Shown here piece by piece: positions 1 to 64,000 of a stretch of 64,000 nucleotides of DNA. A program made the position numbers and the translations under genes. The DNA is from Xenococcaceae cyanobacterium MO_188.B32. GTDB taxonomy: Bacteria; Cyanobacteriota; Cyanobacteriia; Cyanobacteriales; Xenococcaceae. Numbering within the stretch: position 1 is the stretch's first letter; each line of letters opens with the position of its first letter. Below the pieces are notes generated by a model, which was not told the origin of the DNA, searched no databases, and saw only the letters and a list, made by a program, of their open reading frames with translations. The DNA is taken from NCBI GenBank assembly GCA_030065635.1, contig JASJDJ010000010.1, forward strand, positions 1 to 64,000. Direction: 5' to 3'.

Positions 1-424
1 TTCAAGCGATCGCTCCCTAAACCACCGATTCCTGTTGGCTTATTTTCCCGTTATCGATTGTCATTAAGCCCAAATTATTGAAAATAAGCCTTGGGGGGAA
101 ATCCAGTTCTGGAGGGGGTTTCAGAGATGCCGTGAAAAGTAAGCTCTAAACCTTGATTTCATGGCTTATCCGAACAGTATTGCGACTGTAGTTTATACGC
201 ACAAAAAAAACCTCAGTTTTGCGACCGAGGTTAGTTCAGGAGAAATCAATGTTGACGCGAAATGCCTAAATTGTTAGGAGCTTAACTAAAAACTCAGGCA
301 ATTGATAAAAATACGATAGGCAACTACTGGAAATAAACCTTTAAGATAGTTTGTTAATTTATGTAAAATAATGTAACAAATATTTGCGTAAATAGCAAGT
401 TTTATTTTCCAATTGGGGTGTGCT
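1..424. other. Non-coding stretch left of the IscB element
   Basis: I see no convincing gene here. The stretch holds a HIP1-type octamer near its left edge and one terminator-like hairpin (listed separately). The left boundary of the IscB element probably lies near the right side of this stretch, but I could not fix it, because these elements have no long terminal repeats. Confidence 0.5.
202..233 (-). terminator. Rho-independent terminator-like hairpin
   Basis: Read on the minus strand, an AACCTC/GAGGTT stem is followed directly by a run of eight T. No minus-strand gene is visible upstream of it inside the window, so it may end an antisense transcript or be a relic. The plus-strand reading has no T-run. 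Confidence 0.45.
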
Positions 425-701
425 TTTGGGTAAACTACTACTACTCATTAATTCAGCAGCCAGTCAGCACCCCACACTGAAGTTGGCGGGGCTTTGTGCC
501 TCCCCTTTAGTTAGCTGACCAGTCTAAGTTCTTAGCGAACTACGTTATTTAAGTCACGACACCCTTAAGTTCTTGCCAGCTTTCTGCTCTGTCGTTAACT
601 ATTAAACAGTTCTACGAGGGGTAAAACAGTGTAGTTAACCAAAAAAGCTTAAATAACATTGACGAGGCAAACATTACACATTAAGTAGAAGAGACAAAAC
701 C
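425..701 (+). ncRNA. Candidate omega-RNA (HEARO-type) of the IscB element
   Basis: About 275 non-coding bases lead directly into iscB. They contain several strong helices: GTCAGC pairs with GCTGAC around a G-rich/C-rich inner hairpin near 465-525, and GTTAACTA (594-601) pairs with TAGTTAAC (632-639). IscB genes are known to be preceded by a structured guide RNA (omega-RNA, formerly HEARO) whose guide is its 5' end. Position, length and folding fit that. The exact 5' end, and so the guide, cannot be read from sequence alone; it should lie just left of the scaffold, around 390-430. Confidence 0.6.
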
Positions 702-2102
702 ATGTCTAACTCTGTATTTGTTCTAGATACTAATAAACAACCATTAACACCCTGTACATCAGGAATGGCTCGTAGTTTACTCAAAGCTGGCAAAGCTTCG
801 GTATTTAGGCAGTATCCATTCACAATAATCTTAAAGAAAGCAGCAACTAAACAGGAGGTTAAACCATGTCAACTTAAATTAGACCCAGGTTCTAAAATCA
901 CTGGAATAGCAATACTTCAAGAGAATAAATTAATCTGGGCTGCTGAATTAGCTCATCGTGCTCAACAGATTAAAAACGACTTAAAATCTCGTCGTTCTCT
1001 CAGAAGAGGACGTAGAGACAGAAAAACTAGATACAGACAACCTAGATTTCTGAATAGAACTAGAGGGAAAGGTTGGTTAGCACCTAGCTTAGAACATCGT
1101 GTTTTAACTACTATGACCTGGGTAAGACGATTAATCAAGTTTTGTCCTATTAGTTCGATAGTAATGGAACTAGTTAGATTTGATACTCAGAAGATTAATA
1201 ATCCTGAGATATCAGGAACAGAGTATCAGAAAGGCACACTTTATCAATACAAGGTCAGAGAATATCTCCTAGAGAAATTCAATCGTACCTGCGCTTATTG
1301 TGGAGCTAAAGATACACCATTAGAGGTAGAGCATATTAAGCCCAAATCTAAAGGTGGTTCTAATCGAGTATCTAACTTAACTATTGCCTGTGTACCTTGC
1401 AATCAAGCTAAATCTAATCTAGATATTCAAGTGTTTTTATCTGACAAGCCATCGGTACTAAATCGAATCCTCAAACAAACCTTAGCACCATTAAAAGTGC
1501 GGAATGCAATGCCAGGTAAGGTCTTGAGTTCAAACGGTGGTCGCAAGCTGACGAGGAAACCTCGTCAGTTGCCATCTTCTCAAGAGAACCTAACGAATGC
1601 AGCAGCAGTCAATAGTACTCGCACTCAATTATTTAATAGTCTCAAAAGAATGGGTTTGCCTGTAACTACTGGTACTGGTGGGCAAACTAAGTTTAATCGA
1701 ACTCAGCAAGGTTTAGCTAAAGCTCATTGGTTAGATGCTGCCTGTGTTGGGGATACGCCAAAACTAGAAATAATAACTAACCAGCCTTTACTAATTAAGT
1801 GTAGTGGTCATGGCAAAAGACAGGTAATTCATGTTGATAAGTTTGGTTTTCCAAAACTGAACAAAAAAGGTGAATTAGTCAGAAAGTTAGCTTTAGTTAA
1901 AACTGTTAAAGGGTTTGAGACTGGAGATATAGTTAGAGCCGTTGTCACCAAGGGCAAGAAGGTTGGGTCTTATTTAGGTAAAGTTGCTATTCGTTCTAGT
2001 GGCTCATTTAATATCAAAACTGTCACCGAGACGGTACAAGGTATTAGCTACAAATACTGTAAACAAGTCCATCGTCAAGATGGTTATGTTTATGGGTTTT
2101 AA
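702..2102 (+). CDS. iscB: IscB RNA-guided HNH/RuvC nuclease (OMEGA system)
   Basis: This is a 466-residue IscB, the transposon-encoded relative of Cas9 that cuts DNA under guidance of an omega-RNA. Visible parts, in order: an N-terminal PLMP-type domain (here PLTP, residues 14-17), RuvC-I with Asp61 in KLDPGSK, an Arg-rich bridge helix (about 97-124), RuvC-II with Glu156, an HNH domain with CAYC (197-200), EH (210-211) and CVPCN (230-234), and RuvC-III with His342 and Asp345. All catalytic positions look present. One oddity is an extra stretch of about 33 residues (266-298) between the usual APLK and NAAAVNSTR segments. It coincides with a palindromic repeat element. The ATG at 702 has only a weak GA-rich ribosome site. 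No tnpA is present, so any movement would need a transposase in trans. Confidence 0.93.
   Translation: MSNSVFVLDTNKQPLTPCTSGMARSLLKAGKASVFRQYPFTIILKKAATKQEVKPCQLKLDPGSKITGIAILQENKLIWAAELAHRAQQIKNDLKSRRSLRRGRRDRKTRYRQPRFLNRTRGKGWLAPSLEHRVLTTMTWVRRLIKFCPISSIVMELVRFDTQKINNPEISGTEYQKGTLYQYKVREYLLEKFNRTCAYCGAKDTPLEVEHIKPKSKGGSNRVSNLTIACVPCNQAKSNLDIQVFLSDKPSVLNRILKQTLAPLKVRNAMPGKVLSSNGGRKLTRKPRQLPSSQENLTNAAAVNSTRTQLFNSLKRMGLPVTTGTGGQTKFNRTQQGLAKAHWLDAACVGDTPKLEIITNQPLLIKCSGHGKRQVIHVDKFGFPKLNKKGELVRKLALVKTVKGFETGDIVRAVVTKGKKVGSYLGKVAIRSSGSFNIKTVTETVQGISYKYCKQVHRQDGYVYGF
1494..1595 (+). repeat. Palindromic repeat element (family A) inserted in frame in iscB
   Basis: The element starts with AAAGTGCGGAATGCA (1494-1508), a word also present at about 28666 and 53392. 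It holds nested stems: TCTTGAG (1522-1528) with CTCAAGA (1579-1585), and CTGACGAGG (1548-1556) with CCTCGTCAG (1560-1568). It is translated as an extra segment of about 33 residues in IscB without breaking the frame. Confidence 0.65.
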
Positions 2103-2103
2103 T

Positions 2104-2178
2104 ATTTCACGGACGACTAAAGTCGTCCAACTGTTGTTCCTCCGTGCGCTGAAGCAGCACGGTTTCCCAACTGCTTAA
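2104..2178 (+). mobile_element. Right end of the IscB element (two subterminal hairpins)
   Basis: Immediately after the iscB stop there is a perfect hairpin (GGACGACT at 2111-2118, AGTCGTCC at 2121-2128) and a second one (CCGTGC at 2142-2147, GCACGG at 2157-2162) followed by TTTCCCA. Paired imperfect hairpins at the end are typical of IS200/IS605-superfamily elements, to which IscB elements belong. The element ends only a few bases before the next start codon. Confidence 0.6.
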
Positions 2179-2182
2179 TATC

Positions 2183-2782
2183 ATGATTATTGCAATTACT
2201 GCGTTGAAAGGAGGGGTCGGAAAAACTACAACAGCGATTCACTTAGCTGCTTTTTTTCAATCTTTAGCCCCTACCCTTCTGATTGATGCCGATAAAAATC
2301 GCTCAGCTTTAGTTTGGTCGAAAGAAGATAAACTACCTTTTTATGTAGCTTCTCAAGCGGGGGCTCCTGGTTTAATCAAAAAATTCACCCATATTTTGAT
2401 TGATACTCAAGCTAGACCAGAACCAGAAGAATTAGAAGATTTAGCAGCAGGTAGCGATCTGCTAATTTTACCGACGACTCCTAATCCTTTAGATTTAGAT
2501 AGTACAGTTAAGGCGATCGAGTTGTTAGAACCGCTCAATGCTCAATATAAAGTCTTGCTAACCCAGGTTGACTCTCGCACTACCACTGGTAGAGATGCCA
2601 GAAAATTCCTTGAAGAAGCTAAACTGCCTTTATTTAAAGTAGATATTCCTCGCTTAGTAGCTTTTGAAAGAGCCCCTAGCCGTGGTGTAATTGTTAAAGA
2701 TTATCCCGATCCGCGATCGAGCTTGGGGTGGTCAAAATATCGGGCAATAGGTAAAGAAGTTATGGCTTATATTAAGGAATGA
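2183..2782 (+). CDS. ParA/MinD-family ATPase
   Basis: A 199-residue P-loop ATPase of the ParA type. The deviant Walker A motif KGGVGKTT is at residues 9-16 and a Walker B-like HILIDTQ lies near residue 70. Such proteins dimerise on ATP and DNA and position plasmids, chromosomes or protein complexes. It is short for the family and has no N-terminal DNA-binding domain, like the small orphan ParAs found on chromosomes. No parB is nearby. The start codon lies five bases after the IscB element's end hairpins, and no clear Shine-Dalgarno is seen. The insertion may have separated the gene from its own promoter. Its cargo is unknown. Confidence 0.85.
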   Translation: MIIAITALKGGVGKTTTAIHLAAFFQSLAPTLLIDADKNRSALVWSKEDKLPFYVASQAGAPGLIKKFTHILIDTQARPEPEELEDLAAGSDLLILPTTPNPLDLDSTVKAIELLEPLNAQYKVLLTQVDSRTTTGRDARKFLEEAKLPLFKVDIPRLVAFERAPSRGVIVKDYPDPRSSLGWSKYRAIGKEVMAYIKE

Positions 2783-2787
2783 AAGAT

Positions 2788-2818
2788 AAAAAATGAGGAA
2801 CTATCGTAATTCCTCATT
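2788..2818 (-). terminator. Rho-independent terminator between convergent genes
   Basis: The stem AATGAGGAA (2792-2800) pairs with TTCCTCATT (2810-2818). On the minus strand the stem runs straight into six T, so it would end the minus-strand transcript that crosses the decayed methyltransferase. Confidence 0.6.
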
Positions 2819-2831
2819 CTCAGGGAAAAAT

Positions 2832-3199
2832 CTAGGCTTTTCTGGCGATAACTGCATAAAAAGGATCTCTGCTACCCATACCGAGCATTTGCCAAAAAGT
2901 AGGGACAGTAGATGGACGGACAATTACTTCTGGAGTAGTAAAGCCAGAAACAGATAAAAAATACCGTTTTACTAACTCTACCCGACTCCTTTCTGTTCCA
3001 TCCCGCCAAGCAGCGATCGCCTCTTTCAAAAACTTTTCCATCTACTGAATATTCCTTCTGGATATTGTAAATACTGATTGACATTGGTTAGTAGAGCGAT
3101 AAATCCTTCGTCTACGTGAGTGACAAGACGAGGATAGGAATAAAATTCTAGGTCGTTAGTTTCGTCTAATTTTGTTCTTTGTTCTGGTCGTAATAACAT
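2832..3199 (-). pseudogene. Decayed class I SAM methyltransferase (internal deletion and frameshift)
   Basis: Starting at 3199 on the minus strand there is a reading frame beginning MLLRPEQRTKLDETNDLEF and running through a THVDEGFIALLT segment. This matches my recollection of the N-terminus of a cyanobacterial methyltransferase of about 210 residues. The frame then jumps to QYLQYPEGIF, a segment from well inside that family, and stops. A second, shifted frame (3041 to 2832) carries the family's C-terminus: AIAAWRDGTERSRVELVKRYF through DPFYAVIARKA. The SAM-binding middle (about 80-100 residues) is missing and the two remaining pieces are out of frame, so the gene is almost certainly dead. 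The family assignment rests on remembered homologues, not a search. Confidence 0.7.
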
Positions 3200-3261
3200 G
3201 ATTCAGTCATAACCGGCTCGGTTATCACTTTAATCAATTATCCAACGACTAACAACCAACC

Positions 3262-3858
3262 CTATACATTATTTTTTTCTTTTGCCAGTACAAAGACATT
3301 CCCCTGATTTCCTCGACCAATACGCATATCTTCATCCAAATAGGTAATTTCTAGCCAACCTTGTCTTTCTCGATTAGCAAGACTAAAGTCAAGAGGAAGA
3401 AATTTTTTACCTGTTTCTATGTCCTTGATAAATTTCTCAGGAGATTGATAAGAGAAAAAGCGTTGCAAACCAACAATAGAACGCTCGAATTTAACACTGA
3501 CCCTACTTTCAGACACTGGTTCAAAATTAGCCGACACGGTGACTAAACCTTCTAAAAAAGGTAAACCTACAATTTCTGCTATGTTATATAACTTAGCTTC
3601 GGCAGTGCGGATACACTGATATATTTGTCCTAAATTTAATAAAGGAAAGCGATCGATCCCCAAAATTTCCCGACTGGTAGTATATAACAAACGCCAATTG
3701 CCTTCTAGCAAATCTTTTGCTTCTAGAGGTCTGGGAGTTGGGTTTCGGTCTTCTAACTGTTGTATGGCAGAAAGGACTCTAACATTATCGATTTCACTAG
3801 CTAATAAGCCTCGATTTTTACCAGCGATCGCTTCTAACAGTTCTGATTTTTTGGTCAT
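3262..3858 (-). CDS. PAP/fibrillin-family lipid-associated protein
   Basis: A 198-residue protein with the plastid-lipid-associated (PAP/fibrillin) fold along nearly its whole length. Marks of the family include the LEGNWRLLYTTSREILGIDRFP segment near residue 50 and a conserved strand-rich core ending in DEDMRIGRGNQGNVFVL. In chloroplasts and cyanobacteria such proteins associate with thylakoids or plastoglobule-like lipid bodies and protect photosynthetic membranes under stress; they are thought to bind hydrophobic compounds. It has no signal peptide. It lies in a minus-strand series with a lipoprotein and sigF, but the gaps suggest separate transcription. Confidence 0.85.
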   Translation of the reverse strand: MTKKSELLEAIAGKNRGLLASEIDNVRVLSAIQQLEDRNPTPRPLEAKDLLEGNWRLLYTTSREILGIDRFPLLNLGQIYQCIRTAEAKLYNIAEIVGLPFLEGLVTVSANFEPVSESRVSVKFERSIVGLQRFFSYQSPEKFIKDIETGKKFLPLDFSLANRERQGWLEITYLDEDMRIGRGNQGNVFVLAKEKNNV

Positions 3859-3943
3859 TGGTATGTAGTAGCTTTGGCAATTAATTTCTTCCTAGCTATT
3901 TTATAAATTACCCAGACCCTCTGTATTGACTATGTATCTATCT

Positions 3944-4732
3944 TTAATTATTCTTACTATCCTTTAATTTCTGTGATAGAAAATTAGGAAGCCAAGTTTC
4001 TGAAGTAGTTAATGGTTTGCTATCTAATTCGTCAATTAATTGGGCTGTAATGTTCGATTCTTGCTCTTGTTCTATTGCTGGTTGTTCTCCCACTGCTTTG
4101 ATTATTTCAATTCCTTTGTGCTGTAAGACAACTTTAGGCGTGGGAGAATTAAGTCCTTCAACACGTTTGATGAGTACTCGTCCATTAGATACATATTCCC
4201 CTATACCTACATGACGAGTATAAGCTTCGTCAGGAGCTTTGACAATTACTTTGGTCGTACCACCTAATTTTACTATGCCAGTAATAATTACTTGTTCTGC
4301 TAGTCTTAACTCACTATTTTTAGCTAGATCGCCCAAACTATCTATAGTTGGAACACCAGTGATATTTTCAGGGATATTATTTCCCCCTCTAGAAAGAGGA
4401 AAGTTTGGCTCACTAGTGCGTTCTGTCTCATTTTTAATTTTTTTTATCTCTGGTTTGAGACCAACCAGAGCAAACGGATCTTGCCTGCCTCGAACACTTC
4501 CACTTACTCGCACATCGGGATCGGTAGCAGGAATTAACCCACTAACTCTTTGTGGTCTGGTAGTATTTGGCTCTTTTTCCGTGTCTTTGGACTGGTTTGG
4601 GGTCTCGGATAAATTTTTAGCAGTGGTCGAAGGTTTTGGAGTTGTAGTCTCCTTATCCTTTGAGCCTATAGTACAACCCTCAGTAGCAATAGCTAATATA
4701 GCCACTAATCCTAATAATGTAATTTTTTTCAT
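3944..4732 (-). CDS. Putative lipoprotein of unknown function (PilP-like features)
   Basis: A 262-residue protein with a lipoprotein signal peptide: the charged start MKK, a hydrophobic core, and a lipobox ending at Cys20 (ATEGC). A long Ser/Thr/Pro/Lys-rich linker follows, then a conserved SGLIPATDPDVRVSGSVRGRQDPFALV segment and a compact beta-rich domain (about 140-215) with an ITGIVKLGGTTKVIVKAPDE core. The RQDPF motif and small beta domain recall PilP, the type IV pilus alignment lipoprotein, but I cannot confirm homology. Its neighbour, sigF, controls pili in Synechocystis, which makes a pilus role an attractive but unproven guess. Confidence 0.6.
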   Translation of the reverse strand: MKKITLLGLVAILAIATEGCTIGSKDKETTTPKPSTTAKNLSETPNQSKDTEKEPNTTRPQRVSGLIPATDPDVRVSGSVRGRQDPFALVGLKPEIKKIKNETERTSEPNFPLSRGGNNIPENITGVPTIDSLGDLAKNSELRLAEQVIITGIVKLGGTTKVIVKAPDEAYTRHVGIGEYVSNGRVLIKRVEGLNSPTPKVVLQHKGIEIIKAVGEQPAIEQEQESNITAQLIDELDSKPLTTSETWLPNFLSQKLKDSKNN

Positions 4733-4850
4733 AACTAATCCCTTAAGGCTTGACGAGCAAAAACCTCGAAATAGCTTATCGATCGTTAAAGTACTTAATT
4801 ACCGACTCCAAGATAGCAGCTAGTTCTAATATCAGCCAGAGGGTTAATAA

Positions 4851-5627
4851 TTAATATTGTTCTGGTTGCATCGATTTTTTCAGTGAGTTAACACCTTTCT
4901 TAAGCTGACGAGAGACAGTTACTACACTAATTCCTAATAATTTAGCAGTTTCTTTTTGAGTTAAGTCTTGTAAAAAAACAAATTCTAATACATTTCTGGT
5001 TCGGTCTTCTAGTTCGGATAAAGCTTGTTGAAGACGAATACGGTCTTCATAAGCTAATTGAAAACTGCGATGCTGAGGATCGGGAACGAGATCGCAAAGA
5101 CTAGTAGAAGTATCGTTATCATTGTTGACAGAAATATCTAAGCTTATTGGTTGTCTATTTCGATAAGCCAAGTCGATATCTTGCCATTCTTTCAAAGAAA
5201 TTTCTAAAAATTGAGCAATTTCTGAATCTGTAGGTTGGCGGTAAAAACGCTCGCGAAAGTTTCTCATAAATGAATTAGATTGCTGTCTTAACTCTAACCA
5301 ACGACGGGGAATACGGACAGTGTAACTCTTGTCTCTTAGATAATGTTGAATTTCACCACGAATGTAAGGAATGGCAAAAGAACTAAAAGCATGACCTTTA
5401 TCGATATTGAATCTTTCGATGGCCCGAATCAAACCAATCGAACCAACTTGTAATAAGTCGTCGTAATTTTCATGGCATTTATTAGTCCAGTGGTAAGCTT
5501 CTTTTTTTACTAACCCAAAATTTAATTCCATAATTCGATTACGAATTTGGGTATTTCTTGTTTTTTGATATTTTTGGAAAAGACTTAAAATAGTAATTTT
5601 AATATTTCGATCTAGATAAGTTTTCAT
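4851..5627 (-). CDS. sigF: Group 3 RNA polymerase sigma factor, SigF type
   Basis: A 258-residue sigma-70-family factor without region 1. Region 2 (core binding and -10 recognition) is clear: YDDLLQVGSIGLIRAIERF, then FSSFAIPYIRGEIQHYLRD. Region 3 follows with the PTDSEIAQFLEIS helix. Region 4 ends the protein with a helix-turn-helix, LTQKETAKLLGISVVTVSRQLKK. Size and architecture match cyanobacterial SigF, which in Synechocystis directs type IV pilus genes and motility. An AT-rich intergenic region of nearly 400 bp precedes it, suggesting its own promoter. The exact subfamily (SigF versus other group 3 factors) is inferred. Confidence 0.8.
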   Translation of the reverse strand: MKTYLDRNIKITILSLFQKYQKTRNTQIRNRIMELNFGLVKKEAYHWTNKCHENYDDLLQVGSIGLIRAIERFNIDKGHAFSSFAIPYIRGEIQHYLRDKSYTVRIPRRWLELRQQSNSFMRNFRERFYRQPTDSEIAQFLEISLKEWQDIDLAYRNRQPISLDISVNNDNDTSTSLCDLVPDPQHRSFQLAYEDRIRLQQALSELEDRTRNVLEFVFLQDLTQKETAKLLGISVVTVSRQLKKGVNSLKKSMQPEQY

Positions 5628-6016
5628 CTTATAAATTCCTATACCGAAAGCAAAAATTTTTAATTTTTACTGAAATATAGAGTGATTTAAATCACAAATA
5701 TTTTTTAAATAAATAATTAGATTTAATTCAAACTAAATCAAGCTTATTGTTTACTATTACTTAGAGACAACAGCATTTTTTACTATTTTTTAAATTAAGT
5801 TTTAGTTAATTAATAAATAAAAGACAAATTATATTTAAAGTAATTAGTAAAAATACGTAATAGGAATTAATTGTTGTGAATAATCATCCTGAAATTACGA
5901 TCGTTTACCAATGCTAATTGCCACAAAAAAAAGGGGCTATTACCCCTAAATAGTTTTTATTCGGTTTATTCTTAAGTTAAACTCAGTCTATTGATTAAGC
6001 AGAAAATTTGCTGATA
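5628..6016. other. AT-rich intergenic region between psbO and sigF
   Basis: A gene-free stretch of nearly 400 bases, very rich in A and T. It holds the psbO terminator at its psbO side and must contain the sigF promoter on the minus strand. I found no tRNA or small ORF with coding character. Confidence 0.5.
5924..5948 (-). terminator. Terminator of psbO
   Basis: The AGGGG/CCCCT stem with a six-base loop is followed on the minus strand by eight T. It lies about 70 bases past the psbO stop. Confidence 0.75.
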
Positions 6017-6847
6017 CTATGCTGCTGGTTCAATTCGACCATAGAAAGTTCCCTGAATTTTTACTTCTTCTGGTTCTTCAGCACCTAAATCTGTAGCTGA
6101 AGGCTGTTCGCTAACAAAAACTCCGGCAATTTCTCCTGTTTCGCTATCTACTTTGGTAACGTTTAGAGACATTTTGCCTTTACGAGCAACAAATTCTTTG
6201 ACGTTAGCACGAGTGAAATCTTCATCATCTGCTCTTGCTGGCAGAGCAACAGCATTATCATATCCACTAGCAACGCTACGACCTTTAGGATCGAGAAAAA
6301 CTTGTCCGCGATAAGAAGGAACGTTAAATTCTCCTTTAAAGTCTGTCGAAGAGTTAATGGATGTAGAACCAGGTTCAGTAGTAGCAACTAAGTTTTTGAT
6401 AGTGAAGAGAAAAGGAACTTCTTCTCCACCAGGAAGGAGAACAGTAATTGCCTGAAAATCAATCCCGTCTTCTTCTTTATAAGTTAAGACTCCGTTAGAA
6501 TCTGAAGAAACTGTGCCAGTAATTTGTTCTAGAGTAGAAGTATCTCTGGTCAAGATTTTACCAGGGATAAACTCTGCTTTTTTCCGTTTGTTAGTAGGCT
6601 CTTCTTTGACAAAATATTGACTTGGTTCTATACATAGATCGGTCAAAACATATGTTTGAGCGGGATCGATCGGTATTGAACCGCGACTTGTTTCTGATAT
6701 TTGGGGACAAGTATTGGCGAGTCCAGTATTGAGAATATCATCGTAAGTTAATCGATCTCTACTGATATTTTGCGGATTTTCACTACAAGCTGTTAGTACC
6801 CCTAAGCATAATGCTAAAAAGGCAGCAATAAATGCACGATACCTCAT
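6017..6847 (-). CDS. psbO: Photosystem II manganese-stabilising protein PsbO
   Basis: The 33-kDa extrinsic subunit of photosystem II, which shields the Mn4CaO5 cluster on the lumenal side. The mature protein shows the family's DRLTYDDILNTGLANTCPQ start, the conserved Cys pair (in NTCPQ and DLCIEP), the ITGTVSSDSNGVLTYKEEDGIDFQ stretch, and the FKGEFNVPSYRGQVFLDPKGR loop. A cleavable signal with a lipobox-like LTAC precedes it. I prefer the second Met (6847), giving MRYRAFIAAFL, because known cyanobacterial PsbO proteins begin this way; an upstream in-frame ATG at 6859 would add only four residues. It is monocistronic with its own strong terminator. Confidence 0.95.
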   Translation of the reverse strand: MRYRAFIAAFLALCLGVLTACSENPQNISRDRLTYDDILNTGLANTCPQISETSRGSIPIDPAQTYVLTDLCIEPSQYFVKEEPTNKRKKAEFIPGKILTRDTSTLEQITGTVSSDSNGVLTYKEEDGIDFQAITVLLPGGEEVPFLFTIKNLVATTEPGSTSINSSTDFKGEFNVPSYRGQVFLDPKGRSVASGYDNAVALPARADDEDFTRANVKEFVARKGKMSLNVTKVDSETGEIAGVFVSEQPSATDLGAEEPEEVKIQGTFYGRIEPAA

Positions 6848-7097
6848 GGTCAACCTCAATTTTTTAACTTTAGATTTAACATCGAGCGCGAAGAATTAGA
6901 AAAAACAGGCGACTCTACTCGTCAATTTCACCTAATCTGATTGGTATCTACTCTACCAAATCAACCCTCCCCATAGTTCAATCAAAAAAAAATCTCAAGC
7001 TAAATATGTTTTCTTAACCACAAGCTGAGAAGAATCAGCGTATTATTGAAAATGATCTTTGGAAGAGTATAGTTGAGACTTACATAGTAGGATTTGT

Positions 7098-7430
7098 ATG
7101 GATTATGAGCAGAATTTAGAGTCAACCGTCCCAGATGATGCCTTACAGGAAATTTTCAGTAAGACATGGTCTATAGCCGAAAAAAAACAACAAGATATTC
7201 TTTTTATATTATCTGTCTTAAGAGGTCTAGAGTTAGTCCATCGTCAAATTCGTACAGAACTGTTTGAGCCTTCTTTGCCAGAGACACGCAACGATTTATA
7301 TCAATTAGTTAAGGATATAGAAGAAAAAGGAGGTTGGCCCTATATTGAACGGATGAAATTACAAGATTTATTACGAAATCTACAATTAGATACGATCGAG
7401 GAGACTACATCAAATCAAGAGCAAGTCTAA
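7098..7430 (+). CDS. Conserved cyanobacterial protein of unknown function
   Basis: A 110-residue acidic, probably all-helical protein with no signal peptide or membrane segment. The middle (WSIAEKKQQDILFILSVLRGLELVHRQIRTELFEPSLPETRNDLYQLVKDIEEKGGWPYIERMKLQDLL) looks like a conserved helical bundle. I do not recognise a named domain. The gene precedes a phosphohexomutase by about 90 bases on the same strand, so cotranscription is possible. The ATG at 7098 is the first plausible start. Confidence 0.65.
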   Translation: MDYEQNLESTVPDDALQEIFSKTWSIAEKKQQDILFILSVLRGLELVHRQIRTELFEPSLPETRNDLYQLVKDIEEKGGWPYIERMKLQDLLRNLQLDTIEETTSNQEQV

Positions 7431-7519
7431 GCCCGACTTTAGATGAGTTTTCTAGTTCTCAAACTGGATGGAAGAAGCTAATCTAAAAAAAGTTATTCGC
7501 TCTACTAATATTTAGCTTT

Positions 7520-8959
7520 ATGTCTTTTACTATTAATCCGATTAAATTTGGTACCGATGGCTGGCGCGGAGTAATTGCTGCTGATTTTACTTTTGAGAGA
7601 GTGGCAATGCTAGCACCTCTAGCAGCAAAGGTTTTAGCTGATAATTACGGCAACACGGCAAAGAATAGTAAGGTAATTGTCGGTTACGATCGCCGTTTTA
7701 TGGCAGAAGATTTTGCTAAAGTAGCAGCGGAAGCAGTACAAGAAGCAGGATTTGATGTTGTACTATCTCAGTCTTATGCTCCTACTCCTGCTTTTAGTTG
7801 GGCAGCAAAAAGTGAAAATGCGTTGGGTGCTTTAGTTTTAACTGCTAGCCACAATCCAGCGTCTTATTTGGGTTTGAAAGTAAAAGGTGCTTTTGGTGGT
7901 TCGGTTTCCCCAGAAATCACTAAGCAAATTGAAGCATTGTTACCGAATCCTCCTTCTTTTAGTGGAGAGAAAGGAAAGCTAGAATTATTTGAGCCTTGGT
8001 CTAGTTACTGTAATGGCTTACAAGCTAAGGTTAATATCTCGGCAATTAAAAACGCGATCTCCTCGGGAAAACTGCGGGTTTATGCTGATGTGATGCACGG
8101 CGCAGCAGCTACTGGTTTAGAAAGACTGTTGGATTGTCCGGTTGAAGAAATTAATAGCGATCGCGACGCTCTTTTCGGTGGTGGCGCACCAGAACCATTA
8201 CCTAAGTATATTCCTTCTCTTTTTAAAGCAATTAAAGAAGCAGCTAATCGATATCCCGATACCATTAGGGTCGGTCTAGTTTTTGATGGAGACAGCGATC
8301 GCATTGCTGGTGTAGATGGTCAAGGTAATTTCCTCAGTTCCCAAATTCTGATTCCTATTTTGATCGAACATTTGGCAAAACGCAAAGGAATGACAGGAGA
8401 AATCGTCAAAACTGTAAGCGGTTCGGATTTAATTCCTCGTCTGGCTAAATTGTATGGTCTAGAAGTGTATGAAACTCCGATTGGTTATAAATATATTGCC
8501 GATCGCATGTTATCGACAGAAGTGCTAGTCGGTGGAGAAGAATCTGGCGGTATTGGTTACGGTACTCACATTCCTGAGAGGGATGCCTTGCTTTCTGCTT
8601 TATATGTTTTAGAGGCGGTAGTAGAGTCGGGTAAAGATTTAAGCGATATTTATGCCCAATTACAGCAACAAACTAACTTTAGCGCGGTTTACGATCGCAT
8701 CGATTTACCCCTAGCTAGTATGGATGTACGAGCAAAACTGCTAGAACGTTTACAAAAAGATACACCAACAGAAGTAGCAGGGAAATCGGTAGTAGACTGT
8801 CTGACAGTAGATGGGTATAAATTTAGGCTAGAAAATGATAGTTGGTTGCTAATTCGTTTTAGCGGTACCGAACCTGTTTTACGCCTCTATTGTCAAGGTC
8901 ATACTATGCCAGAAGTGCGAAAAACTCTAGAATGGGCTAGGGATTGGGCAAATAGTTAG
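7520..8959 (+). CDS. Phosphoglucomutase/phosphomannomutase family protein
   Basis: A 479-residue alpha-D-phosphohexomutase, which moves phosphate between C6 and C1 of a sugar (glucose, mannose or glucosamine) and feeds polysaccharide and envelope synthesis. The four-domain layout is complete: N-terminal FGTDGWRG, the catalytic phosphoserine loop LTASHNPASYLG, the metal-binding loop DGDSDR, the sugar-binding loop GGEESGG, and the C-terminal phosphate-binding loop RFSGTEP. The length is normal. Substrate preference cannot be settled from motifs; the short form resembles cyanobacterial second mutases rather than the long glycogen-type Pgm. Confidence 0.92.
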   Translation: MSFTINPIKFGTDGWRGVIAADFTFERVAMLAPLAAKVLADNYGNTAKNSKVIVGYDRRFMAEDFAKVAAEAVQEAGFDVVLSQSYAPTPAFSWAAKSENALGALVLTASHNPASYLGLKVKGAFGGSVSPEITKQIEALLPNPPSFSGEKGKLELFEPWSSYCNGLQAKVNISAIKNAISSGKLRVYADVMHGAAATGLERLLDCPVEEINSDRDALFGGGAPEPLPKYIPSLFKAIKEAANRYPDTIRVGLVFDGDSDRIAGVDGQGNFLSSQILIPILIEHLAKRKGMTGEIVKTVSGSDLIPRLAKLYGLEVYETPIGYKYIADRMLSTEVLVGGEESGGIGYGTHIPERDALLSALYVLEAVVESGKDLSDIYAQLQQQTNFSAVYDRIDLPLASMDVRAKLLERLQKDTPTEVAGKSVVDCLTVDGYKFRLENDSWLLIRFSGTEPVLRLYCQGHTMPEVRKTLEWARDWANS

Positions 8960-9029
8960 TGGTTAGTGATTGGGGGCTGGTGATTGGTGATTGGTGATTT
9001 AGTTTGGTAAGCAGTTTATTCTATTTAGA

Positions 9030-9611
9030 ATGAAAAAATTGATTGTGGCAACTGGGAATCCTGGTAAATTAAAGGAGATGCAGGAATATCTGGTTGGTTT
9101 GGATTGGCAATTGGAGTTAAAGCCGAAAGATTTGGAGATTGAAGAGACGGGGAAGACTTTTAGGGAAAATGCTGCTTTAAAGGCTTCTAGCGTTGCTAAA
9201 GCTATGGGAGAATGGGCGATCGCGGATGATTCTGGTTTGGCAGTAGATGCCCTTAATGGCGCACCGGGACTCTATTCAGCACGTTATGGCAAGACAGACG
9301 AAGAGAGGATAAATCGGTTATTAAGGGAATTAGAGGGTAAGGATAATCGTACAGCCCAATTTGTTTGCGCGATCGCCATTGCTCGTCCTGATGGTGCGCT
9401 CGCTTTACAGACAGAGGGTATTTGTCCAGGAGAAATTTTGTATTCTCCTCAAGGTAGCGGTGGTTTTGGCTACGATCCTATTTTTTATGTACCTTCTCAG
9501 CAACAAACTTTTGCCCAAATGTCACCAGGAGTTAAAAATAAAATTAGCCATCGAGGTAGAGCTTTCGAGAAACTGTTACCTCAATTGCAAAGTATTAATT
9601 TAGGAAGATAA
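9030..9611 (+). CDS. rdgB: Non-canonical purine NTP pyrophosphatase (RdgB/HAM1)
   Basis: A 193-residue ITPase-fold enzyme. It hydrolyses dITP, XTP and other deaminated purine nucleotides to monophosphates, keeping them out of DNA and RNA. The start LIVATGNPGKLKEM gives the P-loop-like substrate grip; the EETGKTFRENAALKA and ADDSGLAVDALNGAPGLYSARY motifs hold the catalytic acidic residues, and GGFGYDPIF and SHRGRA complete the family signature. Full length. It is about 70 bases downstream of the hexomutase on the same strand; the gap contains a short GTGATTG repeat. Confidence 0.95.
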   Translation: MKKLIVATGNPGKLKEMQEYLVGLDWQLELKPKDLEIEETGKTFRENAALKASSVAKAMGEWAIADDSGLAVDALNGAPGLYSARYGKTDEERINRLLRELEGKDNRTAQFVCAIAIARPDGALALQTEGICPGEILYSPQGSGGFGYDPIFYVPSQQQTFAQMSPGVKNKISHRGRAFEKLLPQLQSINLGR

Positions 9612-9678
9612 GCTAATTTATGATTTCGGAGGCGATCACTTTAATCTTAAACGTCAGCTTAGACCTTTTCTCTTCAGA

Positions 9679-9700
9679 ATGATAGCTTATATGCTATCAT
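9679..9700. promoter_or_regulatory. Palindromic operator candidate of the PIN/antitoxin pair
   Basis: A perfect inverted repeat, ATGATAGC - six AT bases - GCTATCAT, ends six bases before the toxin start codon. Its position over the expected promoter and its symmetry fit autoregulation by a dimeric ribbon-helix-helix antitoxin, as is usual in type II modules. Confidence 0.6.
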
Positions 9701-9706
9701 CTAGCT

Positions 9707-10129
9707 ATGACTACCAGAATTGTCATTGATACAAGTGTCTTTATTGGTGCGCTTATAAGTACGACTGGTGCTAATCGGGAATTAATTCGGCGTTGTTTAA
9801 AGCGAGAATATCAACCATTGATGGGAAACGCTCTGTTTTCCGAGTACGAATCAGTTATGAATCGGTCAGAAATTTTGACTAAATGCTTAATCAGTCAAAA
9901 GGAGATTGAAGCATTATTGGCAGCTTTTATTAATGTCAGTCAGTGGGTATCAATCTATTATCTATGGCGACCAAATCTCAAAGATGAAGCAGATAATCAC
10001 CTAATTGAATTAGCTATGGCAGGGCAAGCAAAAATTATAGCGACTAACAATATTAGAGATTTCCACAATTCTGAGTTAATTTTTCCCGATTTAGCCATCA
10101 AAAAACCTGAAGAAATAATTAGAAATTAG
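9707..10129 (+). CDS. PIN-domain toxin (putative ribonuclease)
   Basis: A 140-residue PIN-domain protein of the putative toxin family COG1569. The N-terminal strand with Asp8 (VIDTSVFIGAL), a middle acidic position, and the late DEADNHLIELAMAG and IATNNIRDF motifs together form the Mg-binding RNase site. Such toxins cleave RNA when the antitoxin is lost. The gene lies directly in front of a small ribbon-helix-helix-like protein, six bases apart, which makes a type II toxin-antitoxin operon in toxin-first order. A perfect palindrome overlaps the presumed promoter. The leader is very short. Confidence 0.82.
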   Translation: MTTRIVIDTSVFIGALISTTGANRELIRRCLKREYQPLMGNALFSEYESVMNRSEILTKCLISQKEIEALLAAFINVSQWVSIYYLWRPNLKDEADNHLIELAMAGQAKIIATNNIRDFHNSELIFPDLAIKKPEEIIRN

Positions 10130-10135
10130 ATAAAT

Positions 10136-10360
10136 ATGGGTACTCTCACAATTCGTTTACCAGACGACAAACACTCAAGATTAAAAGAACTAGCTCAATC
10201 AAGAGGGATCAGCCTCAATAAATTAATGGAGGAATTTTCGACCATTGCACTAGCAGAATTTGATGCTCATAATCGTTTTAAGGCACTGGCTGTTAAAGGA
10301 GATCCAGAAGAAGGATTGAAGATATTAGATAAATTAGATCGTTTGCATCAATCTAAATAG
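10136..10360 (+). CDS. Antitoxin, ribbon-helix-helix type
   Basis: A 74-residue protein starting with the strand TLTIRLPDDKHSRLKELAQSRGISLNKLMEE, the classic CopG/Arc ribbon-helix-helix layout for a DNA-binding dimer. The C-terminal part (FDAHNRFKALAVKGDPEEGLKILDKLDRL) would wrap the PIN toxin. It starts six bases after the toxin stop, so it is likely translationally coupled. It is the expected repressor for the palindrome upstream of the pair. Confidence 0.8.
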   Translation: MGTLTIRLPDDKHSRLKELAQSRGISLNKLMEEFSTIALAEFDAHNRFKALAVKGDPEEGLKILDKLDRLHQSK

Positions 10361-10696
10361 GGGCAAGAGATTATAGCGTCTCTCATAGTTGTGAGGTACA
10401 GTCAACACTCTCATTTTTGTTGCTTGTTGATTGAAGTGTACCTCATGAGTCTAAGAATCGCTATATACCATTTATCTTTAGTTCGATCGCCGATCTTGTA
10501 GGTTAGGTAATACGAAGTAAAACCCAACATCAATTGAAAACAAGACTCTCAAGATTAGAGCGATCGCACTCAAAAACTAACAACTAACAACTAACAACTA
10601 ACAACTAAACCAACAAACCAACAAAAATTAATTAATACAGGTCTAGTACTGCGATACCCTAGATCGAGTACTTAAAATTTTTTTTATAGACCACTT
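10361..10696. repeat. Intergenic repeats: long hairpin and CTAACAA heptamers
   Basis: This gene-free gap holds an inverted repeat (TGAGGTACA at 10392-10400 with TGTACCTCA at 10437-10445, plus inner TCAACA/TGTTGA) and four exact tandem copies of CTAACAA (10577-10604) with degenerate continuation to about 10615. Heptameric short tandem repeats are common between cyanobacterial genes. The hemC promoter must lie in the last 80 bases. Confidence 0.65.
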
Positions 10697-11662
10697 ATGA
10701 CATCTGTTGATATCTCCCAGCGTACTATCCGTATTGGTTCCCGCAAAAGTCAATTAGCTTTAGTACAAACTTATTGGGTAAAAGAAGAACTAGAAAAACA
10801 CTTCCCCCAAATTAAATTTGAAGTAGAAACCATGAGTACTCAGGGAGATAAAATTTTGGATGTAGCCCTGGCAAAAATTGGCGATAAAGGTTTATTTACT
10901 AAAGAATTAGAAGTAGGAATGCTTAATCATCAGACTGATTTTGCAGTTCATTCCCTCAAAGATTTACCAACTAACTTGCCAGAAGGATTAATGCTTGGTT
11001 GTGTAACCAAAAGAGTCGATCCTGCTGATGCGTTAGTTGTTAATGAAAAAAATAAAGATAAAAAACTAGAAACTTTGCCAGAAGGTTCGGTAATTGGTAC
11101 TTCTTCTCTTAGACGCTTGGCACAACTACGCCATCATTTTCCTCACCTGAGTTTTAAAGATATTAGAGGCAACGTAAATACCAGGTTAGCCAAATTAGAT
11201 GCAGGAGAATACGATGGCATTATTTTGGCGGTAGCAGGACTAAAGAGATTAGATATGAGCGGACGCATTCATCAAGTTATTCCCGCAGAAATTTCTCTTC
11301 ATGCTGTCGGACAAGGGGCATTGGGCATTGAATGTCGCGAAGGGGATACAGAGATATTAAAAGTAATTAAAGCCTTAGAAGACCCAGAAAGTCGCGATCA
11401 CGCTCTAGCCGAAAGATCGCTTTTACGCAAATTGGAAGGGGGTTGCCAAGTTCCTATTGGAGTGAATACTAGTATTGAAAATAATACCCTGACTTTAACG
11501 GCAATGGTGGCTAGTTTAGATGGTAGCAAGCTAGTAAAAGATACCATTAGCGGTCAACCTAGTAACGCAGAAAAACTGGGAATAGATTTAGCTAACCGCC
11601 TACGGGAAATGGGTGCAGGGGAAATTTTAGCGGAAATTCTTGCAGAAGTCGATCGCCATTAG
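10697..11662 (+). CDS. hemC: Hydroxymethylbilane synthase (porphobilinogen deaminase)
   Basis: A 321-residue enzyme that joins four porphobilinogen units into hydroxymethylbilane, an early step to haem, chlorophyll and bilins. The family signatures are intact: [14 protein letters not shown] at the start, TQGDKI, the substrate loop HSLKDLPT, the Arg-rich [12 protein letters not shown] and [10 protein letters not shown] segments, and the dipyrromethane-cofactor cysteine in [10 protein letters not shown]. Length is normal. An AT-rich leader with a TTTTTTTA run precedes the ATG. It is the first gene of a loose plus-strand series and is probably transcribed alone. Confidence 0.96.
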
Positions 11663-11722
11663 CTATAAGCTAAAATAAATCGAATATTTTTCGATCGTCG
11701 AATCATAAAGGAGATTTTTATC

Positions 11723-11911
11723 ATGCAGATAGTTAAAAAATTAGCTTTATTACTATCACTCAGTTTGGCTCTGTTTGTAGGAGCTTGTAGCGAAGGTGGT
11801 GTTGAAAGCGAAAGTCCTGGAGAACAAATCGAAGAAGGCGCAGAAGATCTCGGAGAAGGTATTGAAGAAGGCGCGGAAGAGGTAGAAGAAGGCATAGAAG
11901 GCGAAAACTAA
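11723..11911 (+). CDS. Small acidic lipoprotein
   Basis: A 62-residue protein with a clear lipoprotein signal: MQIVKK, a Leu/Ser-rich hydrophobic stretch, then the lipobox VGAC. The mature part is only about 40 residues and is almost all Glu, Gly and Ala, built from loose repeats of the type EEGAEDLGEGIEEGAEEVEEGIE. A good ribosome site (AAGGAG) stands at the right distance from the ATG. I know no function; short entericidin-like or stress-linked lipoproteins look similar. The repeat composition is the main oddity. Confidence 0.65.
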   Translation: MQIVKKLALLLSLSLALFVGACSEGGVESESPGEQIEEGAEDLGEGIEEGAEEVEEGIEGEN

Positions 11912-12152
11912 GGTTTCGACAGCCATTCTTACTAAATATATTTAGCAAGTTAACTGAAATAAGAAATTAGTTAATTTTTTCCCACTCGATCGATTTTTAT
12001 CTTCGGCTTATTAACAGAGTGAATGGCGACAGAGAGATTATTTTAGAGAATAATTATGCCCTGATTAAAGAGCGATAAAACATTAATGAATGTTCTCTAG
12101 GCAAATAATCTCGATCGCCTTTATTCTATGAGTAAAAATTCTAGGATTAAAA

Positions 12153-12668
12153 ATGTCTACTGATTTATTGACTTATGCCCAGTGGTCGGGTATCGCCACT
12201 TTGGCTTGTTTAGTATTGACTGCACTAAGTTTTATTGTAGGTTGGGGTTTCCGTTTTCGCTTAGTTGGTGTTACCAGTTTTATGGGGGTAATTACTCTCA
12301 GTATATTGGCTTTGGGACTAGGATTATTTACTAGAGTACAAATAGATGGGGCAACTCGTTATACTCTTGTCTATGACAACGGAGCAAATCAAGCGGTTGT
12401 AGCGGTATCTCCTCAGATAGAAAAATCAGCAATAGAACCTACTTTACGCCAAGCTGCGGTCGATTTATTTTCTTATGGGAGAAGTGGCTTAAATCAGGGC
12501 AATAAGCTCACAATTAAATTAAGAACAGTGATTCACCCAGAGCCAAATATGTCTCGACCACTTTATTTAGGACAAATTAAGCGATCGCTAGGAGCTAAAA
12601 ATGACGATAATATGGAAATAGAAATATTTAGTCAAAATATAGCGCAATTGCCCAAAATAGAAGAATAG
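12153..12668 (+). CDS. ycf51: Ycf51 family (DUF2518) membrane protein
   Basis: A 171-residue protein. Two close transmembrane helices near the N-terminus (ATLACLVLTALSFIVGW and GVTSFMGVITLSILALGLGLF) are followed by a soluble domain of about 100 residues. The start TYAQWSGIATL and the RFRLVGVTSFMGV segment are typical of Ycf51, a protein of unknown function kept in cyanobacteria and some algal plastid genomes. No operon partner is evident; about 240 bases of quiet sequence precede it. Confidence 0.85.
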   Translation: MSTDLLTYAQWSGIATLACLVLTALSFIVGWGFRFRLVGVTSFMGVITLSILALGLGLFTRVQIDGATRYTLVYDNGANQAVVAVSPQIEKSAIEPTLRQAAVDLFSYGRSGLNQGNKLTIKLRTVIHPEPNMSRPLYLGQIKRSLGAKNDDNMEIEIFSQNIAQLPKIEE

Positions 12669-12781
12669 CAGTGGCAAAAGAATATTCATCGCTAGAAAAA
12701 TTAGAAAAATTTAAAAATTAATTTGAAATTATAGATAAGTGAATTAGGCATTAAAAATAGTAAGTAGAAAATTATTATCCT

Positions 12782-13948
12782 ATGGCAGAAAAGCAAATTC
12801 AGTTGGCTGAATTATCTAATAACCAAGAAAATAAATTAACTCCCTTATTAATTGCTCCGACTCAAGTATTGCGAGGCGAAAAATGTCTATCCAACTCAGG
12901 AGAAGCGATCGCCCGTTTGGGTAAATTTCCTCTGGTAGTAGCTGGAGATCGGACTATAGAAATTATTCAACCCTTTTTGCAACCAATTTTAAGCCAATAT
13001 AAACTAAAAGCAGACTATGCAAGCTATAGTCCAGATTGTGCTGAATCTTCCCTAATTATCCTCAAAGAGAAAGTCGCAGCCCATCAAGCAGACTTAATTA
13101 TTGGAGTTGGAGGTGGTAAAGCCCTCGATACAGCTAAATTACTGGCGCATCAATGTCAACTACCGATTATTACTATCCCTACTTCCGCAGCTACTTGTGC
13201 TGCCTGGACTGCTTTATCTAATATTTATTCAGAAGAGGGAGCATTTCAGTATGATGTAAGTTTGGCTCGCTGTCCTGACTTACTTATTCTCGATTATAGT
13301 TTGATTAGAACTGCACCTGAGCGTACCCTAGTAGCAGGTATTGGCGATGCGATCGCTAAATGGTATGAAGCTTCTGTAAGTAGTGGTAGTTCCTCTGCAA
13401 CCTTAACTATTGCTGCCGTACAACAAGCTAGAATTTTGCGGGATATCTTGTTTCAAAAGTCAGCTATTGCTCTAAAAAATACCCAAAGCGAGGACTGGCG
13501 AGAAGTGGTAGATGCTAACGTACTCCTAGCAGGAGTTATTGGTGGTTTGGGAGGGGCAAACTGTCGTACTGTGGCTGCTCATGCAGTACACAATGGTTTA
13601 ACTCACATTCCGTGTGCTCACGATGCTTTACACGGTGAAAAAGTAGCTTATGGCATTTTAGTCCAACTGCGCCTAGAAGAGATGGTACAGGGCAATCAAC
13701 TATCAACCGCAGCCAGACAACAGTTGTTAGAGTTTTATACAGCTATTGGCTTACCTAAAACTTTAGAAGATTTGGGATTGAGAGATGTTAGTCTAGCTCA
13801 ACTGCGCCAGTCAGCAGAAATTGCTTGTAATCCTCACTCCGATATTCATCGTTTACCTTTCTCTGTTTCACCAGAACAGTTAATGGCAGCCATGGTTTCG
13901 ACTACAGTAACTCGTTCTGCTATAGAAAAAATTTCCAGTCAGACTTAA
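12782..13948 (+). CDS. Iron-containing alcohol dehydrogenase family protein (GldA-like)
   Basis: A 388-residue member of the group III alcohol/glycerol dehydrogenase family, NAD(P)-dependent and metal-using. The dinucleotide-binding part carries GVGGGKALDTAKLLA, followed by TIPTSAATCAAWTALS; the metal site is expected from Asp in AGIGDAIAKWYE and the His residues in AAHAVHNGLTHIPCAHDALHGEKVAYG. The closest functional relatives would be glycerol dehydrogenases, but substrate specificity cannot be read off. Cyanobacteria often carry one such gene of unknown substrate. It stands alone, convergent with the next minus-strand gene. Confidence 0.88.
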   Translation: MAEKQIQLAELSNNQENKLTPLLIAPTQVLRGEKCLSNSGEAIARLGKFPLVVAGDRTIEIIQPFLQPILSQYKLKADYASYSPDCAESSLIILKEKVAAHQADLIIGVGGGKALDTAKLLAHQCQLPIITIPTSAATCAAWTALSNIYSEEGAFQYDVSLARCPDLLILDYSLIRTAPERTLVAGIGDAIAKWYEASVSSGSSSATLTIAAVQQARILRDILFQKSAIALKNTQSEDWREVVDANVLLAGVIGGLGGANCRTVAAHAVHNGLTHIPCAHDALHGEKVAYGILVQLRLEEMVQGNQLSTAARQQLLEFYTAIGLPKTLEDLGLRDVSLAQLRQSAEIACNPHSDIHRLPFSVSPEQLMAAMVSTTVTRSAIEKISSQT

Positions 13949-14009
13949 TTGATATTGCTTCATTATTCTTGTTGAAATAATCTTCTATAGTTATCAGCTT
14001 AAGTTAACT

Positions 14010-14945
14010 CTACAGTTTTGTTAGAGGTAAGACGCATAACTTATCTTGTAAAACCCAATATAAAAAATATTGAACCAAAGCAACTAATCCTAACCTTGCT
14101 TGGGCTAACTCTGGCGTTTTTTGTTTAACTTCGCCGTAAATACGGCATTCAGCCCAAAAATCTAAAAATGCTTCACTCAAATTGTGAGCTAATTTAAACC
14201 AATTAACTTTTTGTGAGTTCGTAATTAGCTCATCTACCACTATTAATAAATGAATTAGCAAGTATTTTTCCCTGGGATGTTCTAACAAAAAAACACCTTT
14301 AGTATCTACCCAAGTAAAAGTAATCGGTTCGACTATTTCCCAAACATAATACTTATGTTTGATTTTAATTAACTTCTCCTGATGTCCCAAACGCAGTAAA
14401 CTACAACTACGAGCATGAGCATACTGAATTACAAACACATCCCCATCCCCCTTATCTTCCCCATCTTCCCCATCTCCCCCATCTCCTCCCTCTCTACTAA
14501 CCCAACTAACTACTTCCTCTAGCCAAACAGCTAAAGCGCGATCGCTCAGATGAAAATCAATCCAACCTGGTGATACAATCTGAACTGTAAATTCCAGTAT
14601 GGGTTGTGTTGTCGAAATTACATCGGCTATAGGTAAAAACTCTCTTAGGTTTTTAGCTACTGTCAAGGGCGATAAATGCCAATGATTAGCTAGAGGAAAG
14701 GCGATCGCGCATCGATAAACAATATTTAGTGAAGAAATGTTATCGAAACGGCATAAAACGATTTTATCGGCAATTAAAGCTTTTATTAAATTAAAGTCAG
14801 TATTTAATTGAAATTTGCTTTTATATAATTGGATTGACTCAAGTATATGTTGTTTTAATAGCTTTTCGATCGCCAAATATTCTTTATTTACCTCTAATTT
14901 AAAAAACTTATAACAAAAAGTGTTTTTTGATACATTGTTATCCAT
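14010..14945 (-). CDS. ArgRS-like protein lacking the catalytic core (DALR anticodon-binding domain)
   Basis: A 311-residue protein that joins the two ends of arginyl-tRNA synthetase without its Rossmann catalytic middle. The N-terminal part carries a LANHWHLSPLTVAKNLREFLP segment like the tRNA-elbow-binding add-1 domain, and the C-terminal part carries QYAHARSCSLLRLG, the DALR anticodon-binding start, to the end. No HIGH or KMSKS motif is seen, so it cannot charge tRNA by itself; binding tRNA is plausible. An acidic Gly/Asp/Glu run (about residues 150-170) is encoded by a CCCCATCT-type minisatellite inserted in frame. The gene diverges from a Crp-type regulator, and the shared promoter region is about 50 bases. 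Confidence 0.75.
   Translation of the reverse strand: MDNNVSKNTFCYKFFKLEVNKEYLAIEKLLKQHILESIQLYKSKFQLNTDFNLIKALIADKIVLCRFDNISSLNIVYRCAIAFPLANHWHLSPLTVAKNLREFLPIADVISTTQPILEFTVQIVSPGWIDFHLSDRALAVWLEEVVSWVSREGGDGGDGEDGEDKGDGDVFVIQYAHARSCSLLRLGHQEKLIKIKHKYYVWEIVEPITFTWVDTKGVFLLEHPREKYLLIHLLIVVDELITNSQKVNWFKLAHNLSEAFLDFWAECRIYGEVKQKTPELAQARLGLVALVQYFLYWVLQDKLCVLPLTKL
14438..14493 (+). repeat. In-frame minisatellite (CCCCATCTT-like units)
   Basis: Degenerate tandem copies of a pyrimidine-rich 9-base unit lie inside the ArgRS-like gene and are read on the minus strand as Gly-Asp-Glu-Gly repeats. They keep the frame open and sit between the two recognisable domains. Confidence 0.7.
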
Positions 14946-14993
14946 GTAAAATCAATTAAGCAATGATATATTACTAGTTTGCCTCTTCAAAAT

Positions 14994-15698
14994 ATGGAAT
15001 ATTCCGATCGCTCATCAGAAGCATCTCGCCCTTTTCTCTCTTGGCAGCGCATTGTTGATTGGGCGCAAACACACTATCGCGAACGCACATTTAGAAAAGA
15101 CGAGCGCATACCCGCTCGTTCGGGATTGCTATATTTAGTCCATCAAGGTGCCGTGCGTTTAGTCGGTGTATCCCGAACAAAGACAGTGAGCGAAGATGAA
15201 CCACAAGAGATAGAGACCTCCGTTGAGTTTCCTGAAGAAGCTTTTCTTGGTTTTGTAGATGCCGGTCAACCTTTTGAAATTGTAGTTCAGTCTTCTTTCA
15301 GTCTTGAAGCTTATGCCCACATCGATCGAACTGCTATAGTATGGATGTACTGGCGCGATCTAGAAAATTGGTCTCATTTTCGGCAAGAAGTTTTTGAAGC
15401 TTTTCGCTATCAACATCAACGTAAACTTTTGTGGTTAAGTGCTTTAGGGCAGAGAAAAACAATCGATCGCCTTATCAGTTTTTTAACTTTACTAATAGAA
15501 GAATATGGCAAACCAGCAGAACAAGGTTACTACTTACCCTATAGTTTAACCCATGCTCAAATAGGAAGTGCAATCGGTTCTACTCGCGTTACCGTTACTC
15601 GTTTAATGGGTAAATTACGCAAACAGGGCTTAATCTTAATTCAAGAGGATAATTTAATTTGTATGCCCAATCTCGAACAAGAGGAAAGAAATAAATAA
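14994..15698 (+). CDS. Crp/Fnr-family transcriptional regulator
   Basis: About 234 residues. The N-terminal beta-roll effector domain is divergent and I see no clear cAMP-binding signature. The C-terminal winged helix is good: LTHAQIGSAIGSTRVTVTRLMGKLRKQGLI is the recognition helix-turn-helix. I favour the ATG at 14994 (MEYSDRSS) over an upstream in-frame TTG at 14979. It is divergent from the ArgRS-like gene and may control it. The ligand is unknown; several cyanobacterial Crp paralogues without cAMP residues respond to other signals. Confidence 0.82.
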   Translation: MEYSDRSSEASRPFLSWQRIVDWAQTHYRERTFRKDERIPARSGLLYLVHQGAVRLVGVSRTKTVSEDEPQEIETSVEFPEEAFLGFVDAGQPFEIVVQSSFSLEAYAHIDRTAIVWMYWRDLENWSHFRQEVFEAFRYQHQRKLLWLSALGQRKTIDRLISFLTLLIEEYGKPAEQGYYLPYSLTHAQIGSAIGSTRVTVTRLMGKLRKQGLILIQEDNLICMPNLEQEERNK

Positions 15699-15778
15699 AA
15701 ATTACTTCTCTTGAGATGTTTCAGCTAACTTAAGAAGCAAGATATAATTTGTTACGAAACCTATTAAGAAATCTTGCT

Positions 15779-16096
15779 ATGAGTAATCCTGTTGTCCAAG
15801 CCTTTTTTTTTGGCAGAGCCTTAGCCGAGGTTTTGAGCGAAAAAATAGAAGATGCTTTTACTAATATTGTTAGCGAAATCGGTAAGTTTGATGCAGAGCA
15901 AAGAGAACACCTAAGAAAATTTACAGAAGAAGTACAAGCTAGGGCAGAAAGAGTAGCAGCGAGTAGTCAGCCTAATGCTTCTACTTCTAGTCCTAACGGT
16001 AGTAGTTCGCCTGCAGATTTACAAGAAATGCTCGATCGACTGAGGGCAGAGATCGCTACTCTTAAAGCAGAGTTAAATAAATATCGTCAGGAATAA
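15779..16096 (+). CDS. Small conserved cyanobacterial protein (DUF6825-like)
   Basis: A 105-residue protein when started at the ATG at 15779 ([19 protein letters not shown]). An in-frame TTG at 15749 would add ten residues without family resemblance. The first half is a conserved helical segment ([50 protein letters not shown]). A Ser/Asn/Pro linker and a short coiled coil follow ([23 protein letters not shown]). I recall this as a thylakoid-associated family shared with plants; the function is unknown. Confidence 0.7.
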
Positions 16097-16202
16097 GTTA
16101 GAGTTAAGAGAATCTTTACCCAATTAAGATTCATTTTTAAAATAATTGTCTTGCTCTCCATTACAAAAGTTTTTAGTTAAAATTACCAATTAAAAAAACC
16201 TA

Positions 16203-17960
16203 GTGTCTGCTGTTTCCGCCAATACCCAAGATTCTCCAAGTTACAGGTCAAATCCTGCCCTTAATCAATCTCTTATTAGACCAGAAACGAACCAAAAATC
16301 CTATCGTTGGAATCAAAAGAAATACTCTCGAAATCGTCGCAGAATAGACATATGGCTTTTTGTTTTCAGTATGTTGTTTAAATTCTGGCGTAATAACCAG
16401 AAGTGGACTTATGCTGGTGGTTTTAGTGAGGAAAAACTGGCAGTTAGAAGAAAATTACAAGCCATTTGGATTAGAGAAGGTTTATTAGATTTAGGGCCTA
16501 CATTTATCAAAGCAGGTCAATTATTCTCTACTCGCGCCGATCTATTTCCTACCGAATATGTCAACGAGCTTTCTAAACTACAAGACCGAGTTCCCGCGTT
16601 TTCTTACGAGCAAGCTGCTGCGATTATTGAAGAAGATTTAGGAAAACCCATTACCAAATTATTCCGTAAGTTTGACCCTACTCCTTTAGCTGCTGCAAGT
16701 TTGGGGCAAGTACATAAAGCACAGTTAAATAATGGGGAAGAAGTAGTTGTTAAAATTCAAAGACCGGGTTTAAAACAACTATTTACTATCGATCTGGCAA
16801 TCCTCAAACAAATTGCCCGTTACTTTCAAAGTCACCCTACTTGGGGAAAAGGAAGAGATTGGCTGGGTATCTATGAGGAGTGTTGTCGGATTCTTTGGTT
16901 AGAAACAGACTATATTAATGAAGGTCGCAACGCTGATACTTTTCGTCGTAACTTTCGGGATGAAGATTGGGTTGCCGTTCCCCGTGTTTATTGGCGATAT
17001 ACTTCTCCTCGAGTCTTAACTTTAGAATATGCCCCAGGAATTAAAATTAGTCATTATGAAGCTCTAGAAGCTGCTGGTTTAGACAGAAAACGATTAGCAC
17101 GGTTGGGTGCAAAAGCCTATTTACACCAATTACTCAATGATGGTTTTTTCCATGCAGACCCCCATCCTGGTAACTTAGCAGTTAGTCCAGAAGGGTCACT
17201 AATTTTTTATGATTTTGGCATGATGGGAGAAATCAAAACTAATATCCGTGAAAAACTCATGGATACTCTTTTTGGTATCGCCCAAAAAAATTCTAATATG
17301 GTTGTTGATTCATTGATCGAACTGGGAGCTTTAACTCCTACAGGCGATATGACTCCCGTGCGTCGATCGGTTCAATATATGTTAGATAATTTTATGGACA
17401 AGCCTTTCGAGGAACAGTCTGTAGATGCTATCAGCGAAGATTTATATGATATAGCCTATGGTCAACCTTTTCGTTTCCCCGCAACTTTTACTTTCGTGAT
17501 GCGAGCTTTTTCTACCTTAGAAGGGGTAGGTAAAGGTCTAGACCCTGAATTTAATTTTATGGAGGTTGCACAACCATTTGCAATGCAGCTTATGACTAAT
17601 AGTAACGGCAAGAATGGCAATACAATTTTAGACGAATTGGGTAGACAAGCTGCTCAAGTAGGTAGTACTGCTCTAGGGCTACCTAGACGAATAGAAGATA
17701 CAATAGATAAGTTAGAACGAGGAGATTTGCGACTCCGCGTACGCTCTTTAGAATCAGAAAGGGTGTTGCGTCGTTTGAGCGCGATTCAACTGGGAACAAA
17801 TTATACTTTAATATTTAGTGCTTTAATTTTGTCTGCAACTCTCTTATTCGTGAATGGCGAGCAACTAATAGCACTAATCGTTGCTATAGTAGGGATGATT
17901 CCTGCTTGGTCACTATTTCGTTTATTAAAGCGTCTCGATCGCATAGATCGAATGTTTTAA
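16203..17960 (+). CDS. ABC1/UbiB-family atypical kinase
   Basis: A 585-residue ADCK/UbiB-type protein kinase-like protein. The signature KAGQLFSTRADLFPTEYVNELSKLQDRVPAF (KxGQ motif) is near residue 100, followed by AAASLGQVHKA (Ala-rich loop) and VVVKIQRPG (catalytic Lys). Further on are HADPHPGNLAV and YDFGMMGEI (catalytic and metal-binding loops). Two C-terminal hydrophobic helices anchor it to a membrane. In cyanobacteria and plastids this family acts in plastoquinone, tocopherol and carotenoid metabolism. The start is GTG at 16203. The gene is followed within 40 bases by a PP2C phosphatase on the same strand. Confidence 0.92.
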   Translation: MSAVSANTQDSPSYRSNPALNQSLIRPETNQKSYRWNQKKYSRNRRRIDIWLFVFSMLFKFWRNNQKWTYAGGFSEEKLAVRRKLQAIWIREGLLDLGPTFIKAGQLFSTRADLFPTEYVNELSKLQDRVPAFSYEQAAAIIEEDLGKPITKLFRKFDPTPLAAASLGQVHKAQLNNGEEVVVKIQRPGLKQLFTIDLAILKQIARYFQSHPTWGKGRDWLGIYEECCRILWLETDYINEGRNADTFRRNFRDEDWVAVPRVYWRYTSPRVLTLEYAPGIKISHYEALEAAGLDRKRLARLGAKAYLHQLLNDGFFHADPHPGNLAVSPEGSLIFYDFGMMGEIKTNIREKLMDTLFGIAQKNSNMVVDSLIELGALTPTGDMTPVRRSVQYMLDNFMDKPFEEQSVDAISEDLYDIAYGQPFRFPATFTFVMRAFSTLEGVGKGLDPEFNFMEVAQPFAMQLMTNSNGKNGNTILDELGRQAAQVGSTALGLPRRIEDTIDKLERGDLRLRVRSLESERVLRRLSAIQLGTNYTLIFSALILSATLLFVNGEQLIALIVAIVGMIPAWSLFRLLKRLDRIDRMF

Positions 17961-17995
17961 ATGTATGTAACTTTTTAGAATTTAGCTAATTATCT

Positions 17996-18721
17996 ATGAA
18001 ATGTCGCTTTACAGGTCTTACAGATACAGGACTCGTAAGAGAAGCTAACCAAGACAGCTACGCAATCGACGAACCTCAAGGACGTTTTTTTATCGTAGCC
18101 GACGGTATGGGTGGACACGCCGGTGGACAAGAAGCGAGTAAGATTGCCACAGAGCAAATTAGAAAATATCTAGAGGCTCATTGGGATTCTTCTATTTCTT
18201 CTCCTGAGTTACTTAAAGAAGCAATTGATGCAGCCAACCAAAGTATTCTTGAAGATCAATCCAATCACCCAGAGCGAGGTGATATGGGTACTACCGTGGT
18301 GGTATTAATTTTTCGCGAACGACCTTGGTGCGCTCATGTAGGAGATTCCCGTCTTTATTGCTGGCGAAATTCTCACTTAGAACAAATTACTGATGACCAT
18401 ACCTGGGTAGGGTTGGCTCTTAAATCGGGGGAAATTACCAAAGAACAAGCAAAATCCCATCCTTGGCGTCATGTTTTATCGCAATGTTTAGGACGTAAAG
18501 ATTTATATAAAGTAGACTTTCAAGAACTAGATGTCAAACCAGGCGATCGATTGTTATTATGTAGCGATGGTTTAACTGAAGAGGTATCTGACGATTTGAT
18601 TCGTACTCATCTTAATGGAAGCAAAACCTGTGAGCAAGCAGCAATAGAGTTGGTTGAAGCAGCTAAAACTTCCGGAGGCTCTGACAATATTACAGTAATT
18701 ATAGTTGCTCATGAAGGATAA
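17996..18721 (+). CDS. PP2C-type protein serine/threonine phosphatase
   Basis: A 241-residue stand-alone PPM-family phosphatase of the bacterial PrpC/Stp type. Metal-binding and catalytic motifs are intact: the Arg near the start (GLVREANQDSY), VADGMGGHAGG, GDMGTTVVVL, HVGDSRLYC, CSDGLTEEV and the late GGSDNITVI. It removes phosphate from Ser/Thr using two Mn or Mg ions. Its tight placement behind an ABC1 kinase (35 bases) suggests joint transcription, though not necessarily a shared substrate. A terminator follows. Confidence 0.94.
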   Translation: MKCRFTGLTDTGLVREANQDSYAIDEPQGRFFIVADGMGGHAGGQEASKIATEQIRKYLEAHWDSSISSPELLKEAIDAANQSILEDQSNHPERGDMGTTVVVLIFRERPWCAHVGDSRLYCWRNSHLEQITDDHTWVGLALKSGEITKEQAKSHPWRHVLSQCLGRKDLYKVDFQELDVKPGDRLLLCSDGLTEEVSDDLIRTHLNGSKTCEQAAIELVEAAKTSGGSDNITVIIVAHEG

Positions 18722-18770
18722 ACTCGATCGGCGATCGAGTTAAAGAGAAAAATTTTTACTTATTACCTGT

Positions 18771-18802
18771 CCCGCTTTTAACATTAGAGAGTGGGTTTTT
18801 TT
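18771..18802 (+). terminator. Terminator after the kinase/phosphatase pair
   Basis: CCCGCT (18771-18776) pairs with AGTGGG (18790-18795), one G-U pair, followed by seven T. Another strong hairpin without a T-run (AACTCGATC/GATCGAGTT, 18721-18741) overlaps the end of the phosphatase gene. Confidence 0.65.
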
Positions 18803-18945
18803 GTTTTGATTAGAGATTACTTTATCCTATCTTTAATTAGAGAAGAATTTTATTTAGATAGTGTGATTTTTTTTTAGTTGATAAGATGTAATTGTTTTTC
18901 AGGGTGATAATAAATATTATCAGTCCTTAAGAACTTAAACTAACA

Positions 18946-19098
18946 ATGAAGCAATTATCTAAATTATGGCTCGATTTATTCTTCTGCTTTATCTTGATTT
19001 TTTTGACAGGGCATACTTCTAATAATTTTCCGCAAAATCAAGTGTTCTCTCACAAAGATTTACTACCTACATTTATGAAATTAGGTGAAAATAACTAA
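18946..19098 (+). CDS. Possible small secreted or membrane peptide
   Basis: A 50-codon reading frame starting MKQLSKLWLDLFF. It has a basic start and a hydrophobic core (LFFCFILIFLTG), followed by a polar tail of about 28 residues. The pattern looks like a signal peptide or single membrane helix. It lies in an otherwise gene-free gap of about 480 bases between a terminator and the GT39 gene. I recognise no family. Base composition is as AT-rich as the flanks, so the frame could be accidental. Confidence 0.35.
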   Translation: MKQLSKLWLDLFFCFILIFLTGHTSNNFPQNQVFSHKDLLPTFMKLGENN

Positions 19099-19201
19099 AA
19101 GCAACATAATAACTATAAGTAAGTAATACTATTTGAAGATTATCTTTTACACAGCAACACAGTTTATCCTGTAAGATACAAAACTTGTTGACTGAATAAA
19201 A

Positions 19202-21034
19202 ATGAAAGTAAAAGCGATCGCTTCTTGGTGGCAGTCTTGGCACAAATATCCTCGGAGTTGCTGGTTATTCTCCTGGGTTTGGCTACTAATAGTTACTTGG
19301 GTTGCTTTTGTTTGGTATTTAGGCAGTACTGGATTAGTAGACGAAACAGAACCTCTATTTGCAGAAGCTGCCCGTCAGATGACCGTCACGGGAGATTGGA
19401 TTACACCCTATTACAACGGAGAAACTCGCTTCGATAAACCTCCCTTAATTTACTGGTTAATGGCGATCGGCTATAAATTGATTGGTGTTAATGAATGGGC
19501 GGTGAGACTTCCTTCTGCTATAGCTGCGATCGCTTTAGTGGTTTTTGGTTTTTATACTCTCAGATATTTTGGTTTTACTACTCCAGGAAATGCCCAAAAA
19601 ATTACCAGTCAACCAGACAGAATAAAACGCCAGCTGTGGCTTTCTGCTTGGATTGGTTCTGCTTTAATTGCTTTTAATATTCATACAATTATCTGGGCGC
19701 GGACGGGAGTTTCCGATCTGTTGTTGAGTAGTTGTATGGGGACTGCCCTATTTTGTTTCTTTTGGGGATATGTACGGGTAGAAAAAACCGAGAAATCTTG
19801 GTTATCTTTTCCTCATCCCTGGTATCTAAGTTTTTATATCTCGATCGCTTTAGCGGTTTTAGCTAAAGGCCCAGTAGGTATTGTTTTACCTGGATTAGTT
19901 ATCTTTACTTTTTTGCTCTACACTGGCACATTTTGGTCTGTTTTGGCAGAAATGAGTATTTTGTGGGGATTAGTGGTCTTTTTAGTGCTAACCGTACCCT
20001 GGTATATTTTAGTAATTTTAAAAAATGGTCGAGCTTACATCGATTCCTTTTTTGGCTACCATAATTTTCAACGCTTTACTGATGTTGTTAATGGTCACGA
20101 TGCACCTTGGTATTTTTACTTTCTTATTGTTCTGTTATTATTTGCTCCTTGGTCAGTATATTTACCTTATGCGATCGCTCGTCTACGGTTGTGGCAAGTT
20201 TCTTTCTGGCGCAAACAACCCCGTCATGCCCAACTAAGTTTATTTGCTTGCTTGTGGTTTGGGTGTATTTTTATTTTCTTTACTATTTCCATTACTAAGC
20301 TTCCTAGTTATGTTTTACCGTTAATTCCTGCTGCATCTATTTTGGTAGCCCAGATATGGAGTAAAGAATTAACTAGTTTTCCCAAATCGAAATTTAATTA
20401 TGGTTTTTTGGCTAGTATCATCGCTAATCTCGTGTTGGCGATAGGATTAGCGGTTGCGTTTATCTATCTTCCTAATTTTATTGGTAAAGACCCTGCTATT
20501 CCTAATTTAAAAGAATTAATTGTAAATTCAGGATTATTCTGGCGAGGAGGACTTGTTTGGGCTATTAGTGTTGTAGGAATAGTTTTATTTATCTGGCAAA
20601 GAAAACAATGGCGTTGGTTGATAGCTGTTAACTTAATTAGCTTTTTTGCTTTAATTATTTTTGTACTGCTTCCTCTTTCTTTTTTTATCGATCGATATCG
20701 CCAATTACCTTTAAGACAAATATCCGAAACTATTGTTCGGGTAAAAGAACCACAAGAAGAAATTTGGATGATTGGTTTTCAAAAACCTACTCTTGTTTTC
20801 TATACTCGGCATCCCGTCAGTTTTTTGAAACATCCTCAAGATTTAAACAGCTATTTACAAACCCAAACAGATAAATTGGCTCGATCTACTCAAATTTTGC
20901 TTGTCAGTCGTCCAAAAGAGATTAAAAGATTAAATTTTCAACCCCAAGACTATCAAAAAATTGACACTCGAGGAGCTTATCAATTAATTCGTTTACAAAT
21001 TGGCGATTTGATAGATAGAGTCCGCAACCAATAA
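19202..21034 (+). CDS. GT39-family membrane glycosyltransferase (ArnT/PMT-like)
   Basis: A 610-residue polytopic membrane protein of the GT-C fold. After the first membrane helix comes the acidic catalytic loop DETEPLFAEAARQM, followed by GDWITPYYNGETRFDKPPLIYWLMA and WAVRLPSAI, all typical of undecaprenyl-phosphate-sugar transferases of the ArnT/PMT family. About ten more membrane helices and a periplasmic C-terminal domain follow. It should transfer a lipid-linked sugar to lipid A, protein or another acceptor outside the cytoplasmic membrane; the acceptor is unknown. It is monocistronic and converges on the kinase gene next to kaiA. Confidence 0.88.
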   Translation: MKVKAIASWWQSWHKYPRSCWLFSWVWLLIVTWVAFVWYLGSTGLVDETEPLFAEAARQMTVTGDWITPYYNGETRFDKPPLIYWLMAIGYKLIGVNEWAVRLPSAIAAIALVVFGFYTLRYFGFTTPGNAQKITSQPDRIKRQLWLSAWIGSALIAFNIHTIIWARTGVSDLLLSSCMGTALFCFFWGYVRVEKTEKSWLSFPHPWYLSFYISIALAVLAKGPVGIVLPGLVIFTFLLYTGTFWSVLAEMSILWGLVVFLVLTVPWYILVILKNGRAYIDSFFGYHNFQRFTDVVNGHDAPWYFYFLIVLLLFAPWSVYLPYAIARLRLWQVSFWRKQPRHAQLSLFACLWFGCIFIFFTISITKLPSYVLPLIPAASILVAQIWSKELTSFPKSKFNYGFLASIIANLVLAIGLAVAFIYLPNFIGKDPAIPNLKELIVNSGLFWRGGLVWAISVVGIVLFIWQRKQWRWLIAVNLISFFALIIFVLLPLSFFIDRYRQLPLRQISETIVRVKEPQEEIWMIGFQKPTLVFYTRHPVSFLKHPQDLNSYLQTQTDKLARSTQILLVSRPKEIKRLNFQPQDYQKIDTRGAYQLIRLQIGDLIDRVRNQ

Positions 21035-21091
21035 CTAACTACTAACCACTAACTACTAACTACTAACTACTAACCATTAACCACTAACTAC
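21031..21091. repeat. ACTAACT heptamer tandem repeat between convergent genes
   Basis: Eight or so degenerate copies of a 7-base unit (ACTAACC/ACTAACT) fill the whole gap between two convergent stop codons and even form the last bases of both genes. Confidence 0.8.
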
Positions 21092-23925
21092 CGATTATTT
21101 CCGATACCTGCTGCAATCTGAATTACTTTAACTAAATTAGCTAAATTACTTTTCTCTTTGGGTAACAAACAGGGAAAAACAGCAAGACCTTTAATTAAGT
21201 TAGCTGCTTCTGTGGTTTTAGCATCTAGAGTTACTAGAGGTAAAGAAGACAAACTGGCAGATTTTCTGAGCGATCGCAAATACACTAAAGGTTCTTGTAA
21301 AATACGACCATCTAACACAATGGCATCTATCTGCCAAATACGGGCTAAAAGTTCTCCTTGTTCTAAACTATCTGCTTCTAAAACTCGATGATTTAAACCC
21401 GATAAATGTTCATTAAGGGCAAAATTCAAGTTAGAATTTTGAGTAATTTTTAAATGACTAGTATTTTCTGATTCTGGATAGAGATGTAATATGGTTAGTG
21501 GTTTTTGCGTCTCGGAAACATCTTGCTTAAACGAGGGTATTATTTTTGTTAAGGATTTTCGTTTTATGGGTAGAGTCAAAAATCCATCCGCATCAGTATA
21601 ATTTTTTTGTTCTGCATCTGTTGCAACTATCATAAATACGGGAATTTTAGAAGTAAGAGAATCAGATTTGAGTAAAGTTAGTACTTCAGTATCAAAAAGC
21701 TTAGAGACTGAAGGATTAAGGAGAATTTTAATAGGTTTGAATTGACGAGCCTTCTGTAAAGCTTCTGTAGCAGTACGGGCAATAATCGGATAATAACCTA
21801 ATTCTTTAAGCTTGAAATCTAGCTCATTTATTTGACCCACCACCGAATCGATTAATAAGACTAATAAATTATTTTTAGGCACGATGGTATCTTCTTGAGG
21901 CTTTTGTCTGGGATGATGGTGCTGATAACTTAGCTCTAAACTTTGTCTTAATGAAGCAATAGAAGAAGAATTAGAGATGATATCTGAAGATATTTTTGTA
22001 GAAGAAGAAGGTAATAGTACAGTAAACTTACTACCTATGCCCGAACAAGAAATAAACGAAATATCTCCGCCATGGGCTTTAGCTAATTGTTGAGCGAGGA
22101 TTAATTTTAATCCTATATCATCATAGCGGTGGTTTAGATAATTTTCCGATTGAAAACATTGCTCTAAAAGAAGGTGTTGAGTTTCTTCGGAAATGCCAAT
22201 GCCATTATCTGCAATAGTAATAGCAATCCAGTTACTCCAATAATTGATGGTAATTGCTATATTCTTTGGTTGACTAGATAATTTAATCTCTTTGCACTGA
22301 ATAGATTTTAAAGCATTTTCTAAGAGATAAATTAAAATTTGGCGCAAACGTATTTTATCTGCTACGATAACCTCTAATTTCTTGTCAATAGAGAGTATTA
22401 GTTGAGGTTTAATTAAGGCTTTTCCTTCAAACTGACTCGATTCTTCTAATCTACTTACTACTTGCTGATATGCTTCTTTACACAAAGATTTAATGGTAAT
22501 AGGCTCGAGATTTAACTTCAGCTTGCCTGTTGCTAAATAAGTTAACTCGAGCATATCACTAACTATTTTCATCAATTGTTTTCCACTGCGATAAATCAAC
22601 TCACTGTAGCGAATTTGACGTTGATTGAGTCTTCCTAATTTTTCATCTTTTAAAAGACTAGATAAGCCCACAATTGCAGTCAAAGGGGATTTAAGCTCAT
22701 GACTGATGCTAGCTAAAAATTCATCTTTTAACTGATTTAACTTAACTAATTCAATATTCTGTCGATATTGTTGATGAGTGAGTTTTTCTGTTAGGGGTAA
22801 TTTTATCGCTATTACTAGCCAGATTTGTGGAGGTGAATTAGTATAGTATAGTCGCTTGTCTGACAGCACCTCGATTGCGAGACAGCGCGTTGCGGAGGTC
22901 TCCTCCATTGTAGCGACTGTCGAGGGCGGGTATAGCGAGGTTTCCTCCCCACTCCTCTCGGTCAATTTTATCGGTATTTTAATATATTGCCACTCAGCTT
23001 TTGCTTCTGGTAAATAGGAAGAATTTAATTCTAAGTTTCGCGACTGTAATTGTTCATTTTTCTCCACATAAACTTGTTTGGCAATCGGTTTTTTTGTAAC
23101 CACTTCAAGTATTTTTTGAGACTCAAAAGTTATTTTTTGTGGGGATGCATTAGCAAAAGAAGGAGATAGATAATAATTACCCTTTATACAATAAGGGGTT
23201 AGTTCTTTTTGACTAGGGATAGATTCAAAACAAGGTGAATTGACACAAAAAAACTTAATAAAGTCTTTAATCTCTAAGGGATTAGATATTGTGGTTGTAC
23301 CAACTTGGTGTTGCCAGTATTGATTTTGATATAAAGCACTGCCCGATCTAGTTTGCAACATCAAAGGTACAGAAATTTGCTCTATTAACTTAAATATAGG
23401 TAAATACAATGAAGGTAGAGTTTGAACTTTCTGCCGAGATGAGTAGCGATCGAGCTTAATTTGATGAGTAAATAGCCATTGGCTAAAGCGGAAAGTATCT
23501 AGTAATCCTAGCAATTTCCCTTCTACATCAGTAACAACATAGTTTTTTCGATCTATCTCAGTCATTACTCCTTGTTTTAGATAAGATAATAGTCTCTCTA
23601 AACTAAGGTCTGATTTCAAACTAATAATAGGCTCAATCCATCTAGTTAATTCAAAACGATCGGCAATATCATCACAAGCCCCAATTTGCTCCCCATCACA
23701 AGATTCTGTACTATCTAGATCGACTTTTGACCATTGTTTCAGAACCGATGCGAGTAAACGACTACCATTAATTACGCCAATAGGGTATTGTTGCTCGTCT
23801 ACCACTGCGATAGTAGGGTGTTGACTCGATCGCAATATTTTCAGTATATTGCCTAAGTCCGCTTCTTGTGGACAGGTATTAATGGGACAAATAAAATCTT
23901 CCAAAATATTGTGAGAACTAGACAT
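21088..23925 (-). CDS. CBS-domain hybrid histidine kinase with receiver-like domains, divergent from kaiABC
   Basis: A 945-residue sensor. A CBS pair fills about residues 1-150 and a poorly defined sensory region about 165-380. HisKA has the phospho-His409 in FLASISHELKSPLTAI; the ATPase domain has the N-box (LLENALKS) and G-boxes (IADNGIGI, GIGSKFTVLLP). Two receiver-like domains follow at about 685-800 and 815-940. In the first, the phosphoacceptor Asp position reads ILLNPS, so it looks like a pseudo-receiver; the second keeps VLDGRI but lacks the usual acidic pocket. No membrane helix. It is transcribed away from kaiA. The kinase-plus-pseudo-receiver form recalls CikA, but the sensory half differs. 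Residues 324-355 come from an inserted palindromic repeat. Confidence 0.85.
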   Translation of the reverse strand: MSSSHNILEDFICPINTCPQEADLGNILKILRSSQHPTIAVVDEQQYPIGVINGSRLLASVLKQWSKVDLDSTESCDGEQIGACDDIADRFELTRWIEPIISLKSDLSLERLLSYLKQGVMTEIDRKNYVVTDVEGKLLGLLDTFRFSQWLFTHQIKLDRYSSRQKVQTLPSLYLPIFKLIEQISVPLMLQTRSGSALYQNQYWQHQVGTTTISNPLEIKDFIKFFCVNSPCFESIPSQKELTPYCIKGNYYLSPSFANASPQKITFESQKILEVVTKKPIAKQVYVEKNEQLQSRNLELNSSYLPEAKAEWQYIKIPIKLTERSGEETSLYPPSTVATMEETSATRCLAIEVLSDKRLYYTNSPPQIWLVIAIKLPLTEKLTHQQYRQNIELVKLNQLKDEFLASISHELKSPLTAIVGLSSLLKDEKLGRLNQRQIRYSELIYRSGKQLMKIVSDMLELTYLATGKLKLNLEPITIKSLCKEAYQQVVSRLEESSQFEGKALIKPQLILSIDKKLEVIVADKIRLRQILIYLLENALKSIQCKEIKLSSQPKNIAITINYWSNWIAITIADNGIGISEETQHLLLEQCFQSENYLNHRYDDIGLKLILAQQLAKAHGGDISFISCSGIGSKFTVLLPSSSTKISSDIISNSSSIASLRQSLELSYQHHHPRQKPQEDTIVPKNNLLVLLIDSVVGQINELDFKLKELGYYPIIARTATEALQKARQFKPIKILLNPSVSKLFDTEVLTLLKSDSLTSKIPVFMIVATDAEQKNYTDADGFLTLPIKRKSLTKIIPSFKQDVSETQKPLTILHLYPESENTSHLKITQNSNLNFALNEHLSGLNHRVLEADSLEQGELLARIWQIDAIVLDGRILQEPLVYLRSLRKSASLSSLPLVTLDAKTTEAANLIKGLAVFPCLLPKEKSNLANLVKVIQIAAGIGNNR
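22866..22960 (-). repeat. Palindromic repeat element (family B) inserted in frame in the kinase gene
   Basis: Two hairpins lie side by side: GGAGG-TCT-CCTCC (22894-22906) and GAGG-TTT-CCTC (22937-22947), within an outer GACAG/CTGTC pair. The TTGCGGAGG...CCTCC-TTGTAG core matches a repeat at about 30155-30185. It encodes a Ser/Thr/Glu-rich segment of about 32 residues with no domain likeness, just before the HisKA domain. Confidence 0.6.
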
Positions 23926-24336
23926 GAATCACTCTACGGGATTTGTATATGAAGTCACTCGATCGTATTTACCAATATGCTTTGTGTACTAATTTAGAAA
24001 AACCTCTGTTTCGTAAGAGGAAGAGAAAAATCTTGCGCTCGGGATTGTTCTATCTATTTTGGTAAGAAGTCTAGTCCTCATACTTATCTTTTTAACTAGA
24101 CTTGCTACTCCTAATAGATAAAATTATTATTTTTTAGACAAGATGCTACAAACTCATTATTGCGTTAAACAACCACTTTGAGGAATTTACTTCTTACAAT
24201 TGATTACAATTTTCATAGTGGGTGAATAAATGTTAACTTTTTATTAAGTCTGGCTAATTAATTATGTAAATATGAAAAGTTGTTATTTTTTGTCAATGTC
24301 AGATAAGCAAAATTAATCTTTGTTTGTGGTATTATT
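23926..24336. promoter_or_regulatory. Divergent promoter region between the kinase gene and kaiA
   Basis: A gap of about 410 bases with no gene. It must contain the start of the minus-strand kinase transcript and of kaiA. I could not single out sigma or RpaA-type sites with confidence. A HIP-like CGATCG lies near the kinase side. Confidence 0.4.
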
Positions 24337-25272
24337 TTGTCTAGTCAACTTTTTATTTGTATCTTTCCCGTCAATGAGAAGCAGCCTCAGTCTTTATCAC
24401 AATGTCTGAGTGAAGAGCGTTATAATCTGAGATACATCGGTAAAGCCAATCAACTGAGCCAATTTATCGAGCCAAACAAAGAAAAGATAGATTGCTTAGT
24501 ATTTTTCCAACATACTGCTTTTACTTCTACTTTGTTGCAACTAGCTGACCGAGGAACTTTACTGCCAATGGTCATTGTTGAAGGGAATAATTCTTCAAAT
24601 GGTTCTCAGTTAAATCCTTATGAAGGAAATTTGCTAGAGACAGAACTCGATCGACAATTATCTTTTATTTATCATAGCGCAGAGGTTAGATTGGAGCGAT
24701 CGCAACTAGAACAACTTCCCTCTTACATTAACTTGGCAATTACTAAATTTCTTCATCTCGCTCCTGCTTGCACTCTTAATGATAGACTTACTCAGTTTGA
24801 AACCGATCGAGAAGAACCTCAAAACAACTTTTTGCTTCTTCAGCAACGTCGCCTAGCCGAGAAATTCAAAGAAAGGTTAGGATACTTAGGGGTTTATTAC
24901 AAGCGAAATTCTCAAAATTTCTATCGTAATTTATCTTCAGAACAAAAACAAGCTTTTTTAGAGCAATTAAGTTTAAATTATCGTCAAATTATTCTTGATT
25001 ATTTTGCAGAAGAGCAAGAAATTAATCAAGCAATAGATCGATTTGTTAATCAAGCTTTTTTTGCTGATTTTTCTGTTGCTCAGATTTTAGAAATTCATAT
25101 GGAGTTGATGGATGAATTTTCTCAACAGTTAAAGTTAGAAGGAAGAAATGAAGATATTTTGCTTGACTATCGTTTAGCTCTAATTGATATTATTGCTCAT
25201 CTTTGTGAGATGTATCGTCGTTCTATACCAAGAGAAGATATTCCTTTCGAGCTGCTTTTTAGAGTAGATTAA
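24337..25272 (+). CDS. kaiA: Circadian clock protein KaiA
   Basis: A 311-residue full-length KaiA. The N-terminal half (about 1-135) is the pseudo-receiver-like domain, starting SSQLFICIFPVNE. A linker leads to the C-terminal four-helix bundle, seen in RLGYLGVYYKRNSQNFYRNL and in DEFSQQLKLEGRNEDILLDYRLALIDIIAHLCEMYRRSIPREDIP. That bundle dimerises and pulls on the KaiC A-loop to stimulate autophosphorylation. The start is TTG at 24337, judged by homology; no good ribosome site is seen. The stop codon abuts the next ATG. Many cyanobacteria have shortened KaiA, so the long form is worth noting. Confidence 0.93.
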   Translation: MSSQLFICIFPVNEKQPQSLSQCLSEERYNLRYIGKANQLSQFIEPNKEKIDCLVFFQHTAFTSTLLQLADRGTLLPMVIVEGNNSSNGSQLNPYEGNLLETELDRQLSFIYHSAEVRLERSQLEQLPSYINLAITKFLHLAPACTLNDRLTQFETDREEPQNNFLLLQQRRLAEKFKERLGYLGVYYKRNSQNFYRNLSSEQKQAFLEQLSLNYRQIILDYFAEEQEINQAIDRFVNQAFFADFSVAQILEIHMELMDEFSQQLKLEGRNEDILLDYRLALIDIIAHLCEMYRRSIPREDIPFELLFRVD

Positions 25273-25326
25273 ATGATATGCTTCTACAGAGCTTATTATT
25301 ATGTTATTTCAATATTATCTAATCTT

Positions 25327-25641
25327 ATGAGTAAATTTAAAAAAACTTACGTATTAAAATTATATGTTGCGGGAAATACGGCTAACTCCGTGAAAGCTTT
25401 GAAAACTTTAAAAACTATTTTAGAAAAAGATTTTCGGGGAGTATATGCTTTGAAGGTAATTGATGTTTTAAAAAATCCTCAGTTAGCTGAAGAAGATAAA
25501 ATATTGGCTACACCAACTTTGTCTAAAGTTTTACCACCACCCGTACGTAAAATTATTGGCGACCTTTCCGATCGAGAAAAAGTTTTAATTGGTTTAGATC
25601 TGCTCTATGAAGAAATTAAAGAACGAGAAGCAGAAATATAA
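25327..25641 (+). CDS. kaiB: Circadian clock protein KaiB
   Basis: A 104-residue thioredoxin-like fold-switching protein that binds the CI ring of phosphorylated KaiC and sequesters KaiA. The sequence [28 protein letters not shown] is diagnostic, as is the [33 protein letters not shown] segment. I place the start at the ATG at 25327 (MSKFKK) because KaiB is normally a little over 100 residues. An earlier in-frame ATG at 25273 would add 18 residues absent from the family. It lies between kaiA and kaiC on the same strand and about 100 bases before kaiC. Confidence 0.95.
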
Positions 25642-25738
25642 CAAACTAGTAAAAGTCTCATAAAATAACTATATTTTTCCTTTTTTTAGTTCATTACTTT
25701 TTTTAAACTAATAAAATTTAATTTTTTCTGTATAAAAC

Positions 25739-27301
25739 ATGAACCAACCAAATCCTAATGATTCAAAGAGAGATGAATTATCAACTCAAGGAGTCCGTAA
25801 AATTCGGACGATAATAGAAGGATTTGATGAAATTACTCATGGCGGATTACCGATGGGTAGAACGACACTAGTAAGTGGAACATCTGGTACAGGAAAAACT
25901 CTACTAGCAATGCAGTTTCTCTACCACGGCATTAAACACTTTGAATACCCGGGGCTATTTGTTACATTTGAAGAATCTCCAAAAGATATTATCCAAAATG
26001 CTTGTAGTTTTGGTTGGGATTTACAAAGTTTAGTCGATCAGGGAAAACTATTTATTCTTGATGCTTCTCCCGACCCTGAAGGACAAGAAGTAGTCGGTAA
26101 TTTTGACTTATCAGCTTTGATCGAGCGTATTCAGTATGCCATCAGAAAATATAAAGCCAAACTAGTTTCGATCGATTCAGTAACGGCGGTGTTTCAACAG
26201 TACGATGCTGCTTCTGTAGTCAGAAGAGAAATATTTCGTTTGGTTGCTCGTCTCAAACAGCTAGAAGTTACCTCTATTTTAACCACAGAAAGAGTACAGG
26301 AATACGGACCGATCGCGCGTTTTGGCGTAGAAGAATTTGTCTCGGATAATGTAGTTATTGTCCGTAATGTTCTAGAAGGAGAACGTCGTCGTCGCACAAT
26401 TGAAATTCTTAAGTTACGCGGAACGACTCACATGAAAGGAGAATTTCCCTTCACCATTACTAACGATGGAATTAACATCTTTCCTTTGGGGGCAATGCAG
26501 CTTACTCAGCGTTCTTCTAATACCCGTAGTTCTTCAGGAATTAAAACTCTGGACAAAATGTGTGGCGGTGGTTTCTTCAAAGATTCTATTATTCTGGCAA
26601 CAGGGGCTACAGGTACTGGGAAAACCTTGCTAGTAAGTAAATTTCTCCAAGAAGGTTGTCGTCAAGGAGAAAGAGCAATTTTATTTGCCTATGAAGAATC
26701 GAGAGCGCAACTATCCCGCAATGCTTTTTCTTGGGGCATAGATTTTGAAGAAATGGAACAAAAAGGGTTACTTAAATTGCTTTGTTCTTATCCTGAGTCA
26801 GCAGGGTTAGAAGACCATCTTCAGATGATTAAATCAGAAATTAAAGAATTTAAACCATCTCGCATTGCCATTGATTCTCTTTCTGCATTAGCTAGAGGAG
26901 TAAGTAATAACGCTTTTCGTCAGTTTGTTATTGGTGTAACTGGTTATGCCAAACAAGAAGAAATTACTGGCTTTTTTACTAACACGACAGATCAGTTTAT
27001 GGGAGCCCATTCTATTACAGAATCCCACATCTCTACCATTACCGATACTATTATCATGCTCCAATACGTAGAAATTCGGGGAGAAATGTCTAGGGCAATT
27101 AATGTATTCAAAATGCGTGGTTCTTGGCACGATAAAGCTATTCGGGAATATACCATATCTCAAGATGGACCAGAAATTAAAGACTCTTTCCGCAATTACG
27201 AAAGAATTATTAGTGGTTCCCCGACCAAGATTACAGTAGACGAAAAAAGCGAACTTTCCCGCATTGTCAGAGGAGTAAAAGATAAAACAGTGGAGCAATA
27301 A
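25739..27301 (+). CDS. kaiC: Circadian clock ATPase/autokinase KaiC
   Basis: A 520-residue double RecA-fold protein, the hexameric core of the circadian oscillator. CI has Walker A GTSGTGKT and the catalytic Glu pair in FVTFEESPKD; CII has Walker A GATGTGKT and FAYEESRAQL. The dual phosphorylation site is intact: HIST places Ser432 and Thr433 here, equivalent to Ser431/Thr432 of Synechococcus elongatus. The C-terminal A-loop and tail (to VKDKTVEQ) that bind KaiA are present. With kaiA and kaiB this forms a complete three-protein clock. The start is ATG at 25739. Confidence 0.97.
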   Translation: MNQPNPNDSKRDELSTQGVRKIRTIIEGFDEITHGGLPMGRTTLVSGTSGTGKTLLAMQFLYHGIKHFEYPGLFVTFEESPKDIIQNACSFGWDLQSLVDQGKLFILDASPDPEGQEVVGNFDLSALIERIQYAIRKYKAKLVSIDSVTAVFQQYDAASVVRREIFRLVARLKQLEVTSILTTERVQEYGPIARFGVEEFVSDNVVIVRNVLEGERRRRTIEILKLRGTTHMKGEFPFTITNDGINIFPLGAMQLTQRSSNTRSSSGIKTLDKMCGGGFFKDSIILATGATGTGKTLLVSKFLQEGCRQGERAILFAYEESRAQLSRNAFSWGIDFEEMEQKGLLKLLCSYPESAGLEDHLQMIKSEIKEFKPSRIAIDSLSALARGVSNNAFRQFVIGVTGYAKQEEITGFFTNTTDQFMGAHSITESHISTITDTIIMLQYVEIRGEMSRAINVFKMRGSWHDKAIREYTISQDGPEIKDSFRNYERIISGSPTKITVDEKSELSRIVRGVKDKTVEQ

Positions 27302-27431
27302 TTATCTTTATCTTAATTTTAATTTTAATAAATAGATTAAGTTAGAAGCTTGTCGCGTTTTTGTCACGATTAAAGTTCTATATTGTAACAAAGCTAACAA
27401 CTTTTTTCTTTGACAGGACTAACTAATTAAC

Positions 27432-28307
27432 ATGGCAAAGCTAACGATAAAAGCAGTCATCAAAAAAATAAAAACTTGGTTGACTTCTGTGGCTGGTTTC
27501 TTTCGCATTACTCAGTACTTATTTAAGGCTAGTCAAGATCGAGACCTCTATCCTATTCTCCGTTCCTATATTGGAAAGATACCCTTGTGTATTTTTTCTG
27601 AGCCATTTCTTTGGCTAAAAATGCTTTTGAAAGCTGATTCCCGATTTCAAAACTCCGAACAGCGACCCTATGCATTTTATGTTCCCCATCTTACCGCTAT
27701 TTCTTTTGGTAAGCCAGATCGAATTTCGGCTTATTTAGAGCAAAATTTTCAGCAGATATGTGAAGAATTTACTACTGTTGCTCCTCCAGAAATTACTACT
27801 CCTTCTAAAGCCTTGGTTCAAGAAGGAACTTGGAATACTTTTCCCTTAAGACGTTCTTCTAAATTACAGAAAGAAAATATTGCCCGCTGTCCGCAAACAT
27901 GGAAAATAGTCGAAAAATGTCCTCTTCTAGAAGGTGTAGAAGGTGGAGTTTATTTTTCAATTGTTTATCCAGATACTCATATTCGCAGTCATTGTGGTCC
28001 TTCTAATGTAAGATATCGTTATCACTTAACTATAGAAGAAGCAGAAAATGCTCGCATCCGTTCTGGTAGTCAATGGCGCAGTTGGGAACGAGGTAAATGC
28101 TTGATTTTAGATGATTCTTTTGAACATGAAGTTATTCATTCTGGCGAGAAAAGAAGGGTTGTTTTTATAGTAGATTGTTGGCATCCCGACTTAAAAGAAA
28201 AAGAACGAGAGTTTCTTATTAATTTACATCAAGTTTGGCGCAAACCAAAACGAAAAGTTGCTGAAAAACAGTTGGATAAGGTTAAAACTCGTGTTTTACC
28301 AATCTAA
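27432..28307 (+). CDS. Aspartyl/asparaginyl beta-hydroxylase domain protein
   Basis: A 291-residue 2-oxoglutarate/Fe(II)-dependent oxygenase-like protein. The iron and cosubstrate motifs are seen in PDTHIRSHCGPSNVRYRYHLTIE (first His and Arg) and in LILDDSFEHEVIHSGEKRRVVFIVDCWHPDL (second His and Arg). The family hydroxylates Asp/Asn in proteins or free peptides; bacterial substrates are mostly unknown. The N-terminal ~100 residues are less conserved and include a hydrophobic stretch. It lies about 130 bases after kaiC on the same strand, but no role in the clock is implied. Confidence 0.87.
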   Translation: MAKLTIKAVIKKIKTWLTSVAGFFRITQYLFKASQDRDLYPILRSYIGKIPLCIFSEPFLWLKMLLKADSRFQNSEQRPYAFYVPHLTAISFGKPDRISAYLEQNFQQICEEFTTVAPPEITTPSKALVQEGTWNTFPLRRSSKLQKENIARCPQTWKIVEKCPLLEGVEGGVYFSIVYPDTHIRSHCGPSNVRYRYHLTIEEAENARIRSGSQWRSWERGKCLILDDSFEHEVIHSGEKRRVVFIVDCWHPDLKEKEREFLINLHQVWRKPKRKVAEKQLDKVKTRVLPI

Positions 28308-28646
28308 GCAGCACCAGATAATGGCAATTCCTTGATTTTCCGTGGGTTTTGAATTTTCCGATAGTTTCTTGGTTTCAGCTTTTGGAGAGCAAGTGTCGCC
28401 TAATAGATCGATGCGACAATTCCCGAGCAAGCAAGCGCTCCAATCATGGAGACATTTTACCTCGTTTTTGAGGACGAGTTCCTCTTGCTCGTTGACCTCG
28501 TAGCATAAGACCATACAATCGAACTAAAACTAATACCAATTCTCTAAATTTTGGCTACAGATAAAGCCTTCAGTACATAAGTCCGCCCCGTAATCGAAGC
28601 AACAACCTCTTCGGTCATTTTTTTAAGCCTTTGAACAATTAAGCCT
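28308..28646. repeat. Gene-free stretch with a stem-loop cluster
   Basis: I see no gene. Between 28393 and 28500 several inverted repeats cluster: TGTCGC with GCGACA (28393-28418), GAGCAAG (28425-28431) with CTTGCTC (28484-28490), and an inner CTCG...CGAG hairpin. This looks like a small palindromic repeat element rather than coding sequence. Confidence 0.5.
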
Positions 28647-29175
28647 TTAAACAATTAAGGTTTGCAAAGGTACGGAATGCACTACCACTTTCCACCTCGA
28701 ATTCAATTCGAGGTGGGTTGGCAGTTTGTTCGCCCAACGCCTTCTTAATCCCCCAGTTAGCTTATGCCACAGAATAAAAGTATAAGCACAAAATACCAAG
28801 ATAAAATGTCTTTTTAAACTCTTTTTAAGTACCCGTGCCAAATAAATTACCTAATTAAGATCTTTAGTAGGAGCGTGGTTAGTAGTTAGTACGATGTTAA
28901 AAGTATGTAAACAATTTTGCTTAGGTACTTATCTCTGACTTGATATTCTTTTAACCCTAGCATCCTTTGACTTCTCTATAAAAAACTTCGACCCAGTTTC
29001 TCTCTGAATAAGTATCAACCTTTTATCAATTAAATCCAAAGCTAATTCTGGTTTTTCTGAACTCCTTTTTTTGGGCTTTAGTTTTCAGTACATCATCGAA
29101 ACGTTTATACCATCGCTCAAAGTAAAGAGGCATAGCTTCAGGAGTTGTTTCTTTAATCAGTAGCGATCGCCTATG
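28647..29175 (-). pseudogene. IS701-type transposase remnants
   Basis: Two minus-strand fragments look like the ends of an IS701-type transposase. At about 29175-29034 a frame reads ETTPEAMPLYFERWYKRFDDVLKTKAQKKEFR before running into foreign sequence and a stop. At about 28850-28720 another frame reads RHFILVFCAYTFILWHKLTGGLRRRWANK. The catalytic middle is gone. The second fragment is cut by a family A palindromic element. Both likenesses are recalled from cyanobacterial transposases and could not be searched. Confidence 0.5.
28666..28725 (+). repeat. Palindromic repeat element (family A)
   Basis: AAAGGTACGGAATGCACT is followed by a near-perfect palindrome, CCACCTCGAATT - C - AATTCGAGGTGG (28692-28716). 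It shares its first word with the elements inside iscB (1494) and at 53392. Confidence 0.65.
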
Positions 29176-29504
29176 AAAACAACATCAAAACCAAGTATTC
29201 AAAGTATTATACCCGATTTAACTTTGGTAATTGTTTAAGTCCCGTTAATCATTTAATTTGCTGTTTATGACTGACGCGGTGAGGGTTTAATTATTTATTT
29301 TCTAATTAAATAATATGCAGATGGGACAATGCGCGACAGCTTAGCCTTCTTTTCAAGAATTGGTATTAATTGGCTAATTGGCTCATTCTATCATCTTCTC
29401 AGATTTCGGTTGGCGATCACACCTCAAAATGGTAAAACACGAGAAAATAAAAGCTGCCTAATATTTTAGCCAATTAATTAAATAAACTAATAATTACTAA
29501 TTTT
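28860..29504. other. Gene-free remainder before the cupin gene
   Basis: Apart from the N-terminal transposase fragment on the minus strand (29034-29175), I see no coding frame. Sequence is AT-rich with one HIP1 octamer near 29163. The cupin promoter must be in the last 100 bases. Confidence 0.4.
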
Positions 29505-30005
29505 ATGCAGCATTACAGTCTCAAAAAAATAAAAAGAAAAATCTTAAATTTATTGGACAAAACAGATCCTAATGAAAGTATAGAACCACAAATTTTTAAA
29601 GTACGTACTCAACTTTTAAGTCAAGGAAGAAGTGATTATACTTTAGCTCGTACTAAAGCGATGAGTATCAGAATTAAATGCTATGCACAAGGAGGAGAAA
29701 ACGCTCTTCATACTCATCCCGGTCAAGACCATACTTTTATTGTTATGGCTGGAAAAGCTAAATTTTATGGGGTAGATGGTCAAGTTACCGAACTCACTAG
29801 AAATCAAGGTATTTTAATTCCTGAAGGCTTTTACCACTGCTTTTCTAGTTGCGGAGACGAACCTTTGGTTATGCTACGTATATCAGCAGAAAAAAGAAAA
29901 GTCCCTGCTCGTCGGATTGGTATTGATGGTAAGCCTTTTAGTGGCAAGACTGAAGAAAATAATTATCAAGAGAAAGTTCCCATTGAAGGTTTATATTACG
30001 AGTGA
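29505..30005 (+). CDS. Cupin-domain protein
   Basis: A 166-residue single-domain cupin. The metal-binding motif is GGENALHTHPGQDHTFIVMAGKAKFYG, with two His and downstream residues, paired with the second motif IPEGFYHCFSSCGDEPLVMLRI. A basic N-terminal tail (LKKIKRKILNLLDK) precedes it. Such small cupins act as dioxygenases, isomerases or binding proteins; the substrate cannot be inferred. Repeat-rich gaps isolate it on both sides. Confidence 0.85.
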   Translation: MQHYSLKKIKRKILNLLDKTDPNESIEPQIFKVRTQLLSQGRSDYTLARTKAMSIRIKCYAQGGENALHTHPGQDHTFIVMAGKAKFYGVDGQVTELTRNQGILIPEGFYHCFSSCGDEPLVMLRISAEKRKVPARRIGIDGKPFSGKTEENNYQEKVPIEGLYYE

Positions 30006-30119
30006 CCTACCCTTAGCCTAAAGGCGTAAAGGCTTCTTGTATCATCCCGACATATATCTAGACAAGAACAACAAATGTTGAAAACAAGTCCCCGAAAGAG
30101 GTCGATCCTCAAGCTTCTT

Positions 30120-30208
30120 GATGCAGTCGCTCATGGGGGAAACCACGCCAGTTCCTACAACGGAGGACACCTCCGCAACGGACTGGCTCCCCAAGACCGC
30201 GCTGCATC
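30120..30208. repeat. Nested palindrome: one repeat element inside another
   Basis: The outer arms GATGCAG (30120-30126) and CTGCATC (30202-30208) enclose GGGG/CCCC arms. Inside lies a second palindrome: GCCAGT (30147-30152) with ACTGGC (30182-30187), and GGAGG-ACA-CCTCC (30162-30174). The inner part matches family B, also found in the kinase gene at 22866. Joining the outer halves restores a simple hairpin. Confidence 0.65.
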
Positions 30209-30381
30209 GCTTTTTGCTACTCTTGCAAGTAGCCTGTTTGGGCAAGCCCTGCCCTACAGTGAAACGAAAAAAGTTTCTAACTTTGACGCTTGGATATTTT
30301 ACCTGTACAAGCTTTTCTGTACAGAACCTGCTATATCCAGTTTTCAAGGTACTTTTCTACCTCTGCTACGGACATCTCACG

Positions 30382-30402
30382 CATTTGAGGAGACCTCAAA
30401 TG
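30382..30402. repeat. Hairpin followed by GTGTCC
   Basis: CATTTGAGG-AGA-CCTCAAATG is a perfect stem followed by ACGTGTCC. The same layout (GTTTTTGAGG/CCTCAAAAAC then CGTGTCC) occurs in the family A element at 53441-53470. Confidence 0.5.
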
Positions 30403-30501
30403 ACGTGTCCTTAGTTTTTCGCTTTTTGGGTAGACAGAAGTATTGTACAGCGACTAGAAACCTTGCTCTATGAAGATTCTACGTCAAAAATGTAAAGTTG
30501 T

Positions 30502-30570
30502 GAGCGATAGGTTATCTCGCTCGTTCTTATCCTGCTCCGTTTAGGAAGCAGGTATTCCCACTCGCACTAT
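30502..30570. repeat. Pair of hairpins resembling an IS605-type right end
   Basis: GAGCGA/TCGCTC (30502-30522) is followed by CCTGCT/AGCAGG (30531-30552) and TATTCCCAC. Hairpin plus TTCCCA mirrors the end of the IscB element at 2142-2169, so this may be a relic end of a related element whose coding part is lost. Apart from these elements I see no gene between 30006 and 30735. Confidence 0.4.
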
Positions 30571-30735
30571 AAATTTTAGAGTTTGCAATATATTTAAATA
30601 TCTCAAATTCATCCCACACATAAATTGAGGTGGGATTTTGTATTAGTTGTCGATCGTGAATTATCGATCGTATTGTAGTTAGATAAAACAAATACAATGC
30701 GAATATTATCAATCCAAAATCTTATTTTAGGTTAA

Positions 30736-31107
30736 ATGACTATAGAGCGTAAACGTTTAATTATTGAAATGGGGATGGGAGTTGACCAACACGGTCAAGA
30801 TCCCACTGTAGCAGCAGCCAGAGCGGTACGTAATGCTATTGCTCACAATGCCTTGCCTGGGGTTTGGGAAGTGGCTGGTTTGAGCCATCCCCACCAAATG
30901 ATTATAGAAGTCAAAGTAGCAGTCCCTTATCCAGAGCAAGTTAGAGAAGAAGAGGTTTTAGCTGTTTTGCCTTTTGGACAAAAAACGCTAACTGTAGAGA
31001 ATGGCGGTATGATAGTTGAGGGTCGAGCGATTGCCGAACTAGATGATAAAAATGATGAAATGCTAGTTGCGGTTGCTGCTGTAACTGTTTTGGTTGAACC
31101 AAATTAA
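30736..31107 (+). CDS. Lin0512 family protein
   Basis: A 123-residue protein of a small conserved bacterial family (Lin0512). The whole length is typical: RLIIEMGMGVDQHGQDPTVAAARAVRNAIAHNALPG near the start and GQKTLTVENGGMIVEGRAIAELDDKNDEMLVAVAAVTV at the end. It is thought to form a small ring-like alpha/beta oligomer. Function is unknown. No partner gene is adjacent in the same direction. Confidence 0.85.
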   Translation: MTIERKRLIIEMGMGVDQHGQDPTVAAARAVRNAIAHNALPGVWEVAGLSHPHQMIIEVKVAVPYPEQVREEEVLAVLPFGQKTLTVENGGMIVEGRAIAELDDKNDEMLVAVAAVTVLVEPN

Positions 31108-31157
31108 TAATAATTAATTAAATTTCGATACCCTCATACAGTATATTTGTACTATTG

Positions 31158-34100
31158 CTACAGTGAATAAGCAAATTCACACAAAGAAAAATAGGGACAA
31201 GTAGAGCAATTAACATCTGAAGGTTTTGCCTGATAATTACCAGCACTAATTTGCTTAACTAAGTCTTTTACTTCTGAGGTTAAGCTATTTAATTCAGTTT
31301 CAGAAAAACTGTACAGACTATCATGGCGGAGATAGGCGATATGTGCCTGTATAGCTCCTAAAGCGCGAGCATAAGCCCACAGTTGAAAGCGGTGATGGTG
31401 AGGAGAAAAAGATCGATCGCTTTTATAGTCTAATACCCAATTATCTCCAACTAAATCGACTACGCCAATAAAAGTTATTTGTCCTAATTGCAATCTCACT
31501 TGTTTTTCTTTGGCGGTAGCAGTTTGACGAAAAGGTTGATAAAGGGGAACTTGGTAAAATCTGTGCGCAAGGTTAATTGCTTCTTGAATTACTTCTGGAC
31601 TCCAACTAGAACCCGCAAAGGGGGATAAACTACTCACATCAAACAGATCGTATTCTAAGGCTTTATGTACTAAAGTTCCTACCTGCATACTGTAGGCAAT
31701 ACCTTCTCCTAAGCCTGGATGTCCTTGAATAAAACGAAATTGAAAACGTTGAGGACAGCGAACATATTCGCTCAATGCCGTTACTGGTAGTTCGGATATA
31801 CCAGAGCCCACGGGAGAGAGTAGAAGTGAGGGAGCAGGGGGTGCAGGGGAGTAGGGGAGCAGGGGTGCAGGGGAGGATGGAGGAGATTGGGGAATTAGTT
31901 GAATAGGAATTTGAGCAGATAGTAAACCAGGGGTTAATCTGGCTAAATCTCCTTTATCTGATTCGGTTGCACTGAGAATTAGATAATCTCTCGCTCTAGT
32001 TAGGGCTACATAGAGAATGCGAAGGGCTTCTTCTGCTTCTCTTTGTTGTTGTTGATATTCCAACCATTGATAAAGAACGGGTTTTTGAATTTCTCCTCGT
32101 TCATCTTTAGTGTTGAGAGCAACGCCTAATTTGGAATCAAAATGCACTGGGGGAGAAGATTTAGGACGTTCTCTACTCAAATCTGCCACTACCACTAATG
32201 ACCACTCCAAACCCTTGGCAGCAAAAATAGTCATTAGAGAAACTGCATTATCTATTTCTAAAAGAGGGCGAGGAATGGCTATTTCTTCATCAACCAAACG
32301 CTTGAGACGACGTACTACGCCAAATATATCTTCTGTCCCTTGTTCTAATTCTTTAACTAAATGACCAAATCCTTGCCAGTCTGCTAGTCGGCGTTTGGCT
32401 TTGGGTAAATTAGCAATAACAGCAGTATATCCTGTCAGGCGATCGACTAGTTGTAAGATACGAGAGGATGCTTCTTCTTTAGTTTTGTCGAGTAATTGTT
32501 GGAGTACGGTAATTGGATGTTCTAGTCCACTTATCTGACTGGTTTTAATTTTTGTCCACCAATCAATTTGCTTAGTTTGTTCTTGTATCCCTAGTGTAAA
32601 TAAAAGGCGATCGCTAATGGCAAAAAAAGGACTTCTTAACACTGCGATTAAAGCAATATTATCTCGGCGATCGGCAAGAAAACGCAATAAAGCATAACCA
32701 TCTTTTGCTTCTCTGGTAGCGAGTAAATTACCACCCCCAGCGGGTGCAACGGGAATTCCTGCTGCTGCTAAAGCCTCACTATAGTAGGTTTCTAAAGGTT
32801 GCCAAGTACGAGTCAGAATAGCAATGTCTTTGGGTTGCAGGGGACGTAATTGCTGAGTTTGTTTATCATAAATTGGGGTATTTGCTTCCAGCATTTGTTT
32901 GAGTCTCTGAGCGAGATAAGAAGCTTCTAAATGTTGACGCTCAGTTTTATTACTTTCTCGATCGGTTTCAACTGCAAACACCTGTATATAGGGAAAACTG
33001 TTATCTTCCTTCCCTATCTTCCTCATCTCCTCCATCTTCCCTATACTCCCAACTTCAAACTCACGGGTAGCACTTAAGTCCTGATGATATCTGCCTAACA
33101 AGCCCGCAAAGATATGATTAATTTGCTTAACTAAAGTTTGATGAGTACGGAAGCTTTGACTCAGAATAACTTCTTTGCCTTTATGGTTGAGAATTTGTTG
33201 CCTGAAATATTCAAATACTCTAATATCTGCACGACGAAAGCCATAAATGGACTGTTTGACATCACCGACGATAGTTAAATGAGCATTTTTGGTCAAATTT
33301 GTCAGTAATTGCGCTTGGGTAGGATTGGTATCTTGGAATTCATCTACTAAAAATACTTGCCATCGCTGATGATAGTAATTTCTGACATCTCGATTATTTA
33401 AAGCTTGGAGGGCATAAATTTCTAAATCGGTAAAACTCAATACTCGCTCTTGTTGTTTTTGTTTGGCTAAATAAGCAAAAACTTCTTGATAGGCTTTAGT
33501 TAAAGCAGGTAAGGTTTGCTGGAGTCGATCGTCTGCTGCACCCAATTCTAGATTGATTAATCCTTTTTTAACTATTTTTCTAACTAATTCCCGTAGAGAT
33601 GTTAGGGTTTCTTTAACAATGGGCAGAACTTCATCTTGCCAATTCTTTTTACTACCCATATTGACTTTAATTTTATCTAGAGTAGCTAGAGCTTCAGCTA
33701 TATTTTCTTCTTGTTCTAAATCTGTCATAGCTGCTACTACTTGCTGGCGTAGAGTCTCTAACTTATCTCCCTCTTTGCCTTGATATTGATGCAAAATAGA
33801 CCAAGCTTCGTGCCAAATGGGATCGTTTACTAATTCAATTAACCCTTGTTGACGAGCTTTAATTATTAATTTTGACCAGTCTTGAATTCCCCGATCTAGT
33901 GCTTTTTGGGCTGTGTAAGGATCTTTTAACAAAAAAGAGATAGCTTCAGACATTAAAGAGTAAGGAATTGTCTCATAAAATTGTCTGGGTAATTGAGCTA
34001 AAGCAGCTTGTAAATGATCGGCTAACCAAATTTGGTCTTTGATATCATCGAGAACGGTAAAATTAGCAGGAACCCCCGCAGATTGATAATGTTCTTGACA

Positions 34101-34403
34101 AATACAACTGGCAAGAGCATGGATAGTACTAATTTGGGCTGCTTCTAGTTCGGCTAAAGTTTCCAGTCTGTCAGGTAATCTTTGCGTAATTAGAGAGCGA
34201 ATTCGCGCTCGCAATTCTGTGGCTGCTTTTTCTGTAAAGGTAACTGCTACTATTTCTAGAGGAGATAAATTACGTTCTTGTAAGTAATATAGATATCGCT
34301 CTGCCAGCATATGGGTTTTACCAGTCCCCGCACCCGCAGTTACGACTACACTAGTATGGGCATAAGCAGCTTGTTGTTGTTCTGGTGTTAGACTTGTGGA
34401 CAA
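31158..34403 (-). CDS. UvrD/RecB-type helicase with C-terminal PD-(D/E)XK nuclease (AddA/RecB-like)
   Basis: A 1,081-residue superfamily 1A helicase-nuclease for DNA end resection or repair. Walker A is TAGAGTGKT, Walker B VDEFQDTNPTQ, later motifs include SQSFRTH and GLEWSLVVVADLSRERP, and LYVALTRARDYLIL is motif VI. The C-terminal nuclease has VDLVGDNWVLDYKSDR. A Cys near residue 880 (YVRCPQRFQF) together with the terminal CSTCPYFSLC could hold a 4Fe-4S cluster, as in AddB or Cas4. No recC or addB partner is nearby. Two low-complexity inserts come from minisatellites: a Pro/Ser-rich stretch (31829-31880) and a short charged stretch (33004-33050). Both keep the frame. Confidence 0.9.
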   Translation of the reverse strand: MSTSLTPEQQQAAYAHTSVVVTAGAGTGKTHMLAERYLYYLQERNLSPLEIVAVTFTEKAATELRARIRSLITQRLPDRLETLAELEAAQISTIHALASCICQEHYQSAGVPANFTVLDDIKDQIWLADHLQAALAQLPRQFYETIPYSLMSEAISFLLKDPYTAQKALDRGIQDWSKLIIKARQQGLIELVNDPIWHEAWSILHQYQGKEGDKLETLRQQVVAAMTDLEQEENIAEALATLDKIKVNMGSKKNWQDEVLPIVKETLTSLRELVRKIVKKGLINLELGAADDRLQQTLPALTKAYQEVFAYLAKQKQQERVLSFTDLEIYALQALNNRDVRNYYHQRWQVFLVDEFQDTNPTQAQLLTNLTKNAHLTIVGDVKQSIYGFRRADIRVFEYFRQQILNHKGKEVILSQSFRTHQTLVKQINHIFAGLLGRYHQDLSATREFEVGSIGKMEEMRKIGKEDNSFPYIQVFAVETDRESNKTERQHLEASYLAQRLKQMLEANTPIYDKQTQQLRPLQPKDIAILTRTWQPLETYYSEALAAAGIPVAPAGGGNLLATREAKDGYALLRFLADRRDNIALIAVLRSPFFAISDRLLFTLGIQEQTKQIDWWTKIKTSQISGLEHPITVLQQLLDKTKEEASSRILQLVDRLTGYTAVIANLPKAKRRLADWQGFGHLVKELEQGTEDIFGVVRRLKRLVDEEIAIPRPLLEIDNAVSLMTIFAAKGLEWSLVVVADLSRERPKSSPPVHFDSKLGVALNTKDERGEIQKPVLYQWLEYQQQQREAEEALRILYVALTRARDYLILSATESDKGDLARLTPGLLSAQIPIQLIPQSPPSSPAPLLPYSPAPPAPSLLLSPVGSGISELPVTALSEYVRCPQRFQFRFIQGHPGLGEGIAYSMQVGTLVHKALEYDLFDVSSLSPFAGSSWSPEVIQEAINLAHRFYQVPLYQPFRQTATAKEKQVRLQLGQITFIGVVDLVGDNWVLDYKSDRSFSPHHHRFQLWAYARALGAIQAHIAYLRHDSLYSFSETELNSLTSEVKDLVKQISAGNYQAKPSDVNCSTCPYFSLCEFAYSL
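31829..31880 (-). repeat. In-frame minisatellite (GGGGAGCAGGGGTGCA-like) in the helicase gene
   Basis: Degenerate copies of a G-rich 7- to 8-base unit lie inside the helicase gene. They are read on the minus strand as a Pro/Ser/Ala/Leu-rich linker between the helicase and nuclease parts. Confidence 0.75.
33004..33050 (-). repeat. In-frame minisatellite (TCTTCCCTA-like) in the helicase gene
   Basis: Pyrimidine-rich 8- to 9-base units lie inside the helicase gene and are read as a short Met/Glu/Lys/Gly stretch. They have the same character as the repeat in the ArgRS-like gene at 14438. Confidence 0.6.
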
Positions 34404-34407
34404 AATT

Positions 34408-34983
34408 TTAATAAATATCGGTTAAATCTACAGTTAATCCTGGTAGTATCTCCTCGCCTGATAAATTACTGGGATTTTTTAATATTTCCTTATCCTCCCC
34501 AAGACGATAAATTTCTACTTCTTTAGCGTCTGGGTTAATCAACCAGCCGAGTTTGACACCACAACTAAGATACTCAGACATTTTCTGTTGGGTTTTAGCT
34601 AATTCATCAGTAGGTGACATTAATTCAATTACAAAATCGGGATCGATAGGTGCAAATCCCCTCTTTTGTTTATCGCTCAAACTATTCCATCGGTTAATTG
34701 AAATCCAACTTACATCAGGAGAGCGAGTTGCGCCATTAGATAACTTAAAACCTGTAGAAGAATCAAATACTTTGCCTAATTTATTTTGGTTATTCCAATA
34801 CCAGACTTGACCGAGTAAACTAGAATTTCTTTCGCCTGTAAGACTGCCTGTAGGGGACATAATAATTAATTTTCCTTGGGCATCGATTTCAAATCTCATA
34901 TCGGGATTTTCACGACACAACTGCTCTAAATCGCGATCGCTAATTTGTTTGGTCAAGGCTCTAACATCGATGGCGTATGTCAT
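34408..34983 (-). CDS. Uma2-family (DUF820) restriction-endonuclease-like protein
   Basis: A 191-residue PD-(D/E)XK-fold protein of the Uma2 family, greatly expanded in cyanobacteria. Conserved points include GKLIIMSPTGSLTGERNSSLLGQVW, SPDVSWIS, DPDFVIELMSPTDELAKTQQKMSEYLSCGVKLGWLINP and the terminal GEEILPGLTVDL. The biological role of the family is unsettled. Its stop is five bases before the start of the downstream helicase gene, so the two are likely cotranscribed. Confidence 0.88.
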   Translation of the reverse strand: MTYAIDVRALTKQISDRDLEQLCRENPDMRFEIDAQGKLIIMSPTGSLTGERNSSLLGQVWYWNNQNKLGKVFDSSTGFKLSNGATRSPDVSWISINRWNSLSDKQKRGFAPIDPDFVIELMSPTDELAKTQQKMSEYLSCGVKLGWLINPDAKEVEIYRLGEDKEILKNPSNLSGEEILPGLTVDLTDIY

Positions 34984-35147
34984 TATCTTTGGTCAAAAGC
35001 GTCATTTAAACATTATAAATTGTCTCCTATCTTTGATAAGAGCGATCGCTCTTTTGAATTCTCTCTAATGCGAAATTTTTATTTTATGCAAAAATTCTAT
35101 TATTTTATTAGGGACTACAATTTCTATATTGGTTTTAGTCTAGAAAA

Positions 35148-38117
35148 ATGACGCTCTCACAAGTTTGGGGTTCTTTAATTGTCTTAGTGGTATGTCCTCT
35201 TTTGGGAGGAATACCCTTAATCGAATGGATTACCTATGGAATTACCGGTCGTCAGTTATCTAAGCTAGGCACTGGCAATATTTCTGTATCGGCAGCTTTT
35301 TACCATGGTGGTAAATTAGTCGGAATTTTAGCCGTACTATCAGAAGCAGGAAAAGGAATTATAGCTGTCTTGTTAGCCCGTAACTTTTTCCCCCTCGATT
35401 CTGTCTGGGAAATCATTGCTCTGATTGCCTTAGTGATAGGACGTTACTGGATGGGGAAAGGTGCAGGAACAACTAACGTGGTATGGGGTGTTTTAGTTCA
35501 CGATCCGATCGCTTTTGCCTTAGTTTTTTTTATTGGTGGCATTAGTTTTACAATTAATCGCAATCGTTTAGTGGGAAAATTAGGAGTACTAGTTTTATTT
35601 GCTATTATTATGGGGCTGCGTCACCCTAGTCAACCAGAGTATTTTGTAGCAGCAACTGCTCTTGCTAGTTTGTTGGCATGGATTTACCAACAAATACCTG
35701 ACGATTTAGATTTACCCGCTACGGGAGGAGAAGTCGAGTCTAAAACTGTGTTTAGTTTTTTTCGTGGCAATAAAGCCATTCAGTCTTTAGAGCGTAAATT
35801 AGATGCTAGTAAAGTAGGGCAAAAAGCTGCTAATTTATCCTTCCTCAAACGCCTGGGTTATTCAGTCCCCGATGGTTGGGTTATACCCGCAGGAGATGAC
35901 CCCAAAACTGTAACTAAATTTTTACAACCTTCAGTCACTAATCCTGTAATCGTGCGTTCATCGGCAATAGGAGAAGATTCAGCCAATGCCTCAGCAGCAG
36001 GACAATATTTAAGCATTGCCAATATTACTAGTCGTGAAGCTCTTTACTCTGCAATTATTGATTGTCAAGCTTCTTACATTGAAGCTAACGCGATCGAATA
36101 TCGCCGTCTCATGAATAGTAACTCAGACAATTCAGAGGAGACAAGCTCGACAGGAATGGCGGTAATAGTCCAAAAACAAATTGAGGGATTATTTTCAGGA
36201 GTTGCTTTCAGTCGAGATCCTCTCAATCAGTTTAGTCAAGCAGTAGCGATCGAAGTTTTACCAGGAGAAGCAGCCCAAGTAGTATCGGGAAAAGTCACCC
36301 CACAACGATATTTAGTCAATCTCCCTGAACTTACTTTGGCAGAACAAGACCGTCAAGAAGAGCGAAATAATATTGTGATTACCCAAGAAAATTCTCACTC
36401 TTCTTCTGTGACCATTCCTACAGAATTACTCGAATCTGTCGCCCTTCTTGCTAGGGAACTAGAAGAGCTTTTCCAAGGTATCCCCCAAGATATTGAATGG
36501 ACTTACGATGGCGAAAAACTGTGGTTATTGCAAGCACGCTCTATTACTACCCTGCAACCGATTTGGACGCGCAAAATAGCAGCAGAAGTTATTCCCGGAC
36601 TAATCAAACCTTTGACTTGGTCGATCAACAAACCTCTAACTTGCGGTGTCTGGGGAGAAATTTTTCATCTAGTTTTAGGTAAAAAAGGACACGACCTTGA
36701 TTTTCAACAAACCGCAACCCTACACTACAATCATGCCTATTTCAACGCCACTTTGTTAGGCACGATCTTTTTAAGAATGGGTTTGCCCCCCGAAAGCCTA
36801 GAATTTTTGACTAGAGGAGCAAAATTTAGTAAACCACCTCTAAAATCTACTCTCAGTAACTTATCTGGCTTATGGAAATTGTGCAAACGAGAATGGAATT
36901 TAGTTCGCGACTTCCAACAAGATTATGACAAGTTATTTGCATCAACTTTAGCAGATGTTAGAGAAACACCAGCTACAGAATTATCTCCCACCGAACTTTT
37001 GTCTAGAGTAGAAACGATTTTAGAAGTGTTAGAACACGCGACTTATTATAGTATCCTCGCACCTCTAAGCTTTGCCCTCAGACAAGCAATCTTTAAAGTA
37101 GAAGATCGACAACTAGACCACAGTCAAACCCCAGAAATTGAATCAATGCGATCGCTTGCAGATCTGGCTGCTGATGCCCTTAAATTATTGGCAGCGGAAA
37201 AAATAACTACTACTTCCAGTGCTTCTCTGTTTGCTCAGATAGCTGAAAATCCAGAAGGAGAAAGTATTTTAGCAAGATTTCAGCAATGGTTAGATAAATA
37301 CGGTTATTTGAGTCAAGTAGCGACAGATATTGCTATTCCTCGTTGGCGAGATAATCCCCGTCCTGCCAGAGAAATGTTTACCCGCTTTTTTAGCGATCGC
37401 ACACAGAGACAACAAGCCCAATCTATTACCCAAAAGCAAACCACGGACTATAAAACTAAACTAGTTCAAACCAGGTTGAATTTAAAAGGTAAAGTCGGTG
37501 AAGTCTATAATCAATTACTCGCTCATCTACGCTGGAGTTTTTTAGCTTTAGAACAGCACTGGCTACAGGAAGGAAAGTTACGCGCACCAGGAGACATCTT
37601 CTATCTAAAAATGTCAGAAATTCACACCTTACAAGCGAATTACACTGAAAAATTCAAACAAGAGCTCGAACAATTGATTGTCCAAAGAAAAGCGGAGTTA
37701 GCAGAAAATCAAAAATTGAAGCATATTCCCTATCTTGTCTATGGCGATCGTCCTCCCGTCATATCTGACACCAATACTCCCGTTATTGCCGATGCTCGAA
37801 TACTCAAAGGTATCGGTACTAGTCCGGGTAAAGTAGAAGGCTCGGTCAAAATTTTATCTGATTTTGCCAATACAGACCAGATAAATAAACAAACTATTAT
37901 AGTTGTTCCCTATACCGATGCAGGATGGTCGCCAGTATTGGCTCGTGCTGGTGGATTAATTGCCGAGGTGGGTGGTCGTCTATCTCATGGAGCAATTATA
38001 GCTCGCGAATACGGTATTCCTGCCGTCATGGATATTCCTAATATCAATAAAATTTTACACAATGGTCAAAAAGTTAAAATAGATGGTCTTTTGGGAGTAG
38101 TAGAAATTTTAGATTAA
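35148..38117 (+). CDS. Fusion of a PlsY-like membrane domain with a PEP-synthase-like enzyme
   Basis: A 989-residue two-part protein. Residues 1-195 form a membrane domain with several helices and weak matches to glycerol-3-phosphate acyltransferase PlsY: GTGNIS for the first motif and MGKGAGTTN for the second. From about 215 a pyruvate-phosphate-dikinase ATP-grasp domain follows (GQKAANLSFLKRLGYSVPDGW, VRSSAIGEDSANASAAGQY, GLFSGVAFSRDP, QDIEWTYDGEKLWLLQAR). A long helical middle leads to the phosphohistidine domain with catalytic His in GGRLSHGAIIAREYGIPAV. The PEP/pyruvate-binding TIM barrel is missing, as in rifampicin phosphotransferase-like enzymes. The fusion implies phosphotransfer at the membrane; the substrate is unknown. 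Confidence 0.8.
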   Translation: MTLSQVWGSLIVLVVCPLLGGIPLIEWITYGITGRQLSKLGTGNISVSAAFYHGGKLVGILAVLSEAGKGIIAVLLARNFFPLDSVWEIIALIALVIGRYWMGKGAGTTNVVWGVLVHDPIAFALVFFIGGISFTINRNRLVGKLGVLVLFAIIMGLRHPSQPEYFVAATALASLLAWIYQQIPDDLDLPATGGEVESKTVFSFFRGNKAIQSLERKLDASKVGQKAANLSFLKRLGYSVPDGWVIPAGDDPKTVTKFLQPSVTNPVIVRSSAIGEDSANASAAGQYLSIANITSREALYSAIIDCQASYIEANAIEYRRLMNSNSDNSEETSSTGMAVIVQKQIEGLFSGVAFSRDPLNQFSQAVAIEVLPGEAAQVVSGKVTPQRYLVNLPELTLAEQDRQEERNNIVITQENSHSSSVTIPTELLESVALLARELEELFQGIPQDIEWTYDGEKLWLLQARSITTLQPIWTRKIAAEVIPGLIKPLTWSINKPLTCGVWGEIFHLVLGKKGHDLDFQQTATLHYNHAYFNATLLGTIFLRMGLPPESLEFLTRGAKFSKPPLKSTLSNLSGLWKLCKREWNLVRDFQQDYDKLFASTLADVRETPATELSPTELLSRVETILEVLEHATYYSILAPLSFALRQAIFKVEDRQLDHSQTPEIESMRSLADLAADALKLLAAEKITTTSSASLFAQIAENPEGESILARFQQWLDKYGYLSQVATDIAIPRWRDNPRPAREMFTRFFSDRTQRQQAQSITQKQTTDYKTKLVQTRLNLKGKVGEVYNQLLAHLRWSFLALEQHWLQEGKLRAPGDIFYLKMSEIHTLQANYTEKFKQELEQLIVQRKAELAENQKLKHIPYLVYGDRPPVISDTNTPVIADARILKGIGTSPGKVEGSVKILSDFANTDQINKQTIIVVPYTDAGWSPVLARAGGLIAEVGGRLSHGAIIAREYGIPAVMDIPNINKILHNGQKVKIDGLLGVVEILD

Positions 38118-38152
38118 TGGATAATTTTAGGATCGCAAATTAATAAATTTAT

Positions 38153-39205
38153 ATGCTAGCTCTTGTTATTGTTGTTGTTATAGTTATTTTGGGTTCAGCA
38201 ATTTGTTCTGGCTCAGAAACTGCCCTGTTATCTGTTCCTTTAATCAAAGTTAGACAACTAGCACAATCGAAAAAACCATCTGCTCTAGCACTACTAGGAA
38301 TTCGCAACAAAATTAATCGTCCGATCGCCACAATAGTAATACTCAATAATATTTTTAATATTGTGGGTAGTATTACTATCGGGACTCTAGCAGTAGACGT
38401 ATTGGGGGATACTTGGTTAGGAGTATTTTCTGGAGTGCTTACTTTTTTAATTATTATTTTAGGAGAAATTATTCCCAAAACTTTAAGTGAACGTTATGCA
38501 GAAAATGTGGCACTATTTATTGCTATACCTGTTAAATTTTTGACTATTTTATTGACACCTTTAGTTTGGTTAGTTGAGCAAGTTACTGCCCCCATTACTC
38601 AAGGAAAACCGATTCCTACCACTAATGAAGCTGAAATTAAGTTTTTAACTAAAATTGGTTATCAAGAAGGAGTAATAGAAGATGACGAAGCGGAAATGAT
38701 TCAACACGTTTTTCAGTTGAATGATTTAACTGCCTCTGACTTAATGACTCCCAGAATTATTGTTACTTATTTAAAAGGGGACTTAACTCTAGCTGAATGC
38801 CAGCAAGAGATTATTTCTTCCCAACATACCCGCATTTTAGTTATTGAAAATTCTATTGATAATGTAGTTGGTTTAGTCTTAAAAGATGATTTGCTGACGG
38901 CAATGATTGAAAACAATAAACAACAACTGGTTAAAAATCTCGTGCGCCAAGTACGTTTTGTTCCTGAAACTATTAGAGCAGATAAATTACTCAAAGTTTT
39001 TCAAGAAACTAGAGAACATTTAGCCGTTGTTTTAGATGAATACGGAGGAGTTGCAGGAGTAGTTACTTTAGAAGATGTTTTAGAAGTTTTGACGGGGGAA
39101 ATTGTCGATGAAACCGATCGCAGTGTCGATCTGCAAGAAATTGCTCGTAAGAAAAGACAAAGACTCCTGCAATCAAGAGGAATTATTAACGAAGAAAAAT
39201 CTTAG
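38153..39205 (+). CDS. CNNM/CorC-type transporter (DUF21 plus CBS pair)
   Basis: A 350-residue hemolysin-C-like membrane protein. The N-terminal DUF21 domain has three to four helices and the conserved CSGSETALLSVPLIKVRQL and GEIIPKTLSERYAE motifs. A CBS pair follows (SDLMTPRIIVTYLKGDLTL, then VVLDEYGGVAGVVTLEDVLEVLTGEIVDETD). The family exports or regulates Mg2+ or related ions. The protein is shorter than CorC proteins with the extra C-terminal domain. It starts 36 bases after the PlsY-like fusion and may share its transcript. Confidence 0.9.
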   Translation: MLALVIVVVIVILGSAICSGSETALLSVPLIKVRQLAQSKKPSALALLGIRNKINRPIATIVILNNIFNIVGSITIGTLAVDVLGDTWLGVFSGVLTFLIIILGEIIPKTLSERYAENVALFIAIPVKFLTILLTPLVWLVEQVTAPITQGKPIPTTNEAEIKFLTKIGYQEGVIEDDEAEMIQHVFQLNDLTASDLMTPRIIVTYLKGDLTLAECQQEIISSQHTRILVIENSIDNVVGLVLKDDLLTAMIENNKQQLVKNLVRQVRFVPETIRADKLLKVFQETREHLAVVLDEYGGVAGVVTLEDVLEVLTGEIVDETDRSVDLQEIARKKRQRLLQSRGIINEEKS

Positions 39206-39220
39206 TATTACCGATACCAC

Positions 39221-39502
39221 CTATGAATGTTGCAAACAAAAGTGATTAACGTGTAGAATTGCTTCACCATGATCGGGAACCCAAGCAACCCATTCTGTAT
39301 CTGATTTTGGACATAAAAGCAAGGCTTCATCATGGCAATAAGGATTAAGTAAAGTGAGTAACCTTACCCAAGTATTAGATTTTGCTTGAGGAATTTCTGC
39401 GGGGATAAAATTGAGAGGAACATCACACCATTGAACCTGAGATTGTGAGCGTACAGTTGCGAGAACAGCCATATCATTAACTCCAAAAACTACAGTTTTC
39501 AA
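39221..39502 (-). CDS. Hypothetical protein
   Basis: A 93-residue protein with no signal peptide or obvious domain. The segment SNTWVRLLTLLNPYCHDEALLLCPKSDTEWVAWVPDHGEAILHVNHF reads like real, conserved protein with several Trp, Cys and His residues. It is convergent with the CNNM gene, with only 15 bases between stops. I recall similar short proteins in other cyanobacteria but no function. Confidence 0.6.
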   Translation of the reverse strand: MKTVVFGVNDMAVLATVRSQSQVQWCDVPLNFIPAEIPQAKSNTWVRLLTLLNPYCHDEALLLCPKSDTEWVAWVPDHGEAILHVNHFCLQHS

Positions 39503-39703
39503 CTTTTACAATAATAAAAAGCTAGAATATTCTGTATATAATGCTACAAAATATTAAAATTCTAATCTAGCTAAAGTCTCATATCTTAACAAAATATGAG
39601 TTCAAAACTCGAAATTATCATTCCTTAAACGAGAGAATATTGCCAAGAAGCCAGTTTTAAAATAGATTAATCTTCACCCAAAAACTCTAAAAGATAGTAC
39701 CTA

Positions 39704-40039
39704 ATGAACGATAAAACAACCAATCAAGATTCTTCTGCCCCAAGTGATGAATCCTTAAACCAAAAAGTAACACCTCTTCGTTGTTTTGTGGGGTCTATTA
39801 TTTCTGGTGGGTTATCATTTGCTCTTTATTTACTTTTTTCTTCTATTTCTCAAACCTATGCAGCTAAACCCCTAGTTATGAATAGTGCGTTAGCATTAAG
39901 GATTTCTGTTGCCGTGCGTACTTTAGTCACTGGAGTAGTCGCCTTAGGGGCCTCAGTTTTTGCTTTTGTCGCTCTTGGTTTATTTTTACTGGGAATTCAA
40001 TTGATAGTGCAAGGTTTTAAAGAAGGGAATGAGCAATAG
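39704..40039 (+). CDS. DUF3082 family membrane protein
   Basis: A 111-residue protein. A polar N-terminal tail of about 25 residues is followed by two hydrophobic helices (GSIISGGLSFALYLLFSSI and LVTGVVALGASVFAFVALGLFLLGIQLIVQ). The TPLRCFVGSIISGGLSFALYLL start and the AVRTLVTGVVALG segment fit DUF3082, a cyanobacteria/plastid-lineage family of unknown function. It has its own upstream gap of about 200 bases. Confidence 0.8.
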   Translation: MNDKTTNQDSSAPSDESLNQKVTPLRCFVGSIISGGLSFALYLLFSSISQTYAAKPLVMNSALALRISVAVRTLVTGVVALGASVFAFVALGLFLLGIQLIVQGFKEGNEQ

Positions 40040-40273
40040 GCATTGGTGACCGCCCTTCGGGCAAGGCAGTCGGCAGAGGGCGTGGAAAGGGGGCTTCAAA
40101 CAACGAAAACTAGGGAGTCCAACCATTCGTAACAAGTTAAGATATCGAACATAATGTCAAGGAAAGCCGAAAGAAGTTTTTAAGCGAATAAAAGAGAAAC
40201 AAACTCATTCATGGCAAAATAAACCTGGAAAATCATTACCAGAAGGAAATGCCCCGAAAAATCACTCGTGACC
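40040..40273. repeat. Palindromic G+C-rich repeat and degenerate sequence
   Basis: Directly after DUF3082 there is a G+C-rich element with a GCCC-TTC-GGGC hairpin and an outer CGCCC/GGGCG pair (about 40050-40090). Further on, an open frame of about 35 codons (KPKEVFKRIKEKQTHSWQ and on) ends in TGA at 40269-40271, just before the transposase-like ATG. It may be the tail of a lost gene. Confidence 0.4.
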
Positions 40274-40632
40274 ATGCCAAGAAAACGATGGCGACCAATG
40301 GTGGAAGAGCGCAGGGCTATTTCATGCTGACAATAATCTACCAAGAAATTCATTTCTTGGCTTAAAGTGCAAGTCCGTTTAAACGGACTTAGTACACTTA
40401 GACAGATAATTTATTATCTGGAGGCACGAGAATGAAATAGCCCTGGGAAGAGCGAGTTATTACCGAAGACTTAACCGCTTTATTAACTCCAACAATTACA
40501 TCCCAGTCCCGTTTTTTTCGAGAATTGGGGCTCAGAGAGAGAATTCTGACACTTCCCTTGATGGTAGCTGCGGTGTTAACTTTGTTGTGGCGGGATGTGC
40601 CAGGAGTTACAGAATTAACACGATCTATATTA
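40274..40632 (+). pseudogene. IS4-type transposase N-terminal relic, split by a MITE
   Basis: From the ATG at 40274 the frame reads MPRKRWRPMVEER. After the 134-bp MITE and one copy of its target duplication are removed, it continues VITEDLTALLTPTITSQ and then FFRELGLRERILTLPLMVAAVLTLLWRDVPGVTELTR. This is the typical start of a cyanobacterial IS4-family transposase. Beyond about 40632 the likeness stops, so the catalytic DDE part is lost. The MITE therefore hit a gene that was once intact, or at least in frame, at this point. A competing frame from an ATG at 40250 (MPRKITRDHAKK) also reads plausibly, so the true start is uncertain. Confidence 0.65.
40312..40445. mobile_element. 134-bp MITE with CAGGG ends and 9-bp target duplication
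   Basis: The ends are perfect 14-bp inverted repeats, CAGGGCTATTTCAT and its complement, with partial pairing further in. On each side stands GGAAGAGCG (40303-40311 and 40446-40454), a 9-bp target duplication. The inside is palindromic: CAAGAAATTCATTTCTTG and AAGTCCGTTTAAACGGACTT. There is no coding capacity. CAGGG ends with 8-10 bp duplications recall the ISAs1 family, so such a transposase may move it in trans (inference). Confidence 0.85.
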
Positions 40633-41365
40633 ATGATTGAGTCTTACTACACCTATATTGTATCTCCAGGTAGTTATTGCCAATCTAAATTCGATAAATT
40701 TGTAAATAATTTGTAAATATACCTGAGTTCGACGGACTTAAAAAGAGAAAAATGCTCCAGTATAATTACTAATAAATCAAGTATAAATCCTGCAGAATAA
40801 ATTCAGGAATTACACATAAAATTCAGAACATTTGAGTGTAAATAAACTAAAAATTATGGCTAAAGTAATTTTGGTCAAAGTCTTTCGTTTTCTCATCTGA
40901 CGTTGCTAATCAAATTCAGTAATTACACGGAAACCAATATTTATCGGTTATAGGAAGCGATAAATATTTGTAAAGGGGACAAATTCATCAACCATCGTTA
41001 TTTTCTCCGAAAGATTAAACTATCAAGAACTAAAAGTCTTGCTGTGCAAGACTTTCGATGATTAGTTTCTAACAGTTTTACATCACAGGTTCGGTAGAGC
41101 CGAAAAAAAGTGCGAATCGTAAGTTAATTTTTTTTATTTTGTTATTTGTATTCTCTTAATACAAGAGACAATTAAGTTGGATACATAAATCGAATCGTGT
41201 CTTTGCCAAAAAAAACCTAGACGATGTCCATATCTTTTTGATGAAAGCCTGTCTGTTGATCCAGAAAAAATAAAGCAAAATTAAAGCCTATATACATAAG
41301 TACTTTGGACATCAGATCAAAGCCCCTAAAAAAACCTTTTCAGTTCTCAGGAGGTGTAATATGTA
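40633..41365. other. Gene-free upstream region of the TPR/CHAT locus
   Basis: AT-rich sequence without a gene. It holds a perfect hairpin (AAAGTCTTG at 41033-41041 with CAAGACTTT at 41047-41055) and, at its end, a strong Shine-Dalgarno, AGGAGGT (41349-41355). That site stands five bases before an ATG-TAA start-stop pair (41361-41366), which overlaps the ATG of the next gene. This marks the shift from the AT-rich backbone to the G+C-richer accessory locus. Confidence 0.5.
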
Positions 41366-41725
41366 ATGACTAATTCTAGGATAGAGGAAGTGTTGGAAAG
41401 GTATGAAGATGCTTTGACTGCGCTTAAAAAAGAAGTAGAAGACTCCCCTATTAAAGACTCGGAGTTTAATAATGTATCAATTGACAAGTTGCCAGTCAAA
41501 CAAGTTTTAGATGTTCTTGTGGCTCGCGATGCCCTCCAAAAACAACTAGAAAACAGGGATAATCCTGCAAAGATTCTTGTAAAGGTTAGTGAACTTGATA
41601 GAAAATTGAGGGAACAGTTTAAAGCGTTTTCCCAAAAAATTTGCCAGGAAGAGCAGCGCAAGATTGTGATTCAACTCAAAGATTTGCAGAATGTCTGTAA
41701 GAAGCCTCAAAAAAAAGCTTGGTAG
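41366..41725 (+). CDS. N-terminal part of a TPR membrane protein, cut by an in-frame amber codon
   Basis: A 119-residue soluble, helical segment with coiled-coil character (RIEEVLERYEDALTALKKEVEDSP, then VLDVLVARDALQKQLENRDNPAKILVKVSELDRKLREQFKAF). It ends KKAW followed by TAG. The next 14 codons and the following gene are in exactly this frame with no other stop. The sequence across the TAG reads AW-stop-WFP, where I recall AWWWF in intact homologues, so a Trp codon (TGG) has apparently become TAG. The segment is thus probably the cytoplasmic front of one protein of about 457 residues. It has an excellent ribosome site upstream, whereas the downstream half has none. Confidence 0.6.
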   Translation: MTNSRIEEVLERYEDALTALKKEVEDSPIKDSEFNNVSIDKLPVKQVLDVLVARDALQKQLENRDNPAKILVKVSELDRKLREQFKAFSQKICQEEQRKIVIQLKDLQNVCKKPQKKAW

Positions 41726-41767
41726 TGGTTTCCCAAAATTAATGTCCGCTGGTGGGATCGATTTAAG

Positions 41768-42739
41768 TTGGCATGGAAGACTTTGGCTTTTCTATGGCTC
41801 GTAGCTACCTTAAGTCTCTTGATAGATATAGTAGGTATCTTCTCCCTTTTAAGTGGTGGACCAAATCTATTCGATTGCTGGCCTGTCATTATTCAGAGTT
41901 TCCTTTCATTCGCAAGTTTAGGAACACTCACGGAACCTGGGCAGACAGTTATGAAAAATACTCTTAAAAATCGCATTATTCCTAGTTATTTAAGGGAAAA
42001 AGACATGTTTGGTGCTGCTAGCTTACTCTTGTTAATTTTTGTTTGCCTCCGCTTATTCTTACCTAGAATTGCCCCAGTTTTCAGCAATGCTGGATTCCAT
42101 GATTACGAAGTTGGTCGCTTAGCTAGTGCCCAATCCCATTACAAAAAGGCTCTTGCGCTCAACCCCAACGATGGTAGAACACATTTCTACCTCGGCTCGC
42201 TGTACGAAGAATTTCATGATTTTAATCGTGCTCGCACTGAATACCAGATTGCTCTTGAAAATGGTTATTATGCTGCCTATAATAACCTGGCTCGCTTGCA
42301 CATACTAGATAAAAAATACAACGAAGCTGCTTATCTTTTGAGGCGGTTAGAATCAAATCCATCGATTAAACTATCAGATAATGATATTGTGAATTACAAC
42401 CTTAACAAGAATCTGGGTTGGACGAGATTGGAACAAGGACTTCAAGCACAAAACAAGACGTTAAAAAATGTGTTTCTAGCAGAAGCAGAGGCGAAACTTA
42501 ATGAAGCAATTGACCTAGCAAAAAAAACACAACTTTCTAAAACACAGCAGGCATCTGCACATTGCTTACTGGCGCATGTGCTGGAAGAGAAGGAACACGA
42601 TTCCAAGCAGGTCCAAGAGGAATGGAGATACTGCCTCAGTAACAACCCTGTCAAGACCCCTGAGGAAGATGTCTGGAAATTTGAAGCAAAGAAACGATGT
42701 CTTGATGAAACTTCGATATTGGATGGAGGTGGATCGTGA
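41768..42739 (+). CDS. TPR-repeat membrane protein (downstream half of the amber-split gene)
   Basis: Two membrane helices (LAFLWLVATLSLLIDIVGIFSLL and AASLLLLIFVCLRLFLPRIAPVF) flank a loop. They are followed by TPR units: DYEVGRLASAQSHYKKALALNPNDGRTHFYLGSLYEEFHDFNRARTEYQIALENGYYAAYNNLARLHILDKKYNEAAYLLRRLE, then further helical repeats. The apparent TTG start at 41768 has no ribosome site. The same frame is open back to the TAG at 41723, which supports one original gene starting at 41366. It overlaps the next gene by four bases, indicating translational coupling. I recall such TPR proteins beside CHAT proteases in cyanobacteria; its function is unknown. Confidence 0.7.
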   Translation: MAWKTLAFLWLVATLSLLIDIVGIFSLLSGGPNLFDCWPVIIQSFLSFASLGTLTEPGQTVMKNTLKNRIIPSYLREKDMFGAASLLLLIFVCLRLFLPRIAPVFSNAGFHDYEVGRLASAQSHYKKALALNPNDGRTHFYLGSLYEEFHDFNRARTEYQIALENGYYAAYNNLARLHILDKKYNEAAYLLRRLESNPSIKLSDNDIVNYNLNKNLGWTRLEQGLQAQNKTLKNVFLAEAEAKLNEAIDLAKKTQLSKTQQASAHCLLAHVLEEKEHDSKQVQEEWRYCLSNNPVKTPEEDVWKFEAKKRCLDETSILDGGGS

Positions 42740-43938
42740 AAACTAATATTGTTGATAAATTGGTGAGGTATTTGCCTAGATGTAAAAACATTTTCTTGAA
42801 AGGAAGAATTATCTTTGTCTTTCTGATAGTTGTAGCTAACATTGGATCTGTTTCCACCGTGCTTGCACAGGAAATTGAAATTATAGAGTGCAGCGGTCAA
42901 GTGTTACTCAAACGCGGATCTTCTGAGTACCGCTCAACTGGTGTTGGGGAAAGGTTACAGCCTGGAGATCTCCTGTTTCCCCAGTCAGGAGCAATAGCTA
43001 AGGTTCTCTGCGCGGATGAGGATTCAGATATCTGGAGAGTGCCTGTTGGCATTCCCTCAAGCATACACGAAGGTTGCCCTGAGTGGAACCCGTCCGTGGT
43101 AAAAGGAGAAACGAGATACAGACCTGGCGGTAGTAACCTGCAGATTCCTTACATTCTCCATCCTCGTATGACTTATTTGCTTCACGACAGGCCAACTTTT
43201 CGCTGGAATGGGGTGGAAGGGGTAACTAACTATACTGTGCGGTTGCTTGGACCAGGTGGATTAGAGTGGGAGACAGAAGAAAGTTCAACTGAGGTTGTTT
43301 ATCCGAATAATGCCCCTCCTTTGGAGTGGGGAGTTAAATATTTGGTGACTGTTGAAGCTGACAACGTTTCTTCTCTGCAAGATGGTGGCGGCATCCTGGG
43401 GTTCGAGCTGCTCGATGAAGACACGATCCAAGAAGTAGAGGAGAAAGCGGCAAAAATCGCCGAATTGGAGGATCGGACGGAGGAAGAACGTGCCTTAACC
43501 TTAGCTAAACTGTACCGCGGAGAAAATCTAACTGCTGAGGCGATCGCCACCCTAGAAGCTTTGGTGGAGCAGGACAGCCAAACTGCACTGGTTTTCCGTA
43601 TGTTGGGAGATCTCTACACAGAAGTTGGACTGAATCTATTGGCAGAAGCTCGCTACGAAAAGGCAAGCGAGCTGTTTGCCTCTACGCTAGCTCGGTATGC
43701 CCTGACCGCTACACAAGATGGCTTGGCAAGGACCAAATTGATGCTGGGTAAAATGCAGGAAGCCGAGCGACTGTCTGCCCAGGTAATAGCTGAATACCGG
43801 GAATTGGGTGACGAGCAAAGCGCAACTGGCTTAGAGCAACGCTTGGCAGAAGCAGCATCAGAAGAGGAACAGCCAGAGACATTACTCAGGGAAACAGATC
43901 CAAGTTCCGTAACCCAGATAATCACGCCGAGTGACTGA
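42736..43938 (+). CDS. Exported FecR-like/TPR protein of the CHAT locus
   Basis: A 400-residue protein from a GTG start that overlaps the previous stop. An N-terminal hydrophobic segment ending in VSTVLAQ is a likely signal peptide. A FecR-like region follows (IIECSGQVLLKRGSSEYRSTGVGERLQPGDLLFPQSGAIAKVLC), then a beta-sandwich-like part (RPTFRWNGVEGVTNYTVRLLGPGG). After that come TPR-like helices (about 250-385) and an acidic tail. The order sensor-like domain, Ig-like domain, TPR recurs next to secreted CHAT proteins in cyanobacteria, so it may act on the exterior side with the TpsA-CHAT protein. It is convergent with that gene, with 53 bases between stops. Confidence 0.72.
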   Translation: MKTNIVDKLVRYLPRCKNIFLKGRIIFVFLIVVANIGSVSTVLAQEIEIIECSGQVLLKRGSSEYRSTGVGERLQPGDLLFPQSGAIAKVLCADEDSDIWRVPVGIPSSIHEGCPEWNPSVVKGETRYRPGGSNLQIPYILHPRMTYLLHDRPTFRWNGVEGVTNYTVRLLGPGGLEWETEESSTEVVYPNNAPPLEWGVKYLVTVEADNVSSLQDGGGILGFELLDEDTIQEVEEKAAKIAELEDRTEEERALTLAKLYRGENLTAEAIATLEALVEQDSQTALVFRMLGDLYTEVGLNLLAEARYEKASELFASTLARYALTATQDGLARTKLMLGKMQEAERLSAQVIAEYRELGDEQSATGLEQRLAEAASEEEQPETLLRETDPSSVTQIITPSD

Positions 43939-43991
43939 AAATCATCCTCTGCTACCAGCAGGCTTAACTAGCAAATTTGATGTTGACTAGC

Positions 43992-46900
43992 TTACCAGGG
44001 GTTGCCGATGATCGTAAAACCGCTCCAATAGTAGGGGTGCTTAAAGTCTCTGTCAGCTGACTCAGCAAGCTTGGGTGGCAGATCAAAACTTTTCTCTTCT
44101 ATCTTCAACTTACCGTTCTCCATCCGTACTTCCCCATTAATCATGTCTAACTGAGCTTGCTGTAGAGCCTCTGCTTTAATGACGCCGGTTTTTTTCAACT
44201 GCTTGTAAAAATCAGCCATCAAACCGAATGTGCCTACTTGTTCGACGAACCAAAGACTTGCTAAATTTGACTTGCTTCCTGCTTTCGCGGAAAACCCAGC
44301 AAAGCCCAACTCGGCCTCCTTATCTCCCAAAGCTGTGCGACAGGCACTCAACACTATAAGTTCTGTGAGTGGATCGCTCAATTTCAACTCACGTACCTCG
44401 TTAAGTCCCAGCTTATTGTCCCGAAATTGGATGTAGGTGTTACTGGGCTGACCAGATTCAAAGTTGGCATGGGTGGATAAGTGAACTATGCCAAACGGGT
44501 CGTCGGCGCGGGCTGCTCGTAACTTGTCCTTGGTAAATTCATTGTTGCGTAACGACTTGCCAGACCATAGTTGTGTAATCACATCCAACTCGGTGTTCAC
44601 AACTGGTAATTCTTTTTCTTTAGGGAATTTCGGGAATTCCACGGCTCCCATTGCCAAGACTGACATCTTCCTCACATCTTTATAGTGAGTATCAGTCAGT
44701 GAAAGACTGGGCATCAAGCCAACGCTGTATTTTTCCACTAGAAACTTTTGCCCATCATGGAGTGCCGCCACTGGCAGGGAGCGCAAATTGATATCCATAA
44801 CGAACACGAGATTATCAATTTCTTGTTTTTGTAACTCCTCCTCCAGAGGAGCAACTAGCCACTGATAGAGCTGTTTAGCCGGTGGTAGGTAACGCTTGGA
44901 GGGTTCGAGCTTCTTATCATTGCTAATTTTCCGAAATCGATCAGCTGCTATCTTGACTTTCTCTCGCGTTGCTCCTTCTGCCCACTTCCGAATCGGTTGT
45001 CCTTTAGAGGGTACTAGTACCAGCTCTAATCTATCTTCCGGCTGACCCTTGAAGTCTAGCGCCTCCTCTGCTGAGAGAACAGTTTGCGGGAAGAAGATGG
45101 CATAGATTAGAGCTGGTTTAATGCCAGTCGCTTGTTCAATCTGGCGCAGGGTTTCCTGGATCTCATCCAGGTTTTTGATGGGAGTTCCGCTGATGCCTAG
45201 ATAAGTCTCAAACTCACGAGTAAAGCGTGTCTCTGGGGTCAATGTAGAGAAAGGCTTGATTGCTACTGGTGAGATGGGATCTTTTTTTAGAGGTGGGATG
45301 GGTTTTTTTAGGGGGCTGATATCTCTCTCGAAAGGGGGTGGATCGACGCTAATAATCTGAATATTACCTTCTCTGAAAGTGAAGGGGAAGGACCTAAAAG
45401 GCAGAATTGAGAACTCACCACTGGTAATAGCAGCTTCCGTGCCGTTGATAGTAGCATCCCCCACCTCAAAGGGAGTCAAACCGCGTCCCCCATGTTGGAT
45501 CGTGATGTCTCCTCCCCCTTGACCGCCTGCTGTAGAAATACTGGCAATTACATCATTATCGTCTGTGAAAGTGTCAGTGGCTCGGAAAAATTGCTCGGTT
45601 GTAATATTAACGTTACCTCCTATTCCGCTGCTACCGCCTTGGGCATTGATAGAAGTAACTTCAATATCACCACTGGGATCGAGGTTAACATTGCCTCCGT
45701 TACCCACACTACCCCTGGAATCAATCGTGCCGATGGTGATGGTAGTGGAAGCATCAACGGTAATATCGCCCCCGCTGGTACCGGAGCTAGTGAGATTGCC
45801 CGTAGAAATTGTCCCACCACTGTCGAGAGTAATCCCTCCGCCTTGACCGCTGCCCTGGGAACTCGAATTAATCTCAGCACTAATACTAATAATATCCCCT
45901 GCGGCATTGAGAGCAACCGCGCCCCCGCTACCATTGGCCGCAGAAGAGTCAAGGCTACCACTAGAAGTATCGATCGTCCCCCCGCTGGTGATTCCAATCT
46001 CCCCGCCATTGCCAGTAGTGCCATTGGCTGAAGAGACAATGGCAGCCGTAGTAATGTCGCCAGCAGCTTCTAGAGAAATTGCTCCTCCATCTCCCCCGAC
46101 CGAACTAGCGTTGAGAGAGCCAGCCGTTGTCTCGATCGTTCCGCCGCTGTCGAGGGTAATCCCTCCGCCTTGACTGCTGCCCTGGGAACTCGAATTAATC
46201 TCAGCACTAATAATATCCCCTGCGGCATTGAGAGCAACCGCGCCCCCGCTACCATTGGCCGCAGAAGAGTCAAGGCTACCACTAGAAGTATCGATCGTCC
46301 CCCCGCTGGTGATTTCAATCTCCCCGCTATTGCCAGTAGTGCCATTGGCTGAAGAGATAATGTTGCCTGTGGTGATATTGCCTGACGCTTCCAGGTCAAT
46401 CGCGCCCCCATCTCCCCCTACCGAACTAGCGTTGAGAGAGCCAGCCGTTGTATCAATTGTTCCGCTGCTTTCGAGAGTAATTGCCCCACCTTGACCACTG
46501 CCCTGCGAACTTGAATCGATATCACCTGTAGTAATGTTACCAGGAGCAGTGAGAGTAATCGCTCCTCCGTCATTAGTAGAGCTAGTGTTAAGTACCCCGA
46601 TACTGGTATTGATATTGCCAGCGTTGCTGGTTATCGTAATTTCCCGACCAGGATTGGTGATATTCCCAGTAGTAATGTCTTGGTTGGCTAGTAGGGTAAT
46701 TGTAGCGTTGTCTGCTCCAGTTAAGGTAAAACCTGTGGTAGTGATTGAGCCTGAATCGGATGGCGATCGCAAAGTAACAGGATCATTAAAAGTCACATCA
46801 CCATTCAGGGTAATCTCACCGCTGCTGTTATCCCGTCCAATGATGATGGTGCCAGTTAACTTTGCTAGTTCCGTACTGTTTAGGAAAGCTGCATCTTCCC

Positions 46901-49733
46901 CACCGATTTCTAGGTCAAGATTGGGGGTTAATGGCTGCACGAGCAGCTCGTTGCCAGTTACAAAAACATTATCATCGCCAACAAGCTCAATACTGTCAGC
47001 GGTTAGGGTAATATTGCCGCTCCCCGAGTCGAGACTGCTAGTGGTTGCAGTGTCTTCAGGTTCAAAAACAACGATACCGTCACTGTTGGCACTAGTCCCA
47101 GTAAGGTTAATATTCCCGCCCCCCGAGTTAATCGGGGCTTCAACACCGATGCCAAAGCCCTCGATGCCACTGCTAGTCCCAGTGAGGCTGATATTCCCGC
47201 CCTCCGAGTTAATCGGGGCATCAACCCCGATCCCGTCACTATTGACACTAGTAGTCCCAGTGAGGCTGATATTCCCGCCCCCCGAGTTAATCGGGGCATC
47301 AACCCCGATCCCGTCCTCAACAGACGAGACACTAGTAGTCCCAGTGAGGCTGATATTCCCGCCCTCCGAGTTAATCGGGGCATCAACCCCGATCCCGTAA
47401 CCGCTACCGGAAAGAGTAATATCTCCGCTCCCCGAGTTGAGCGGGGCATTAATAGCTATGCTGTCACCTATGATGCTGGTTCCATTGACAGTGATATCCC
47501 CACCACCTGTCAAGATAGGCTGATTGATGTCGACGGTTCCCCGGTCATTGCCATCGCTGTCTGCGTTTAAAAACAAGTTCAGCAAGTCACCGCCACCATT
47601 GCTGTCAAATATCTGTCCATTGATGTTGATATTGCCAGCTGCCTCCAAGGTTAGAGTATTATTACCCGTCTCGTTGAAATCAAGGTCTGTAGCTAAGGTG
47701 ATATTTCCATCTTGGGTGCCTGTTATCCCAGTTGATACAATAACTGTGGCTCCGTTAGTCAAGGCAGCCAGGAGGTCGCTGATATCTAGGAATGCATCGT
47801 TATCGATTGCGGTAAAGATCTTAGAGCCATTCTCTTCCGTCTCATCGATATCAAAAGAGGACACGTCCGAATCAATGGTGATATTGTGCGGATCGATCAG
47901 CCAAGTCCCCCCTATACCAGCTGACGCAGAGACATTAGGAGAGTTGGTCACGTCCAAGAATCCACCACTACTGGTTTCGACAAAACCGCCATTGCCAGAA
48001 TTCACACCGCCACGGGCACTAATAGAGCCATAGACGCGGGTGGTTGCCTTTGACCAAACAATAACGCGACCGCCATTGCCATCCGTCAAGGCATCAGCAT
48101 TAATCGCCGAATCTTCACTGACAAATGTCACCTCTGCATTGGGTACTGTACCCTGACCTTTATAATCCCCACCAATTAATACCGTGCCACCGCCATTGTT
48201 CCCAGAGGCATCAATATTGGCTCCAATCACTCCCACCTTATCTCCCAAAACATTGACGCTGCCACCCGCCTCACCAGAGACATCGAGAGTACCAGAGGCG
48301 ATCGCCGTACCCCCATCGGTGGGAATAGTCGTGTCAGAATTGTTCAGTTGCACTGTGCCATCGGAACTAGCACTCAATCCTGTCTCCACATTCTCTGCTG
48401 GACCCGTCAGCAAAGTGGGTAAATCTAATACCCGAATCGGCTGCTGCTGTCCATCCGCCGTTGTTGGCAGCTCAACTTCTAAACTGAGAACCTGCCCTTC
48501 TTGGCTAATTTGCACCCGACTGGTTCCCGGTACAGCCGTTACGGTAATGTTGCCTCCTGGAGCCTCTATAGTGCCAGTATTAATAACTGTCCCGCCCATC
48601 AGAGACAGATTGTGTTCCGGTGCTACTGTCAAGTCGCCGGCATTAATAATAGTTCCTGCTTGCGTCCCCTCAAATTGAAAGGCATTAGGGTTGCTCACCA
48701 AGTTGATATAGTCATTAGCGCCAAAAGCATTAAACCAAACCTCATCAAAACCAATCCCCGTAGCGGTGGTAGCAGTGAAATCAGCAGGGACATTTAAACT
48801 AGCATTGGCTCCAAAGACGATCCCCGCTGGGTTCATCAAAAATAGGTTGGAGTTGCCACCCGTGACTTGAATCAGACCATTAATAATGGAGGGATTGCCA
48901 CCATTGATGCGAGACAAAATATTCCTAATCGAAGGATTGGACAGAAAGTTGGCAATTTGGTTGGCATCTAAACCAAACTCCTGAAAACTGTGAAACAGAT
49001 TTTTGCCATCCCCCGACAGGGTGCCGCCGTCGATGTCAAAGCGTTTGCCCTCTTGGGTCACAATGGTCATTGTCCCGTCATTGTTGGGGATAATTTGTTG
49101 GGCACGTGCTGGCATTACGCCAATAGCTGCTGCGAGGGGAAGGGCTGCCAGAAATACGCTTGCCCTTTTAGCTAATGCTGGGATTGGGTTTGGCTTCCGG
49201 CGCAAGCAGAACCGACCCCGATCGACCTCGATCTCAAAGCGGTCAGCTAACCCGCGACGCTTGAGTGCCAGAGCGATCGCCCTCTGGGAATCGCGGATTT
49301 GCTCTAGCCGTTTTCCGTAGGATATGGTTTCTGAGTGGTAGCGGTAGTAGTAGAGGGGTTTCCTAATGCGCTCGACTTGGGTGACTTCTGAAAGTTTCAA
49401 ACATAGATCGTAGTCCTGAGCACACTCAAATGATTCGTCAATACCGCCAACTTGATTAAACACAGAGCGACGGATTAGTCGGAAGTGGAAGGTCATGAAA
49501 TCCACCAGCAGTCGCTGAGGGGAGTAGGGAATCCGACAACGGCACCCATAACCCTTAACCTTCCCGGTTACGTCCATATCTAGGTAGTCAGTGTACACCA
49601 ACCCTACCTCTGGGTGGGCATCTAACAAGGCAGCCGTTTCCTTAAGTGCCGTAGGAGCCAGCAGGTCATCGCTGTCTACCCAGCCGATATAAGCCCCTCT
49701 AGTCTCGGCGATCGCCGCTTGTAAAGAGAGCAC
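43992..49733 (-). CDS. Chimeric GT2 - filamentous-haemagglutinin (TpsA) - CHAT protease protein
   Basis: A 1,913-residue protein in several blocks. Residues 1-165 are the latter part of a family 2 glycosyltransferase (GAYIGWVDSDDLLAPTAL, then FECAQDYDLCLKLSE), without the nucleotide-binding start. A signal-peptide-like segment, RASVFLAALPLAAAIG to ARAQ, lies at 189-212. The TPS secretion domain follows (GGNSNLFLMNPAGIVFGANASLNVPADF). A Gly/Ser/Thr/Asn-rich beta-helix passenger with internal repeats runs to about 1480. The C-terminal 330 residues are a CHAT caspase-like peptidase with His1755 in VHLSTHANF and Cys1798 in LSACRTALG, ending YYWSGFTIIGNPW. The start is GTG; the GT2 frame is open further upstream into the end of the TpsB gene. 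The internal signal peptide would be hidden if translated from the GT2 start. Confidence 0.8.
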   Translation of the reverse strand: MLSLQAAIAETRGAYIGWVDSDDLLAPTALKETAALLDAHPEVGLVYTDYLDMDVTGKVKGYGCRCRIPYSPQRLLVDFMTFHFRLIRRSVFNQVGGIDESFECAQDYDLCLKLSEVTQVERIRKPLYYYRYHSETISYGKRLEQIRDSQRAIALALKRRGLADRFEIEVDRGRFCLRRKPNPIPALAKRASVFLAALPLAAAIGVMPARAQQIIPNNDGTMTIVTQEGKRFDIDGGTLSGDGKNLFHSFQEFGLDANQIANFLSNPSIRNILSRINGGNPSIINGLIQVTGGNSNLFLMNPAGIVFGANASLNVPADFTATTATGIGFDEVWFNAFGANDYINLVSNPNAFQFEGTQAGTIINAGDLTVAPEHNLSLMGGTVINTGTIEAPGGNITVTAVPGTSRVQISQEGQVLSLEVELPTTADGQQQPIRVLDLPTLLTGPAENVETGLSASSDGTVQLNNSDTTIPTDGGTAIASGTLDVSGEAGGSVNVLGDKVGVIGANIDASGNNGGGTVLIGGDYKGQGTVPNAEVTFVSEDSAINADALTDGNGGRVIVWSKATTRVYGSISARGGVNSGNGGFVETSSGGFLDVTNSPNVSASAGIGGTWLIDPHNITIDSDVSSFDIDETEENGSKIFTAIDNDAFLDISDLLAALTNGATVIVSTGITGTQDGNITLATDLDFNETGNNTLTLEAAGNININGQIFDSNGGGDLLNLFLNADSDGNDRGTVDINQPILTGGGDITVNGTSIIGDSIAINAPLNSGSGDITLSGSGYGIGVDAPINSEGGNISLTGTTSVSSVEDGIGVDAPINSGGGNISLTGTTSVNSDGIGVDAPINSEGGNISLTGTSSGIEGFGIGVEAPINSGGGNINLTGTSANSDGIVVFEPEDTATTSSLDSGSGNITLTADSIELVGDDNVFVTGNELLVQPLTPNLDLEIGGEDAAFLNSTELAKLTGTIIIGRDNSSGEITLNGDVTFNDPVTLRSPSDSGSITTTGFTLTGADNATITLLANQDITTGNITNPGREITITSNAGNINTSIGVLNTSSTNDGGAITLTAPGNITTGDIDSSSQGSGQGGAITLESSGTIDTTAGSLNASSVGGDGGAIDLEASGNITTGNIISSANGTTGNSGEIEITSGGTIDTSSGSLDSSAANGSGGAVALNAAGDIISAEINSSSQGSSQGGGITLDSGGTIETTAGSLNASSVGGDGGAISLEAAGDITTAAIVSSANGTTGNGGEIGITSGGTIDTSSGSLDSSAANGSGGAVALNAAGDIISISAEINSSSQGSGQGGGITLDSGGTISTGNLTSSGTSGGDITVDASTTITIGTIDSRGSVGNGGNVNLDPSGDIEVTSINAQGGSSGIGGNVNITTEQFFRATDTFTDDNDVIASISTAGGQGGGDITIQHGGRGLTPFEVGDATINGTEAAITSGEFSILPFRSFPFTFREGNIQIISVDPPPFERDISPLKKPIPPLKKDPISPVAIKPFSTLTPETRFTREFETYLGISGTPIKNLDEIQETLRQIEQATGIKPALIYAIFFPQTVLSAEEALDFKGQPEDRLELVLVPSKGQPIRKWAEGATREKVKIAADRFRKISNDKKLEPSKRYLPPAKQLYQWLVAPLEEELQKQEIDNLVFVMDINLRSLPVAALHDGQKFLVEKYSVGLMPSLSLTDTHYKDVRKMSVLAMGAVEFPKFPKEKELPVVNTELDVITQLWSGKSLRNNEFTKDKLRAARADDPFGIVHLSTHANFESGQPSNTYIQFRDNKLGLNEVRELKLSDPLTELIVLSACRTALGDKEAELGFAGFSAKAGSKSNLASLWFVEQVGTFGLMADFYKQLKKTGVIKAEALQQAQLDMINGEVRMENGKLKIEEKSFDLPPKLAESADRDFKHPYYWSGFTIIGNPW
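45843..46520 (-). repeat. Near-identical tandem DNA repeats in the TpsA passenger (period about 321-327 bp)
   Basis: A block at about 45850-46060 recurs 321 bp further on (327 bp on the other side of a 6-bp indel) with only a few substitutions. A third, more diverged copy continues to about 46520. The repeats encode Gly/Ser-rich beta-helix turns (GGTIDTSSGSLDSSAANGSGG). Such close identity points to recent duplication or conversion. Confidence 0.85.
47095..47420 (-). repeat. Second tandem repeat block in the TpsA passenger (period about 60-75 bp)
   Basis: Five units encode a repeated GIGVDAPINSGGGNISLTGT sequence with spacer variations. At the DNA level the CCCGAGTTAATCGGGG word recurs in each unit and is itself a hairpin. 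Confidence 0.85.
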
Positions 49734-49753
49734 GCGCCCTTGATGATTCGCTG

Positions 49754-51286
49754 CTACAACTCGTACTCTGGGATCCCGTTTGGCATACTCCCTTGAATTA
49801 TTAAAAGGTTATCATCATTGAGAACTTGCACCCGCTGCACTTGCGCTAACCAACTGAAGAATTGACCATCAGGGTCTGGGGAAGGATTTTCGGTAGCATC
49901 AAATAAACCAGTCCCGAAGCGTAACTGAGAGCGAAATGTCCAAGCCCCAGAGACATCGCGGAGGGTATATTCTTGTCCCAACTCAAACACGCTGGTGCGA
50001 CTGACACCATCTTCATCAGGTCCAATACCGAAAGGAAAGCCATTTTGAAAGAGAAAGTTCTGACCGTCCCGATAGACAAAGCCTAAAGATAAAGCTAATT
50101 CTTGACTAGGGTTGAGAATTAATGGCTGTCGGTAGCTAATTTCATACTGTTCCGCTTCTCCCCGAATATCCAAGTCCTCAAATTCTCCCTCTACCACTTC
50201 ATTGCGCTCGATCGAGGTTCTCAGTTGTAGGGTGCCGTTCATCGGATTTAGAGGTGCTTGATAGACAAACTCTAACTGATAAGTCCCGTCTATAGTCTGG
50301 ATTCTGGGACGATAGGAAGCAGAAATTTCATCGCCGATTCCAGTGAGATTGCGATAGAGCAGATTGAGGTTTAGACGTTCGCCACCCACACTAGGAGGAG
50401 AATAGTTATCAATGCCCAAGTTACCCTCAAAAGGGTCAGCTTCGGTGACGCGCACCACCAGAATACTCTTACCTTCTTCATTAGCAGATCTGAGACTTGC
50501 TTCTACGTTTTCAAACAAGGGATTAGCTCGTAGTAGACGTAATTGGTCTTCCAGCTTTGAGATATTGAGAGGTATATCAACTCCCAATTTCACTCGCGAG
50601 CAGATATAGCCAAGATTCGGGCGATTTTTGTTCTTTTTTCTTTCAATCTCAATCGTTTCCAATTGCCCTTCAATAACTTTAATTTGAACGATTCCATCTT
50701 TTAGGTAAACTTGTGTTGCTCTGGAGGTGAGAAACCCCTTGTTTAAGTACAGTTGCGTGATGGCCTTGGTGATGTTACTCTCAACAGCTTTTAGTTCTTC
50801 AGAGGTGACAGTGCCTTCTTTATTGTTTTTAATAAATTCTTCAAGAATTTTAATCGGGTCTTCAGAAAGGTCACCTTCAGGAGTGACGGTGTCCTCTTTA
50901 AATTTTTTAATAAATTCTTCAAGAGAGATAGTCTTGCCTTCTTCCCCCAAGACAGTGCGACCAGTAACTTGAATTGTCCGATCACTTAGTTCAGGTGTAG
51001 ATGGCTTCTTCTCGTCAGATTCGCTGGTCGTTAATGGACATGGAAGTCGTTCCAGTTTCTCTTCCGGTTTCTCTTTATTAGAATCATCTGGCTGATTTTG
51101 TGCCAGTTGTTGAGGAATGATACTCTCTGATATAGGAATAGTCCTGAATCGGGTCTTGGAATCTCGGATGATTGGGCGTAAGCTAGCTTCACTGGAAGAG
51201 GCATATGACACATCAGCCAAAAAAGAAATGAGAAAAATATTAATGAAATTTAACGAAGCAATTATAAACTCTTCGGCATTGTACAT
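49754..51286 (-). CDS. TpsB (FhaC/ShlB-type) outer-membrane transporter, truncated at the C-terminus
   Basis: A 510-residue Omp85-superfamily secretion pore. A signal-like hydrophobic start (IIASLNFINIFLISFLADVSYA) is followed by a polar linker and POTRA domains (ITKAITQLYLNKGFLTSRA, VQIKVIEGQLETIEIE). The beta-barrel begins near GNLGIDNYSPPSVGGERLNLNLLYRNLTGIGDEI. The likeness runs normally to VLNDDNLLIIQG and then breaks off after a few unrelated residues (SMPNGIPEYEL). The family normally continues about 110-130 residues through the LPSQQF...GGGQS-type segment and the last strands. Those are missing, so the barrel probably cannot close. The out-of-frame overlap with the GT2 piece marks a recombination joint near 49790. 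POTRA-1 shows an internal duplication (EEFIKKFKEDTVT / EEFIKNNKEGTVT). Confidence 0.8.
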   Translation of the reverse strand: MYNAEEFIIASLNFINIFLISFLADVSYASSSEASLRPIIRDSKTRFRTIPISESIIPQQLAQNQPDDSNKEKPEEKLERLPCPLTTSESDEKKPSTPELSDRTIQVTGRTVLGEEGKTISLEEFIKKFKEDTVTPEGDLSEDPIKILEEFIKNNKEGTVTSEELKAVESNITKAITQLYLNKGFLTSRATQVYLKDGIVQIKVIEGQLETIEIERKKNKNRPNLGYICSRVKLGVDIPLNISKLEDQLRLLRANPLFENVEASLRSANEEGKSILVVRVTEADPFEGNLGIDNYSPPSVGGERLNLNLLYRNLTGIGDEISASYRPRIQTIDGTYQLEFVYQAPLNPMNGTLQLRTSIERNEVVEGEFEDLDIRGEAEQYEISYRQPLILNPSQELALSLGFVYRDGQNFLFQNGFPFGIGPDEDGVSRTSVFELGQEYTLRDVSGAWTFRSQLRFGTGLFDATENPSPDPDGQFFSWLAQVQRVQVLNDDNLLIIQGSMPNGIPEYEL

Positions 51287-51774
51287 TGACCCTAACTTAT
51301 CTTTGGGGATTATGCCTTGAGTTTCTCACGAATTAGAAGTAATAACTCAAGTTGCTAGTCATAAAAATATTATTATCTCAGTAAAATTACTACCAAAAAA
51401 TTACCGATCTTTGATGAATTTTACTGTTTTTTTTTCCCGTAAAAACACTGATATTGACACTTTTTTATGTAGCAACACTAATATTGACACCTTCGATCGA
51501 CTTTTTACCGTTCTCTATGTAGGGCATTGCTGAATCTAATTAGAGATACCACTGTCTTTCAAGTGTATGTTTTTAACATTTGGTGGTTTTGATTGACGCG
51601 GAGAGGGAAGAAACGAGAAATTAACCTTTCTTCCTTGTCCTCCTTGTCTTCCTTGTCTCCCTTGTCTTACCCAACCAGGAATTTATGAATACTGAATCGG
51701 TGTTCTAGGTCAGGAAACCCAACCAGGGTCGCACCGCTACTTGCTACTTACTACTTGCTACTTGCTACTCAATT
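51287..51774. other. Intergenic region with paired direct repeats and minisatellite
   Basis: No gene is seen. Two near-identical words, ACACTGATATTGACAC and ACACTAATATTGACAC, start about 30 bases apart (near 51446 and 51475). A CCTTGTCTT-type minisatellite lies at 51627-51669, and a CTTGCTA-type heptamer repeat at 51736-51770 runs up to the ispG stop. The TpsB promoter (minus strand) must be in the right part of this gap as read on that strand, near 51300-51400. Confidence 0.5.
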
Positions 51775-52995
51775 TTAAGGATCGACCCAGCGATCGTCTG
51801 CTTTAATGAGATTAATTAGTTCTTCTACTCCCTTATCTTCTGGGACTTTCTTGATTTCCTCTCGACCACGATAAAGAGAGATATAACCAGGTTGTTTACC
51901 CACATAACCATAGTCTGCATCTGCCATTTCTCCTGGGCCATTGACAATACAGCCCATCACGGCAATGTCTAAACCAGTTAGGTGTTTGGTAGCTTCACGG
52001 ACTTGGTGTAGTACATCTTCTAAATTAAATAAAGTACGACCGCAAGAAGGACAGGCAACATACTCCACCATTGTTTTCCGCAGACCCAAAGCTTGCAAAA
52101 TACTATAGCAAACAGGAATTTCTTTTTCTGGTGCTTCGGTTAAAGAAACACGGATGGTATCGCCAATTCCATCTGCTAAAAGTGTTCCGATGCCAGCAGT
52201 TGATTTAATCCGTCCGTATTCTCCATCTCCAGCTTCGGTAACGCCTAAATGAAGGGGATAGTCCATACCTAATTCATCCATGCGCTTAACCATCAGGCGA
52301 TAAGCTGCCAACATGACAGGAACACGGGAAGCTTTTAGGGAAATAACTAGATTGCGAAAATCTAGAGATTCACAAATTTTAATGAATTCTAATGCAGATT
52401 CTACCATTCCTTCGGGAGTATCGCCGTAGGTAAACAGCATTCTTTCGGCTAAAGAACCATGATTAACGCCGATACGCATCGCCTTACCCTGGTCTCGGAG
52501 AGAAATTACCAGAGGTTCGAGAGTTTGGCGGATTTTTGCCCCAATTTCTGCAAATTCTTCTTTTGTATATTCAGTGCGATCGCTCTTGGGTTTTTCAAAA
52601 ACGTATAATCCAGGATTGATTCTAACTTTATCAACGTGTTTGGCAACTTCCAAGGCAATTTTCATGCCATTATGATGGACATCAGCAACTAGAGGGACTG
52701 GTTGATAAGTTTGAGCCAATTTTTGTTTGATTTCGGCTAAAGCTTTAGCATGAGCCATACTGGGAACAGTAACCCGCACAATCTCGCAACCAATTTCGTG
52801 TAAGCGACGAATAGCAGCCACCGAACCCTCTATATCTAGAGTGTCTTCATTAATCATTGACTGAACTACTACGGGAAAGCCACCGCCAATAGTTACGTCT
52901 CCTACTTTGACAGGGCGAGTTTTACGTCGATGAATAGTAGTATCAATAGCTGAGTTATTAGTAGGGTTAAGAGTAGGGTTGTCTAAAGTTTGCAT
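51775..52995 (-). CDS. ispG: 4-hydroxy-3-methylbut-2-enyl diphosphate synthase IspG (GcpE)
   Basis: A 406-residue iron-sulphur enzyme of the MEP isoprenoid pathway. It reduces the cyclic diphosphate MEcPP to HMBPP, using ferredoxin in cyanobacteria. The N-terminal TIM-barrel part has [19 protein letters not shown] and LVADVHHNG. The C-terminal part has the cluster ligands CPSCGRT and [19 protein letters not shown]. Length and motifs match the cyanobacterial/plastid group. It is a single gene with a repeat-rich gap on both sides. Confidence 0.96.
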
Positions 52996-53597
52996 AATTT
53001 TTTGTTCACTATTCGGTAGCGAAATTAGCCAAAAGTCCTTTTTATTGTCTCAAATTTTCTCACTAAAAAAGCTATCGGCTTTCAGCTTTCAGCCTTTAGT
53101 TTTTAATTACCCGTGCTGACAATAGACCTCTTGCATAAGTCCTATAAACCTTGGTTAAGTCACCGTTACACCGCCACGGGGCGTTGCCCGAAGAGCGGAC
53201 GCAGGAGAATCCCTACCCGCCCACATCCCCTTGTAAAACGAACGGGGCATACAAGCTCTTGAATCGAATTCAAGAGACAGCCCCTCCGGTGCCTGCGGGG
53301 GAAGGGGGCTTGTAAATTTTATGTTTATGAATCCGACAGTTAACTGTTTATTCTAGCCCCATTCCCCGACCGGCGTTCCCCGGTCAAGGTAAAAGGTGCG
53401 GAATGCACTCGGGAGTGCTACGCTGAAACGGAAATCTAACGTTTTTGAGGTTTCCTCAAAAACCGTGTCCTCTTCAATTCAGCGTAGATTGGCGGTAAAA
53501 GGTAAAAGGTAAAAGAGATTAATTCCGATTAAATAAAACCGCTATCTATTAAGATGTAATTTAACAGATAGCGTAATCAAAAAAGATTCTACAAAAT
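52996..53597. repeat. Repeat-filled gap upstream of ispG
   Basis: No gene is seen. The gap contains an isolated IS5-like end word, AGACCTCTTGCATAAGTC (53124-53141), and a G+C-rich palindromic stretch (53160-53310). That stretch includes the hairpin CTCTTGAAT-CGA-ATTCAAGAG (53256-53276). A family A element follows (53392-53487). The ispG promoter on the minus strand should lie in the first 100 bases. Confidence 0.55.
53392..53487 (+). repeat. Palindromic repeat element (family A)
   Basis: It begins AAAGGTGCGGAATGCACT. The outer stem CTACGCTGAA (53418-53427) pairs with TTCAGCGTAG (53478-53487) and the inner stem GTTTTTGAGG (53441-53450) with CCTCAAAAAC (53454-53463). This is the most complete copy, and the only one here in plainly intergenic sequence. 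Confidence 0.7.
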
Positions 53598-54131
53598 TTA
53601 ACGACCCGACCAGGTTACCCAATGGTGAGAGGTAGCCATTTGCTTTCTTTCACCTTCATTAAAGCGGGCTTTTTCCAAACAAGCTCCTTTTGTTTCAGCA
53701 ACACTAATATCGGTACCATTTAGTTGAGCATCAGTTAAGTCTGCACTACTCAAATCTGCACCACCAAGGTCTACATCAGTTAAATTTGCACCACATAGAT
53801 CGGCTTTATGCAAATTAGCACAACGTAAATCGGCCCCACTTAAATCTGCACCTCTAAGATCGGCACCAATTAATTCTGCACCAATTAAATTAACTTCCAT
53901 GAGATTGGCACCGACAAGACTAGCATTATTGAGATCGGCGTCGGTTAAATTTGCTTGTTGCAAACAAGCACCACTTAAATCTGCGTCACTCAAGTAAGCA
54001 TCGCTTAAATCTGCTTTACTTAAATTAATTCGAGTTAGATTTGCTGATTTAAGATCGGCTGCGTGCAAGCTTGAACCTGCAAAGTCTAATTCGTTGTTAT
54101 TATATCGCTTAAGAAGTTCCTTATTGTCCAT
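53598..54131 (-). CDS. Pentapeptide-repeat protein
   Basis: A 177-residue protein, most of it (about 15-155) made of consecutive A(D/N)LXX pentapeptides such as ADLSDAYLSDADLSGACLQ. These fold into a right-handed quadrilateral beta-helix. A short N-terminal helix (DNKELLKRYNNNELDFAGS) and a basic C-terminal tail flank it. Such proteins are abundant in cyanobacteria and mostly have no assigned role; a few inhibit DNA gyrase. There is no signal peptide, so it is cytoplasmic. Confidence 0.93.
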   Translation of the reverse strand: MDNKELLKRYNNNELDFAGSSLHAADLKSANLTRINLSKADLSDAYLSDADLSGACLQQANLTDADLNNASLVGANLMEVNLIGAELIGADLRGADLSGADLRCANLHKADLCGANLTDVDLGGADLSSADLTDAQLNGTDISVAETKGACLEKARFNEGERKQMATSHHWVTWSGR

Positions 54132-54403
54132 GAAACTTACCCTCCGAGTAATTCTAATGTTTAGCCACCAAAGCCATAAATAAAAAGGCTTCAGTTAGCT
54201 GAAGATAAAGTCGATCGAGTTAATCAATCTTTGTGAGTTGGATGGATTCATGATTTTACTTGTGTATGAGACCTCTATAACGAACTATGTTCGTTGGACG
54301 CTGACGTTGCAAGAAGTCTATACTAATTATCTTGCCAGTAAAAATCATAATTTGCCGTAAAAGTTAATAAATTGTACTAAAAAGAAACACTATTAATTAC
54401 TAT
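54132..54403. repeat. Interrupted IS5-like end and small hairpin
   Basis: GAGACCTC (54268-54275) and TTGCAAGAAGTCT (54307-54319) would join into an IS5-type end word. Between them stands the hairpin AACGAAC-TAT-GTTCGTT (54279-54295). There is no gene in this gap. Confidence 0.35.
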
Positions 54404-57400
54404 TTAATCCACTATTGTAGATGGTAATTTTTTAGGAGAAGAGGTGTATTTGTCAGTTTCTCTGAGTCTTTTACTCAAAAAACGACAGATTTCTAAGATA
54501 ATGTGGGGACGCTGAGTAATTAAACTAATGAAGCGTTTTTTTTCTAATTTGAGTAGGGTACAATTAGAAAGCGCGACCGCGCCATCCCAACGAGGCGCAT
54601 TATCAAATAGTGCCACTTCACCAAAATACTGTCCTTTCGATAGCTGCTTAATCTCCTGTTCTTCTCCATCCAGTTTTTTAACTATTTGAATAGTACCTTC
54701 AGCAATAATATAAAAATGCGAACCCCAACTACCTTCAGTGTAAATAGTTTCGTTGGTTAATACTTGTTGTTGCTCTAAGGCTTTATCTATCAACAATAAT
54801 TCGTCTAAAGAAAGATTTTTAAATAAAGCAACATTTTTGAGTAAAAGTAATCGGTTCATCAAAGAATTAGTAGGGGAAGAAAGTTGACAAGAAGCAGGAA
54901 AAATTTCTCTAGCAATTAATTGAACCACAGAGTCAGGATCTTCGAGTAAAGTAAATGGTATTCTTGCTAGAGCTATCAAAGCACCAGTTCTGATCCATCG
55001 GTCTTTTGATTCTAATGCTTTAAGGAGTATTTTATAACCTTTATTTCTAAGCCATTGAGAAGTAAGTTTAATGTTACTAGCTGGTTTTTCTTGCCTGATT
55101 ATTTGTTCTAGTAGAGGAACTAGAGGTAAGATAAAACGACGATGATTTAAAGATACTAAGACTTCTACTGCATTGGCTAAGTCTCTCTGGTCTGTAGTAG
55201 CTAAAATACGAGTGACAGAGTTAACTGTACGAGAGTATCCCAGGCAGGAAAGGATATATAAAACTTTTTGAATTAAACTTTGATGGTAATTCTCGATGGC
55301 AACTGCTAATGGCTTCCAACTTTGTTCATTTTGAGGAATTTGTTGCTGCCATTTGCGTGTTTTATTTAATTGCTCGAATTCAGGGGTAAGGTATTTAAAT
55401 AAGATATCACTAGCGGATTTGGTACGGACTTTAGCGATCGCGGCGATCGCTGTATTGACGACTTCTCTTTGAGGCGATGATAAACTCTTTTGTGCTAGGG
55501 ATAAACCTGGTTTGCCATAAGCTGCCAGGGTATTTGCTACTTGCTGACGTACTCTAGGATCGGGGTCTTCAAGACCTAAAGTTACCTGAGATAACATGGC
55601 TTGACAACGGGTAATTGCCAATAATTTAAAGGCAGCACTTCTGACTAATGGTTCGGGATGGTTAATTTCCTTGACAGCAATTTGGGCTAAATCGCAATTA
55701 TCGGCAGAAGCCAAAACACATAAAGCCTCCAGTCCTTCCCGTTTAATTTCTAAATTAGCTTGAGGAAGAAGATTAATAATTAGAGGAATTAATTCTCGAT
55801 CGCCACTATAAGTAACGATGCGGACGATCGCCTTAGCTTGAGAGGAGTCTACGGGCGAGCGCCAAATTGGAGACCGAACAGTTTCTGTATCTATTTTATC
55901 GGTAGCTTTTCTTTGTATAGCAGCTACCGCACCTAAAAACTTAATAGTGCGATCGCTATCTGTTAGTAACGAGTTAATTTGCTCATCACTAAAACTGTAA
56001 TGGTTAGCAATTAATATTTCTAAAGCTATTCTACGTAATATAGATCGATCGTCTCGATCTAACAAGCTTTCAAATTCTTTAACTGCCTCAGCATCATAAT
56101 TTGTAGCAAATAACTTAACTACTTCATGACTTATTTTGGGGTCTTCATTTAATAAGAGGTTTTTAATTTCTGGTAAAAACTGACTGGGGTTATGGAGATT
56201 AGCTGCTAATTCTAGACCTTTAATTTGTACATAAAGGTCTTCATTGGTAAGCAATTCACGAATTGCCGTACTAGACTGGGGTGGTAATTGAGTTCCTTCA
56301 TCGCTAAAATCATCTAAATTAATCGTGTCAGAGCGAATCATCTCCTCCAAACTCTGGGCATAAAATCTACCCATAGGTATACGCACCAGTAATAGCAGTA
56401 CTGTTAATCCCGCAGCTAGCCCAGTAATCTGCACTAAACTTAAATATAAATGGCAAAACCACAACACAATACCAGCTAAAGTAAGCCCTATAGAGTAAAT
56501 AAAACCATCACTTAAGGCTCTAACTCTGCCGATAAATTCTTGAGGAATACCATTGTAGTTTAATTGATGTACGGGTAGATTAATTGCCTTGTAGAGTGCA
56601 TCTCCATTGATATGAAGACCAATAGCAGCAGGTAAATTCAAATTAAGCAATAGTCCCGATAAACTGGCTAGGGTAGTGAGAGGATAGACGGGGTTCATCC
56701 TTGCAACTCCCAACCATTGCAGTAGAGGACGAGTAATAACGTAGAGGATAAATACTTGTACCAGGCTAATAATAATCCGCATTAATCCGAGAAACCCAGT
56801 TAAAGCTTCTTCGCTAAAATGCTGACCATAGATATTAAACCAGAGAAACTCCGAACTAATATAGATAATGACCAGTAAAAAACTACTACTAGCCAAAAAG
56901 AGAACTAAAGGATAGCGTTTGACTAGATCGGGGAAAGTTTGCAGTGATTCGATGATGCCGACAGATTTTTTCGTCGGGATGGTATCCAAACGCCGTTGAG
57001 AGTTTTCTAGATACAACAGTTGGGCAAAAGCCACCGCAAAAATAATCGGCAGACAAAATAATAAATCTCTAGTCCGCAAATAATGAGACAAGAGTACGGT
57101 TAAACCACCACCCAACATAGTCCCTACTGCTTGAGCGATGCCAATATAAGGCGCGTATTCTTTGTACTCTAGAGTAGTAAAATAATCTGTTAACAAACTA
57201 GGGTAGAGAATATTATTGTGAAAATCCCACTGAAAAAAGATTCCAATTAAAAGAATGTAATAAACTATCGGACTATCTACAGTCAGTAAAAATCTCAATC
57301 CCAAAATGACCAAGATCGAGAGCAACAATACATAGCGAAATAACTGGGGACGACTATAGCGATCGATAATTTGGGAAAAGATCGCATAGGCAGGCATCGA

Positions 57401-57574
57401 ACACAAACCAATGAGAATAAAAGCCAGGGGTAAGTTACCTGCTCCCACATGACTGACAAATAAAGAGTTGGCCACTGCCATTGCTACCACACTGTAAACT
57501 AAAATCGTGGCAGCTAATAGCAAAAGTTGAGTTAAACGGCTGACCCGATCGATCGAGAGACTTATACGTTCCAC
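54404..57574 (-). CDS. MFS/NTT-like membrane protein with HEAT repeats and a cyclic-nucleotide-binding domain
   Basis: A 1,056-residue protein in three parts. About residues 1-410 form some twelve membrane helices of the MFS/nucleotide-translocase type. About 430-890 are HEAT-like helical repeats (AIRELLTNEDLYVQIKGLELAANL, DPDPRVRQQVANTLAAYGKPGL and more). The last 150 residues are a CRP-type cyclic-nucleotide-binding fold (GSWGSHFYIIAEGTIQIVKKLDGEEQEIKQLSKGQYFGEVALFDNAPRWDGAVAL). The GEVALFDNAPRWDGA loop keeps the phosphate-binding Arg. It looks like a transporter with a built-in regulatory tail that senses cAMP or cGMP. Its cargo is unknown. Confidence 0.85.
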   Translation of the reverse strand: MERISLSIDRVSRLTQLLLLAATILVYSVVAMAVANSLFVSHVGAGNLPLAFILIGLCSMPAYAIFSQIIDRYSRPQLFRYVLLLSILVILGLRFLLTVDSPIVYYILLIGIFFQWDFHNNILYPSLLTDYFTTLEYKEYAPYIGIAQAVGTMLGGGLTVLLSHYLRTRDLLFCLPIIFAVAFAQLLYLENSQRRLDTIPTKKSVGIIESLQTFPDLVKRYPLVLFLASSSFLLVIIYISSEFLWFNIYGQHFSEEALTGFLGLMRIIISLVQVFILYVITRPLLQWLGVARMNPVYPLTTLASLSGLLLNLNLPAAIGLHINGDALYKAINLPVHQLNYNGIPQEFIGRVRALSDGFIYSIGLTLAGIVLWFCHLYLSLVQITGLAAGLTVLLLLVRIPMGRFYAQSLEEMIRSDTINLDDFSDEGTQLPPQSSTAIRELLTNEDLYVQIKGLELAANLHNPSQFLPEIKNLLLNEDPKISHEVVKLFATNYDAEAVKEFESLLDRDDRSILRRIALEILIANHYSFSDEQINSLLTDSDRTIKFLGAVAAIQRKATDKIDTETVRSPIWRSPVDSSQAKAIVRIVTYSGDRELIPLIINLLPQANLEIKREGLEALCVLASADNCDLAQIAVKEINHPEPLVRSAAFKLLAITRCQAMLSQVTLGLEDPDPRVRQQVANTLAAYGKPGLSLAQKSLSSPQREVVNTAIAAIAKVRTKSASDILFKYLTPEFEQLNKTRKWQQQIPQNEQSWKPLAVAIENYHQSLIQKVLYILSCLGYSRTVNSVTRILATTDQRDLANAVEVLVSLNHRRFILPLVPLLEQIIRQEKPASNIKLTSQWLRNKGYKILLKALESKDRWIRTGALIALARIPFTLLEDPDSVVQLIAREIFPASCQLSSPTNSLMNRLLLLKNVALFKNLSLDELLLIDKALEQQQVLTNETIYTEGSWGSHFYIIAEGTIQIVKKLDGEEQEIKQLSKGQYFGEVALFDNAPRWDGAVALSNCTLLKLEKKRFISLITQRPHIILEICRFLSKRLRETDKYTSSPKKLPSTIVD

Positions 57575-57685
57575 ACTTATAATTTCTGTCTAGTAGTTTT
57601 TAAGTTACTGCTTTAATAACTCATACTCTAGCTAAAGATTCACCTTAAACAAAATTCTAATTATGGTGGAAAATCATAAAAAGAT

Positions 57686-58124
57686 TACTTTTTCTTGCTC
57701 GTTCTAGTTGTTATTCGTTCCTGTAATAATAATACTCCTGTTCCGCCAATTAACATCAATACTGAAGGTTCGGGTACACTTTGAGTAGATAAAATTGTAG
57801 TTGCCAGTGTCGCCTGTGTAACCTGTCTGGCAAAGGTTAAATACTGTCTTGTACGGGGTCTAGAGTGACCGTGTAACCAAATTCAGTTAATTGCTCGGTA
57901 ATATAGTCAACAGTTTGCTCCTGGGTTTCTGGGGTATCTCTCACTCCTATTTGATTAGAAAGTTTGTCTATATGTGCTTCAATGTTTTCTGCCGAGACAT
58001 CGTTTACAAGAGGCTCTACCATAATTGCTGCCTGAGCAAGATTAGATTGACCAATAAGCGCGCTACCTACTACGATCGAGATAGATTGAAAGTAGAGAAA
58101 AGCTTTTGTCACTGCTTTCTGCAT
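57686..58124 (-). pseudogene. Decayed PEP-CTERM M28-family peptidase
   Basis: From 58124 on the minus strand a frame encodes a signal peptide (SISIVVGSALIGQSNLAQAA) and the start of an M28 aminopeptidase, NIEAHIDKLSNQIGVRDTPETQEQTVDYITEQLTEFGYTVTLDPV, stopping at 57837. In the shifted frame just after it lies the expected C-terminus: FARQVTQATLATTILSTQSVPEPSVLMLIGGTGVLLL plus a basic tail, which is a PEP-CTERM sorting signal. The zinc-binding catalytic core is missing and the two ends are out of frame. I read this as one gene with a large internal deletion. Matching both ends to one remembered family supports it. Confidence 0.75.
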
Positions 58125-58225
58125 GAATTCTGCACCCTTGAGAATAGAAAGAATATTTTCCCTTCAAGCTTACTCGTATTAAGTTGGTTGAATTCTATTA
58201 ATTTCCAAAAGATTACGCAAAAATA

Positions 58226-58819
58226 TTAAAGGAAATTTTTATGGTTTATTAGATTGACAATCTGCTTTGTTTGTTGAGAGTAAGTATCATCATCCAACAC
58301 GGGTTCTAATCTTTCTAGGGCAATAGGTTCGAGCAAATCGAACCAAGATTTACAACCACCATAACTTTGATGGTAAGGAATCACGATTGGTTGCCAGAGT
58401 CGATAAACTCTTAATAAGAGAATAGATAGAGGTTGATTGGGTTTCCATTTGAGGCGATCGATCGCCATCTGCTCATTCCAGATATGATATGGTTGCAATA
58501 GGCTCAATTTTTCTGGTTGCTTGACAGCCAAAACTCGAGTAATATGTGCCAAACTACCAATTCTGACTGTCTCTGGATGCCAACCAGATTCTACTACAGT
58601 TACTTTTTCTGCATATTCTGGTTTGAGTAAATGGGGTTTTTGGTGTTCGTAAGTAGGATATAGCCAAACGTGGGTATGCTCAACAGAAAAGTTTTTAGAA
58701 GTTTCACGGATACCTCCTTTACGGAGTAGCACGATAGTTTTTCCTGCTTCTAACGCTTCAATTGCGACAGCCCATTCTTTCAAAGCATGGCTTAAGTATT
58801 TGCTCTCAGTTAATAACAT
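58226..58819 (-). CDS. DUF1802 family protein
   Basis: A 197-residue soluble protein of the cyanobacterial/bacterial DUF1802 family. Signature parts are SHALKEWAVAIEALEAGKTIVLLRKGGIRE, EHTHVWLYPTYEHQKPHLLKPEY and the late SYGGCKSWFDLLEP. Several His and Cys residues are conserved. The function is unknown; the fold resembles restriction-endonuclease-linked proteins only vaguely. Its upstream neighbour on the same strand is an esterase about 80 bases away. Confidence 0.85.
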   Translation of the reverse strand: MLLTESKYLSHALKEWAVAIEALEAGKTIVLLRKGGIRETSKNFSVEHTHVWLYPTYEHQKPHLLKPEYAEKVTVVESGWHPETVRIGSLAHITRVLAVKQPEKLSLLQPYHIWNEQMAIDRLKWKPNQPLSILLLRVYRLWQPIVIPYHQSYGGCKSWFDLLEPIALERLEPVLDDDTYSQQTKQIVNLINHKNFL

Positions 58820-58899
58820 TTCCTTAGCTATTAGCTATTAGTTTTTAGTTCTTTTTATTTCATTCTCGCTAATTTTTATCCTCCACAAAAATAAATCAT

Positions 58900-59532
58900 T
58901 TAATTTTTACTATTTGTAGTAATAAATTCTTGTATTAGGGGTAAAACTGGTGGCTGAATTTCATGTCCCATCGCAAATTCTCGATATTTAACCTCTACAC
59001 CAATAGCCATTAATTTTTCTTTTGCCTGTCGTGCTGCTTGTATGGGAACAACAGGGTCTTGTGTACCGTGTACTATTAATACTGGAGGAAAATTAACTCG
59101 ATCGTTTTTTTGTGGTGAAGCGTGAAGATATCCACTTAGACTACATAAACCAGCCAAAGGCAAAGTCAAGCCAATATCTAAAGTCATTGCCCCTCCTTGA
59201 GAAAAGCCTGTCATGATAGTATTCTCCAGAGGAATTCCCGTATTATCTGGTAATGAGAGTAACCAGTCTCTTAATAGTTGCTTACTCTCGGCTAAGCCAC
59301 TGTATTCTTCCGTTTCTAGTGCATACCAAGCTCTTCCCCCTGGTACTTGTGGATGCTCGAAAGGTGCATTAGGAAAGAGATAAGCAAAACCAGGTAAATT
59401 AAACATAGAAGCTAGGGGAGCCAAATCTTGATAGTTAGCACCCCAACCATGAAGCATGATTAATAAATTGGTCGGTTTTTCTCCTGAGTTAGGAGGGATA
59501 GAAATGGCATCGAGAGTTTTTTGTAGAGTCAT
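58900..59532 (-). CDS. Alpha/beta-hydrolase (carboxylesterase/phospholipase family)
   Basis: A 210-residue serine hydrolase. The oxyanion region is LLIMLHGWGANYQDL, the nucleophile Ser lies in the elbow TGFSQGGAM, the Asp in VHGTQDPVVP and the His in FAMGHEIQPP. This is the compact YpfH/acyl-protein-thioesterase-like form. Substrates are short acyl esters; the natural one is unknown. It is about 130 bases downstream of the FAD oxidoreductase, with TAGCTAAAAACTAAGAGC repeats in the gap. Confidence 0.92.
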   Translation of the reverse strand: MTLQKTLDAISIPPNSGEKPTNLLIMLHGWGANYQDLAPLASMFNLPGFAYLFPNAPFEHPQVPGGRAWYALETEEYSGLAESKQLLRDWLLSLPDNTGIPLENTIMTGFSQGGAMTLDIGLTLPLAGLCSLSGYLHASPQKNDRVNFPPVLIVHGTQDPVVPIQAARQAKEKLMAIGVEVKYREFAMGHEIQPPVLPLIQEFITTNSKN

Positions 59533-59667
59533 AAATTACGTCTGATGTGAAGCTCACTTCGTATATATTAACTTCTGGCTATGAGATTTTTACTAACGAT
59601 CGACATCTGGAATTTATCTCCTACCTATTACTAGCTAAAAACTAAGAGCTAAGAGCTAAAAACTTTT

Positions 59668-61017
59668 TTAAAAACTAGTCGCAATCCCTTCTAAATCCAT
59701 TTTAAACTTGTCTCGATCGAAATGATAGCCATCACCTAAAAAATCTACTATTCTAATGGTGTCATCTTCTGCATTTTGCAAACAAGTAGATGCTCCAGGA
59801 GAAGGAGTTATATTAAAGATAATTTTATCCCCGACAATTTTAGCTTCTCCTAAATCCAAACTTTTGGTTTTTAGATTAACAATTTGAGGTCTAATTCCTC
59901 CATAACCTTTAGCAAAGCTAAGATCGCTTAATTTAATCGAAGGAATAATTTTCTTGACTTCTTGAATGAATAATATCTTACCAATGAAAGGAAGATCGTA
60001 GAGAAAGTTGAGAAAAATATATTTAAAAATTGTTATATCTGAAAGAATTTTCAAGAAACTTTGAAATGCTTTTAAACTAAGTCCTGCTGTTTTAAAATAT
60101 TCATAGACAGTAGTATAATTATGTCTTTCTAACATAGGCAAAACTTTAGCTGTTGGACCAAATCTAGTAATAGTAGAATTATCTACTTCAGGATCGCCAT
60201 GGATAGCAGCAAAAGGTAATTTTTCCCGCTGAACTGTGTAAACCTTTCCGTTGAGCATTTCTGGAGCAAAATAAAAGCTACCAGCAACACTAAGAAGAGC
60301 ATATTGTTGACCGTATCCCAAAGATTTAGCTAGTAATAAACTATGGGCTCCTGCCATAACGGCAACGGTTTTGGCTACAAGATTTTTTGGTCCCGTTTGA
60401 ATAATATAAAGCTCGTCCTTCTTGACTATCTTTGTAACCTTGGTTTCCATCATTACGTCGATAGTTTTCTCTCCTTTAGTTAAAGCATTATCTAAAAATG
60501 ATTCTGCTAATTTTTGAAAGTCGATCGTATAACCTTCAGGAGTAAATAAAGCGATAATTTCTGCGCTGACTTCCCTATCTGCTAATACTTTAGGTTCGAG
60601 AGACTCAATTTCTGCTCGATTTAATAGACGTAGAGCGGGAAATAGACTTTTAAAATCTTGATATCTTTGACGTAACTTGACCACTTGTTCGTGACCGACA
60701 GCTAACACCATTTTATGATATTTTGTATGTATTTTTTCATTTCGATCGCGCTGTAAGAGATAATTTTTAACTAGAGTAGCAGCACGGTTAACTTTTGTGG
60801 CTTTCTCCAAAGTGTAATTTGTTTCTATATCCCCAAAATGAAGAGTTTGGCTGTTACTATGCTTATGAGAATTAACTAAAGCAACGGCTGAATTTTTTTC
60901 CAGCAAAGCAATTTTGTTGACATTAGTATAATTGCTTAAAGTATATAACAAGGAAGTTCCACAAACTCCCGCGCCAATGATAACTACATCATATATATTT
61001 TTTGCTTCTAAAGACAT
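59668..61017 (-). CDS. FAD-dependent oxidoreductase (malate:quinone-oxidoreductase-like)
   Basis: A 449-residue flavoprotein. The Rossmann FAD motif VVIIGAGVCGTSLLYTLSN stands at residues 11-29. The next conserved part, ALLEKNSAVALVNSHKHSNSQTLHFGDIETNYTLEKA, resembles the substrate loop of malate:quinone oxidoreductases. The middle has an ETKVTKIVKKDELYIIQT strand pattern and TVAVMAGAHSLLLAKSLGYG, and the C-terminus closes the FAD site with NITPSPGASTCLQNAEDD. No membrane helix, so probably peripheral. Whether malate is the substrate is uncertain. Confidence 0.82.
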   Translation of the reverse strand: MSLEAKNIYDVVIIGAGVCGTSLLYTLSNYTNVNKIALLEKNSAVALVNSHKHSNSQTLHFGDIETNYTLEKATKVNRAATLVKNYLLQRDRNEKIHTKYHKMVLAVGHEQVVKLRQRYQDFKSLFPALRLLNRAEIESLEPKVLADREVSAEIIALFTPEGYTIDFQKLAESFLDNALTKGEKTIDVMMETKVTKIVKKDELYIIQTGPKNLVAKTVAVMAGAHSLLLAKSLGYGQQYALLSVAGSFYFAPEMLNGKVYTVQREKLPFAAIHGDPEVDNSTITRFGPTAKVLPMLERHNYTTVYEYFKTAGLSLKAFQSFLKILSDITIFKYIFLNFLYDLPFIGKILFIQEVKKIIPSIKLSDLSFAKGYGGIRPQIVNLKTKSLDLGEAKIVGDKIIFNITPSPGASTCLQNAEDDTIRIVDFLGDGYHFDRDKFKMDLEGIATSF

Positions 61018-61240
61018 TAACTTATTGCTGATTGGTGATTAGTTATATTCTCTAAAAAATATTCCAAAATATCTTTAAATATCTTTGGTCTAAGGTGAGT
61101 ACTCTGCTATTACATATCAAATAAAGTAGTAATTAAAAAAGTTTAGAGCGTGATTTAAGATCTATTTTACTTATTATTTACTACTTAGCGGAGGCTGTTG
61201 ACCACTAACTGTTCCTTTTAAATACCTATTACTTTTGCCC

Positions 61241-62614
61241 TCAGACAGGGTTATTATAGTAATTTCTTGTTCCTTTAGCATCCAAAGCCTCTCCTAGCCG
61301 ATTAAGTCCATGAACATAAGCAGCAGTACGCACATCTATACCTAGTTTTTGAGCAATAGACCAAGTTTTTTCAGTTTCTGCTTCCATTCTAACTTTAAGA
61401 CGCTGATTGACTTCTTCTAGAGTCCAATACCAACCATTGCGATTTTGTACCCATTCAAAATAACTAACAGTTACACCACCAGCATTAACTAAAATATCTG
61501 GAAAGACATAAATTCCCTTTTCTGCCAGAATAGCATCCGCAGCAGAAGCGATCGGACCGTTGGCAACTTCATAAATAAACTTAGCTTTAACATCATTGGC
61601 ATTCTCTGCCGTAATTTGGTTTTCTAAAGCAGCAGGAATTAAAACATCTACATCTAAAGCCAGTAATTCCGCATTACTGATGACTTGGTGCTCCACAATA
61701 CTGCAAACAGTATCTTCGCAATAAACCGCCTTAATACTGCGACTACTATTTTTATATTCGCGAATACTGGGAATATCTAAACCTTGTGGTGTGTAAATTC
61801 CTCCTTTAGAATCACTTACTGCAACTACTTTATAGCCAGCCTTAAATAGTAATTCAGCTAAGATTGACCCTGCATTGCCAAAACCTTGCACTGCCACGGT
61901 TGTATTGTGTGGTTTCTGCGAAAATTTGGGCAAAGTTGCCTGAATGACATAAAAAGCTCCTGTAGCTGTAGCTGTATTTCTGCCTTCGCTACCACCTAAA
62001 GTTAAAGGCTTTCCTGTTACTACTGCCCGTGACAATTGACGTTTAATAATACTATATTGATCCATCATCCAGCCCATAATCGTAGCGTTAGTGTAGACAT
62101 CTGGAGCAGGAATATCTACATCTGGACCAATAAAATCAGCGATCGCATCTACATAACCCCGACTCAATCTTTCTAGTTCTGCTTTAGATAATTCTTTGGG
62201 ATTAACTGTAATTCCGCCTTTAGCACCTCCAAAGGGTAAATCTAACAAGGCACATTTAAAAGTCATCCAAAAGGCTAGAGATTGTACTTCATCTAAGGTA
62301 ACATTGGGATGGTAGCGTACCCCTCCCTTCCCTGGCCCTCTAGTATCGTCGTAGCGTACCCGATAACCCTGAAATACTTGTAAAGAGCCATTGTCCATCC
62401 TCACGGGAATAGAAACAGTTAAACTGGTTTTAGGATGTCTTAATCGCTCGATCGCATCTTCCGACATAGAAAGATGCTTTAAAGCTTGTTCTAATCGCTT
62501 ACTAGCATCGGTTAACAACGAATGTTCCGTTTTCTTACGGTTAGATTTTTCTAATTGAGAAGAAAAAAGATCGGCATTTGAAGTACTAGTTGCGGAAACA
62601 GTAGTTTGAGTCAT
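61241..62614 (-). CDS. gdhA: Glutamate dehydrogenase / Glu-Leu-Phe-Val dehydrogenase
   Basis: A 457-residue enzyme for the reversible amination of 2-oxoglutarate. The conserved PVRMDNGSLQVFQGYRVRYDDTRGPGKGGVRYHP and FKCALLDLPFGGAKGGI segments carry the substrate and catalytic Lys residues. A dinucleotide fold follows (VAVQGFGNAGSILAELLFKAGYKVVAVSDS), and DILVNAGGVTVSYFEWVQNRNGWYW closes the active site. I choose the ATG at 62614 because AGGGGG stands six bases before it. An in-frame ATG at 62650 would add 12 residues. An NtcA-type site and a -10 box lie upstream. Confidence 0.93.
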   Translation of the reverse strand: MTQTTVSATSTSNADLFSSQLEKSNRKKTEHSLLTDASKRLEQALKHLSMSEDAIERLRHPKTSLTVSIPVRMDNGSLQVFQGYRVRYDDTRGPGKGGVRYHPNVTLDEVQSLAFWMTFKCALLDLPFGGAKGGITVNPKELSKAELERLSRGYVDAIADFIGPDVDIPAPDVYTNATIMGWMMDQYSIIKRQLSRAVVTGKPLTLGGSEGRNTATATGAFYVIQATLPKFSQKPHNTTVAVQGFGNAGSILAELLFKAGYKVVAVSDSKGGIYTPQGLDIPSIREYKNSSRSIKAVYCEDTVCSIVEHQVISNAELLALDVDVLIPAALENQITAENANDVKAKFIYEVANGPIASAADAILAEKGIYVFPDILVNAGGVTVSYFEWVQNRNGWYWTLEEVNQRLKVRMEAETEKTWSIAQKLGIDVRTAAYVHGLNRLGEALDAKGTRNYYNNPV

Positions 62615-62681
62615 AAACGACCCCCTTTTTTTATGAGTAGCGAATAGCAAGTAGCTAGCAGCAATTTGCTAGTTTTTTAGC

Positions 62682-62723
62682 CCTATATTCTTATTGAAAC
62701 AAGAAAAAAGTATAATTTGCTAC
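62682..62723 (-). promoter_or_regulatory. NtcA-activated promoter candidate of gdhA
   Basis: On the minus strand there is a perfect GTA-N8-TAC (62723-62710), then exactly 22 bases, then TATAGG (62687-62682). This is the layout of NtcA-activated promoters in cyanobacteria. It ends about 68 bases before the gdhA start. GTAN8TAC alone occurs by chance; the spacing to the -10 box is what makes it interesting. Confidence 0.5.
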
Positions 62724-62869
62724 TTTTTAATATCTATTTACAAACACGACATTGCTGACTCAAGATATGGTGTTAAACGCTACTTGGCAATTTTAAGGAT
62801 TAAACGAGCTTGAAGCCTTCTGCCTTCACACAAGAGGATTTAAGATCGCTCTTTCTGGACAAGGGTCAA

Positions 62870-63106
62870 TTAAATGCTACTTTTGTTCTTTGTCTGAACA
62901 TAACGAGACTTGACTTTGGGTTTGCAGTGCTTGTTTTCAAATATCAAACTGTATAGCTTTCTGAGCGGAAAAAATTGATGTTTTCTATCAACTATTTTTG
63001 TGTGTTGTCCACAAACTTCATGAGGTGCCCAAAAGTGATCGTCGAAGTCATAGTAACCCATTTCTTTACCTTGAAATATTACATGATTTGTTGGAACACC
63101 CCTCAC
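62870..63106 (-). CDS. Hypothetical protein, doubtful
   Basis: A 78-codon frame with the segment GYYDFDDHFWAPHEVCGQHTKIVDRKHQFFPLRKLYSLIFENKHCKPKVKSRY. The aromatic/His/Cys-rich start and basic end do not match any family I know. It lies alone between gdhA and a YgiN-like gene, on the same strand. It could be a small real gene or the remnant of one. Confidence 0.3.
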   Translation of the reverse strand: MRGVPTNHVIFQGKEMGYYDFDDHFWAPHEVCGQHTKIVDRKHQFFPLRKLYSLIFENKHCKPKVKSRYVQTKNKSSI

Positions 63107-63217
63107 TCCAAAAATTGATAACTATAATCTACTAATAACTTTTTGGGCAGTATTAAATCATCAGTCATATAGCGTAAATTCAGGTTTATTATTCAGCTAT
63201 TTGCCCAAATTAAAGAA

Positions 63218-63523
63218 TTAGAAAACTTTTCCCCATAAATCAATTTCAATAGGTTCTGCCAAAAACAGATCGGCTTTCTCATTGACTACTTTCATATAAG
63301 ACATTTGTAAATGTCTGGCATAATCTTCTTGGCTTACCCAGTTTTCATAAAGCATAAATACTGAGGGCTCGCTCTTTGATTGATAAAGATTGTAATTGAT
63401 GCAGCCTTCTTCATTGAGAATGAAAGGTATGATTGATAAGTATTCTTGCTTAAATTTTTCTTCCATACCAGATTTAACTAGAAGACGAATAGTCACAGTT
63501 AATGGTTGTTTCATCTTGCTCAA
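63218..63523 (-). CDS. Antibiotic-biosynthesis-monooxygenase-domain protein (YgiN-like)
   Basis: A 101-residue dimeric ferredoxin-like ABM-fold protein. Typical features are VTIRLLVKSGMEEKFKQEYLSIIPFILNEEGCINYNLYQSKSEPSVFMLYENWVSQEDYARHL and the terminal strand PIEIDLWGKVF. Relatives act as quinol monooxygenases or as small stress proteins. No partner enzyme is next to it in the window. Confidence 0.87.
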   Translation of the reverse strand: MSKMKQPLTVTIRLLVKSGMEEKFKQEYLSIIPFILNEEGCINYNLYQSKSEPSVFMLYENWVSQEDYARHLQMSYMKVVNEKADLFLAEPIEIDLWGKVF

Positions 63524-63696
63524 TACTCCTCGTTGATATTAGTCGATCGAGATTGACTCGATCGATAGGAGAAAAGTACAGTACCGATTTTTGCATAAAT
63601 TTAGATGCTGTAGTTCATATCTTTTAAAATATTTTTAAGTTCTCGATCGCATAACAAATGAGTTTTAATAACAATATTTGTTCTAATTTATTGGTT

Positions 63697-63741
63697 TTAG
63701 CTCTTAGCTCTTAGCTCTTAGCTCTTAGCTCTTAGCTTTTA
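63697..63741. repeat. TTAGCTC heptamer tandem repeat
   Basis: About six consecutive TTAGCTC/TTAGCTT units, near the stop of the ABC-transporter gene. The type is the same as the heptamers at 10577 and 21031, with a different unit. Confidence 0.85.
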
Positions 63742-63765
63742 GTTACTACTTATAAGGCGCGAAAC

Positions 63766-64000
63766 TCAAGCTAATAACGGTGCTGCTGAAAGTAATTTTT
63801 GAGTATAGGGATGTTTGGGACGATCGAATATATTTTCGGTGGTATCCAGTTCGACTATTTTGCCAGAATTCATAACCGCAATGCGATCGCAGAAAAATCT
63901 CGCTACCCAAAGATCGTGGGTAATAAATAAATAAGTCAGCTTAAATTCAGCCTTTAAAGCTAACATTAGTTCTAATACTTGCGTTTGTACTGTCGCATCC
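63766..64000 (-). CDS. ABC-transporter ATPase, C-terminal end (oligopeptide/dipeptide type), cut by the window edge
   Basis: Only the last 78 codons are in the window. They show the end of the D-loop region (DATVQTQVLELM), the H-loop strand YLFITHDLWVARFFCDRIAVMNSGKIVE, and the oligopeptide-transport ending ENIFDRPKHPYTQKLLSAAP. That ending is typical of Dpp/Opp-type ATPases (DppD/OppF) for peptides, nickel or glutathione. The Walker motifs lie beyond position 64000. The gene continues out of the window, so substrate and partners cannot be judged. Confidence 0.88.
   Translation of the reverse strand, partial: DATVQTQVLELMLALKAEFKLTYLFITHDLWVARFFCDRIAVMNSGKIVELDTTENIFDRPKHPYTQKLLSAAPLLA

What the first reader, a model, noticed from the sequence alone, without database searches (positions are those of the whole stretch)
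1494..1595. Palindromic element inserted in frame inside iscB
A repeat of about 100 bp that shares the GTGCGGAATGCA word with two other copies in the window lies within iscB. It adds about 33 residues between RuvC/HNH and RuvC-III segments without a stop. All catalytic residues remain. In-frame palindromes in protein genes are known for Rickettsia (RPE). Here one sits in an RNA-guided nuclease, itself mobile.
Basis: partly seen in the sequence, partly recalled or inferred. Interest (0 to 1): 0.68.

Follow-up and report, generated by a model that had tools for sequence, protein, structure and literature searches.

The report
Tiny mobile DNA inside IscB gene
In this cyanobacterium a short hairpin-forming mobile DNA element, with a second one nested inside it, sits in frame in the gene of an RNA-guided DNA-cutting enzyme (IscB) and adds a 33-residue loop, and related elements of the same fixed 18-codon size occur in frame in other genome-cutting and transposon proteins.

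Summary
Window 1497-1595 is a 99-nt in-frame insertion in an otherwise intact iscB (702-2102), downstream of a full-length HEARO omega RNA. Of 43 homologues readable across the site, 42 lack it; the remaining one (L042, another genus of the family) carries only the outer 54 nt. The segment is therefore two nested palindromic elements: E1 (54 nt, 18 codons; 1497-1533 plus 1579-1595) with a 45-nt hairpin element E2 (1534-1578) in its apex. E1 is a real dispersed family: covarying stems, 76 of 95 full-length copies exactly 55 nt (last G shared with the target), 16 of 27 family genomes, 17 of 243 in the order. It occurs in frame, in sense and antisense, in at least seven TnpB genes, several DDE transposases, a Cas3 helicase and a few cellular proteins; one TnpB shows exactly an 18-residue gap against a solved TnpB. 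Other IscBs carry different in-frame hairpin inserts. Best reading: an RPE-like, non-autonomous palindromic element of cyanobacteria, tolerated as a disordered loop; it works like Rickettsia RPEs but is not one of them. The mobilising enzyme and any effect on IscB are unknown. Being in frame follows from the codon-multiple length and is not evidence of benefit.

The parts
463..677 (+). omega RNA (HEARO, RF02033) of the IscB
   Evidence: Rfam match 150.1 bits, model 1-211 of 211
702..2102 (+). iscB, 466 aa, intact ORF with RRXRR, HNH and RuvC segments
   Evidence: ORF; Pfam RRXRR 4.7e-76, HNH 1.9e-12; IscB entries are the best sequence and fold matches in the PDB
1497..1533 (+). 5' part of element E1 (mini-hairpin word GTGCGGAATGCA, left stems)
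   Evidence: aligned with the uninterrupted E1 of L042; 48 of 55 positions equal once 1534-1578 is left out
1534..1578 (+). nested element E2, 45 nt, hairpin TGACGAGG-AAA-CCTCGTCA, in the apex of E1
   Evidence: absent from L042; a 45-nt excess is also found in the E1 copy at 53396
1579..1595 (+). 3' part of element E1 (right stems)
28670..28724 (+). plain 55-nt E1 copy with no spanning ORF of 150 aa or more
   Evidence: model R1 E=2.4e-13, sequence, no spanning ORF (L111)
53396..53495 (+). E1 copy with a nested E2-like hairpin (100 nt), between GGTAAAA heptamers; no spanning ORF of 150 aa or more
   Evidence: model R1 over 100 nt, sequence, no spanning ORF (L124)

Best explanation
The segment is a small non-autonomous mobile palindromic element (E1) that inserted into iscB between the HNH part and RuvC-III, at TTAAAA^GATGC. 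It later received a second hairpin element (E2) in the apex of its own hairpin. E1 carries no gene. It folds into a 5' mini-hairpin (GTGC-GGAAT-GCAC) and a two-part stem, has a fixed length of 54 nt and shows no target duplication longer than one base. Because 54 (E1) and 45 (E2) are multiples of three and about 70% of E1 reading frames lack stops, insertion into a gene usually adds a loop of 18 (here 33) residues instead of breaking it. The Lys-coded A-rich loop between the HNH and RuvC-III helices tolerates it, so IscB most likely remains a working omega RNA-guided nuclease. SHOWN: composition, boundaries, dispersal, covarying structure, in-frame state, presence in other genes. INFERRED: movement in trans by an unidentified enzyme, the order of the two insertions, tolerance without benefit, and continued IscB activity.
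For: 42 of 43 homologues lack the segment and L042 has only the outer 54 nt at the same nucleotide. E1 family: 95.3% of cells paired and covariation 0.450 against 0.127 in shuffles, 0 of 500. There are 20 distinct own-genome places at E<0.001 besides the iscB copy, 16 of 27 family genomes and 17 of 243 in the order. 76 of 95 full-length copies are exactly 55 nt. The TnpB in L156 shows exactly an 18-residue gap at its E1 against a solved TnpB. The insert is predicted disordered (pLDDT about 30) between two helices. The omega RNA is intact. Pairwise dN/dS is about 0.10-0.14 against insert-free relatives (dN over dS of L080, L071, L075). Other IscBs carry other hairpin inserts, L043 at the same site and L075/L057, L059 and L103 near residue 46-48.
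Against: No mobilising enzyme found: 0 of 21 Y1 transposase loci of the genome carry E1 within about 1.5 kb. Target preference is weak, at most 0.38 bits per position over 46 flank pairs. E1 is not more open in its six frames than dinucleotide shuffles (mean 4.21 against 4.24). The window protein nests among insert-free IscBs (support 100/99) while L042 lies outside; uniting the two costs 31.6 log units, AU p 0.0498. So the shared insert needs local recombination or a repeat insertion, not plain descent. Activity is untested; the structure model is only moderate (pLDDT 66, pTM 0.49). E2 rests on two copies.
Confidence: 0.85

Rival explanations
1. The insert is an adaptive loop: the element was kept because it changes IscB (for example the HNH-RuvC linker, binding of omega RNA, or host factor contacts).
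For: The iscB is under purifying selection (dN/dS about 0.1); the same loop was hit by E1 in two IscBs and by another palindrome in L043, and the residue 46-48 loop by several families. Of ORF frames that would be open without E1, 21 stay open with it and 3 do not, somewhat above the roughly 70% open frames seen overall; my own hand estimate by the binomial is about p 0.04, with frames not independent.
Against: Insert sequence is not conserved in protein terms; 42 of 43 relatives do without it; predicted disordered; being in frame is expected from the length alone.
Confidence: 0.12
2. The iscB is a decaying copy; the insert is simply not yet eliminated, and the protein is inactive.
For: It is a mobile, dispensable gene with relatives elsewhere in the genome (9 matches in the own genome); E1 in it differs from that of L042 at 7 of 55 positions.
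Against: Full ORF, all catalytic residues, full-length omega RNA, dN/dS about 0.1, and no stop despite the drift in E1.
Confidence: 0.12
3. The segment is native to this IscB lineage (an ancestral loop), not an insertion.
For: L042, not its sister, has part of it at the same place.
Against: 42 of 43 homologues lack it; the DNA is a member of a dispersed repeat family also found outside genes.
Confidence: 0.02
4. The window and L042 inserts are two independent insertions into a hot site, rather than a transfer of the insert between iscB copies by local recombination.
For: Different clades; the same site was hit by a different palindrome in L043; TnpBs L143 and L156 (38% identical) carry different E1 copies at the same aligned position.
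Against: Both inserts share the variable stem (48 of 55 positions), which differs from the other own-genome E1 copies read here; in the 10 codons before the insert L042 is the most similar of 45 homologues, although ranked 15 of 42 over residues 1-240 and 37 of 42 over 351-466 (window chosen after seeing the data).
Confidence: 0.35

Closest known systems
Rickettsia palindromic elements (RPE)
   Same: Short palindromic repeats, partly intergenic and partly in frame inside unrelated protein genes, adding a peptide (PMC10969869 section 13 read; PMC3733652 section 15 read).
   Different: RPEs are described there as about 150 bp, in ten families in Rickettsia; E1 is 54 nt, in cyanobacteria, with a 5' mini-hairpin and no fixed peptide (several frames and both strands used). 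No sequence comparison with RPE consensus was made here.
REP elements, GTAG and CGTC super-families, including cyanobacterial GTAG-12/15/16
   Same: Small palindromes, some inside genes, present in cyanobacteria (PMC3733652, section 15 and passages read).
   Different: E1 starts GTGC or GCGC and lacks the GTAG or CGTC tag; E1 is longer (54 nt against 20-40 bp) and has three stems.
Small dispersed repeats (SDR) of Nostoc and relatives, Elhai et al. 2008
   Same: Recalled: very small mobile repeats of cyanobacteria, inserted in hairpins and other repeats, much like E2 inside E1.
   Different: Paper not held, so sequences could not be compared; E1 could be related to or part of a family described there.
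MITEs such as Nezha
   Same: Non-autonomous, dispersed, gene-less.
   Different: MITEs are described as 70-300 bp with 15-30 bp TIRs (PMC3733652 passage); E1 is 54 nt, has no such TIRs and no target duplication over one base.
IscB / HEARO (OMEGA nucleases)
   Same: The host gene is a standard IscB with its omega RNA.
   Different: Carries a 33-residue insert between HNH and RuvC-III absent from 42 of 43 relatives.

Membership tests
IscB (OMEGA nuclease) | RRXRR/RuvC-HNH protein with catalytic residues | tested here: met
   Pfam RRXRR and HNH; D61, E156, H211, H342, D345 invariant among 23 (catalytic roles recalled); best PDB matches are IscB
IscB (OMEGA nuclease) | omega RNA encoded just upstream | tested here: met
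   HEARO 463-677, full model length
IscB (OMEGA nuclease) | RNA-guided DNA cleavage | not testable with these tools
   needs a bench assay
Rickettsia palindromic elements | palindromic repeat found in frame within protein genes and also between genes | tested here: met
Rickettsia palindromic elements | size about 150 bp (as given in PMC10969869) | tested here: not met
   E1 is 54-55 nt: 76 of 95 copies exactly 55
Rickettsia palindromic elements | occurrence in Rickettsia / sequence similarity to RPE families | not tested
   no RPE consensus was fetched; model searches were in the window's own order
GTAG / CGTC REP | GTAG or CGTC tetranucleotide at one end of the palindrome | tested here: not met
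   A1 copies begin GTGC or GTAC and end CGG, GGG or CAG
RAYT-associated REP/REPIN | linked Y1 (RAYT) transposase gene flanked by the repeat | tested here: not met
   0 matches in 21 Y1_Tnp loci of the own genome
MITE | 15-30 bp TIRs and target site duplication | tested here: not met
   ends of the 55-nt copies are not inverted repeats of one another (by eye); insert adds 54 nt with at most one shared base
Cyanobacterial SDR (Elhai 2008) | sequence of a described SDR family | not testable with these tools
   paper not held; the words GTGCGGAATGCA, GCGGAATGCAC and GCGGAATGCGC occur in 12 held papers, none on cyanobacteria by title and abstract start

The most novel reading that the evidence does not exclude
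E1 and similar codon-multiple hairpin elements act as a natural loop-insertion system for RNA-guided nucleases and transposases in these cyanobacteria. They repeatedly land in the A-rich, Lys-coding loops of IscB and TnpB and add 15-33 residue loops at which new contacts can evolve: a possible small-scale model of how compact OMEGA nucleases gain sequence on the way to larger effectors.
Probability: 0.15. Interest if true: 0.78.

Novelty: new variant of a known kind. Interest (0 to 1): 0.52.

Why it matters
In-frame palindromic elements are best known from Rickettsia. Here is a distinct, apparently undescribed (within the searches made) cyanobacterial family with a fixed 18-codon length. Many of its hosts are mobile genes: TnpB, IscB, DDE transposases. 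It gives clean natural pairs (insert-bearing and insert-free nucleases, even a nested series of 0, 18 and 33 extra residues) to test how much an RNA-guided nuclease tolerates between HNH and RuvC-III, and whether selfish repeats can build new protein segments. It also warns annotators that loops in such proteins may be repeat DNA.

Tried and rejected
Chance or native loop: rejected by the homologue comparison and the repeat family. A single 100-bp repeat: rejected, two nested elements. Selection for stop-free frames in E1 itself: not supported against dinucleotide shuffles (4.21 against 4.24 open frames); above pair-preserving shuffles only (3.30, highest 3.73). Link to a RAYT/Y1 transposase: none found. 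Plain common descent of the insert in the window copy and L042: disfavoured by the tree. Spread in plasmids: one diverged match, Chondrocystis sp. NIES-4102 plasmid, 79.6%; none with another copy. In viral contigs the 17-letter pattern is in 6 stretches, but none gives a good full-length model match (best E 4e-4 over 29 nt), so I do not count them as E1. A search for stand-alone E2 over the fetched sequence (807,563 bases, overlapping loci counted repeatedly) found only the two nested cases and one unrelated HIP1-like match; an earlier regex was faulty and found nothing. HisG (L224), NDK (L243) and the IscBs of L220/L228: E1 lies before the recognised domain and may be outside the true gene; not named as intragenic hosts (L220 does enter the blind count).

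Rows dropped: the tree used 32 of 50 aligned IscBs (18 incomplete or near-identical ones left out). Of 100 model matches 5 were dropped (two reverse readings, three partial), leaving 95. Genome searches with the model scored only part of the first-look candidates (150 of 496; 23 of 481 for the own genome), so copy numbers are lower bounds.

Full report
WHAT IS THERE. The ORF 702-2102 (+) encodes a 466-aa IscB with RRXRR and HNH domains, following a full-length HEARO omega RNA at 463-677 (150.1 bits). In a 50-protein alignment, 43 homologues have both flanks of the segment; 42 have no residue in it. The exception, L042 (G009, another genus of the same family), has 18 residues there. At the DNA level L042 holds a 55-nt palindromic stretch (54 nt added) at the same nucleotide, and the window has that stretch plus 45 nt inside its hairpin apex. 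Leaving out window 1534-1578 gives a 55-nt element equal to that of L042 at 48 of 55 positions. The segment is thus E1 (54 nt) plus nested E2 (45 nt), 1497-1595, 99 nt, 33 codons.

THE E1 FAMILY. Nine copies without nested element align without gaps over 55 columns. The proposed three-stem structure has 95.3% paired cells and 8 pairs changed on both sides; 0 of 500 shuffles reach the covariation score, and slid versions pair at 29-47%. A covariance model finds 20 distinct own-genome places at E<0.001 besides the iscB copy, which itself scores only E 0.56 because it is split. It finds matches in 16 of 27 family genomes at E<=0.01, 6 of 8 genera, and in 17 of 243 genomes of the order at E<=1e-4, 9 of 110 genera. 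Of 95 full-length copies, 76 are exactly 55 nt (the model favours that length). Left flanks tend to T-A-A-A-(A/G), but weakly. Both in iscB and in TnpB L156 the last G of the 55 can belong to the target, so the insertion adds 54 nt with no target duplication above one base.

E1 IN OTHER GENES. Of 51 events with distinct flanks, 21 have an ORF of at least 150 aa that runs through the element with at least 30 residues on either side; 3 further frames in 2 loci are open only without it. Pfam names for hosts where E1 lies in or near the domain: TnpB (L156, L143, L233 and its kin L234/L238, L229, L223, L242, L239, the last near the C-terminus), DDE transposases (L149, L218, L226, L231, L142/L158, L136/L150, L140, L161), a Cas3 helicase (L114), UvrD-like helicase (L144), NRPS condensation domain (L155), DUF3854 (L112), KTSC (L153), glycosyltransferase (L222) and a histidine kinase (L244). 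L161 is from the weaker matches and is not among the 95. L145 and L221 look like TnpB by motif (recalled), but Pfam gives only E 0.023 and nothing. Sense and antisense orientations and different frames are used. Against a solved TnpB the L156 protein shows a gap of exactly 18 residues at its E1; L233 shows 2 plus 16 residues unmatched there, and L229 and L223 have E1 at misaligned or partly gapped stretches. L143 and L156, 38% identical, carry different E1 copies at the same aligned position, just before their GSN residues. The own genome has 57 TnpB-type zinc-ribbon matches, so mobile genes are common targets, yet they look over-represented among hosts by eye; no formal enrichment test was made.

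OTHER INSERTS IN ISCB. Seven further homologues have runs of 8 or more residues absent from the window protein. Folded as single DNA strands, the inserts of L075/L057 (z -4.8), L059 (-4.4), L103 (-3.4), L078 second insert (-6.6) and L043 (-2.9) are hairpins beyond shuffles; L089 is weak (-2.0) and the first insert of L078 is not (-0.4). L043's lies at the same site as E1; the others cluster after residue 46-48, except L078's second (after 421) and L089 (after 220). L059 and L057 carry similar 51-nt inserts read in different frames (by eye).

HOW IT MOST LIKELY WORKS. Shown: a dispersed palindromic family of near-constant codon-multiple length, in frame in iscB, with a second element in its apex. 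Inferred: E1 is moved in trans by an unknown enzyme. Y1 transposases were the first candidate, but none of 21 Y1 loci in the genome carries E1 nearby. Because it adds 54 nt and on average 4.2 of 6 frames are open, it is usually harmless to a reading frame; no special selection for openness is needed or shown. In IscB the insert is predicted disordered (pLDDT about 30) between a helix ending at 261 and one starting near 292 (overall model moderate, pLDDT 66). Purifying selection on the gene (dN/dS about 0.10-0.14 against L080, L071 and L075, with dS above 1) and the intact omega RNA suggest a working nuclease, though selection may date from before the insertion.

HISTORY. The window IscB belongs to a group of ten IscBs (support 100/99), the other nine without this insert, from which L042 is excluded; holding the two together costs 31.6 log units, AU p 0.0498. 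The shared variable stem argues for one origin of the insert, with transfer by local recombination between iscB copies; the ten codons before the insert are closest to L042 among 45 homologues (a window chosen after seeing the data). A second insertion at a hot site is the alternative.

WHAT IS KNOWN. RPEs in Rickettsia (PMC10969869 section 13 read) and some REPs (PMC3733652 section 15 and passages read) lie in frame inside genes; GTAG REPs occur in cyanobacteria (same paper). REPIN work mentions SDRs and cites Elhai et al. for them (PMC3116915, passages). RepRanger (PMC12306157, passages) treats REPs as mostly extragenic. The closest likely prior description, Elhai et al. 2008, is not held and is recalled only. 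Searches for IscB with palindromic or in-frame insertion, TnpB with palindromic elements, cyanobacterial repeats and the E1 words themselves listed no paper that, by title and abstract start, describes this. So the family is undescribed in what I could search, not proven new.

VERDICT. What is added: it is nested; the element has a fixed 18-codon size; and it belongs to a family that repeatedly enters OMEGA nuclease and transposase genes. Function beyond tolerated insertion is unshown.

Noticed in passing
window 206-286 (-): PsrR1 photosynthesis-regulatory sRNA match (46.2 bits, cut-off 42) just upstream of the omega RNA.
   Followed up: no
L110, L135, L136, L137, L138, L150, L152: E1 copies with near-identical flanks (caaag / ttt...), several in antisense to a DDE transposase: probably one insertion multiplied by its host IS.
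   Followed up: partly
L220 1501-1687 and L228: E1 lies between the 3' end of a group II intron (Rfam match in L220 only) and the start of an IscB RRXRR reading frame.
   Followed up: partly
window 53340-53530; L113, L119, L120, L122: E1 copies inserted within GGTAAAA heptamer repeats.
   Followed up: no
L233, L234, L238: E1 in antisense directly after the IAYE motif of TnpB, probably the RuvC-II Glu (recalled), in three copies of one TnpB; in L238 the frame ends soon after.
   Followed up: partly
window 45885-46505 and 47085-47464: A 300-nt direct repeat (88%) and five 71-nt repeats, likely a repetitive protein gene.
   Followed up: no
L114: Cas3 helicase gene of the own genome with an in-frame antisense E1-like element (E 1.4e-10) between the DEAD motif region and the SAT motif (motif names recalled).
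   Followed up: partly

Follow-up and report, generated by a model that had tools for sequence, protein, structure and literature searches.

A probable deletion at a cyanobacterial two-partner secretion locus and the GT2-TPS-CHAT protein family to which it belongs

Genes and domains at the locus

The window, a 64,000-nucleotide stretch of the Xenococcaceae cyanobacterium MO_188.B32 genome (contig JASJDJ010000010.1, positions 1 to 64,000), carries on its minus strand two adjoining genes of a two-partner secretion (TPS) system: a shortened tpsB, and a long reading frame that combines a glycosyltransferase 2 (GT2) domain, a TPS domain and a CHAT protease domain. The principal features, in the direction of transcription, are as follows.

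49754-51286, minus strand: tpsB, truncated at its 3' end; retains POTRA and the initial two thirds of the barrel (Pfam, alignment with homologues)
49785-49800, minus strand: proposed deletion joint from tpsB (..ATTCAAG) to GT2 (GGGAGTATGCC..), placed by sequence comparison with relatives; possible microhomology of about 2-4 bases
43992-49733, minus strand: longest open reading frame with a start codon (GTG 49733), 1913 aa; the tpsB stop lies 20 bases upstream
49221-49790, minus strand: GT2 domain, truncated at its 5' end; first ~49 residues gone, DxD (VDSDD, 49679-49665) retained
49203-49205, minus strand: the sole in-frame TTG shortly 5' of the signal-peptide core, a candidate weak internal start (frame reading)
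49101-49202, minus strand: internal signal peptide RRKPNPIPALAKRASVFLAALPLAAAIGVMPARA, followed by QQ; hydrophobic core about 49157-49116, counterpart N-terminal in unfused relatives
48444-49097, minus strand: TPS secretion domain (PF05860; Pfam, TIGR01901)
44001-44885, minus strand: CHAT domain (caspase-like protease; PF12770), retaining the His of STHANF and the Cys of SACR

The TpsB frame (51286-49754) follows its family as far as LLIIQ (49793) and then translates as GSMPNGIPEYEL and a stop; with all three frames translated, it reads ..DDNLLIIQ upstream of the joint before entering these same residues. Homologues continue past LIIQ in 11 of 11 aligned cases, ten relatives of the same clade by a further 133-136 residues, and the paralogues in the same genome likewise run on. 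Measured against a type Vb transporter, with its POTRA and complete 16-strand barrel, the window protein has the POTRA and the start of the ShlB domain (both detected by Pfam) but lacks about 133 C-terminal residues. The first-pass annotation had described just such a truncation, and the alignment confirms it as specific to this copy, close homologues not stopping at the same place. The eleven foreign residues counted there are twelve when numbered from the end of LLIIQ, and eleven only if the initial G is regarded as native. Among 60 relatives, TpsB matches at E < 1e-85 occur in 31 genomes, including that of the window, and apart from the window copy they mostly lie in frames of 529-740 codons.

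From 49790 onward, a frame different from that of TpsB reads EYAKRDPRVRVVAANHQG. Across the joint this frame translates as SREYAKRDPRVRVVAANHQGRV.. and extends upstream without interruption as far as a stop near 49814; its earliest start codon is GTG 49733, and reinitiation there after the tpsB stop, 20 bases away, is possible. The two genes thus read in different frames where they meet, which bears out the joint previously placed near 49790. Downstream, GT2, TPS and CHAT share one frame, although the GT2 match spans only profile positions 47-167 of 168 (Pfam). The lost part corresponds to the first, nucleotide-binding beta-alpha-beta unit and the WDDGS motif, such that the complete GT-A fold with both DDGS and DxD, present in intact relatives, is absent here. 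What remains is well preserved: all 51 near-invariant GT2 positions in this remainder are kept, as are 63 of the 65 in the TPS domain.

The TPS domain (PF05860, E 2e-42; TIGR01901 above cut-off) sits directly behind a signal peptide ending in AxA before Q, as in a TpsA exoprotein. The usual N-terminal placement of that signal is not seen, about 240 GT2 residues preceding it in intact members. The CHAT domain is matched over its full length (PF12770, E 2e-64), with the catalytic His in STHANF (44477-44460) and the catalytic Cys in SACR (from 44348). Both the apparently intact His/Cys pair and the 1,913-residue product with a buried signal peptide (GTG 49733 to 43992) therefore stand as first described.

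GT2-TPS-CHAT proteins in other cyanobacteria

The locus had initially been viewed as a recombinant, in which the middle of a GT2 gene was newly joined to a TpsA-CHAT protein. A search for GT2-TPS fusions elsewhere, proposed at that time as a check, argues otherwise, since the same order with a full GT2 in one open frame occurs in dozens of cyanobacteria. With the 441-residue GT2-TPS piece as query, the same fusion was recovered from other genomes, in one case at 65% identity over the whole piece. The loci of relatives retain the natural GT2 start (e.g., MSPLISLVITTYNRE) and continue from it, without a change of frame, through the linker and signal peptide into the TPS domain. Across the family the order is a full-length GT2, a linker, an internal signal peptide of cleavable type, the TPS domain, a variable region and CHAT, over about 1550-2150 residues, and most complete frames finish in the CHAT signature ..HPYYWAAFTMIGNPW. 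An internal signal peptide is thus normal in this family and not a sign of damage.

This GT2 subfamily is present in 66 of 388 genomes of the class, with 38 matches in 30 genomes lying within open frames of more than 1000 codons. Of 40 loci fetched, all have GT2 followed by TPS except one that is frameshifted (L152). Among the best 80 loci of a GTDB scan, GT2-TPS fusions account for 45 rows, the window counted in, and 34 are complete fusions with CHAT. Carriers include closed or isolate genomes, among the isolates Trichocoleus sp. FACHB-40, Stenomitos frigidus ULC18, Calothrix brevissima NIES-22 and Desmonostoc muscorum FACHB-395. In each of the 29 complete proteins scanned, Pfam placed GT2, TPS and CHAT in a single frame, and all of them have the CHAT His and Cys. 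Close pairs give dN/dS values of 0.07-0.19 for GT2, 0.05-0.21 for TPS and 0.03-0.11 for CHAT; the GT2 values indicate purifying selection on that domain. Even the short linker is well below 1 in most close pairs. GT2-TPS-CHAT is a conserved cyanobacterial architecture and not a local chimera. It is apparently undescribed: no account of a TPS-CHAT-GT2 combination was found in the literature searched, a single paper collection.

On an 80-row GT2 tree, the fused state changes 4 times, against a mean of 26 for shuffled labels. Fused GT2s group together in a single region of it, and the window copy lies there, paired with Scytolyngbya HA4215-MV1 (support 96/82). This distribution is consistent with one or very few fusion events and some losses. 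The TPS tree is weaker; there, unfused proteins from the window's own family fall among fused ones, which suggests that GT2 was lost in that family lineage. The TpsB tree separates the clade of the window tpsB from the paralogues of its own genome with support 100, and every tpsB found adjoining a fusion falls within that clade. One such tpsB, beside the Scytolyngbya fusion (L129, L209), is 54.8% identical to that of the window.

What happened near 49790

Together, these comparisons make it likely that a two-gene system, TpsB plus GT2-linker-signal-TPS-stalk-CHAT, is present here in a copy damaged by deletion, with its secretion broken. The simplest account of the sequence is that a deletion joined the cognate tpsB to its GT2-TPS-CHAT partner. 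Such a deletion would have removed at least ~530 coding bases, namely at least 133 tpsB codons, about 49 GT2 codons and any intervening sequence, costing TpsB the last part of its barrel and GT2 its nucleotide-binding N-terminal part. The sequences of relatives suggest a possible microhomology of only about 2-4 bases at the joint. The likely outcome would be an inactive GT2, an inactive transporter, and a CHAT exoprotein that is intact but stranded. Given the retention of 51 of 51 GT2 and 63 of 65 TPS conserved positions, the event is recent, unless it is an assembly error.

In G018, of the same family, tpsB is directly followed by a tpsA in the same orientation without GT2 (L058). The tpsB and fusion genes stand in tandem in the window and are divergent in four or five relatives, and an intact tpsB with a full GT2-TPS-CHAT gene in the window's exact tandem order was not found among the relatives. 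A genome of the same genus (G001) was considered as the source of an intact orthologous locus and rejected; its intact tpsB has neither the partner nor ispG beside it, and its only GT2 is a stand-alone one.

A truncated gene might nonetheless remain useful, if a start at TTG 49205 or reinitiation at GTG 49733 gave a TPS-CHAT protein that another TpsB could secrete. A start at the TTG would yield a normal-looking signal peptide, the existence of unfused TPS relatives shows that GT2 can be dispensed with, and the genome holds about 16 further TpsB-like open frames of more than 200 aa. We consider this outcome unlikely, as neither an ATG nor a clear ribosome site precedes the signal peptide and the full-length TpsB paralogues are at most 43% identical to the window TpsB and fall in a separate clade. 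An intact TpsB of the cognate clade was not found in the genome assembly, where the only other cognate-looking member is a 206-aa fragment on another contig (L153:3469-4089). With tpsB truncated and no intact cognate in the assembly, secretion of the window CHAT protein has probably been lost. Of the two outcomes offered earlier, a broken system or one rescued by an internal start, the former is therefore favored; the start could restore a signal peptide but not a transporter. The tpsB piece on C60 was also considered as the lost tail and rejected, the 206-aa fragment matching query residues 291-460 and not the end. Broken TPS genes occur at another place in the same genome, with a 364-aa TpsB frame beside a 227-aa TPS frame (L154:3028-5752).

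It is rather improbable that the deletion is an assembly artefact, in which the organism has an intact tpsB and GT2-TPS-CHAT gene and a stretch at 49790 is missing from the contig. The assembly is a draft of 281 contigs, the named genomes of its family were assembled from metagenomes, and the flawless set of remaining GT2 positions would fit an intact gene equally. Nevertheless, the joint lies in the interior of a contig, and the 120 bases spanning it occur once in the genome. Repeat-mediated misassembly was rejected, since the longest exact repeat shared with the genome is no more than 16 bases, which leaves little for a false overlap, and neither the missing GT2 start nor the missing tpsB end has a copy elsewhere in the assembly.

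That recombination instead brought the central part of an unrelated GT2 gene to lie between tpsB and an ordinary tpsA-CHAT gene, as first proposed from the meeting of two truncated genes at a single point, is scarcely credible: full-GT2 fusions are widespread, the window GT2 clusters with fused GT2s, and it is more parsimonious that a deletion joined tpsB to the GT2-tpsA gene that lay downstream of it.

A second 5'-truncated GT2-TPS gene, in G020 (L056:3439-5394), overlaps, in a different frame, with the last part of an adenylate/guanylate cyclase-like gene to which it is unrelated. A mobile 5'-truncated element with a fixed breakpoint was entertained and rejected, as the G020 breakpoint differs and L146 and L272 break elsewhere. 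We read these decayed copies, that of the window included, as separate decay events.

One polypeptide, its proposed function and known systems

The linkers from GT2 to TPS range from 10 to 235 residues and are in frame and stop-free in all 44 fusions. The hydrophobic segment within them is taken as a signal peptide by homology, because unfused relatives carry the homologous segment near the N-terminus with the same end point. Could GT2 and TPS-CHAT be made as separate proteins from one frame, by way of an internal start that leaves GT2 untethered? Some members do have an ATG, GTG or TTG immediately 5' of the hydrophobic core, and in one low-coverage metagenome assembly, Leptolyngbyaceae cyanobacterium RU_5_1, GT2 and TPS-CHAT lie in separate frames, whether split or frameshifted (L175:6429-10834), with an ATG immediately 5' of the signal core. 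This possibility appears quite improbable, since 34 of the 44 linkers have no ATG before the core, 10 lack ATG, GTG and TTG altogether, and the frame is held over the full range of linker lengths. Moreover, in L272:890-7396 (G425) an in-frame deletion has removed the second half of GT2 and the DxD motif reads VDRDE in place of VDSDD; what is left runs on in frame into the signal peptide and TPS domain, and an intact tpsB lies directly downstream. Frame retention despite a gutted GT2 is hard to explain if exoprotein translation starts inside the linker.

The linkers of L115, L126, L146 and L152 carry translated short repeats (PTPHSLLPTPHS, GVGSREWGVG) resembling cyanobacterial short tandem repeats. 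They are inserted in frame in the first three; L152 is frameshifted within its TPS part.

A structural model of the Stenomitos frigidus ULC18 N-terminal region (mean pLDDT 86) comprises a complete GT-A domain, a low-confidence signal-peptide stretch and TPS strands. Both by structure (Foldseek) and by sequence, the best match of its GT2 part is E. coli K4 chondroitin polymerase.

By analogy, and with rather less than even confidence, we propose that GT2-signal-TPS-CHAT is the precursor of a self-glycosylating exoprotein, whose tethered cytosolic GT2 modifies its own passenger during export and is then released by signal peptidase and left behind. The GT2 domain would remain in the cytosol while Sec export begins from the internal signal segment; cleavage by signal peptidase between AxA and Q would follow, and TpsB would move the TPS-CHAT part to the surface. 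Signal cleavage itself is an inference, as is the action of GT2 on its own passenger, to which it may, more doubtfully, add sugar before export.

Stand-alone members of the GT2 subfamily adjoin large secreted proteins in several loci (Calx-beta/RTX, CARDB/laminin-G, subtilase/Calx-beta). On three Nostocales plasmids, of Calothrix and Aulosira (L238-L240), they neighbor genes longer than 30 kb that encode giant surface proteins and bear the annotation polymorphic membrane protein or peptidase S8, and a toxin-secretion ABC transporter also lies nearby on two of the three. Such neighbors are suggestive of an exoprotein-glycosylation role but fit it only partly, and not at all loci. The plasmid GT2s are themselves labeled "filamentous hemagglutinin outer membrane protein", a name probably copied from the fusion and a caution for annotation. 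In other cyanobacteria the same subfamily is fused to sulfotransferase-like domains (L069, L070, L111).

TPS exoproteins are described as beginning with a signal peptide. Where a complete enzyme comes first, as in this conserved family, the questions arise of how a 240-residue folded domain precedes a Sec signal and of what it glycosylates. The family is testable because isolates carry it (Trichocoleus, Stenomitos frigidus, Calothrix brevissima, Nostoc), and the natural GT2 losses in the window and L272 are ready-made comparisons. Whereas the local feature is an ordinary, well-defined deletion (misassembly being less likely), the wider family, a variant of two-partner secretion, is the more interesting result.

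Several known systems share parts of this architecture. Unfused cyanobacterial TPS-CHAT proteins (e.g., L072) have homologous TPS and CHAT domains and the same signal-peptide boundary, but no GT2, and their signal peptide is N-terminal. The caspase-like domains of polymorphic toxins are likewise clan CD proteases in large secreted proteins; the survey of these toxins names HINT as the sole T5SS processing protease and leaves CHAT unmentioned, and a GT2 fusion is not described in the passages considered (PMC3482391). In exoproteins with FhaB-type extended signal peptides, residues also precede the hydrophobic core (PMC5422565), but the extension is short, whereas GT2-TPS-CHAT carries a whole 240-residue enzyme there. 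Closest in logic is HMW1A/HMW1B/HMW1C of Haemophilus influenzae, in which a cytosolic GT41 enzyme glycosylates the TpsA protein before Sec export (PMC3983070; PMC5422565). Both systems combine a TpsA exoprotein, a TpsB transporter and a dedicated glycosyltransferase, cytosolic before export there and putatively so here. HMW1C, however, is a separate GT41 protein of GT-B fold acting in trans, while the cyanobacterial enzyme is a GT2 (Pfam) of predicted GT-A fold (Foldseek), fused ahead of the signal peptide. If the proposal is true, the fusion would amount to an HMW1C-like third partner supplied in cis, with a wide distribution among cyanobacteria.
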